Shown here piece after piece: positions 1 through 34,845 of a DNA stretch of 34,845 nt (its first letter is position 1; each line of letters begins with the position of its first letter). Location of the stretch: positions 1 to 34,845 of the forward strand of contig CANROR010000003.1 of the NCBI GenBank assembly GCA_947632275.1. The letters are read 5' to 3'. Under the pieces are notes generated by a model. It saw only the letters and a program-made list of their open reading frames with translations, ran no database searches and was not told where the DNA came from. Source of the DNA: an uncultured Bacilli bacterium (lineage in GTDB: Bacteria; Bacillota_I; Bacilli_A; RF39; UBA660). Made by a program: the position numbers and the translations under genes.

Positions 1-1
1 T

Positions 2-2110
2 TGTTCGGCTTGTTCAAATGGTTTAGAAAAATACTTAAATAAACAAGAAGGCGTGGAAGCTCAAGTTAATTTAGTTATGGCCACGGCTTCCATTAATTAC
101 GATGCGACTAAAGTTGGCATAAAAGATTTAGAAAGGTTTATCACCGAAGCCGGTTTTGAATCTTTAGGTGAAAATCTTAATTTAAAAACGCACCATAAGA
201 AAATTTATAGTCTTATCTTTTTTGCCCTTTTAGCCATTTTTCTCATGTATTTATCCATGGGCGAAATGGTGGGTTTAAAAGTGCCAACCTTTATATCTTT
301 AAGGCATCATCCTTATTGCTATCTTAGTTTGGTAATTGGTATCTCGCTTTTGGCTATTATTTGGGGCTTTGATATTATCAAAAATGGTTTAAAAAATCTT
401 TTACATTTTATGCCCAACATGGATTCGTTAATTGGCCTTGGGGTAATTGTTAACTTTTTTTATAGTCTTTATAATGCTATCAGTTGTAACTGGGATAAAT
501 TGTATTTTGATTCCGTTTTAATGATTATCTTATTTGTTAAAATTGGGCGGTTTATCGATAGTAAAAATAAGGCAAAAGCGGTCGATGCGATTAAAAATTT
601 AGTAACTTTAACGCCCGAAGAAGCCACCATTTTAAAAGATGGTCACGAATTAAAAGTTAAATTAAATGAGATAAAAAAAGGCGATATTGTTGTTTGTAAA
701 CCGGGGGGAAAAATTGCCGTCGATGGGAAAATAACGAAAGGTCAAACCCATACGGATGAATCTTTTATTACGGGGGAGGCTAAACCGATCAAAAAACAAA
801 AAGGTGATTTAACTTTGGCCGGGTCGCTTAACTATGATGGTTATATCGAATATGAAGCTTTAAATATTGGGAAAGATTCAAGTATTTCGCATATTGTCGA
901 TTTAGTTGTTGAGGCCACCAACACGAAAGCCCCAATTGCTCGAATTGCCGATCGCATCAGTAGTTATTTTGTGCCTTTTATTTTTCTTATTGCCCTTTTT
1001 AGTTTTATTTTAAATTGGAGCTTTTTCCATAATTGGGCCTTAAGTATTGAGGCTTTAGTCACGGTTTTAGTAGTGGCTTGTCCTTGTGCTTTAGGGCTCG
1101 CCACCCCTTTAGCTATGGTGGTGGCAATTGGTAAAGCTAGTAAAATGGGTTTGGTTGTTAAAAGTAGTGAAGTAATTGAAAATTTAAATAAAATAGATAC
1201 AATTATTTTTGATAAAACGGGAACGCTTACGCAAGGCAAACTCACCCTTGTGGAACAAAAAATAATTCCCGAATTAAAACCGGCGGAAGCTTTAAAAATA
1301 TTGCAAGCCTTAGAAGCTAAATCTAATCATCCTTTAGCCCAAAGTATTTGTCGAGGCGTTAAAGACTTTTTCCCAGTTACTAATTTTAAAGAATTAAGTG
1401 GGAAAGGCGTTAAAGCCCAACTAAATAAGCAAACTTATTATGCCGGGAATTATAAGTATTTAACGAGCTTTAAATTAACCAATCCTTTTGCAAAAGAGGA
1501 AAAAGCTTTTTCGTTAAAAGGGGAAAGTATTATTTATCTATGGAATGAGAAACAAGTTTTAGCCATTTTTGGTTTAAGAGATGAAATTAAACCAACGATT
1601 AAGGCAACTTTACGAAATTTAGAGGCTTTAAATAAAAAAATTGTAATGTTAACCGGTGATAATCAAAATACGGCGAAGATTATCGCCGAAGAACTTGGTA
1701 TCCGAGATGTATATAGTGATATTTATCCGGCCATCAAAGCCGAAATTGTTCAAAAATTAAATAAAGAAAATAATGTCATGATGGTGGGCGATGGCTTAAA
1801 TGATTCGCCAGCTTTAAAGACTGCCGCCATTGGCGTAAGTGTTAAAAGTGGGGCCGATATAAGTAATGACGCGGCCGATGTCATCATGATGTCTTCCGAT
1901 ATGAATCGTCTTACCGATTTTTTCCAAATAGGTAAAAAAACCACCAAAATTATTACCGAGAATTTAATTTGGGCTTTATTTTATAATGTCTTAATGGTTC
2001 CTTTAGCTACAGGTTTACTTCCTTTAAAACTTAATCCGATGGTAGCTAGTATGGCTATGGTCTTATCAAGTCTTACGGTCGTATTAAATAGTTTAAGAAT
2101 TAAAAAATAG
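2..2110 (+). CDS. copA: Copper-type P1B ATPase, 5' end outside window (HMA domain CxxC visible)
   Basis: The frame of the 53..2110 ORF stays open upstream to base 2: CSACSNGLEKYLNKQEGVEAQVNLVMATASINYD, an HMA-type CxxC motif. The GTG at 53 is therefore probably not the real start. Also VVACPCALGLATP (CPC), DKTGTLT and GDGLNDSPAL motifs. Confidence 0.93.
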   Translation, partial: CSACSNGLEKYLNKQEGVEAQVNLVMATASINYDATKVGIKDLERFITEAGFESLGENLNLKTHHKKIYSLIFFALLAIFLMYLSMGEMVGLKVPTFISLRHHPYCYLSLVIGISLLAIIWGFDIIKNGLKNLLHFMPNMDSLIGLGVIVNFFYSLYNAISCNWDKLYFDSVLMIILFVKIGRFIDSKNKAKAVDAIKNLVTLTPEEATILKDGHELKVKLNEIKKGDIVVCKPGGKIAVDGKITKGQTHTDESFITGEAKPIKKQKGDLTLAGSLNYDGYIEYEALNIGKDSSISHIVDLVVEATNTKAPIARIADRISSYFVPFIFLIALFSFILNWSFFHNWALSIEALVTVLVVACPCALGLATPLAMVVAIGKASKMGLVVKSSEVIENLNKIDTIIFDKTGTLTQGKLTLVEQKIIPELKPAEALKILQALEAKSNHPLAQSICRGVKDFFPVTNFKELSGKGVKAQLNKQTYYAGNYKYLTSFKLTNPFAKEEKAFSLKGESIIYLWNEKQVLAIFGLRDEIKPTIKATLRNLEALNKKIVMLTGDNQNTAKIIAEELGIRDVYSDIYPAIKAEIVQKLNKENNVMMVGDGLNDSPALKTAAIGVSVKSGADISNDAADVIMMSSDMNRLTDFFQIGKKTTKIITENLIWALFYNVLMVPLATGLLPLKLNPMVASMAMVLSSLTVVLNSLRIKK

Positions 2111-2176
2111 TAACTCTTGCTTTATGTCCTTTAAAAAGAAAAAAGTTTTTGCCATAATAAAGGCAAAGGAGAGAAT

Positions 2177-2884
2177 ATGAATCAAGAAAAAATTGGCAAA
2201 TTTATTGCCCAAAAACGAAAAGAAAAAAATTTAAAACAAGAGGATTTGGCTAGTCTTTTAGGCGTTAGTGCCAAAACTATTTCCCGATGGGAAACCGGAA
2301 GAAATATGCCCGATTTAGCCTTACTTAAACCTTTAAGCTATGAACTAGGGATAACCATTCATGACCTTTTAAGTGGCGAAGTAGTTGAGCAAAAAGATTA
2401 TCCTCAACGTTATGAAGAAAATATTAATAAAGTGTTAATCAAAGCCGCAAGCGAAAATAAAAGAAAATTAGGTTTTGCTCTTTTAATTATGGCTAGCATT
2501 TTAATTTTTTATCATTTAGTTTTAATGATTATGTCGCTTACTAAAGAAGGAATAAACTATTTTTATTTACTAGATCAAAATCTTGCCATCATTCCTTTCG
2601 TTGGAACTTATTCGGGTTTAAAATATGGCTTTTATCAAGCTTTTTTGCAAAATTGTTTAGTTAATTTTAGTTTTACTTTTCTTACTTTTCTTAGTTTAAG
2701 TTATTTAAAAATAACCCGGAATCAACATTTGATAATCTTTATCGTAGTAACTGTTTTAAAAGAGTTATTAAAATGGCTTTTACTAATTGGCCCTTACGAT
2801 ATTGATGATATTTTAATGCAAATTCTATTTTACTTTATTTTAGAGAAGATTTTAAGAAGCAAAAATATGTTAAAAAAACGTTAA
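2177..2884 (+). CDS. XRE-family HTH transcriptional regulator with C-terminal membrane segments
   Basis: N-terminal IGKFIAQKRKEKNLKQEDLASLLGVSAKTISRWETGRNMPDL HTH; hydrophobic C-terminal half; SD aaaggagag upstream. Confidence 0.85.
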   Translation: MNQEKIGKFIAQKRKEKNLKQEDLASLLGVSAKTISRWETGRNMPDLALLKPLSYELGITIHDLLSGEVVEQKDYPQRYEENINKVLIKAASENKRKLGFALLIMASILIFYHLVLMIMSLTKEGINYFYLLDQNLAIIPFVGTYSGLKYGFYQAFLQNCLVNFSFTFLTFLSLSYLKITRNQHLIIFIVVTVLKELLKWLLLIGPYDIDDILMQILFYFILEKILRSKNMLKKR

Positions 2885-2902
2885 AAATTTAACATATTTT
2901 TT
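2864..2902 (+). terminator. Rho-independent terminator overlapping the 3' end of the XRE gene
   Basis: AATATGTTAAA (2864-2874) pairs with TTTAACATATT (2888-2898), followed by TTTT. Confidence 0.65.
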
Positions 2903-2998
2903 ATATATGTTAAAAATAAATGAAAAATTTTATTATAATTAAGCCTTAGAAAAAAGAAAATTAAAGACTTTTTGGCAAAAATAAGATATAATTTAATT

Positions 2999-4015
2999 AT
3001 GGAAAATTTAATGAATTATACACCCAAAATGTTAAAAGATTATTTAGCAAATTTAGGGGAAAAAAGTTTTAAACAAACCCAAATATATGAATGGTTATAT
3101 CAAAAGAAAGTATATGATTTTGATAAATTTTCGAATGTTAGTAAAACTTTACAAGAACATTTAAAACAAGACTTTAATTTAGATTTTATTAAAATCGAAC
3201 AAGTTTTAGAAGGGCCGCTTGTTAAAAAATTTTTGTTTCGGCTTTTAGATGGGGAAAAAATCGAAGCCGTTTTGATGGAACATGATTATGGTTTGTCGGT
3301 TTGTGTATCCAGTCAAGTTGGTTGTAATATGGGTTGTCGTTTTTGTGAAAGTGGGCGGCTTAAAAAGGTAAGAAATTTAGAAACTTATGAAATTGTCGAA
3401 CAAATTATTTTAATTGAAGAATATATCAAGATGCGCATCAGTCATGTCGTGGTGATGGGCATTGGCGAACCTTTTGATAATTACAATAATATTATTAATT
3501 TTGTTACCATTATTAATGATGCGAAGGGTCTGGCGATTGGTTCGCGCCATATTACGATTTCGACCTGCGGATTAGTTCCTAAAATTAAAGAATTCATGAC
3601 TTTAGATTGGCAAGTTAACTTAGCCATTTCTTTGCATGCGCCAACTAATGAAATTCGAAATAAAATTATGCCTGTCAACCAAGTGTATAGTCTTGATATT
3701 TTAATTGACACAATTAAGGAATATATTGCGAAAACTAATAGACGAGTGACTATAGAATATGTTATGCTTAATATGGTAAATGATAAAGAAGAAGATGCGG
3801 AGGCTTTAGCCAAGTTATTAAAAGGAATGAATGTTTATGTTAATTTAATTCCGTATAATGAAACGGCGCACATCGAATTTAAAAGAAGTAGCAAAGAACG
3901 CATTGATAAGTTCTTTAACATTTTGAAAAAGCATAAAATTAATGTTACAATTCGCAAAGAATTCGGGGGAAACATTAAAGCTGCCTGCGGACAGTTAAGA
4001 AGTGAGAGTGATTAA
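2999..4015 (+). CDS. rlmN: 23S rRNA (adenine2503-C2)-methyltransferase RlmN
   Basis: CNMGCRFCESG radical-SAM CxxxCxxC motif, GIGEPFDNY, RxVTIEYVMLNMVND. Start re-called to ATG 2999; the ORF track used TTG 2972. Confidence 0.93.
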   Translation: MENLMNYTPKMLKDYLANLGEKSFKQTQIYEWLYQKKVYDFDKFSNVSKTLQEHLKQDFNLDFIKIEQVLEGPLVKKFLFRLLDGEKIEAVLMEHDYGLSVCVSSQVGCNMGCRFCESGRLKKVRNLETYEIVEQIILIEEYIKMRISHVVVMGIGEPFDNYNNIINFVTIINDAKGLAIGSRHITISTCGLVPKIKEFMTLDWQVNLAISLHAPTNEIRNKIMPVNQVYSLDILIDTIKEYIAKTNRRVTIEYVMLNMVNDKEEDAEALAKLLKGMNVYVNLIPYNETAHIEFKRSSKERIDKFFNILKKHKINVTIRKEFGGNIKAACGQLRSESD

Positions 4016-4763
4016 TACGAAAGCTTATTATTTAACCGATACGGGACAAGTTAGAAGTCATAATGAAGATAGTGTTACAATTTTACGGAATAGTAGTGAT
4101 GAAATTTTAATGATAGTCGCGGATGGGATGGGAGGACATCGTAAAGGCGAAGTGGCCAGTTCCTTAACCGTTACCCATTTAGGTAAACGCTTCACCGATT
4201 TATCGAGTGTCGGAACCAAACTTGATGCCATTAATTGGCTTAATGATAATATCAATGAAATAAATCGGGAAATTATTGATTATGGCGAAAAAAATGAAAA
4301 TTCCAAAGGCTTAGGCACCACTTTAGTGGCCGCGATTGTAACCAAAGAATTTATTATTATGTGTAATATTGGGGATTCTTCAGGATATGCCATGAAAAAT
4401 GGTAAACTGCATAAAGTAACGAAACCCCACACTTTAGTTAATTTATTAGTTGATGCCGGCAATCTAACGGAAGAAGAGGCGAAAAATCATCCAAAGAAAA
4501 ATGTTTTAATGCGCGCTTTAGGAGCCGCAGAAAAATGTGAAGTCGATATGTTTGATGTCGATAATGATAGTGAAGTAATTTTACTTTGTAGTGATGGCTT
4601 AACCAATATGTTAACTGATGAACAAATTGAAAAAGTTTTACTAACCGACGAACTCACACCAGAAGAAAAAGTAATTAAATTGATTAAAAAATGCAATGCA
4701 CGAGGGGGAAATGATAATATTTCGGTAGCGTATTTAATCCGAGAAAGTGGTGATATATTATGA
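4002..4763 (+). CDS. stp: PP2C-family protein serine/threonine phosphatase
   Basis: TDTGQVRSHNEDS, VADGMGGHRKGEVAS, LLCSDGLTNML, GGNDNISVAYL motifs; located immediately before prkC. Confidence 0.92.
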   Translation: MRVINTKAYYLTDTGQVRSHNEDSVTILRNSSDEILMIVADGMGGHRKGEVASSLTVTHLGKRFTDLSSVGTKLDAINWLNDNINEINREIIDYGEKNENSKGLGTTLVAAIVTKEFIIMCNIGDSSGYAMKNGKLHKVTKPHTLVNLLVDAGNLTEEEAKNHPKKNVLMRALGAAEKCEVDMFDVDNDSEVILLCSDGLTNMLTDEQIEKVLLTDELTPEEKVIKLIKKCNARGGNDNISVAYLIRESGDIL

Positions 4764-6520
4764 TAATGAAAGGGCAAAAGATTAGTGATAGATACCAAAT
4801 AATCAAAAGCATTGGCGAAGGTGGGATGGCTAATGTTTATTTGGCTTATGATACGATTTTAGATCGGAATGTCGCAGTCAAAGTTTTAAGGGGGGATTTA
4901 GCCAATGACGAAAAATTTGTGCGCCGTTTTCAAAGAGAAGCCCTATCAGCTTCTAGTTTATCGAATCCGAACATAGTCGAAGTTTACGATGTCGGCGAAG
5001 ATAATGGCGAATATTATATTGTCATGGAATATGTCGAAGGAAAACACTTAAAAAGTTTACTAAAAAAACGAGGAAAATTAACCTTGCCGGAAGTAATTGA
5101 TATTGTTTTACAAATTACGAATGGTTTGTCGGTGGCGCATGATTCCTATATTATCCACCGGGATATTAAACCCCAAAATATATTGATTTTAGAAAATGGT
5201 TTAATCAAAATTACCGATTTTGGAATTGCGATGGCTATAAATTCGACCCAACTTACCCAAACTAATAGTGTCATGGGTTCGGTACATTATTTGCCACCAG
5301 AACAAGCCAGTGGCAAAGGAGCAACCCTCCAAAGTGATATTTATTCCATTGGGATTTTAATGTATGAACTTTTATGTGGTAAGTTACCTTTTAAAGGGGA
5401 TAATGCCGTCGAAATTGCGCTTAAACATTTAAAGGAACCGATGCCAAGCATTCGCGATGAAATTCCCGAGATTCCCCAAAGTGTCGAAAACATTATTTTA
5501 AAGGCCACGGCCAAGAATCCCAAGAATCGTTATGCTGATGCTCGGGAAATGCATGAAGATTTAAAAACTTGCTTAGATGAATCGCGAGCTAATGAACTGA
5601 AAATAACCTTTAAGTATCCCGAAAATGATTATGACGATACAAAGTTATTAAAAACGATTAAAACCCAAGAAAAGGTAAGTAAAAAAGAAGTAGGTGATGA
5701 TGAAATAGCGAAGAAAGTAAATAAAAAAGATTACAATAATAACCAAAACAAATTGCTCATTATCTTAGGAAGCATCTTTGTTGGCTTAGTCGTAATTGTA
5801 ACCACCATTTTTGTTCTTATTCCTTATATGACGAAATCCAAACAAATTGCGATTCCTGATGTCACGGGAAAAGATTTAACCGAAGCCATTCAAGAATTAC
5901 AAAACGCGGGATTTGTTGTTGCCGACGAACAAGTGGAACAACCAAGTGGTGATGTGGAAGCGGGTCAAGTTATTAAAACCAATCCGGCCGCCGGCAGTGT
6001 TCGAAAAGAAGGCTTTGAAATAACTTTATATGTTTCCACGGGCGATAGTCAAATTGAAATCGAAGATTATGTTGGGAAAAATTATAACGAAATAAAAGGA
6101 AAACTTGAAGCTTTAGGATTACAAGTTATTATCGAAAAAGAAGATATTCCTTTAGAAGACACATCTAAATACGAAGAAGGTATTATTTTTAAACAAGATA
6201 TTGAAGTTGGAACTAAACTTTCTAAAGGTGATATGATAACTTTATATATTCCGGCCTTAGATAATAAATATCCAGATTTTGTCGCCGAAGGTTATACCGA
6301 AGAAGCTTTAAATGATTTTGCCAAAGATATGGGGATTACCATCAATCCTACTTATGTGGAAGTAACTGATCCTAATCAAGTTGGCAAAGTAATTTATCAA
6401 GCCCGGGCGGCTGGTAGTAAAATTGTCAGTGGCACGACTTTAAATGTTAAAATAGGGAAAGCAGTGACGGTAGCTCCTGAAGAACCTGAAGAAACGCCGG
6501 AAACCGATTTAAATGGTTAA
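4760..6520 (+). CDS. prkC: Membrane serine/threonine protein kinase with PASTA repeats
   Basis: GEGGMANVYLAYD, HRDIKPQNIL, DFGIA kinase motifs; TM segment LLIILGSIFVGLVVIVTTIFVLIP; about three PASTA repeats. Confidence 0.94.
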   Translation: MIMKGQKISDRYQIIKSIGEGGMANVYLAYDTILDRNVAVKVLRGDLANDEKFVRRFQREALSASSLSNPNIVEVYDVGEDNGEYYIVMEYVEGKHLKSLLKKRGKLTLPEVIDIVLQITNGLSVAHDSYIIHRDIKPQNILILENGLIKITDFGIAMAINSTQLTQTNSVMGSVHYLPPEQASGKGATLQSDIYSIGILMYELLCGKLPFKGDNAVEIALKHLKEPMPSIRDEIPEIPQSVENIILKATAKNPKNRYADAREMHEDLKTCLDESRANELKITFKYPENDYDDTKLLKTIKTQEKVSKKEVGDDEIAKKVNKKDYNNNQNKLLIILGSIFVGLVVIVTTIFVLIPYMTKSKQIAIPDVTGKDLTEAIQELQNAGFVVADEQVEQPSGDVEAGQVIKTNPAAGSVRKEGFEITLYVSTGDSQIEIEDYVGKNYNEIKGKLEALGLQVIIEKEDIPLEDTSKYEEGIIFKQDIEVGTKLSKGDMITLYIPALDNKYPDFVAEGYTEEALNDFAKDMGITINPTYVEVTDPNQVGKVIYQARAAGSKIVSGTTLNVKIGKAVTVAPEEPEETPETDLNG

Positions 6521-7382
6521 GATGGAAGGAATAATTACTAAAATTGTTAGCAATCAATATACGGTACAAGTAGGTACGGAAAAATACTTATGTCAAGCGC
6601 GGGGAAAATTTCGCTTTTTGAAAGATTCCCCCGTCGTTGGCGATAAAGTCGTAATTGATGCGGAAAAGAAACTAATAACCGAGATTTTGCCCCGCCTTAA
6701 TAAATTAGATCGGCCGCCGGTAGCTAATATTTACTATGCTGTTGTGGTCGTTAGTTTAAAAAAACCGGATTTAGATCTTTATTTACTTGATAAAATCTTG
6801 GTGGCTATTGCTAAAAAATGTGCTAATGTTATTATTCTATTTACAAAAGTTGATTTATGTAATGCTGAGGAATTAAAAAAAGCTCAAGAATTACAAAAAT
6901 ATTATCACCAATTAAATTATCAAGTATATTTTAATAATGATGAACAAGCCGTTATAAAGATGAAAAAACAATTAAAAGGTCATATTGTGACTTTAACTGG
7001 CCAATCGGGAGCCGGGAAAAGTACTTTTCTAAATAGATTACTACCGAATTTAAATTTAGCCACTTCTCCCATAAGCGAGGCCTTAAATCGGGGTGTGCAT
7101 ACGACTCGACACAGTGAAATTTATGATATTGAAGGAATATTATTTGTCGATACGCCTGGTTTCTCGGCTTTAGACTTAAATATGTCAATCGAAGCTTTAA
7201 AAGAAGCTTTTCCTGAATTTCAAAATATTAAGTGTAAATATCAAGATTGTAATCATGATAAAGAAGATGATTGTGCCATTAAAAAGGCAGTAGAAGTGGG
7301 TAAAATTTTAAAAAGTAGGTATAATAATTATATAATGTTTAAAAAGGAGATTTATGAAAATAGCCGTAAGTTTTATAAATAG
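6513..7382 (+). CDS. rsgA: Ribosome small-subunit-dependent GTPase A
   Basis: Circularly permuted GTPase: FTKVDL, GQSGAGKSTFLNRL, DTPGFSALDL; C-terminal Cys/His zinc motif CKYQDCNHDKEDDC. Confidence 0.93.
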   Translation: MVKMEGIITKIVSNQYTVQVGTEKYLCQARGKFRFLKDSPVVGDKVVIDAEKKLITEILPRLNKLDRPPVANIYYAVVVVSLKKPDLDLYLLDKILVAIAKKCANVIILFTKVDLCNAEELKKAQELQKYYHQLNYQVYFNNDEQAVIKMKKQLKGHIVTLTGQSGAGKSTFLNRLLPNLNLATSPISEALNRGVHTTRHSEIYDIEGILFVDTPGFSALDLNMSIEALKEAFPEFQNIKCKYQDCNHDKEDDCAIKKAVEVGKILKSRYNNYIMFKKEIYENSRKFYK

Positions 7383-7968
7383 TTACTATGATTTAAATAA
7401 GACCTTGGAATTAATTGATGCTTCCAATGCCGATTATATTCATGTCGATATTATGGATGGTAGATATGTCCAAGACAATAATTTTGATGTTAATTTATTT
7501 CCTATATTAGCCAAATGTCATAAACCATTAGATGTGCATTTGATGGTCAAAGAACCTGAAAAATATTTACCATATTTTCAAGATTTAAACGTTGATTGCA
7601 TAACAGTTCATCCCAGTGAAGTTAAAGACTTTATGAAATTTAAACTTGATTTAGCTCAAGAGGGAATAAAACTAGGAATTGCCATAAATCCTAGTGAAGA
7701 CATTGATTATTTTGAACAATTTTTACCGCATGCTAATAAAGCTTTAATTATGAGTGTTTATCCGGGCAAAGGTGGCCAAATATTCATGGAAAGTGTTTTA
7801 TATAAAATCAAACAATTACAAGGTTATAATTTAGAAATTGGGATTGATGGGGGAATTAATGCCGAAACCATTAAACTAGTCGAAGGCGTTGATTATGTCG
7901 TCAGTGGTTCCTTCGTTTGTTGTAGTGATGATTTTAATCGGCAAATAGCTATTTTAAAAAATAATTAA
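7354..7968 (+). CDS. rpe: Ribulose-phosphate 3-epimerase
   Basis: DYIHVDIMDGRYVQDN, LDVHLMVKEP, SVYPGKGGQ, GIDGGINAETI motifs. Confidence 0.9.
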   Translation: MKIAVSFINSYYDLNKTLELIDASNADYIHVDIMDGRYVQDNNFDVNLFPILAKCHKPLDVHLMVKEPEKYLPYFQDLNVDCITVHPSEVKDFMKFKLDLAQEGIKLGIAINPSEDIDYFEQFLPHANKALIMSVYPGKGGQIFMESVLYKIKQLQGYNLEIGIDGGINAETIKLVEGVDYVVSGSFVCCSDDFNRQIAILKNN

Positions 7969-7995
7969 AAAAGACGAGGCAATTTCGACCTCGTC
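7965..7995 (-). terminator. Rho-independent terminator for rpmB
   Basis: GACGAGG (7973-7979) pairs with CCTCGTC (7989-7995); on the minus strand the stem is followed by TTTTTT. Confidence 0.6.
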
Positions 7996-8001
7996 GTTAT
8001 A

Positions 8002-8034
8002 ATATCAAAGCTAACAATCAGCTTTGATATTTTT
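8002..8034 (+). terminator. Rho-independent terminator for rpe
   Basis: 11-bp perfect stem ATATCAAAGCT / AGCTTTGATAT (8002-8012, 8020-8030) followed by TTTT. Confidence 0.75.
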
Positions 8035-8075
8035 ATTATATGTAATTATGAAAAAATTATACATAAAAACTGTCC

Positions 8076-8255
8076 TTAGGCAGCTTTTTTGGTATTTTTA
8101 TTCATTGTTCTAGCTTCTCTAGCACTTAATATTACTTTTTCTCCATTAATAGTTTTCTTTTGTAAATTTGGTTTTTGTTTCATCTTTGTTGCATTTAAAG
8201 CATGGCTTCTTCTATTTCCTGTTAAAGGTTTTTTCGTTGTAATCTTTGTGGCCAT
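8076..8255 (-). CDS. rpmB: 50S ribosomal protein L28 (59 aa)
   Basis: Reverse-strand translation MATKITTKKPLTGNRRSHALNATKMKQKPNLQKKTINGEKVILSAREARTMNKNTKKAA. The TGNRRSHALNATK core is L28-like; strong SD AAAGGAGG upstream; position next to rsgA-rpe matches Firmicutes synteny. Absent from the ORF track, probably because of a length cut-off. Confidence 0.92.
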   Translation of the reverse strand: MATKITTKKPLTGNRRSHALNATKMKQKPNLQKKTINGEKVILSAREARTMNKNTKKAA

Positions 8256-8337
8256 AATAATTCCTCCTTTTTTCTAACATTAAAACTATAACATTTTATG
8301 CCTGTATTGTCAAATAAATTATGCAAAAATTAAGGAT

Positions 8338-9411
8338 TTAAGATTTATTTTTTCGTTTAATTTTTAGAGATAAGAAAATTAAGATTAAAACTAATAAAAT
8401 AAAAAGAGCATAGATGAAGGTATTATAAATAATCATAATTAAATTAAAGTGATTTTCGACAAATAAGGTGGTAAATAATGCAATAATAATTAGCCAAAGG
8501 GAAGGGTAAAAATTATTGCCTTTACTTAAATTTTTTAAGCGATTCATAACTAAAGACATACTGATAAATAAGTCTCCTAACCAAATAAAGGCTAAAATAT
8601 TTTCCACATTTTCAAAAAAACGAAAGAATTCGATTTTGCGAAGAATGGCATATTCGGGATAACTAAACATGCGAACTAGGGTATCTCCTAAAACGGAAGT
8701 GATATTAACAATCACAAAAATGGTCGTGATAGTGCCAATTAAATAATTGCCGAGAGCTTCTTTAAAAGAAATTTTTTCATCGATAAGTAAAAGAAAAGGG
8801 GTAATTGATAAAGTAGCATAAAATAAAGCTCCTAAGATAATTTTGCCAAACGAAGTCGTATAAATAGGTAAAAAGAAACTTAGTTCCGCGGCATCAGTTA
8901 AAAGCAAAATTTTGATAATAGTTACAATTAAACAAAGGGGAAAAATTATTTGGGCTACGCGGCCCACGCATTTTAACCCTTTACTTGTAATATAGATAAG
9001 TAATAAAACAATCGGTGCACAAATTAAAAAGGATGGAGTATGGGATAAATAATAAGCCGAAACCAGTGTCGATAAAAATAAAATATTAACTAAAAGCATT
9101 AAAGTATAAAGGAAAAAGAAAAGCATTTTTAAGAAAATATTGCTAAAAGTTTTCTGTTGGCAAAAATTATTTAAATTGCTCGGCATTTTATTCGAACAAT
9201 AATTAATAATATAAAGAAATATAATACCTAAAAGAACTCCTAAAAGGGCACTTATCCATGCATCTTTGCCACATAAAGCAAAAATATTAGACATTCCCCC
9301 ACCTAAAAATAAGGCTCTTGTTAAGAAAAAACTGACTGATCGATTTTGATTTTTAGTTAGCATCTTCCACCTCATAAATGATTCCTTTTTTATTGATATT
9401 AAATTGGACAT
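8338..9411 (-). CDS. Spore germination permease, GerAB family
   Basis: 357-aa polytopic protein with GerAB-like organisation, adjacent to the GerAC and GerAA homologs. The true start is probably downstream of 9411 (MRWKMLTKNQ.. or MLTKNQ..). Confidence 0.82.
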   Translation of the reverse strand: MSNLISIKKESFMRWKMLTKNQNRSVSFFLTRALFLGGGMSNIFALCGKDAWISALLGVLLGIIFLYIINYCSNKMPSNLNNFCQQKTFSNIFLKMLFFFLYTLMLLVNILFLSTLVSAYYLSHTPSFLICAPIVLLLIYITSKGLKCVGRVAQIIFPLCLIVTIIKILLLTDAAELSFFLPIYTTSFGKIILGALFYATLSITPFLLLIDEKISFKEALGNYLIGTITTIFVIVNITSVLGDTLVRMFSYPEYAILRKIEFFRFFENVENILAFIWLGDLFISMSLVMNRLKNLSKGNNFYPSLWLIIIALFTTLFVENHFNLIMIIYNTFIYALFILLVLILIFLSLKIKRKNKS

Positions 9412-10423
9412 CGCTATTAATTTTTAGACTTTGCCAAAGTTTTTTATTTTTATCGCGGGTATGAATGTAATAATTTTCGCCTAAATGCAAGATATCACTT
9501 TTGGTCGATTGTAATTTTTGAATAAACTCCGTAATTTGATTATTTAAAACATAGTAAAAAGTATCTTCAATTTTCCTTAAGGTAGCACTATCCTTTAAAT
9601 TAAAATTAGGTTGATTTTCTAAGACTTCCGCTTTTACTTTGCCACTTACTTTAATTTCGTGATTATCGACCGTTATTTTAATATCGGAAGCCATAATTGA
9701 ATTAGCAAAAAGTTTGCCATCGTAATCATAATTAATTAAAAAATTGTTGGTTTCATTATTAATTAAATTAAGTAAAGCCGTATCTTCTTTGGGAAGTTTG
9801 GCGACCATTTTATAACCGGAAAAGATAGCAAGGTCTTGTACCTTTATTTTATCTTTATTAATATCAATAATAGATATCGCGGCATCTTGGCCAAAAGATA
9901 AAATTTCTTGGGCCATATTAATATACTTTTTTTTAAGAATAAAACTGCCACTGTATTTGTCGGCATCAATAGCATTATTGATACTGCTACTAACGACGGC
10001 TAAAGATTCACTAGTTTTGGCGAGTAACTCTTTCGGATTTTCATTAATAATGACATTTAAAGTTTCCCGAATATTTTCGTTTCGCAGTAGATAATCTAAA
10101 ATATCTTCCATATGGTTTTGGGCCACTTCTTCACTTAAAACTAAAAGGTCGGCATGGGAATAGTAGCCGCGTTTTGGAATAGCATCGCTCGTAAGTTCTA
10201 AAGCCACGGGAAAACTTTTATTTTTCTCGGTTATCGTATAAGATTTGGTATTGGCTGCTTCTTTATCGACATTATTACTAATAACCTCATAAGTTATGAC
10301 ATATTCCTCGTCTTGATAATCAATGCCGATACCAATCACAATAGCTCGATCATTTAGTTCATAATAATCGTAACAACCGCCTAAAGTTAAAAGAAAAAAC
10401 ATTAAAATAATTATTTTTTTCAT
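9353..10423 (-). CDS. Spore germination lipoprotein, GerAC family
   Basis: Lipobox MKKIIILMFFLLTLGGC; YDYYELNDRAIVIGIGIDY near the N-terminus is typical of GerAC. Confidence 0.88.
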   Translation of the reverse strand: MKKIIILMFFLLTLGGCYDYYELNDRAIVIGIGIDYQDEEYVITYEVISNNVDKEAANTKSYTITEKNKSFPVALELTSDAIPKRGYYSHADLLVLSEEVAQNHMEDILDYLLRNENIRETLNVIINENPKELLAKTSESLAVVSSSINNAIDADKYSGSFILKKKYINMAQEILSFGQDAAISIIDINKDKIKVQDLAIFSGYKMVAKLPKEDTALLNLINNETNNFLINYDYDGKLFANSIMASDIKITVDNHEIKVSGKVKAEVLENQPNFNLKDSATLRKIEDTFYYVLNNQITEFIQKLQSTKSDILHLGENYYIHTRDKNKKLWQSLKINSDVQFNINKKGIIYEVEDAN

Positions 10424-11850
10424 TGGTTTTCTCCTTGTTTAATGATATTTTTACGCGTTAAAGCTTTACTACGCTTCCGGTCTTTCGTAATCGGACTTTT
10501 AATAACCGTATTTTGAAAATATTCTTTATCAAAAGGGGCAATCGGTAAAAAGTAAGGTTTCGAAAATGTGTCGATACTACAAATATAAATAAGAAAATAA
10601 ATAAAGGCTAGGAATAAACCATAAAGGCCAAAGATGGCCGAAGCAAATAGAAAAATATAAGTAAAGAGCCGCATCGCATTACTAATTTCTAAATCTGTGA
10701 AGGTTAGGGAAGCAATAAAAGTAATGGCAACTACAATAATGATAATCGGAGAAACTAAGCCAGCTTCAACCGATGCTTGGCCTAAAATGATAGCACCAAG
10801 AATAGAAATGGAAGAACCAAAGGAAGAAGGAAAACGGAGATCACTTTCTTTTAAAATATCGCAAACAATTAACATTAAAATGGTTTCGACAATCAAAGGA
10901 AAAGGGACACCTTCGCGTTGAATGGCAAAATTAATGAGTAAATCCATGGGAATAGATTCAGGATTATAACAGAGGAGGGCATTAAAAAAAGCCGGCGTAA
11001 TAATGCCAATGAAAAAGATAATTAAACGTAAAATTTTTAAAAAATTAATATTGTTGCTTTTGGTATAATTGTCGGAAATCGGATTTAAAAAATCAATAAA
11101 AAAGGCCGGAATGATTAAAACAAAAGGGGAAGTATCAATAACTAAAACAATTTTGCCACGCAAAAGTTCAATTACGGCATCATCCGGCCGTTCACTATAT
11201 TTAATTGTTGGGAAAACGGTTTTGTTTTCATTATCGAGTAAAAACGAAATTGAAGAAGAATCGACAATGCCATCAATGTCTATTTGCTCTAATTTTTTTA
11301 AGACTTTTTGGACTAATTTTTCTTCGGTAACGTCATCAATATATAAAACCCCGACCGCCGTATTCGTTAAGCGCCCCACGAAACGATTTTCAATTTTTAA
11401 ATGACTGGATTTAATTCGTCTTTTAATTAAACCAATATTTGTTTGATAATTTTCGGTAAAAGCATCCTTGGGACCATTGATGGCCGTTTGGACTTCATTC
11501 GGGGCAATACTTCTTGTTAGTTCGGCTTTGGTTTCAATGGCTAAAATTAAATTATCTAAAATTACACAAGTAAAACCATTAGTTAAATAATATTCAATTT
11601 CATCTAATTTTTTAACTGTTTTTTGATTGGGGCCAGCTAAAAAGTTATTTAAATTATTTTTTCTTAAATATTGTTGATTTTCTTTGTTAGTTAAAGGTTT
11701 TAAAATATAATCGTTTACTTGAGCACTACTACATAAGGTTTCAATAAAAACAACATAAATAGTTTTAAAAAGATTAAGTTTTATTTCTTTAATATCTAAA
11801 TCGGGAGTTTGACTAAATTCTTTTTTTATTCGCGTAATTATTTTGTTCAT
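10420..11850 (-). CDS. Spore germination protein, GerAA family
   Basis: FVGRLTNTAVGVLYIDDVT, GRLNPISD-like region FLNPISDNY, and C-terminal TM region GAIILGQASVEAGLVSPIIIIVVA typical of GerAA. Start re-called to ATG 11850 (SD GGTGAGG), because 11901 falls in the divergent tagA promoter. Confidence 0.9.
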   Translation of the reverse strand: MNKIITRIKKEFSQTPDLDIKEIKLNLFKTIYVVFIETLCSSAQVNDYILKPLTNKENQQYLRKNNLNNFLAGPNQKTVKKLDEIEYYLTNGFTCVILDNLILAIETKAELTRSIAPNEVQTAINGPKDAFTENYQTNIGLIKRRIKSSHLKIENRFVGRLTNTAVGVLYIDDVTEEKLVQKVLKKLEQIDIDGIVDSSSISFLLDNENKTVFPTIKYSERPDDAVIELLRGKIVLVIDTSPFVLIIPAFFIDFLNPISDNYTKSNNINFLKILRLIIFFIGIITPAFFNALLCYNPESIPMDLLINFAIQREGVPFPLIVETILMLIVCDILKESDLRFPSSFGSSISILGAIILGQASVEAGLVSPIIIIVVAITFIASLTFTDLEISNAMRLFTYIFLFASAIFGLYGLFLAFIYFLIYICSIDTFSKPYFLPIAPFDKEYFQNTVIKSPITKDRKRSKALTRKNIIKQGENQ

Positions 11851-11895
11851 ATCCTCACCATTAGTATTATTACCAATATTTGGTAGGTTATGTAT

Positions 11896-11924
11896 TTGCA
11901 TTTGGTTTTTATTGATGTTATACT
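11896..11924 (+). promoter_or_regulatory. Predicted SigA-type promoter of the tagA-like gene
   Basis: TTGCAT (11896-11901), 17 bp, TATACT (11919-11924). Confidence 0.6.
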
Positions 11925-11953
11925 TTAAACAAGTTTAGTATTTGGGGTGAAAA

Positions 11954-12673
11954 ATGAAAAAATATTTTGCAAAATTATTTAAAAACAGTAAAGCTGATTT
12001 TTATAAGTTAGTAACTAAGACAATAGATAAAGAAGAAAAAATGTTTATTATTACGGCCAATCCGGAAACTTTTAGTTGGGGAAGTAAAGATGAAGTGGTC
12101 GATAAAATGCTTTTAGATAATAAAACAACCATTATTCCCGATGGCATAAGTATTGTTCGGGCGGCCAAAATGTTGGACTTTCCTATTAAAGAAAGAATCA
12201 CGGGTGTTGATTTAGCTATTTTTCTTTTAGAATATGCAAATAAAAAAGGATTAAAGGTAGCATTTTTAGGTGCCACTAGCGAAGTTCAAAAATTATTAAA
12301 AGCAAAAATAGCTTTAGATTATCCTCACATAAAGATTGTAGCCAGTGGCGATGGCTATAAAACGGACCGCGATAAATTTATGAACGATTTAAAGAAAAAA
12401 GATGTTGATATTGTTTTTGTAGCCTTAGGGATTCCAGTGCAAGAAAAATTAATTTATGAATATTATTCCCAATTTAAAAAAGGCATCTTTGTTGGGGTCG
12501 GTGGTTCTTTAGATGTAATAAGTGGCTCTAAAAAAAGAGCACCCAAATTATTTATCAAATTACATGCCGAATGGTTATATCGTTTAATTAAAGAACCGAA
12601 AAGAATAGGGCGCTTTTATCAAAATAATATTAAATTTATGTTTAAAATAATGAAAATGAAAAAAAATAAATAA
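11954..12673 (+). CDS. WecG/TagA/CpsF-family glycosyltransferase
   Basis: FIITANPETFSWGSKD, PDGISIVRAAK, FVALGIPVQEKLI, GVGGSLDVISGSKKRAP motifs. Confidence 0.9.
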   Translation: MKKYFAKLFKNSKADFYKLVTKTIDKEEKMFIITANPETFSWGSKDEVVDKMLLDNKTTIIPDGISIVRAAKMLDFPIKERITGVDLAIFLLEYANKKGLKVAFLGATSEVQKLLKAKIALDYPHIKIVASGDGYKTDRDKFMNDLKKKDVDIVFVALGIPVQEKLIYEYYSQFKKGIFVGVGGSLDVISGSKKRAPKLFIKLHAEWLYRLIKEPKRIGRFYQNNIKFMFKIMKMKKNK

Positions 12674-12707
12674 AGTAAATTTAATATAATACTTTATTTA
12701 TTTTTTT
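12664..12707. terminator. Bidirectional terminator between the convergent tagA-like and toxin genes
   Basis: 14-bp perfect stem AAATAAATAAAGTA (12664-12677) / TACTTTATTTATTT (12690-12703) with a T tract. Confidence 0.75.
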
Positions 12708-12991
12708 AAAATGTTGGAATGACTACCTGTACTAATTAATAATAAAATCAAATTAGCGTCATTATATTTGTATATTAAAACCCAGTCTGGTTCAATATGA
12801 CAATCTCTACAATTTTTAAATTTTTTATTGTTGTACAATGCATGATCTTTAAATTTAGAATCTAAAGGCTTTTTTTGTGAAAGAATATCTACTATATATA
12901 ATAATTTATCTATGTCTTTACCTTGCTTGATGACTTTTTTTAGAGCTTGTTTAAAATTTTTAGAATATTTTATACGATATTTAATCGTCAT
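12698..12991 (-). CDS. YafQ/RelE-family mRNA interferase toxin
   Basis: CRDCHIEPDWVLIYKYNDANLILLLISTGSHSNIL is the YafQ-type C-terminal core; overlaps the upstream antitoxin gene by 11 nt. Confidence 0.88.
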   Translation of the reverse strand: MTIKYRIKYSKNFKQALKKVIKQGKDIDKLLYIVDILSQKKPLDSKFKDHALYNNKKFKNCRDCHIEPDWVLIYKYNDANLILLLISTGSHSNILKK

Positions 12992-13298
12992 TTAATAAAG
13001 CCTTTTTTAAATCATTTACATTATCGTAGCTCTTATACTCATCTAAATGTTTTTCCATATAAGCAAGTTCTTTTGCTGAATCTTCAAGTTCTTTTTCGGT
13101 AAAATATTTAAGTAAATCATCATCTTTAGGTAATGCAACATCAAAAGGAATTCCACCATGCATTATTACTTGTTTAATTGTCATGTTTATTAAGCCACTC
13201 ATACTAACACCTAATTTTTGTAATATGGCTGTAACTTTTTCTTTATCCTTTGTGTCCATTTGAACACTTATAGTGGTGGTTAATGCCATAAAATTCAT
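12981..13298 (-). CDS. RelB/DinJ-family antitoxin
   Basis: TTTISVQMDTKDKEKVTAILQKLGVSMSGLINMTIKQVIMHGGIPFDV. Start re-called to 13298 (or 13289), because the track start 13343 is inside the -35 box. Confidence 0.87.
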   Translation of the reverse strand: MNFMALTTTISVQMDTKDKEKVTAILQKLGVSMSGLINMTIKQVIMHGGIPFDVALPKDDDLLKYFTEKELEDSAKELAYMEKHLDEYKSYDNVNDLKKALLNDD

Positions 13299-13314
13299 CT
13301 CACTTTCTTTAAAA

Positions 13315-13343
13315 AGAATACCATTTATTATATATTTTGTCAA
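13315..13343 (-). promoter_or_regulatory. SigA-type promoter of the toxin-antitoxin operon
   Basis: Minus strand TTGACA (13343-13338), 17 bp, TATTCT (13320-13315), with an extended -10 TGG just upstream. Confidence 0.72.
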
Positions 13344-13397
13344 TAATAATTACATAATTCTTATATAATTATTATATGTATTTACCTTAAAATTATG

Positions 13398-13437
13398 CAT
13401 AAAAAATTCTTATTTTGGGATAAATTTAAGAATTTAA
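13398..13437 (-). terminator. Terminator of the orphan antitoxin gene
   Basis: Minus strand AAATTCTTA...TAAGAATTT followed by a T tract, just past the stop at 13445. Confidence 0.6.
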
Positions 13438-13444
13438 ATATAAG

Positions 13445-13732
13445 TTATTTTAATAAATCTTCAAAAAGTTTATCTACACTGTTATATCCTTTATATTTTC
13501 CCGGATGTTTTTTAATTTTTTCCGCTTCTTTTAAAGCACTTAGTAGCTTTTTACTAGGTTTATTTTCATGAATTTCAAAAGGTATTGCTTGTTCTTTAAT
13601 ACTTTGAGTTAAAAATACATTTATAGCAGTATTCATACTAAGTCCAAGTCTTTGGAAAAGATTTTCTGCTTCTTTTTTTAAATTACTATCAATTTTAAGA
13701 CTTAGATTAGTTGTTTTTGGCATATTTTCCAT
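13445..13732 (-). CDS. RelB/DinJ-family antitoxin, no adjacent toxin of its own
   Basis: TTNLSLKIDSNLKKEAENLFQRLGLSMNTAINVFLTQSIKEQAIPFEI; no toxin-sized minus-strand ORF between 13343 and 13445. Confidence 0.85.
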   Translation of the reverse strand: MENMPKTTNLSLKIDSNLKKEAENLFQRLGLSMNTAINVFLTQSIKEQAIPFEIHENKPSKKLLSALKEAEKIKKHPGKYKGYNSVDKLFEDLLK

Positions 13733-13755
13733 ATATTTCTCACTTTCTTGTTTAA

Positions 13756-13784
13756 ATTATAAAAAGTGCTTGAATTATTGTCAA
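13756..13784 (-). promoter_or_regulatory. Consensus SigA promoter of the orphan antitoxin gene
   Basis: Minus strand TTGACA (13784-13779), exactly 17 bp, TATAAT (13761-13756). Confidence 0.78.
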
Positions 13785-13819
13785 CAGATTTATGACAAAA
13801 ATAAATAAAAATTCCTAAT

Positions 13820-13826
13820 TTCGACA
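13820..13826 (-). promoter_or_regulatory. Candidate Spo0A box (TGTCGAA) upstream of spoIIGA
   Basis: Minus-strand heptamer TGTCGAA within the loop region of the palindrome 13808-13845, about 45 bp upstream of the spoIIGA start. Confidence 0.4.
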
Positions 13827-13869
13827 AATTTAGGAATTTTTATTTGCTAAGATAATCAGGGTGATAAAA

Positions 13870-14658
13870 GTGACTATATATCTTGATGTCGTTTTTTTCT
13901 TAAATTTATGTTATGATTTTTTGCTTTTAATAACTGTGGATATGACTTTAAAAAGAAAGGTTTTATTGCGAAGAATAATTTTGGCTAGTTTAATTGGGGC
14001 CTTATCTCTGGTACTTTTGTTTATTCCCTTGAATCAATATCTTTTATTTTTCTTTAAGATTCTCGTAAGTATAATTATGGTTCTAGTGGCATATGGTTAT
14101 AAAGATATAAAATATACCTTTAATAATTTATTTTATCTTTATATGTGTAGTGTCATTCTAGGAGGTTTTTTATATCTACTTAATAATGAATTTAGTTTAC
14201 ATCAATATGGTTTGGTTTTTGTTAATGATGGTTTAAGTATTAATTATTTAGTTTTATTAATTTTAGCGCCTTTAATATTGGGAGCCTATATTTATCAAAA
14301 TAAAAAAATTAAGAAAATTTATAATTATATTTATGAAGTTAAAATTGTATTAAAAGATCAAAAAGAAGTAAAATGTCAGGGTTTTTTAGACTCGGGAAAT
14401 AAATTAAAAGATCCGATCACGAATAAATATATTATTTTGGTCGAACAAGAAAAGCTAAAAGAAATAAAGGCTAATCCGATTTATGTGCCGTATAAAGCTT
14501 TAAATAAAGAAGGATTACTCGAATGTTTTAAAATTAATTATTTAGAAATTGAGAATCAAAAATTTACGAATTATTTAGTGGGTATCTCGACTACCAAATT
14601 TAATATTGATGGAGTGAGTTGCTTACTTAATAATAAATTATTGGAGGATCTATGTTAA
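13870..14658 (+). CDS. spoIIGA: Sporulation sigma-E factor-processing protease
   Basis: TIYLDVVFFLNLCYDFLLL N-terminus, multiple TM segments, GFLDSGNKLKDP aspartic-protease motif, directly before sigE. Start GTG 13870 preferred over 13861 (SD AGGGTGA). Confidence 0.93.
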   Translation: MTIYLDVVFFLNLCYDFLLLITVDMTLKRKVLLRRIILASLIGALSLVLLFIPLNQYLLFFFKILVSIIMVLVAYGYKDIKYTFNNLFYLYMCSVILGGFLYLLNNEFSLHQYGLVFVNDGLSINYLVLLILAPLILGAYIYQNKKIKKIYNYIYEVKIVLKDQKEVKCQGFLDSGNKLKDPITNKYIILVEQEKLKEIKANPIYVPYKALNKEGLLECFKINYLEIENQKFTNYLVGISTTKFNIDGVSCLLNNKLLEDLC

Positions 14659-15332
14659 AAAAATTACTTTTATACTTAAAAGGGAAGTATGCGGAAGTTT
14701 TCTTTGTCGGGGCGACGGATAAATTGCCACCACCTTTATCGAAAGAAAAGGAACTAGCTTATTTAATTAAAGCCCAACAAGGCGATATCGAAGCCCGAAA
14801 TATTTTAATTGAACATAATTTAAGATTGGTTGTATTCTTAGCTAAAAAGTATGAAAATACAACTTATGATATCGAAGACTTAGTTTCCATTGGTTCGATT
14901 GGTTTAATTAAAGGCATAAATACTTATAAAATAGATAAAAATATTAAACTTGCCACTTATGCTTCTCGTTGTATCAGTAATGAAATCTTAATGTTTTTAA
15001 GAAAAAATAAACGTAGAAAAACGGAAGTTTCTTTAGAAGAAACTTTAAATTATGATGCCGATGGCAACGAACTTCATTTAGAAGATATTTTAGGAACGGA
15101 TACAGAACTTGTTCCCAATATGTATGAAGAAGTGGTCGATAAAGAATATTTAGCCAAAGAAATATCTTCGTTAAATAAACGAGATAAACAAATAATGATG
15201 TTACGATATGGCTTAAATAATGGTAAAGAGTATACGCAGAAAGAAGTAGCCGAAATGTTAGGCATTTCGCAAAGTTATATTTCGCGGATTGAAAAGAAAG
15301 TAATCAAAAAATTAAAACAATTAATGCAATAG
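14652..15332 (+). CDS. sigE: RNA polymerase sporulation sigma factor SigE (pro-form)
   Basis: DIEDLVSIGSIGLIKGINTYKIDKNIKLATYASRCISNEILMFLRK; C-terminal region 4 HTH YTQKEVAEMLGISQSYISRIEKK; follows spoIIGA. Confidence 0.95.
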   Translation: MLKKLLLYLKGKYAEVFFVGATDKLPPPLSKEKELAYLIKAQQGDIEARNILIEHNLRLVVFLAKKYENTTYDIEDLVSIGSIGLIKGINTYKIDKNIKLATYASRCISNEILMFLRKNKRRKTEVSLEETLNYDADGNELHLEDILGTDTELVPNMYEEVVDKEYLAKEISSLNKRDKQIMMLRYGLNNGKEYTQKEVAEMLGISQSYISRIEKKVIKKLKQLMQ

Positions 15333-15334
15333 TT

Positions 15335-15387
15335 ATCGTAATAAATTGGCAAAATATTGAAAAAATTACGCCATGGCGTAATTTTTT
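15335..15387 (+). repeat. 53-bp direct repeat, left copy, containing a 28-bp perfect palindrome/terminator
   Basis: ATCGTAATAAATTGGCAAAATATTGAAAAAATTACGCCATGGCGTAATTTTTT; 50/53 identical to 16794-16846 by hand alignment. Confidence 0.92.
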
Positions 15388-15397
15388 TATTTTATTT

Positions 15398-15461
15398 GGT
15401 ACAAATCATAAAACAAAAACGGTACAAATCATAAAGTAAAAATGGTACAAAATATAAAATG
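15398..15461 (+). repeat. Three iterons at 23-bp period immediately upstream of the ATPase promoter
   Basis: GGTACAAATCATAAAACAAAAAC (15398), GGTACAAATCATAAAGTAAAAAT (15421), GGTACAAAATATAAAATG (15444). Confidence 0.9.
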
Positions 15462-15465
15462 ATTA

Positions 15466-15494
15466 TTTACATTATTATAAAATTACGTTATAAT
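15466..15494 (+). promoter_or_regulatory. SigA-type promoter of the DUF4143 ATPase gene
   Basis: TTTACA (15466-15471), 17 bp, TATAAT (15489-15494), then SD ggagg. Confidence 0.72.
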
Positions 15495-15515
15495 TAAATT
15501 GGAGGAAAATTAAGT

Positions 15516-16784
15516 ATGAAAGAATATATGCCAAGAATTATTGATAAAATTTTAAAAAATAAATTAGAATATATGGGAGCTGTGGTAATCGAAGGACCTA
15601 AATGGTGTGGCAAGTCTACTACTGCTAAAAATATTGCTAAAAGTTTAATAGAACTACAAGATCCTGATAATAAAATTCAGTATGATAATATTAATGCTAC
15701 AAAGCCTTCTTTATTTTTAGAAGGAGAAAAACCTCGGTTATTAGATGAATGGCAAATGTATCCTGTTATTTGGGATTCGATTAGAACCGATGTAGATAGA
15801 ACAGGATTAAAAGGCCAATATATTCTTACAGGATCAACTAATATGTTAAATATTAATCATAAAACGATGCACAGTGGCACAGGAAGAATTGCTAAACTTA
15901 CGATGCGACCAATGTCACTATATGAATCTGGTGATTCTAATGGAAAAGTTTCCTTAGAAGATATCATTAATGGTAAAGATATATCTGGCGTATCGAATTT
16001 AGAATTAGAGGATATTATAAATGTTATAATTCGCGGTGGTTGGCCAGAATCTATTAATATTCCCGGGGATAATAAATATAAAATTGTTCGCGACTACGTA
16101 TATAGCTTATATAATGAAGAGGTAAGAAAAATTGATGGCGTTGAAAGAGATAAAATAAAAATGGAAGCTTTACTTAAAAGTCTTAGTCGAAACATTTCAA
16201 CTTCCGTTAGTAAATCAACTATAGCTAGTGATGTTGCCAATGTCTTTTCTAAAGAAGTATCTATGCCCACGGTAAATGATTATTTAATTACCTTAGAAAA
16301 ACTATTTGTTTTAGAATATGTTCCAGCAACTAATTTAAATTTGCGATCTTCTATTCAATTAAGAACTAGTCCCAAACTAGAATTAGTTGATCCTTCAATT
16401 GCTATTGCGGCTTTAGGCTTAAATAGAAATGATTTAATAAATGATTTAAATTTCATGGGCTTTATTTTTGAAAATTTATGTTATCGTGATTTAAAAATAT
16501 ACGCAGAGGCAATAGATGCTAATTTATTTTATTATCGTGATAATAAAGATTTTGAAGTTGATTTTATCCTTAAAACGGCTAATGATAAATGGGGGGCTAT
16601 TGAAGTTAAATTAGGAGCTAAGCAAATTGATGAAGCTGCCGAAACTCTTAAAAAATTTAAAACTAAAGTAGATTTAAAGAAAAGTGGAGAACCAGCATTT
16701 TTAATGGTTTTAACCGGTTCTAGTTTATCCTATGTAAGAGAAGATGGGGTTTATGTTGTATCAATTGGCAATTTAAAAAATTAA
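15516..16784 (+). CDS. AAA+ ATPase with C-terminal DUF4143 / PD-(D/E)XK-like region
   Basis: Walker A GPKWCGKST, Walker B-like RLLDEW, sensor-like ILTGSTN; C-terminal DFEVDFILKTANDKWGAIEVKLG. Confidence 0.9.
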   Translation: MKEYMPRIIDKILKNKLEYMGAVVIEGPKWCGKSTTAKNIAKSLIELQDPDNKIQYDNINATKPSLFLEGEKPRLLDEWQMYPVIWDSIRTDVDRTGLKGQYILTGSTNMLNINHKTMHSGTGRIAKLTMRPMSLYESGDSNGKVSLEDIINGKDISGVSNLELEDIINVIIRGGWPESINIPGDNKYKIVRDYVYSLYNEEVRKIDGVERDKIKMEALLKSLSRNISTSVSKSTIASDVANVFSKEVSMPTVNDYLITLEKLFVLEYVPATNLNLRSSIQLRTSPKLELVDPSIAIAALGLNRNDLINDLNFMGFIFENLCYRDLKIYAEAIDANLFYYRDNKDFEVDFILKTANDKWGAIEVKLGAKQIDEAAETLKKFKTKVDLKKSGEPAFLMVLTGSSLSYVREDGVYVVSIGNLKN

Positions 16785-16793
16785 GATAATCAA

Positions 16794-16846
16794 TCGTAAT
16801 AAATTGCCAAAATATTGAAAAAATTACGCTGTGGCGTAATTTTTTG
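16794..16846 (+). repeat. 53-bp direct repeat, right copy, palindromic terminator
   Basis: ATCGTAATAAATTGCCAAAATATTGAAAAAATTACGCTGTGGCGTAATTTTTT; three mismatches to the left copy. Confidence 0.92.
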
Positions 16847-16853
16847 CGGTTTA

Positions 16854-17289
16854 TTAATCTTTTTTTGCTTTATTTTGTTCTGAATTTTTTCTACGATATT
16901 TAACAATAATTAGGGAAGATGCTAATAAAATAATAGCAATGCACCCTAAAATATAATATCCATTATAATTTTTAGGAGGATAAAAACTATTCATTAATTC
17001 ATCAACTACTGGTGTTCTTTGCGTTAAAAATTCTTTTATTTGATTTAAATCGTGGCCAGGAATTGTTCCCCAACGATCTTGTTCTTTGGTAAATACTTCT
17101 TGAGGAATTTGATTTTCAAAATTATTAAATTCTTGCATAACATAATCAACATTTAGAAATTCTTTCTTTCATCTTTTTGGCTAGCCATATTGGATAAGTT
17201 ACCATTTAAATATAGCTTTGGCAATTCATTGGCTTTAACCATTGGAATACTTAAAACTAAAATTATAAAATAACAAATTTATTCATCAT
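16854..17289 (-). pseudogene. Decayed CotH-family protein: N-terminal and C-terminal remnants with an internal deletion
   Basis: Minus strand upstream part (frameshifted): ..FIILVLSIPMVKANELPKLYLNGNLSNMASQKDERKNF*, a signal peptide plus a CotH-like N-terminus. 16854..17138 encodes a CotH-like C-terminal piece FENQIPQEVFTKEQDRWGTIPGHDLNQIKEFLTQRTPVVDELM plus a TM anchor. The two parts are in different frames and nearly abut. Confidence 0.68.
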
Positions 17290-17385
17290 TACATCTTATT
17301 CTTTGTTCAATTATATAATTGAGTGATAAAAGTCAAAATTTTAAATTGTTAAAAACTTAATATCTAAAAAATTTGATAAAAAAAC

Positions 17386-17414
17386 TTGAAAATATATATA
17401 TATATATATATAAT
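17386..17414 (+). promoter_or_regulatory. SigA-type promoter whose spacer is a (TA)n tract
   Basis: TTGAAA (17386-17391), 17 bp of ATATAT.., TATAAT (17409-17414); (TA)10 spans 17393-17412. Confidence 0.75.
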
Positions 17415-17463
17415 TAGGGGGATAGGGGGAAAATCAATTTTTTAAAAATATGTAGGAGAAATT

Positions 17464-18168
17464 ATGAAAACGTTATCAGTTTATCGAACAGAAAATAAGT
17501 ATATTATAAATTCTATTCAAATGCAAAATATAAAAGCTAAATTGGATAAAATCTTAAAAAGAGATTTTCATTCCCAAAATGGTAGTTATATGGTTAGAAG
17601 TTTATATTTTGATTCAATTAATAATATTGATTTTCAAACTAAATTAGCCGGCACGGAAATACGAAAAAAAATTAGAATAAGAACATATGATACGCATGCT
17701 AATAAATGCAAATTAGAAATGAAAGCTAAAAATGGTGATAATCAACATAAAATTAGCTTATGGATTACGAAAGACGATACTTACCAATTAATAAATCGAA
17801 AATTTGATGTTTTAAAAAAATATTTTAATACAAATGAAGCAGCAATAGATATTTACTTAACAATGAGATTAGGTTGCTACATACCGGTTGTAATGGTGGA
17901 ATATGAACGGATTGCGTATACTTATCCTATTAATAATGCGAGAATTACATTTGATTTTAATATAAAAAGTTCTGAAAGTAATTTTGATTTATTTGATTCT
18001 AATATTTTATACAATAATATAATGTTAGAAAATATAGTTTTGGAAGTTAAATATAATGGTAAAAGTATTAGTTTTATAAATAACATTTTAAATAAGTTTA
18101 AAATTGTAAAAACATCAATAAGTAAATATTGTTTAAGTCGATATATATTTTATGATTTTAATTTTTAG
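17464..18168 (+). CDS. VTC-domain protein (polyphosphate polymerase-like)
   Basis: YRTENKYII, RKKIRIRTYD, KLEMKAK, VMVEYERIAY, LEVKYNG, SKYCLSRYI: basic beta-strand pattern of VTC/TTM tunnel proteins. Confidence 0.85.
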   Translation: MKTLSVYRTENKYIINSIQMQNIKAKLDKILKRDFHSQNGSYMVRSLYFDSINNIDFQTKLAGTEIRKKIRIRTYDTHANKCKLEMKAKNGDNQHKISLWITKDDTYQLINRKFDVLKKYFNTNEAAIDIYLTMRLGCYIPVVMVEYERIAYTYPINNARITFDFNIKSSESNFDLFDSNILYNNIMLENIVLEVKYNGKSISFINNILNKFKIVKTSISKYCLSRYIFYDFNF

Positions 18169-18178
18169 GAGGTAAAAA

Positions 18179-18847
18179 ATGACAAAAGAAAAAATATTTA
18201 ATTACTTTTTAACAAATAATGCTAATTTAGGAGTAAAAATGATTGTTTTTACCATGTTAGCAGCATTAGTAATTGCTAGTATAATTTATGTAACTTATTA
18301 TAATACTCATAAAGGTGTTGCTTATAATAAAGGGTTTAATGCTTCATTAATAATTGTTTTATTAATTTCGGTTGTAATAATGCTAATGATAAGTAGCAAT
18401 ATTGTTATTTCTTTAGGGATGGTCGGAGCATTATCAATAGTTCGTTTTCGGACGGCAGTAAAGGATAGTAGAGATACAATTTTTATATTTTGGTCGATAA
18501 CTGAAGGTTTATGTGTTGGTTCTTTGAATTTTAAATTAGCTTTTATAACGACGTTATTTATTTCCATAATTTTATTAATTCTTACTAATTTGCCAAAATT
18601 AAATTGTAAATATTTACTTGTAATTACGGGAAATAATATTGATAATTTGGCAATCGAAAAAATCTTAAATACGTATTCAACACATAATAAGATAAGATCA
18701 AATAATAAGAATGAAGAAAGTCAAGAAATAATATATGAAATAAGAACTAAAAAAGAATTAGATGCTAATATAGTAAACGAATTAGTAAAAACAAAAGGAA
18801 TTGAAACTGTAAATTATGTTATTGAATCTAGCGAAACAGTTGGTTAA
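18179..18847 (+). CDS. DUF4956-family membrane protein
   Basis: Several TM segments followed by GMVGALSIVRFRTAVKDSRDTIFIFWSITEGLCVG, characteristic of DUF4956. Confidence 0.87.
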   Translation: MTKEKIFNYFLTNNANLGVKMIVFTMLAALVIASIIYVTYYNTHKGVAYNKGFNASLIIVLLISVVIMLMISSNIVISLGMVGALSIVRFRTAVKDSRDTIFIFWSITEGLCVGSLNFKLAFITTLFISIILLILTNLPKLNCKYLLVITGNNIDNLAIEKILNTYSTHNKIRSNNKNEESQEIIYEIRTKKELDANIVNELVKTKGIETVNYVIESSETVG

Positions 18848-18849
18848 TT

Positions 18850-21063
18850 ATGAAAACTAAATTTTTAAAATGGCAATTAGTTATTACAATTGGTATTTTT
18901 CTTATAGTAATATTTTCTTTTTATTATTTTGAAAATAAAAATTTAAAAGCATACCCGGATGATGTTTTATCGTTTAATATTAATAGTGGTTTTTATGATA
19001 AAGAAATTGATATCGAAATTAAAAAATCATTTTCTTTGCCATTTGGAACCAAATTATATTACACCTTAGATGGGAATGATCCCTCAAATGAAAGCAATTT
19101 ATATACAGGTAAAATTTCTTTATCCCTTGATGAAAAAAATTTAAAAGTTTATCCTTTAAAAGTTGTTGCATATTATAAAGGCAATTATAGTGAAATTTAT
19201 AATGAAACTTACATATTGGATAAAGAAATAAAAGAAAATGATATAACACTTATAAGTATTACCTCGGATGAAAAAAATTTATATGATTATGATAAAGGTA
19301 TTTTAGTTAAAGGAGCAAATGATAACTATTATCAACGAAGTGATGATTGGCTAAGGGATGCCCATATTGCCATTTTTAGTGAAAAAGGCGAAAATTTATT
19401 ATCCCAAAATATATTGTTGGGAGTATCAGGGGGAAGTAATTCTTCTGAAAATCCCAAATCATTTAAAATAAAGGCCATAAATGAGGAAAAATTAAATTTA
19501 AATTTTTATGATGAAGATTATAAAGCGTCTTTTTCCTTAATAAATAATTATAATAGTTTAAGATTAAGATCAGGATCTCAAGATTTAAAAACTGGAAATA
19601 TCCGTTCAGGAATAATTAGCCAACTTGCTAGTGATAGTAATTTTGACGGTGCTTCAATTTCTAAAAGAGCAGTAGTATTTCTTAACGGTGAGTTTTATGG
19701 TATTCACGATATAGAACAAAATTATTCAAATTCTTTTTTAGCTAAAAAATATTCTTTACCAAATTCTGATTTAATTGAAAAATATAAGGGTAAGGATATT
19801 ACAACGACAGTTGACGCTAAAATAATTCAATATTTTTATCAAGATTTAAATATGGAACAAAATCGACAAGAATTAGAAAAATATGTGGATATGGATAGTT
19901 ATTTATTTTATTATGCTATTGAAATTTTAGCTAATAATATTGATTGGCCAAATAATAATTTTGAAATATGGCGTTACACCGGTGAGTACAATCCAAATAA
20001 TAAATATACGGACGGAAGATATAGATTTTTAATTTATGATGTTGATGCCATTTTTTCTGGAGATATCCATATTGGCGATTTAGGGGATGATTATCGTGAT
20101 GTATTAATGTTAATTATGAATAATATGTACAATCAACAAAATACATCATTTGTTCAAGTAATGAAATCAACTTATTATCGAAATAAATTTGTTAGAATTG
20201 TAGAAGATTTATTAAATACATCTTTTTCTAGAGAAAATATGCTAAAAATTGCTGATGAAGAAGCTAATAAAATTAATAAAGCAGTTTCAACTTATTACAC
20301 GAAAGAAGAAAAAAATAATTTTTTATATCATGTTGAGTATATAAAAGAAAATATGGAAAATCGGAAAAAAGAAATTGAAAATGACTTTAATCAATTATTT
20401 GCTTTAAAAGAAAAACATAAAATAAATATTGCTTCTACCACTGGGATGAAAATTTATTGGAATAATGTGGAATTATTGCAAAATGAACAATATGAAAATG
20501 AATATTATACCGATATTAAATTGGATTTTCATTACGAAGAATACCCAGGGTATAAATTTCAATATTGGCTTGTAAATGGTAAAAAAATATATGATAAAGA
20601 TTTAATTATTGACAACAATTATAAAAATAAAAATGTGGAAATTAAAATTGTAACGGAATATGTACCAGATATAAATCATTTAATAATTAGTGAAATTTAT
20701 TCTAATGGAAGCTATGATTGGATAAAAATTACTAATACGGGAAAAAATGAGATTAATTTAAAAAATTATTTTCTTTCGGATAATATAAATAAATTAGATA
20801 AATATCGGTTACCAGATGTAATTTTAAAAAGTAATCAAAGTATAATTATAAATGGTAGCAAAAATTATTATGCGTTAGGAGATTATATTTCAAATTTTAA
20901 TTTAAAAGAATATGAATATCTTTATTTGACTTATAATGATCAAATATGCGATAGTTTACAAGTGCCAAGAACATCAAGTATCGAAACATATGGTCGAGTT
21001 GATAATAGTAATACTTTTAAATTTTTCATAAATTATAATAATTTACGAAAAAATAATACGTAA
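18850..21063 (+). CDS. CotH-family (atypical kinase) secreted/anchored protein with chitobiase-like N-terminal and lamin-tail-like C-terminal domains
   Basis: N-terminal TM; FGTKLYYTLDGNDPSNESNLYTG (chitobiase C-like); CotH core LRSGSQDLKTGNIRSGIISQLAS, RAVVFLNGEFYGIHDIEQNYS, NNIDWPNNNFEIWRY, RFLIYDVDAIFSG; LIISEIYSNGSYDWIKITNTGKNEINLKNYFLSDN (LTD-like). Confidence 0.87.
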   Translation: MKTKFLKWQLVITIGIFLIVIFSFYYFENKNLKAYPDDVLSFNINSGFYDKEIDIEIKKSFSLPFGTKLYYTLDGNDPSNESNLYTGKISLSLDEKNLKVYPLKVVAYYKGNYSEIYNETYILDKEIKENDITLISITSDEKNLYDYDKGILVKGANDNYYQRSDDWLRDAHIAIFSEKGENLLSQNILLGVSGGSNSSENPKSFKIKAINEEKLNLNFYDEDYKASFSLINNYNSLRLRSGSQDLKTGNIRSGIISQLASDSNFDGASISKRAVVFLNGEFYGIHDIEQNYSNSFLAKKYSLPNSDLIEKYKGKDITTTVDAKIIQYFYQDLNMEQNRQELEKYVDMDSYLFYYAIEILANNIDWPNNNFEIWRYTGEYNPNNKYTDGRYRFLIYDVDAIFSGDIHIGDLGDDYRDVLMLIMNNMYNQQNTSFVQVMKSTYYRNKFVRIVEDLLNTSFSRENMLKIADEEANKINKAVSTYYTKEEKNNFLYHVEYIKENMENRKKEIENDFNQLFALKEKHKINIASTTGMKIYWNNVELLQNEQYENEYYTDIKLDFHYEEYPGYKFQYWLVNGKKIYDKDLIIDNNYKNKNVEIKIVTEYVPDINHLIISEIYSNGSYDWIKITNTGKNEINLKNYFLSDNINKLDKYRLPDVILKSNQSIIINGSKNYYALGDYISNFNLKEYEYLYLTYNDQICDSLQVPRTSSIETYGRVDNSNTFKFFINYNNLRKNNT

Positions 21064-21086
21064 TTAAACAAAATAATTCGCTAAAT

Positions 21087-21115
21087 TTGCATTTTTGGCA
21101 TATATATGCTATAAT
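21087..21115 (+). promoter_or_regulatory. SigA-type promoter of the acyltransferase gene
   Basis: TTGCAT (21087-21092), 17 bp, TATAAT (21110-21115), with TGC extended -10. Confidence 0.62.
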
Positions 21116-21158
21116 TAAGACACATCAGGGGAAATTACTAATTTAGAAGGGGGAAATT

Positions 21159-21881
21159 ATGGAAAATATTATTAAAGGAAAAAATGTAATTGTTCATCCT
21201 ACGGCAATTATTTATCCTAATGTCATTTTACATGATAACGTTTTTATAGGGCCATACTGTATTATTGGCGAACCAACTTCGGATTACTATAAAGATCCTG
21301 ATAATCATGTATTTAAAACGACGGAAATTGGGGAAAATTCAATTATTAGATCAAATAGTATAATTTATGAAGATGTGCATATTGGTAATAATTTTCAAAT
21401 GGGACATCATGCAACGATAAGAGAACAAACTGTTATTGGTGATAATTGTTCGCTTGGTACTTTAGGTGATATTCAAGGTAAAGCTAAAATTGGTAATTTT
21501 GTAAGAATGCATTCCAATAGTCATGTTGGTCAATTTACAACTATTAAAGATTATGTATGGATATTTCCATATTCTATCACGATTAATGATAAGTATCCAC
21601 CAATGGATAAGTTAGTTGGTTGTACGATTGAAGAATATGCGCTTATAACAACCGGTTCAATAATTATGCCGGGGGTAAAAGTTGGTAAAAATGCCCTGGT
21701 AGCGCCTGGTTGTGTAGTGACCAAAGATGTTAAAGATGAAATGGTAGTAATGGGCGTACCAGCCAAAGAAAAATGTTCGATAAGAGATATTCGGGATGAA
21801 GAAGGAAATCCAGTTTATCCTTGGAAAGATTATTTAAAAGAAGATCGCGGATATCCTTGGCAAAGAAAAAGAACTAAATAA
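21159..21881 (+). CDS. Left-handed beta-helix acyltransferase (sugar O-/N-acetyltransferase)
   Basis: Multiple hexapeptide repeats: VIVHPTAIIYPNVILHDNVFIGPYCIIGEP.., VIGDNCSLGTLGDIQGKAKIGNFVRMHSNSHVGQ, GSIIMPGVKVGKNALVAPGCVVTKDV. Confidence 0.88.
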   Translation: MENIIKGKNVIVHPTAIIYPNVILHDNVFIGPYCIIGEPTSDYYKDPDNHVFKTTEIGENSIIRSNSIIYEDVHIGNNFQMGHHATIREQTVIGDNCSLGTLGDIQGKAKIGNFVRMHSNSHVGQFTTIKDYVWIFPYSITINDKYPPMDKLVGCTIEEYALITTGSIIMPGVKVGKNALVAPGCVVTKDVKDEMVVMGVPAKEKCSIRDIRDEEGNPVYPWKDYLKEDRGYPWQRKRTK

Positions 21882-21885
21882 AGTG

Positions 21886-21908
21886 AGGAACAGTATTTGT
21901 TCCTTTTT
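21886..21908 (+). terminator. Rho-independent terminator after the acyltransferase gene
   Basis: AGGAACA gtatt TGTTCCT followed by a T tract. Confidence 0.72.
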
Positions 21909-21910
21909 GT

Positions 21911-21939
21911 TTGTTAAAAATTGAGAAATTTGTTATACT
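21911..21939 (+). promoter_or_regulatory. SigA-type promoter of the ABC exporter/glycosyltransferase operon
   Basis: TTGTTA (21911-21916), 17 bp, TATACT (21934-21939). Confidence 0.58.
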
Positions 21940-21990
21940 AGTAATGCTAAAAATAATTTGTTATAATTAAAGTAGTTGAGGTGAATTAAT

Positions 21991-22785
21991 TTGAAAACAT
22001 TTATGAATAATATAATGTATAGTTTGCAAAAATATAAATTTTTGATGTCGCAATTAGTTAGTCGAGATTTTAAAGTTAAGTATAAAAGAAGCGTTTTAGG
22101 GATTGTTTGGAGTTTACTGTATCCGGTTTTAACTATGGCTGTTATGGCTTTAGTATTTACCAATATGTTTAAAATGAGTATGCCTGGCGTTAATTATTTG
22201 GTATATTTAATGAGTGGTTTGGTTCTATTTAACTATTTTAGTGAAGCATCAAATCTTGCTATGAGTAGTGTGGTAGGCAATTTTAGCTTACTTAATAAAG
22301 TTTATATTCCTAAATATATTTTTCCACTTTCTAAATGTCTATTTGTAGGAATTAACTTTTTGCTTACTTTAATTCCTTTATATGCAATTATTCTTTTAAC
22401 GGGAACTGGATTAAACTGGTATCATTTATTACTTCCATTTGCCTTTATTTGTTTATTTTTATTTACTTTAGGAATGGGTTTTATTTTATCGACGATTTCC
22501 GTATTTTTAAGAGATATGTTTTATATATATGGCGTTGTTTTAACTTTATGGACATATATGACACCAATTATGTATGATTTTGCCATGATTCCTACCCAAC
22601 TTCAATTTATTTTTAAATTAAATCCATTATTTTGGATTCTATATTTTGTTCGGGATATTATTATTTATCATCAAGTTCCGGGAATTAATGTTTGGATATA
22701 TTGTTTATTATTTGCTTTTGGCTTCCTTTTTATTGGAATGTTTGTATTTAAGAAAAATCAAGATAAATTTATTTATTATGTATAG
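21991..22785 (+). CDS. ABC-2 type polysaccharide/teichoic acid export permease (TagG/RfbA-like)
   Basis: LVSRDFKVKYKRSVLGIVWSLLYPVLTMAVMALVF and six TM segments; followed by the cognate ATPase. Confidence 0.9.
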   Translation: MKTFMNNIMYSLQKYKFLMSQLVSRDFKVKYKRSVLGIVWSLLYPVLTMAVMALVFTNMFKMSMPGVNYLVYLMSGLVLFNYFSEASNLAMSSVVGNFSLLNKVYIPKYIFPLSKCLFVGINFLLTLIPLYAIILLTGTGLNWYHLLLPFAFICLFLFTLGMGFILSTISVFLRDMFYIYGVVLTLWTYMTPIMYDFAMIPTQLQFIFKLNPLFWILYFVRDIIIYHQVPGINVWIYCLLFAFGFLFIGMFVFKKNQDKFIYYV

Positions 22786-22793
22786 GTGATAAA

Positions 22794-23573
22794 ATGAAAA
22801 AGACGAAAAAAGATGTAATGATTAAAGTTGATAATGTTTCTATGCGATTCAATTTAGGAATTGATAAAGGATTTTCTTTAAAGCAAGGCTTTGTTAATAT
22901 GTTAGATCCTAAAAAAAGAAAAGCCCAAAAAGAAGCTAAAGATAAAAATGAATTTTGGGCTTTAAAAGATGTAAGCTTCGAAGTAAATCGCGGTGAAGTC
23001 ATTGGTTTTATCGGTTCCAATGGGGCAGGAAAATCAACCCTTTTAAAAGTAGTTGCGGGCGTTATGAAACCTACCAAAGGGAAAGTGGAAGCGTATGGTA
23101 ATATTTGCCCTATGATTGAACTGGGGGCCGGTTTTGATTCACAACTTACGGCTCGGGAAAATATTTATTTAAATGGAGCAGTTTTAGGTTATCCTAAAGA
23201 ATTAATTGAGGCTAAATTTCAAGAAATTGTTGATTTTTCCGAATTACATGACTTTTTAGATGTCCCTGTCCAAAACTTTTCTTCTGGGATGGTGGCAAGA
23301 TTAGCTTTTAGTATTGCTACCATTGTCGAACCCGAAATTTTAATTGTTGATGAAATTTTAGCAGTAGGTGACATGGCTTTTCAAAAAAAGAGTTTAAATA
23401 AAATGATGAGTATGATAAAAGGCGGAACAACAGTCCTATACGTTTCTCATTCAATTGATCAAGTAAAAAGCTTATGCGATAAAGCCGTATGGTTAGAACA
23501 TGGGGTTGTTCAAGATGCTGGTGATTGCGAAAAAATTTGTAAAAAATATGAGGATTTTGTTAATAATAGATAG
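22794..23573 (+). CDS. ABC transporter ATPase for polysaccharide/teichoic acid export (TagH/RfbB-like)
   Basis: Walker A GSNGAGKSTLL, IELGAGFDSQLTARENIYLNG (polysaccharide exporter hallmark), NFSSGMVARLAFSIA, Walker B ILIVDEILAVGD. Confidence 0.93.
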   Translation: MKKTKKDVMIKVDNVSMRFNLGIDKGFSLKQGFVNMLDPKKRKAQKEAKDKNEFWALKDVSFEVNRGEVIGFIGSNGAGKSTLLKVVAGVMKPTKGKVEAYGNICPMIELGAGFDSQLTARENIYLNGAVLGYPKELIEAKFQEIVDFSELHDFLDVPVQNFSSGMVARLAFSIATIVEPEILIVDEILAVGDMAFQKKSLNKMMSMIKGGTTVLYVSHSIDQVKSLCDKAVWLEHGVVQDAGDCEKICKKYEDFVNNR

Positions 23574-23584
23574 GTTGTGAAGAA

Positions 23585-24649
23585 TTGAAAAAAATAATTT
23601 TCTTTAGCAAAAATATGCAAATTGGCGGAATGGAAAAAGCCTTATTAAATTTACTTAATGCTTTAGTAAATTATTTTGATGTTACCTTAGTTTTGGAAGA
23701 AAATAAAGGCGAATTATTACCATATTTAAATAAAAAAATTCATGTTCAAGAGTATAGACTATCATATTCTAAATTTTTGTTATGGAAAAAAGGTTATAAC
23801 TATCTTAAAAGAAAAATTTGGACCTTAAAAAATAAAAACAAATATGATTTTGCGTGTAATTATGCTACGTATTCTATTATTGGTTCGTATCAAGCTTTAC
23901 AAGCATCACGAAATAATATGTTATACGTTCATAGTGATTACTATAATGTTTATAATAAAGATAAAACATTAATTAAAAATTTTTTTAATAGTGTTAAAAT
24001 GGAAGAGTTTAAAACTGTTGCTTTTGTTTCCAATGAAGCTCGGGATAATATATTAAAAATATATCCGCATAAAAAAAATAATTTTGTAGTGATTAATAAT
24101 TTATTTGATTATAAAACTTTAAAGAAAACTAATAAAATAGTAAAAAATAAAAAGAAGACCTTTTTATTTTTGGGAAGATTTGAAGAAGAATCGAAAAAAA
24201 TTTACCGATTGCTTGATGCTTTAAAAATTTGCTTACGGGCAAATTGTGATTATGAATTATGGCTAGTCGGTAGTGGCAAAGATAAAAAAAATTATCAAGA
24301 TTATGTGATAGAAAATAAGTTAGAGGCTAATGTTAAATTTTTTGATGCAACTATAAATATTTCTCCTTTTTTAGAAAAATGTGATATACTGGTACTTGGT
24401 TCGGAATACGAAGGATTTCCGGTTGTCTATCTTGAGGCATTATACTTTAATAAAAAAATTCTTACAACTGTAAAGGTAAGTGATGATTACTTAGATATAA
24501 GTAATTATGCTTTGGTTGTTGCCAAAAATGCTAAAGCTATTGCCAAAGGTATGCAAAGTATAAAGAAAAATAATTGCAATTATGCGATAGATTTTGCTAA
24601 ATACAACAAAAGTATTTTAGAAAAACTAAAAACAATTATTTATAATTAA
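23585..24649 (+). CDS. Glycosyltransferase family 4-like protein
   Basis: NMQIGGMEKALLNLLNAL; KKTFLFLGRFEEESKKIYRLLDAL; DILVLGSEYEGFPVVYLEAL. Confidence 0.87.
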   Translation: MKKIIFFSKNMQIGGMEKALLNLLNALVNYFDVTLVLEENKGELLPYLNKKIHVQEYRLSYSKFLLWKKGYNYLKRKIWTLKNKNKYDFACNYATYSIIGSYQALQASRNNMLYVHSDYYNVYNKDKTLIKNFFNSVKMEEFKTVAFVSNEARDNILKIYPHKKNNFVVINNLFDYKTLKKTNKIVKNKKKTFLFLGRFEEESKKIYRLLDALKICLRANCDYELWLVGSGKDKKNYQDYVIENKLEANVKFFDATINISPFLEKCDILVLGSEYEGFPVVYLEALYFNKKILTTVKVSDDYLDISNYALVVAKNAKAIAKGMQSIKKNNCNYAIDFAKYNKSILEKLKTIIYN

Positions 24650-24662
24650 AGTGGTGAGCGTT

Positions 24663-25853
24663 ATGAAAAATGAATTATTTACAATTATTCTATTATATTA
24701 CAAACAACCCAAACTGATTTATGAAGCTTTGGATTCCGTGTTAAAGCAAGACTATAAAAATATTGAGTTAATTATTACAGATGACGGATCAGCATTAAAT
24801 ACTACTAAAATAAAAAAATATATTGATAAAAATAACAGTGGTAATATAACAAATTTACGATTTGTAATAAACGAAAAAAATATTGGTACAGTTAAAACAT
24901 CTAATAAAGCTTTAAGAATTGCTAAAGGTAGTTATATTTTAATTTTTGCGGCCGATGATGCTCTTTATAGTAAAACTGTTATTTCTAATTTTGTTTCTAA
25001 TTTTAAAAATAACTCTAACGATTTTATCCTTACTGCTCAAGCTATAATGTATAATCAAACATTAACGAAATCTTATGGCAAATATGTTAACGTTAAAAAA
25101 GCTTATCATAATAATTATTTAAGCGCAAAAAATCAATACCTGGCGATGTGTGATAATTGTATTTATGGAGCCGGGGCTACCGCATATCGTAAAGAAGTTT
25201 TTGAAAATCTTAATTATTTCAATGAAGATTACTTTTTAGTGGAGGATTGGAGCTTTTGGTTAAGAGCAACGAGATGTGGATATAAGATTAAGTTTATTAA
25301 TTTTATTGCGTTAAAGCATCGTGATGGGGGTGTAAGTAAAAGTGAAAATCAGCACCGAAAAAAATCAATGACGGTTTGTCGTTACTATTATGATTTGGCT
25401 TTAATAAATGTAAATGAAATTTTACCGTATTTAAATCATTTTCATATAATAAGAAATATAAATGTATTAAAAAAATATAATAGCATTATATATTTTTTAA
25501 ATTGTAATGTGAAAGATATGGTAACGTCTAAAATTTATTCTCGCAAATTATATTATCAAATTCCCGAATATTTTATATATAAAGTGTTAATAAAAATAAA
25601 AGCTTTAGTTTTAAAAATACTAAGAAAAATAAAAAGATTATTAATTATTTCACTAAAACTTATAAAAAAAATAATAAAAGGAATATTAAAAAATAGTATT
25701 TGGTTATTATTAAATTTTATAGTTCTAGCTATTAAAGATAATTATTTAAAAATATTTATTATTATTTTAAATTTTTATTTAAGTTTATTGATTAAATATT
25801 ATTTGCTAGCAATTGTATTTAATAAAAAAGTAGAGGTATTATATGAAAAATGA
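24663..25853 (+). CDS. Glycosyltransferase family 2 (long hydrophobic C-terminus)
   Basis: FTIILLYYKQPKLIYEALDSVLKQDYKNIELIITDDGS; AADDAL; FLVEDWSFWLRATR. Start re-called to ATG 24663. Confidence 0.87.
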   Translation: MKNELFTIILLYYKQPKLIYEALDSVLKQDYKNIELIITDDGSALNTTKIKKYIDKNNSGNITNLRFVINEKNIGTVKTSNKALRIAKGSYILIFAADDALYSKTVISNFVSNFKNNSNDFILTAQAIMYNQTLTKSYGKYVNVKKAYHNNYLSAKNQYLAMCDNCIYGAGATAYRKEVFENLNYFNEDYFLVEDWSFWLRATRCGYKIKFINFIALKHRDGGVSKSENQHRKKSMTVCRYYYDLALINVNEILPYLNHFHIIRNINVLKKYNSIIYFLNCNVKDMVTSKIYSRKLYYQIPEYFIYKVLIKIKALVLKILRKIKRLLIISLKLIKKIIKGILKNSIWLLLNFIVLAIKDNYLKIFIIILNFYLSLLIKYYLLAIVFNKKVEVLYEK

Positions 25854-26925
25854 ATTATTTACCATTATTATTACTAATTATAATCAAGAAAAATATATTT
25901 TTGATGCCATAAATTCTGTATTAGAACAAACTTATTCAAATATTGAGTTAATAATTACGGATGATTGTTCTAAAAAATTTGACCAAGCTAAAATCACTAG
26001 ATATATTGAAGAAAATTCTAATATTAATTTTGAATTTGTGGTTAATGAAGAAAACTTAGGGACAGTAAAAACTTTAAATAAAGCATTAAAAAGAGTTAAA
26101 GGAGAATTTTTTTTATTTTTTGCTGCGGATGATGAATTACAAAATAAAAATGTTGTTAATAACTTCATTAAGGCATTTAAAAAGAATAAGAATGACATAA
26201 TTTCATCGATTTGTCTTTTATGTGATAATAAAATGGAACAAATAATTGATAAATTTCCACATAAAAAAAATATTGAAAAATTTAATCAAAAATCGGCTTT
26301 GAAACAAAATAGAATGCTAAAATTAGGCCCAATCTTTGCTCCTGGAGCTACGGCATATAGATCGAATATTATGAAAAAAATTAATTATTTAGACGAAAAT
26401 TATTTTTTAATAGAAGACTGGCCGACATTTTTAAAATTGACTAGATTAAAAAATAAAATTTATATTGCTAATTTTATTAGCATGAAACATCGGGGTGGCG
26501 GTGTAAGCGAAGAAATGAAATTGGCTAAAGAAACGATTATAAAGATTTTAAAAGATACTGATCGAACATATCGTAAAGAAGTATTTATTTCTTTCAAAAA
26601 ATTAAGTTTAGAAGAAAAATTACAAATTTTAGATCGCTATCAAAGATTTAGTTACGCATATGGTTTTAAATATTGGCCAATTTATTTTAAATATTATTCA
26701 TTAATTTTTACTAATTTAGATGTATTATTACATAAATTATCTTATAGTAAAACAGTAGTTTTTAAAATATTTTTACCCATTGTTTCATGTATGTTAGCCG
26801 GAATTTTATTCTTATTATTAAATAATGTTTATATCTTGATATTTGGAAGCGTTTTAATTTATTTATTTTTAAGAGTTATAATTAGTCAAATTTTTTATAG
26901 GAGGATAAGAAATGAAAAAAAATAA
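25843..26925 (+). CDS. Glycosyltransferase family 2, tandem paralog of the preceding gene
   Basis: MKNELFTIIITNYNQEKYIFDAINSVLEQTYSNIELIITDDCS; AADDEL; FLIEDWPTFLKLTR. Confidence 0.87.
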   Translation: MKNELFTIIITNYNQEKYIFDAINSVLEQTYSNIELIITDDCSKKFDQAKITRYIEENSNINFEFVVNEENLGTVKTLNKALKRVKGEFFLFFAADDELQNKNVVNNFIKAFKKNKNDIISSICLLCDNKMEQIIDKFPHKKNIEKFNQKSALKQNRMLKLGPIFAPGATAYRSNIMKKINYLDENYFLIEDWPTFLKLTRLKNKIYIANFISMKHRGGGVSEEMKLAKETIIKILKDTDRTYRKEVFISFKKLSLEEKLQILDRYQRFSYAYGFKYWPIYFKYYSLIFTNLDVLLHKLSYSKTVVFKIFLPIVSCMLAGILFLLLNNVYILIFGSVLIYLFLRVIISQIFYRRIRNEKK

Positions 26926-28003
26926 TCAAAAAATAATACCAATTATGTTTTGCTTTGATAAAAACTATGTTATTCCTGCATCGGTTGCTTTTTATTCTTT
27001 ATTAGAGCATGCCGATAAGACTTATTATTATAAATTTTATGTATTAAATAGTGATATATCAAAAGAACAACAAAAAAAATTAAAAGAAACTTTAAAAGAA
27101 TTTGAAAAAAATTATGACATTACGTATATTGATATGAAAAATAAATTTGAAGATGTTTGGGAAAATCTTAAATCTAAAGTTCATTTTTCTAAAGAAGTAT
27201 TGTATAAGTTGTTGATGTCTAGTATTTTTCCACAATATGATAAAATGATAGTTACTGATGTTGACGTAGTTTTTTTAGATGATATTTCGAAAAGTTATTT
27301 TGCTTTTGAACCTAATGAAGACTATTATGTAGCTGGAGTAAAATCAATTGGCGTTTTGAAGCAATTTAACACTGTTTATGACGGAAAATTTTCGCCGGAA
27401 ATGGTTAAAAAGTTAAGTAATGTTTGTGGCGGTTACTTGGTTTTTAATTTAAAGAAAATAAGAGAAGATAACATGGAAGAAAAATTTGTTAAATTTTTAA
27501 AAGAAAACGTTGATAATCTTATTTATTTGGAACAAGACGTTATAAATGCTTGTTGTTATGGCAAAATAAAATATTTACCGCTTAGCTATGTTACTTGCAC
27601 TTACATGTGGACTTTATATGGCTCTAAAGAAGAAATGGAAAGAGATGAAACATATTCATATAAAGAATTAACATATGCGATGAATCACCCAATTCAACTT
27701 CATTATGCTTCGACGGAAAAGCCTTGGAAATATGTGGATTGTGTAAAATCAGAAGTATGGTTTAGTTATATTGTTAAAACGGCATTTTTGCGCGACTTTC
27801 TTGAACAATTGCCGCATATGATAGTACTTCCAACAAAAGATGCTAATTCTAGCAATGGTGAAAATAATAATTCGAACGTAGTAAAACCTTCAAAAATAAA
27901 ACGGATTTTAAAATATATAAAAAATAATCCATTCTTTTTCTTAAAAAAGGAATTTTATCAAAAACTTATTAACAAAATAAAATGGAAACTAAGAAGAAAA
28001 TAA
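26912..28003 (+). CDS. Glycosyltransferase family 8
   Basis: IPIMFCFDKNYVIPASVAFYSLLEH; MIVTDVDVVFLDDI (DxD); GGYLVFNLKKIRE; LEQDVINACCYG; LHYASTEKPWKY. Confidence 0.88.
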   Translation: MKKNNQKIIPIMFCFDKNYVIPASVAFYSLLEHADKTYYYKFYVLNSDISKEQQKKLKETLKEFEKNYDITYIDMKNKFEDVWENLKSKVHFSKEVLYKLLMSSIFPQYDKMIVTDVDVVFLDDISKSYFAFEPNEDYYVAGVKSIGVLKQFNTVYDGKFSPEMVKKLSNVCGGYLVFNLKKIREDNMEEKFVKFLKENVDNLIYLEQDVINACCYGKIKYLPLSYVTCTYMWTLYGSKEEMERDETYSYKELTYAMNHPIQLHYASTEKPWKYVDCVKSEVWFSYIVKTAFLRDFLEQLPHMIVLPTKDANSSNGENNNSNVVKPSKIKRILKYIKNNPFFFLKKEFYQKLINKIKWKLRRK

Positions 28004-28055
28004 TATACTTTTTAGTTTTTTTTTGTTATACTTTTATTAGATAGTGGAGGTTATA

Positions 28056-29006
28056 ATGCTTAAGAATTGCAAATTAGTAGAATTTCATAATTTTAAAGAC
28101 GATCGCGGAAATTTGGTAGCTATTGAAAATCCCAAAAACTTAGATTTTCCTATTAATAGAATCTATTATATATATGGTGTAGACAGTGATGCAGAAAGAG
28201 GATTTCATTCTCACAAAATATTACATCAAGTTTTAATAGTTGTATCGGGAAGTGTTAAAATTAGAATTAGTACTAATAACGAAGAAGAAACTGTACTTTT
28301 GGATGACCCATCTAAAGGATTATATATTGGGCCAATGATCTGGCGAGAAATGTATGATTTTTCCAAAGATGCAGTGCTTTTAGTTTTAGCTAGCGAAAAA
28401 TATGACGAAAGTGACTATATTCGCGATAAGGATGAATATTTAAAATTAGCCAGTGAATATTTTTCTAATAATGATAAAGATATAGTAATGCATAGTAAAA
28501 ATTTTAAAATGAAATACGTAACATTAGGCGATGCAGATTTTATTTTGAAACTTCGAACTAATGAAACACTTGGTCAGTATATATCACCAACTGATAATTC
28601 ATTATATAAACAAATTAGTTGGTTAAATGAGTATAAAAAAAGAGAGCGTGAAAAAAAAGAATTTTATTTTAAAACTTATAACGATAATGAAGATATTGGC
28701 TTTTTTAGATTATATAATATAGATTATAATAAAAAAGAATTAACATTTGGTAGCTTTATCTTTAAAGAAAACAAACCTAAATATGCAGCAATTGAATCTA
28801 TAATCGTAGCCATGGAAATTGCTTTTAAAAAATTGCAAGTGCAAAAAGTATATTTAGATGTAAGAGTTAAAAATATTAAAGCTAAAAATTTTTATAATCG
28901 TTTTGGTTTTCAAAAAATAAACGAAGATGATTTAAATGAATATTATGAACTAACTAAAGATGAATATGACAAATTATATGAAGAAAAATATAAAGAATTT
29001 TTATAG
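28056..29006 (+). CDS. Fusion of a WxcM/FdtA/QdtA-type dTDP-4-oxo-6-deoxyhexose 3,4-ketoisomerase (cupin) with a C-terminal GNAT N-acetyltransferase
   Basis: FHNFKDDRGNLVAIENPKNLDFPINRIYYIYGVDSDAERGFHSHKILHQVLIVVSGSVKI (FdtA cupin); then KYVTLGDADFILKLRTNE.. and VYLDVRVKNIKAKNFYNRFGFQKI (GNAT). Start ATG 28056 after SD gtggagg; track start 28044 is immediately upstream of that SD. Confidence 0.87.
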   Translation: MLKNCKLVEFHNFKDDRGNLVAIENPKNLDFPINRIYYIYGVDSDAERGFHSHKILHQVLIVVSGSVKIRISTNNEEETVLLDDPSKGLYIGPMIWREMYDFSKDAVLLVLASEKYDESDYIRDKDEYLKLASEYFSNNDKDIVMHSKNFKMKYVTLGDADFILKLRTNETLGQYISPTDNSLYKQISWLNEYKKREREKKEFYFKTYNDNEDIGFFRLYNIDYNKKELTFGSFIFKENKPKYAAIESIIVAMEIAFKKLQVQKVYLDVRVKNIKAKNFYNRFGFQKINEDDLNEYYELTKDEYDKLYEEKYKEFL

Positions 29007-29018
29007 GAGGAAGGAAAA

Positions 29019-30104
29019 ATGAAAATACCATTTGCGACAGTTGTGCCAATGCACAAAGAAATCGAAGAAGAATTAAAGGGGGCAATTAATAAGGTTATCG
29101 ATGATGGCCTATTTATTGGTGGTGATCCAGTAAAGAAATTTGAAGAAGATTTTGCTCAATATTTAGGAGTAAACTATTGTGTCGGTGTAGGGAATGGACT
29201 TGAAGGTATTCTTTTAGCTCTTGAAGCTATGGGAGTTCAAGCTGGTGATGAAGTAATTGTGCCATCACATACATTTATTGCTACTACACTTCCTATTTCG
29301 AGATTAGGGGCTAAAATCGTTTTTGTGGAACCTGATGAATTTTATACGATTGATGTTAATAAAATAGAAGAAAAAATCACGGACAAAACGAAAGCCATAA
29401 TTGTAGTTCATTTATATGGTCAATGTGCTAATATGGAACCAATAATGGAAATAGCGCATCGGCATAATATAAAAGTATTAGAAGATGCGGCTCAAGCTCA
29501 TGGGGCAACTTATAAAGGCAGAAAAGCAGGTTCTTTAGGAGATGTCGCCGAATTTAGTTTTTATCCGGGCAAAAATTTAGGTTGCTTAGGTGATGGTGGT
29601 TGTGTTGTTACCAATGATCAAGAAATTGCCGATAAAGTAAGAGCTTTGGGAAATTATGGTTCTTTTATCAAATATAAACATATTTATAAAGGCTATAATT
29701 CCAGATTAGATACCATGCAAGCGGCGGCTTTGGATGTAAAATTAAAATATCTAGATAAATGGAATAAAAGAAGACAAGAAGTGGCGACAAGATATATAAA
29801 TGAAATTAAAAATCCTAAGGTTATTTTACCAAAAGTAAGAGAAGACAATACGCATGTATGGCATGTTTTTGTTGTAAGAGTAGAAAATAGAGAAGAATTT
29901 ATGAAATATTTAGAAGATAAAGGTATTCAAACATTGATTCATTATCCAACGGCTATTCATAAACAAGAAGCATATAAGGAATTAAATAATGAAGTTTATC
30001 CTTTAGCTGAAAAATATGCCAAAGAAGTTGTTAGCTTGCCAATGTATTATGGCTTAACAGAAGAAGAGGTAAGTTACGTTATTGATGCCATTAATAATTA
30101 TTAG
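29019..30104 (+). CDS. DegT/DnrJ/EryC1-family PLP-dependent sugar aminotransferase (FdtB/QdtB-like)
   Basis: [85 protein letters not shown]. Confidence 0.92.
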
Positions 30105-30119
30105 GAGGTTTTAAGGTTT

Positions 30120-30992
30120 ATGAAAGGAATTATTCTTGCCGGTGGTAAAGGAACAAGACTTTATCCGATGACGAAAGTTGTTTCCAAGCAACTTTTACCG
30201 CTTTATGATAAACCCATGATTTATTATCCCTTATCAATTTTAATGCTTGCGAGCATTCGGGATATTTTAATTATTTCCACTCCAAAAGATTTACCCCTTT
30301 ATATCGAACTTTTAGGTGATGGTTCTAATTATGGGATAAATTTAAGTTATAAAGTTCAAGAAGAACCAAAGGGTTTAGCGGAAGCATTTATTTTAGGAGA
30401 AGAATTCATTGGCAAAGATTCCGTTTGTTTAATTTTAGGTGATAATGTTTTCTATGGGCAAGGAATGACTAAACTTCTTCGCGAAGCCGAAAATAATAAT
30501 ACGGGAGCAACTATTTTTGGTTTTCCAGTTAAAAATCCTGAAGAATTTGGTGTAGTTAATTTTGATGAAAATAGAAACGTTACAAGTATTGAAGAAAAAC
30601 CGAAAAATCCTAAATCTAATTATGCCGTGCCTGGTTTATATTTTTATGATAATAATGTAGTTGAAATTGCCAAAAATATTAAACCATCGGCGCGTGGAGA
30701 ATTAGAAATTACTAGTGTAAATAATGAATATTTAAAACAAGGTAAATTAAAAGTTGAACTCATGAATAGAGGTATTGCATGGCTAGATACAGGAACAACT
30801 CATAATATGTTGAAAGCTGCCAGTTTTATTCAAGAAATTCAAGATATGCAAGGATTATATATTGCATCTTTAGAAGAAATTGCTTGGCGGCGAGGTTTTA
30901 TTGATGATGCTAAATTAAAGGAATTAGGTAACGATTTAATCCAAACGGATTATGGTAAATATTTATTATCTTTATTAGAAAGGAAAGATTGA
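30120..30992 (+). CDS. rmlA: Glucose-1-phosphate thymidylyltransferase
   Basis: [84 protein letters not shown]. Confidence 0.95.
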
Positions 30993-31999
30993 AAATGAAA
31001 TTTTTAGTTACTGGTGGGGCTGGGTTTATTGGTTCAAATTATTTACATTATGTTGTAAATAAATATCCGGAAGATTATTTTGTTTGTTTAGATGCTTTAA
31101 CTTATGCCGGAAATTACAATAATATTAAAAGTTTAGAAGGAAAAGAAAATTATAAATTTGTTAAAGGTGATATTCGCGATAACAAATTTATTGATCAACT
31201 TTTTAATGACGAAAAATTTGATATTGTAATTAATTTTGCGGCCGAATCGCATGTGGATAATTCAATCAAGAATCCTAATCTTTTTGCGGATACCAATGTG
31301 TTAGGAACAATGACTTTGCTTAATGCATCTAAAAAATATAATGTTAAAAGATATCATCAAGTATCAACTGACGAAGTATATGGTGACCTGCCTTTAGATC
31401 GCCCGGATTTAAAATTTAAAGAAACCACCCCAATTCATACATCAAGCCCTTATTCGGCATCAAAAGCCGGAGCTGATTTACAAGTTTTAGCGTATGCTCG
31501 AACTTTTGGCATACCTGTTACTATTTCAAGATGCTCCAATAACTATGGCCCTTATCAATTTCCAGAAAAATTAATTCCAGTTGTTATATCCAAAGCTTTA
31601 AATAATGAAGCTATTCCGGTTTACGGTAAAGGCGAAAATGTTCGGGATTGGATTCATGTTCATGATCACAATGTGGGCGTTGATTTAATTGTCCGAAATG
31701 GTCGAGTAGGTGAAATATATAACTTAGGAGGCCATTCAGAAAAATCAAATTTAGATGTTGTTAAAACAATTTTAAAACATTTAGAAAAAGATGAATCTTT
31801 AATTAGTTTTGTAACAGATCGACCTGGTCATGATTTAAGATATGCGATTGATTCCACGAAAGTTGAAGAAGAACTAGGTTGGACGCGTACTTATAATTTT
31901 GATGAAGGTATCAAAGAAACCATTGATTGGTATGTTAATAATCAAGAATGGATTGAAGAAATAAAAACAGGAAAATATAAGGAAGCATATAAAGGATAA
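30989..31999 (+). CDS. rmlB: dTDP-glucose 4,6-dehydratase
   Basis: [61 protein letters not shown]. Confidence 0.95.
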
Positions 32000-32016
32000 A
32001 ATTGGTTAAAACTATA

Positions 32017-32050
32017 AATAATATGAATTAAAATTCATATTATTTTTTTT
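32017..32050 (+). terminator. Rho-independent terminator after rmlB
   Basis: AATAATATGAAT (32017-32028) / ATTCATATTATT (32033-32044) followed by a T tract. Confidence 0.75.
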
Positions 32051-32099
32051 GTATTTTAGAAAAATAAAAATTTTTAAAATACAAAATTTTGAATTAGTC

Positions 32100-32128
32100 T
32101 TGCAAAAATATATATATATATATATAAT
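32100..32128 (+). promoter_or_regulatory. SigA-type promoter whose spacer is a (TA)n tract
   Basis: TTGCAA (32100-32105), 17 bp AAATATAT.., TATAAT (32123-32128); (TA)9 spans 32109-32126. Confidence 0.74.
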
Positions 32129-32152
32129 AAAAGGGAGAAAAAGAGGTACAAT

Positions 32153-33109
32153 ATGGAAAATTTATCAATTATTATTCCATGTTATAATGAAGAAAAAAAT
32201 ATAGAACTATTTTTTGAAAAATGTTTAGAAACTTTTAAAAAAGAAAAAATAGAATATATTTTTATAAATGATGGTAGTAAAGATCAAACATTAAATAAAA
32301 TTGAAAAATTAATTAAAAATAATAAAAAAGAAAATATTATTTGTTTAAATTTTTCGCGAAATTTTGGTAAAGAAGCGGCTATATATGCAGGATTGAAGGA
32401 AAGCTCTAGTAATTATGTAGCTATAATAGATGCGGATATGCAACAAAATCCTCAATATATTTTACAAATGAAAGATGTTTTAGATCAAAATAAAGAATAT
32501 GATGCTGTTGCATGTTATCAAGCAAAACGTAAAGAAAATAAATTTCTTTCTTTTTGTAAAAGTTGCTTTTATAAATTAATTAATAAAATTTGTGATACAA
32601 GATTTGAAAAAAATGCTTCGGATTTCCGATTATTAAAAAGAAATGTAGTTAATGCCATATTAGATATGCCTGAATACTATCGTTTTTCAAAAGGCTTATT
32701 TTCTTTTGTTGGCTTTAATACTTATTATATGCCTTATGAAGTGGAAAAAAGGATGTATGGTAAAAGTTCTTGGAATCTTACCTCTTTAGTAAAATATGCT
32801 TTTGATGGTATTATTAGTTTTTCTGTTTTTCCTTTAAAAATTTCAACGTTTATTGGCATAATTTCTTTTATTGCCGCTTTTGTTTATATGGCTATTATTG
32901 TTATTCAATGGTTTTTCATCGATGTTACTGTTTCCGGATATGCTACAATTGTTTGTTTAATTTTATTATTTGGAGGATTGCAAATGATATTTTTAGGCAT
33001 TTTAGGAGAATATATTGGTAGGACTTATATAGAGGCGAAAAATAGGCCAGTATATATAATAAAAGATAAATTAAATTATGATAATGTAAAAGAAAATGGT
33101 GAGAGGTAA
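32153..33109 (+). CDS. GtrB/DPM1-like polyprenyl-phosphate glycosyltransferase (GT2 with C-terminal TM pair)
   Basis: LSIIIPCYNEEKNIELFF, FINDGSKDQTL, NFSRNFGKEAAIYAGL, DADMQQNPQYI, KRMYGKSSWNL; C-terminal ILGEYIGRTYIEAKNRPVYII. Confidence 0.93.
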   Translation: MENLSIIIPCYNEEKNIELFFEKCLETFKKEKIEYIFINDGSKDQTLNKIEKLIKNNKKENIICLNFSRNFGKEAAIYAGLKESSSNYVAIIDADMQQNPQYILQMKDVLDQNKEYDAVACYQAKRKENKFLSFCKSCFYKLINKICDTRFEKNASDFRLLKRNVVNAILDMPEYYRFSKGLFSFVGFNTYYMPYEVEKRMYGKSSWNLTSLVKYAFDGIISFSVFPLKISTFIGIISFIAAFVYMAIIVIQWFFIDVTVSGYATIVCLILLFGGLQMIFLGILGEYIGRTYIEAKNRPVYIIKDKLNYDNVKENGER

Positions 33110-33110
33110 A

Positions 33111-34664
33111 ATGGCAAAAATAAAAGAATTTTGGAAAAATAATTTTAAAGAAATATTAACTACAATATTTGTATTTTTTATGTTTTTAATTTTATTTAGA
33201 ATAATTCCCATGATGTACGATGGTTGGGGAGCAAAGCTTTATTATTCTAAATTTGACGGTATTTTTCCTTATATAATAAATATTTTTACTTATTATTATA
33301 AATATCTAAATGGTAGAATTTCACAAAATATTTTATCTGGCTTTTTAGAATCTTTTAAGTCAGAATGGGTTTTAGATATATTTAATGCATTAATAATTGT
33401 GGGAATTTTTTTGTGTATTTACAAGATATTAAATTTAAAAGATAAAAAGAAAAAATTTTGCTTGGCATTTTTATTTTATATGAGTTTAATTTTATTAATT
33501 TCTCCTGATATGCGAATACAAGTTCTATTTTATGCGAATACTACTTATATTGTCCCAATATTTTTAGTGTTGCTATATTATTTGTTATATCAAAAATTAT
33601 TAAATAATGAATGTAAAAGCGATAACAAACAAATAGTTTATATGTCACTATTAGCCTTCGCTATTTGTACTTGGATAGAGCATATTGCGGTAGGATTTAC
33701 TATTGTTTTATTTGGCATGACCTTATATAAATTTTATAAAAAAGATCAAAGAAGATTTAAATTATTTTTTCCATTGGTAATGGCCATAATTGGCGTTTTA
33801 CTAATGTTTTTATCTCCTGGTTTAAGAGGAGGTAGAGTTTTATTAGATATTAATTTTTTAGAAAGATTAATTAAAAATATGTCATCATTTTATATTGATA
33901 TAATATCAAATAATATTTTTATAATTTTTATTTTAGCTTTGTTTGGAGTTATTATTTTTTCAAAGAATATAAAAGGAAAATTTGGCAATAAATTATTAGT
34001 ATTAAATTCCCTAGGACTTAGTATTTTAAGTTTGGCAAAACTAATAACTAATAATTTTAATATAAAAGTATTAAAAAATATTACTAATTTTATTTTTCCT
34101 ACTGATGTTAAAGATGCTAATTTAATAGTTATAATAATTGTTACTTTGCTTATTATTGTATTACTTTTAAATATAATTATAAATTCAAAAAATAAAAAAA
34201 TTTTATTTTATATTGCTTTTATAGTTTTATTAAGTATTGGTCCGATGTGTTTTTCACCTAATACGGGTCCAAGAATTTCTTCTGTTGGTTTTTTCGGCTT
34301 AGTAATTATTCTTACAATAATTTATTTGGAAAAATTTGATTTAAAATTAACAAAAAATTTAAAATTGTTAGCAATCATTTTAGTAATAATTTCTTGTGAT
34401 AAAACAATTCTTTTAGAAAGAAGAGTATATGAAGTTACAGAAAAAAGAGAGAGAATATTGAAAAATGTTGTAGCAATGCAAGAGTTAGGTTTATGGAATT
34501 ACGATAATTATGTATATTTGCCATTGTACGAAGAGGGAGATATTTTACATAGAGGCGATATGTCAAATGATAATTTCTATTTTGGGCAATTTATCTATGC
34601 ATATGGCATAAATGTTAATACCAAAATATATAAGCATGAAGAAATGGAAAATGAGGAATATTAA
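33111..34664 (+). CDS. Polytopic membrane protein, GtrC/DUF6056-like putative glycosyltransferase
   Basis: About ten hydrophobic segments; YYKYLNGRISQN early motif and WIEHIAVGF; located directly after the GtrB-like gene. Start 33111 (SD gagagg). Confidence 0.65.
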   Translation: MAKIKEFWKNNFKEILTTIFVFFMFLILFRIIPMMYDGWGAKLYYSKFDGIFPYIINIFTYYYKYLNGRISQNILSGFLESFKSEWVLDIFNALIIVGIFLCIYKILNLKDKKKKFCLAFLFYMSLILLISPDMRIQVLFYANTTYIVPIFLVLLYYLLYQKLLNNECKSDNKQIVYMSLLAFAICTWIEHIAVGFTIVLFGMTLYKFYKKDQRRFKLFFPLVMAIIGVLLMFLSPGLRGGRVLLDINFLERLIKNMSSFYIDIISNNIFIIFILALFGVIIFSKNIKGKFGNKLLVLNSLGLSILSLAKLITNNFNIKVLKNITNFIFPTDVKDANLIVIIIVTLLIIVLLLNIIINSKNKKILFYIAFIVLLSIGPMCFSPNTGPRISSVGFFGLVIILTIIYLEKFDLKLTKNLKLLAIILVIISCDKTILLERRVYEVTEKRERILKNVVAMQELGLWNYDNYVYLPLYEEGDILHRGDMSNDNFYFGQFIYAYGINVNTKIYKHEEMENEEY

Positions 34665-34845
34665 TTGAAAAATGGATTAGTGAAAAATGGAGCAATAGTC
34701 TTTGCTTTAACAACGTTAGGTAGTATTTTAAATTATTTATGTCAACTTTTTATGGGAAGGCTTTTTTCCGTCGAAAATTTCGGCGTAATTAATACGATAT
34801 TTTCTTTAGTGTTAATTGTAAGTGTGATTGGTAATACAGCTTTTA
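34665..34845 (+). CDS. Polysaccharide flippase (MATE/Wzx-like), 3' end outside window
   Basis: TTG start; MKNGLVKNGAIVFALTTLGSILNYLCQLFMGRLFSVENFGVINTIFSLVLIVSVIGNTAF resembles the N-terminus of oligosaccharide flippases; absent from the ORF track because it is truncated. Confidence 0.78.
   Translation, partial: MKNGLVKNGAIVFALTTLGSILNYLCQLFMGRLFSVENFGVINTIFSLVLIVSVIGNTAF

Follow-up and report, generated by a model that had tools for sequence, protein, structure and literature searches.

A packed VTC-DUF4956-CotH gene trio found outside Pel loci in an uncultured Bacilli bacterium, a possible polyphosphate-linked surface module

The 34,845-nucleotide stretch of an uncultured Bacilli genome analysed here (the window) carries three packed genes coding for a VTC-domain protein, a DUF4956 membrane protein and a CotH protein, and this trio may constitute a self-contained, probably acquired surface module for the synthesis, and perhaps the export, of polyphosphate, with an outer CotH enzyme working on a surface glycan or protein (rough probability 0.45). 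The ORFs and Pfam families assigned in the first-pass annotation were recovered: all three genes are on the forward strand, with VTC at 17464..18168 (234 aa, PF09359; a candidate triphosphate-tunnel polymerase of the Vtc4 kind), DUF4956 at 18179..18847 (222 aa, PF16316) and CotH at 18850..21063 (737 aa, PF08757; N-terminally anchored and predicted extracytoplasmic). The intergenic gaps given by the ORF coordinates are 10 bp between VTC and DUF4956 and 2 bp between DUF4956 and CotH, a spacing which fits a single operon. The host assembly has a size of 1.14 Mb and is 92% complete, so that gene absences in this genome are provisional.

The VTC ORF matched its Pfam family with an E-value of 9.4e-34, above the curated cut-off, and consists of the VTC domain alone, with neither SPX domain nor transmembrane segment according to Pfam and hydrophobicity prediction. 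Single-sequence phmmer searches of the PDB gave no match for VTC or CotH, whereas alignment profiles did match, and the profile of 11 VTC sequences retrieved yeast Vtc4 (3g3q) with an E-value of 8.5e-18. The alignment showed that the window residues R8, K12, R71, R73, E85, K87, K96, R149, R160, E194, K196, S220 and K221 correspond to Vtc4 R196, K200, R264, R266, E279, K281, K294, R361, R373, E426, K428, S457 and K458, respectively, and D164 to D377. Twelve of these 13 tunnel residues were invariant across 86 VTC proteins, bar one alignment gap, and S220 was kept in 80 of the 86. The window protein retains a complete basic tunnel together with the metal-ligand glutamate and the catalytic lysine (K12, R71, R73, K87, K96, R149, R160, E194, K221), as expected from the earlier annotation; the yeast VTC is impaired by the joint substitution of R264, R266 and E426. 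Judged from these residues, the window VTC is likely a polyphosphate-making enzyme of the Vtc4 type. It could instead be a CYTH/TTM-type hydrolase (tripolyphosphatase or NTPase), the TTM fold being mainly hydrolytic, and in a hand alignment E10, at a site acidic in 85 of the 86 proteins and occupied by T198 in Vtc4, falls on the second glutamate of the ExExK motif. We consider this hydrolytic activity improbable, as the VTC profile retrieved VTC-complex chains only, and no CYTH hydrolase, from the PDB at E ≤ 0.1, and as R8 and K196 are basic where hydrolases have glutamate (positions aligned by hand with those that PMC4641920 describes). No report on the activity of a bacterial VTC domain was found in the literature searched, and the viral contigs scanned with two VTC proteins yielded no relatives. 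Neither PPK1 nor PPK2 was found in the host genome at its 92% completeness, so the VTC, if active, would be the only recognised polyphosphate maker of this bacterium; the trio suggests that bacteria may make polyphosphate by a route independent of PPK.

The DUF4956 ORF adjoins VTC, matched PF16316 (E 2e-9, above the curated cut-off) and codes for a polytopic protein, the model of which (pLDDT 86.7) exhibited five hydrophobic helices and a C-terminal beta-alpha-beta-beta-alpha-beta domain. A VRFR motif was found at residues 88-91, with R89 and R91 kept in 80 of 81 sequences. The nearest structures to the C-terminal domain were ACT-like, that of MgtC included, at weak E-values (MgtC 2lqj, E 0.021). 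Against the curated MgtC/SapB models the protein fell short of membership (PF02308, E 0.1; NF007431, 21.3 bits for a cut-off of 214), and it models as an MgtC-like membrane protein bearing an ACT domain. Like the yeast VTC complex (Vtc4/Vtc1/Vtc3; PMC9911596), the window has a tunnel domain, with catalytic residues in common, whose gene sits beside that of a membrane partner. In contrast to that complex, the VTC is short and separate, it bears neither the SPX nor the Vtc1-type transmembrane domain by which the eukaryotic complex is recognised, and the partner is the MgtC-like DUF4956 instead of Vtc1.

The two families were then found to be closely associated. Among 247 Bacilli genomes, VTC was present in 68, DUF4956 in 70 and both in 66 (Fisher p 2e-52), with DUF4956 located at most 700 bp away on the same strand for 74 of the 78 VTC genes. 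Two of the four non-adjacent VTC genes are near contig ends, one is separated by a 1.6-kb gap and one is a fragment; the four genomes with DUF4956 only gave weak matches, below the cut-off. At 9 of 70 VTC loci with downstream room, no DUF4956 was called directly after VTC, one of them (L063) having it upstream, and since some of these losses look like ORF-caller losses, the count over the 247 Bacilli is the cleaner figure. The co-occurrence assumed in the first-pass annotation thus extends far beyond close relatives (66 of the 68 VTC-carrying Bacilli, and two synthase settings described below). Of the outcomes named there as refuting the reading, the two that sequences can reveal, lost tunnel residues and co-conservation confined to close relatives, were both contradicted by the data. 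At the loci examined, the third gene coded for CotH or for a carbohydrate-binding Cthe_2159 protein, which makes VTC-DUF4956 the core and the outer protein the variable part. The Cthe_2159 trios (loci L015, L016, L017, L019 and L022) have the same two-gene core as the window and differ by their third gene and by their VTC, which falls in a separate tree group. CotH, which had been taken as part of the unit, is present here but is not obligatory, unlike the VTC-DUF4956 pair; this obligate core provides DUF4956 with a testable partner.

The CotH ORF matched PF08757 with an E-value of 1.7e-19 and, in its flanks, Fn3_assoc (7.6e-9), CHB_HEX_C_1 (3.4e-8) and LTD (1.5e-10), all above the curated cut-offs. 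A predicted signal-anchor helix (aa 3-29, 18856..18936), whose hydrophobicity supports membrane anchoring, is followed on the forward strand by the CHB_HEX_C_1/Fn3_assoc region (aa 46-121, 18985..19212; Pfam), the kinase-like core (aa 194-507, 19429..20370; Pfam, PDB profile and model) and the lamin tail domain (aa 609-672, 20674..20865; Pfam), in agreement with the anchored 737-aa protein with chitobiase-like and lamin-tail flanks first described. The model built from nine sequences (pLDDT 74.7) had the CotH kinase 5jda as best PDB match (E 2.4e-10), with a TM-score of 0.74 by target length. D365 and D397 correspond to the catalytic D228 and the metal-binding D251 of Bacillus CotH, both of which matter in that protein; this placement was made visually, using the alignment to 5jd9 together with the NNID and YDVD motifs of the window protein, and the D228-D251 spacing agrees exactly. 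The metal-binding aspartate proposed earlier in YDVDAIF is kept. The Bacillus spore-coat kinase (5jd9/5jda; PMC7821199) and the window CotH share the kinase-like core and the D228/D251 equivalents, whereas the latter is membrane-anchored, carries flanking beta domains and has 16% identity, i.e. a divergent core. Adjoining the trio, tblastn revealed a decayed second CotH gene on the reverse strand (16854..17278), with an N-terminal piece at 17162-17278, a C-terminal piece at 16854-17168 in another frame and about 290 codons lost relative to an intact paralogue on contig C5 (L001).

The joint function of the trio had been taken as not established, and the view of it as uncharacterised has to be corrected, the set being already published as Gram-positive Pel accessory genes with deletion phenotypes (PMC7112168; PMC12345266). 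In streptococci and clostridia, genes for CotH, a poly-phosphate polymerase, DUF4956 and DUF4832 are contiguous with pelDEADAFG (PMC7112168). In S. intermedius (PMC12345266, 2025), the mutant in the DUF4956 position produced more Pel and the CotH mutant less Pel, both aggregated less in artificial sputum, and for the deletion of SIR_1593, the VTC homologue, no change in Pel or aggregation was reported. The window trio resembles this accessory set (SIR_1592-1594) in grouping genes of the same three families and in having a secreted CotH with an FN3-type extra domain and, in the DUF4956 position, a protein with transmembrane segments and an ACT domain; it differs in that its CotH bears CHB_HEX/Fn3_assoc and LTD domains and in that it stands alone in its clade.

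These phenotypes bear on a different explanation, in which VTC and DUF4956 are a sensing or regulatory pair tuning a surface polysaccharide, with no polymer exported and with CotH or Cthe_2159 as a structural or modifying effector. The tunnel of VTC would bind a phosphate-rich ligand, DUF4956 has similarities to MgtC/SapB and to the ACT domains found in MgtC and GTP pyrophosphokinase, and loss of the protein in the DUF4956 position raised Pel while lowering aggregation. The silent VTC deletion and the MgtC-like DUF4956 keep this explanation alive, and the same two points, with a DUF4956 resembling MgtC/SapB and not Vtc1, speak against polyphosphate synthesis and export. On the other side, the whole Vtc4 catalytic set is invariant, K458 and E426 included, which exceeds the needs of a binding site, and we hold a purely regulatory pair to be a serious but rather unlikely alternative to the polyphosphate module.

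Trio synteny was not found outside Pel loci by the authors of the S. intermedius study (PMC12345266). The trio nevertheless occurs outside them: the window has no recognised pel gene with which it could be contiguous as with pelDEADAFG, and PelG had no match in nine VTC-carrying Bacilli genomes, the host and eight others. NELoc-2 of C. perfringens (PMC2879425) looks like an earlier non-Pel case, with genes for VTC, a 'tubulin' (226/222 aa), CotH, a 685-aa protein, a HEAT protein of 377 aa and a chitin-synthase-like glycosyltransferase of 466 aa. The VTC and CotH families are those of the window, order and sizes equal those of loci L020 and L029, and by order and size the 'tubulin' gene would be DUF4956, as in these two loci; the 685-aa, HEAT and GT2 genes are missing from the window.

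Scanning bacterial and archaeal genomes with a four-row CotH-type query set yielded 80 loci, a sample in which CotH-type trios are favoured by the choice of query. In most of them the trio is followed by a protein of about 710 aa, a HEAT protein and a GT2 synthase, and in fewer by MBOAT, AlgX-like and GT2-PilZ genes. A family of about 700 aa with no Pfam match lies between the CotH and HEAT/GT2 genes at some 50 loci (for example L029, 2996-5119). Neither synthase gene set (GT2-HEAT or MBOAT-AlgX-BcsA) follows the window trio, and the host genome gave just short, weak local matches to GT2 synthases (best E 4.9e-7). The VTC tree placed the window in an eight-member synthase-less clade, mostly of Lachnospiraceae, with a support of 99/89 from a bootstrap not fully settled; the standalone claim concerns this clade, the wider synthase-less label taking in some loci cut by contig ends. 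Within the clade, identity to the window in VTC and DUF4956 is roughly 38-61%, and the trio genes are the sole families common to non-sister loci, generic acyltransferase and ABC matches aside. Because the trio occurs next to two synthase types other than that of Pel and also on its own, it appears to be a module of general use in the envelope, built on an obligate VTC-DUF4956 pair. The scant GT2 matches and the degraded CotH copy next door would also suit an accessory left behind after the loss of its exopolysaccharide synthase, decaying and with no function, but the three frames are intact, the catalytic residues are kept and the synthase-less arrangement is repeated over the eight-member clade at the above identities, and such a relic is very improbable. 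Bacterium 1xD42-87 (L062, 2046-13313) carries tandem trios, a standalone one and one adjoining MBOAT/AlgX/GT2-PilZ genes.

The surroundings of the trio in the window supported the cell-surface setting proposed for it. The polysaccharide locus downstream, from 21159 onward, codes for a hexapeptide transferase, an ABC transporter, several glycosyltransferases, FdtA, a DegT aminotransferase and RmlA/RmlB-like proteins. It has a promoter-like site of its own on the forward strand (21086..21115, 10/12 matches with a TG extension), so that co-transcription with the trio is not assumed. Modification of a surface protein had been put forward at first; the surface setting stands, but modification or assembly of a glycan is at least as likely, as the usual neighbours are exopolysaccharide synthases. 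A sigma-70-like promoter candidate, TTGAAA-17-TATAAT over a (TA)n run, does precede the trio (17386..17414, forward strand, 11 of 12 consensus matches), yet promoter-like sites are no commoner in the region than in shuffled sequences (31 versus 39.1, sd 6.2), which makes the argument once drawn from it, for a surface and not a sporulation role, a weak one that does not discriminate. Upstream, the window contains GerA-type germination genes, spoIIGA and a sigE-type sigma gene, and as Bacillus CotH is a coat kinase, the trio might be a spore-surface module whose CotH phosphorylates coat proteins. This role is hardly probable, CotH being absent in 29 congeners and trios being present in non-sporing streptococci and Eggerthellaceae, with no CotB- or CotG-like target noticed nearby.

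For the polyphosphate module, we infer the following biochemical steps. The cytosolic VTC would polymerise phosphate from a nucleotide triphosphate in its Vtc4-type tunnel; DUF4956 would hold this enzyme in place or regulate it, and may carry the polymer across the membrane, like the transmembrane subunits of yeast VTC, a role deduced from its obligate adjacency, its ACT sensor-like domain and the arginines conserved within one of its membrane helices. The outer-anchored CotH, with its carbohydrate-associated flanks, could be a kinase or phosphotransferase whose substrate is a surface protein or an exported glycan. Elsewhere the trio would serve exopolysaccharide synthases, and here, synthase-less, it heads the ABC-transporter polysaccharide locus. 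The source of ATP for the spore-coat CotH is an unanswered question (PMC7821199), and the trio is a candidate answer to that of phosphate for extracytoplasmic CotH kinases. The bolder proposal, that exported polyphosphate replaces ATP as the phosphoryl donor with which CotH phosphorylates a surface glycan or protein, is quite unlikely in our estimate.

GC3 is 0.14-0.15 in the trio and 0.25-0.29 in the majority of the window's core genes; it is also low across much of the polysaccharide locus. Neither VTC nor CotH was found in the 29 congeners. These absences, the low GC3 and the nearest VTC relatives, mostly from Lachnospiraceae, support, and do not prove, a horizontal gain, and the trio was probably acquired in this way. 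An AAA_14/DUF4143 ATPase of GC3 0.165 (15516-16784) separates the sigE-type gene from the broken CotH and suggests that the region after sigE is variable. The Rfam scan of the window gave zero matches, so no c-di-GMP riboswitch is present in it; at nine related loci, it detected T-box and glycine riboswitches, tRNAs and a group II intron, with no obvious trio switch. Two standalone trios begin just downstream of a tRNA (L041, 9769-9852; L028, 1-76) and another just downstream of the group II intron match (L025, 169-234), hinting that standalone trios are mobile.

Follow-up and report, generated by a model that had tools for sequence, protein, structure and literature searches.

The window, by which we mean the whole stretch of 34,845 nucleotides analysed here, is an entire contig (C3) of a 1.14 Mb MAG that is 91.8% complete. 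Its features of interest are collected in Table 1, and include two promoters in which a TA repeat forms the spacer between the -35 and -10 hexamers, each in front of an operon on the forward strand.

Table 1. Features at the two TA-spacer promoters of the window and the genes behind them.
Feature	Coordinates	Strand	Basis
Promoter TTGAAA - A(TA)8 (17 bp) - TATAAT	17386..17414	+	direct read; hexamers at 17386-17391 and 17409-17414
VTC domain gene, first in the operon 17464..21063	17464-18168	+	PF09359, 9e-34
DUF4956 gene, same operon	18179-18847	+	PF16316, 2e-9
CotH + lamin-tail surface protein, same operon	18850-21063	+	PF08757, 2e-19
Intrinsic terminator of the rmlB transcription unit	32016..32050	+	13-bp stem, 4-nt loop, U run
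-35 hexamer TTGCAA	32100..32105	+	direct read; 10/12 consensus, spacer 17
17-bp spacer AAA(TA)7	32106..32122	+	direct read
-10 hexamer TATAAT	32123..32128	+	direct read
Short 5' leader AAAAGGGAGAAAAAGAGGTACAAT	32129..32152	+	direct read
GtrB-like polyprenol-phosphate glycosyltransferase, GT2 with C-terminal membrane segments	32153..33109	+	PF00535, 1e-27; reading frame
Polytopic membrane protein DUF6056	33096..34664	+	PF19528, 3.4e-19
Putative flippase-like membrane protein, start only (cut at contig end)	34665..34845	+	reading frame

The promoter at 32100 lies between the rmlB terminator and the operon that begins with the GtrB-like gene. A preliminary description of this DNA had placed TTGCAA, a TA-repeat spacer of 17 bp and TATAAT directly after that terminator, and both points are borne out: the motif is seen by direct reading, and the terminator hairpin folds (-9.7 kcal/mol, z -3.74). 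The simple repeat sits exactly between the -35 and -10 boxes, as in phase-variable promoters of the hif type and as in about 100 more predicted promoters of related genomes, and the unbroken TA run (32108-32126, AT x 9.5, 19 nt) overlaps both the spacer and the -10 box. The leader has a purine stretch, and leaders elsewhere in the genus, behind TA as well as poly-T promoters, have a similar one (GGGNGAAAGTAGG, GGGGAAAAATAGAGG). Here, as throughout the TA set, the hexamers were assigned by consensus match and the promoters are predicted ones.

The genes behind this promoter recall the gtr operons (gtrA/gtrB/gtrX) in that a GtrB-like GT2 protein is followed by a polytopic membrane protein, in this case a DUF6056 protein that is a candidate glycan-modifying transferase. 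They differ in encoding DUF6056 and flippase-like proteins instead, with the small GtrA absent from the available sequence, which ends within the third gene; the 60-residue fragment of that third product is without a Pfam match, and its name is a provisional one. Any switching here would also be of a different kind from that of gtr operons, acting through spacer length. In a search for a conserved TA promoter, none was found upstream of the GT2 homologues in congeners, which sit inside operons.

The preliminary description drew attention to the two promoters, 14.7 kb apart, as a pair with TA spacers of 17 bp. The common length stands, but the pair is not an isolated one, being two of 25 such promoters in the genome. 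Elsewhere in the window we note a YafQ toxin and RelB antitoxin with a second RelB-like gene lacking an evident toxin (12698-13732, minus strand; PF15738, PF04221), and an intergenic 23-bp tandem repeat (GGTACAAATCATAAAACAAAAAC x 2.7, 15398-15459) just upstream of an AAA_14/DUF4143 ATPase gene.

Generic matches to the promoter hexamers are no more frequent in this AT-rich DNA than in shuffles (48 against 49.6), and by themselves they prove nothing. What departs from chance is the attachment of a TA run to the -10 box. The window contains the pattern TATATATATATAAT two times, where a dinucleotide shuffle gives 0.01, and a pattern search of the genome finds 25 TA runs ending in TATAAT against one for the control, the same pattern read backwards (~25-fold); the earlier judgement that the design is unlikely to be AT-rich noise is thus upheld. 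Summed over five TA-rich species, 106 TA runs are joined to TATAAT against one reversed, these counts being partly non-independent because members within one genome are in part copies of one cassette. Among the 30 species of the genus, each represented by one genome, sites are numerous in this genome (G000, 25), G019 (11), G023 (14), G024 (35) and G025 (21); G027 has six, which are weak and have a recognisable driven gene at few, and the other 24 species have 0–2. At the family level most of 386 genomes have 0–3 sites with similar control counts, and in a class-wide sample of 395 genomes more than two are found only in G000 (25), G023 (14) and G036 (5). Such promoters are far more numerous here than in nearly all other Bacilli genomes sampled and have surface genes downstream; the outcome that the preliminary description named as refuting, chance frequency before random genes, did not occur. 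Four contigs of G000 (C14, C20, C66 and C86) end about 70–90 bp downstream of a TA promoter. Repeated 5′ gene ends are probably the cause of these breaks, and the true number of TA-promoter loci in G000 may be higher than counted; DNA inversion was considered and rejected for these contig ends, because 5′ gene ends common to paralogues explain the assembly breaks more simply.

Most TA promoters of this genome belong to a common cassette, CTTGAA-(TA)n-TAATTATGGGTGAAAGTAGGATTT (also written CTTGAA-(TA)n-TAATTATGGGTGAAAGTAGGATT), usually with a start codon close behind. The proteins encoded behind this cassette begin with a membrane segment and are alike in their downstream region, and some of the driven proteins carry GLUG or laminin-G/lectin-like domains. 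Apart from the two window promoters, nearly all the sites checked in this genome lie before genes for surface proteins anchored at the N-terminus. In other species, genes of similar families are driven, together with lipoprotein genes, an acyltransferase gene and one for a weakly AlgX-like protein. Of the 84 driven genes, 82 have an N-terminal hydrophobic segment, whereas 5 among 25 other genes of the window do, a rough control as all 25 are from one contig; the two exceptions among the 84 are the GT2 and VTC genes of the window itself, both in envelope operons. The TA-promoter set is one that mainly drives a paralogous surface-protein family, of which both window promoters are atypical members. 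Homologues of this family are present in 30/30 species of the genus, and the paralogues examined each have their own repeat promoter, TA here or poly-T in sister species, a trait of the Vlp type.

The spacers of the TA promoters are mostly not of the ordinary length. Five species together provide 81 sites at which a TTG -35 box is clear: 54 have 15 bp, 14 have 17, nine have 13, two have 19, and one each has 18 and 21. Ordinary TTGACA-TATAAT pairs lacking TA in the same genomes (n=119) peak at 17 bp (58, with 19 at 16, 20 at 18 and three at 15), and the TA-spacer counterparts fall at 16–18 bp in only 2 of 18 cases (Fisher p about 8e-9). These two distributions point to a lineage optimum of 17 bp that the TA promoters mostly miss by one unit; most surface genes thus appear to lie one TA unit below it, with both window promoters at 17. 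The flank between the -35 box and the TA run is nearly always of odd length, so that 17 bp can be reached by whole TA steps. Near-identical copies differ by whole repeat units at several sets of paralogous loci, other than that at 32100. In this genome, near-identical cassettes at the separate loci L017 and L036 have 17 and 13 bp, differ mainly in repeat number and cease to be alike a little upstream of the promoter; in G051 a tandem array has spacers of 15/17/17/21/17, near-identical cassettes in G182 have 19/15/19 and one shorter, and G019 has sets of the same kind. In the close pair G024 and G025, the TA number is equal in three of four orthologous promoter pairs, which speaks against free drift of the lengths: they may be under selection, or switching may be slow.

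Related species have the same layout with another repeat. In several species lacking TA promoters, about 14–39 T separate TTGA(C) from a GTATAAT- or GATAAT-like -10 box before the same surface family, and the leader (GGGGAAAAATAGAGG) is like those of TA promoters. Such poly-T spacers are found in G009, G010 and G020 and in smaller numbers in G021 and G006, and the loci concerned (L253-L292) also include G004 and G015. In a tree of a single gene, MutL, from which G019 is absent, the TA species G000, G024, G025 and G023 share a supported clade of seven with the poly-T species G020 and two species that have neither TA nor poly-T, and the other poly-T species and G027 are placed elsewhere. Such a distribution points to more than one change of repeat type, with the repeat staying in the spacer throughout, and this is difficult to account for unless being repetitive is of use in itself. 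In congeners that have no repeat promoters, palindromic repeats are seen by eye before surface genes (L199, L200, L201, L203, L205), alongside what may be a divergent gene for an XRE-type regulator, as a possible third mode of control for the surface family.

Several known systems resemble this arrangement. In Haemophilus influenzae, a (TA)9-11 tract in the fimbrial promoters of hifA/hifB is proposed to fix how far apart the -35 and -10 boxes lie (van Ham 1993, Geluk 1998; as described in PMC2651432). The likeness extends to a TA repeat as spacer, changes by whole units and a gene for a surface structure, and the difference is that hif has one tract common to two divergent genes, at one or few loci (PMC2651432). 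Here, by contrast, about 25 one-directional promoters with varied -35 boxes are found in one genome of an unrelated phylum, and the divergent shared tract is absent at 32100, where rmlB upstream ends in the same direction. The vlp lipoprotein genes of Mycoplasma hyorhinis each have a poly-A promoter tract and switch separately (Citti and Wise 1995; as described in PMC10502178). They are alike in that every surface-family gene has its own promoter repeat tract, and unlike in that the tract is homopolymeric A rather than TA; the poly-T sister species resemble vlp more closely. The vlhA genes of Mycoplasma gallisepticum, with (GAA)n about 40 nt upstream of the transcription start and possibly in need of an activator protein, likewise make up a large surface family; which gene is active is taken to depend on repeat number, and most copies are at other lengths, but the GAA tract lies outside the -35/-10 spacer (PMC6258824). 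No reports of repeat-spacer promoters in this group were found in the open-licence papers searched. Spacer-repeat promoters are textbook examples for one or few loci in pathogens, and the vlp family is smaller than the TA-promoter family here; the kind of system is already known, and its scale, host group and repeat turnover appear, as far as those open-licence papers go, to be new.

The promoter at 32100 is best explained as a predicted sigma-A promoter with a TA microsatellite as its spacer, one of about 25 in the genome, and we think it probable that these are slipped-strand phase-variable promoters resembling hif and vlp, reiterated across the genome and with turnover of the repeat type. 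Replication slippage would add or remove whole TA units and shift the distance from -35 to -10 by 2 bp, through 13, 15, 17, 19 and 21 bp. A spacer of 17 bp would bind RNA polymerase well (on) and one of 15 or 13 bp poorly (off or low), an assignment extrapolated from what holds in other bacteria and from the mode of 17 bp seen in ordinary promoters. Most paralogous surface genes, at 15 bp, would then be a single unit short of the on state, with a few of them and both window promoters at 17, and each cell line would display some of its surface proteins, a small set that changes, and the same may hold for glycan-modifying enzymes. The steps directly supported are the promoter anatomy, the enrichment and orientation, the association with surface genes and the differences between copies in 2-bp steps; tract lengths would have to vary by slippage in living populations. 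Judged from the sequences, individual cells are probably able to turn parts of their surface on or off in a random manner. The preliminary description had already suggested switching, which the non-random placement of TA promoters before surface genes and the unit-step spacer differences partly support, and had missed its scale. The fuller proposition, of an array of microsatellite-spaced promoters most of which are one unit below active length, such that a single slip turns one gene on, and in which TA, poly-T and XRE-operator control have been exchanged before the same family, has in our view an even chance of being right.

The same set could have arisen simply through duplication, an AT-rich cassette being copied along with its surface-gene family and the TA tract being passive, stable and without a role in switching; that one CTTGAA cassette serves most members of this genome, and that TA numbers are so often conserved between G024 and G025, would be expected from this. 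We regard it as improbable nonetheless, because other species have different -35 boxes and flanks (TTGCAA+A, TTGACA+GAA, TTGAAT), other genera (G036, G051, G182) have promoters of their own kind, unrelated genes (GT2, VTC, acyltransferase) also bear a TA promoter, near-identical copies differ in length, and sister species keep the layout with poly-T in place of TA. The last point also tells against a fixed regulatory role for the TA spacer, be it easy melting, binding of a nucleoid protein or regulator, or an alternative sigma factor preferring 15 bp: poly-T is stiff and not easily melted, so that the common feature is repetitiveness and not TA. Long TA tracts do melt easily, and the strong 15-bp mode in several species (54/81) is what such a role would predict, but lengths range over 13–21 bp with several in one species and ordinary promoters peak at 17 bp, and we consider this explanation very unlikely.

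A narrower alternative, compatible with phase variation in the rest of the set, is that the glycan-operon promoter at 32100 is always on, its TA spacer being incidental, and only the surface family is switched. A spacer of exactly 17 bp is found at all three non-family promoters of this genome (L018, L019, L035) and at about 3 of 20 others (Fisher p 0.011, with small numbers); the three also have flanks unlike those of the family cassette, and GT2 homologues elsewhere lack a TA promoter. The case for switching is weaker for the glycan operon than for the surface family on account of that length, which it has in common with the other two non-family promoters, and of those congener homologues. 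An unbroken 19-nt TA tract is however mutable whatever its use, and in G024 an acyltransferase-3 gene of surface-sugar type (L102) stands behind a 15-bp TA spacer and the gene for the weakly AlgX-like protein (L098) behind one of 17 bp. An always-on promoter seems to us rather unlikely, and phase variation of the GtrB-like glycan operon itself is plausible.

Mismatch repair generally lowers slippage at dinucleotide repeats, and its absence was considered as an aid to slippage and set aside, since 29 of the 30 species in the genus, among them this one, have MutL. With MutL present, slippage may be modest. The only member of the genus without a detectable MutL is G019, itself a TA-promoter species, which could be a mutator or reflect an assembly gap.

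With 6–35 copies per genome, the spacer-repeat design is apparently a main control of the surface-gene repertoire in these small-genome, apparently uncultured gut Bacilli. If 17 and 15 bp do correspond to on and off, metagenomes could tell, with no need of culture, which surface each strain expresses. Within this one genus, the poly-T, TA and operator versions form a natural series for the origin of contingency loci and the change of repeat type. Two more distant occurrences were seen. In a distant Bacilli genome (G648, contig C1, L223), CTTGCA-(TA)n-TATAAT occurs twice, 7.8 kb apart; a stretch downstream of it is conserved, and neither site is followed within 300 nt by the start of an open reading frame of 60 codons. 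In G036, of another genus, five TA-spacer promoters (L219, L220, L221, L222) precede genes for secreted and pilin-like proteins of the N-terminal methylation type.
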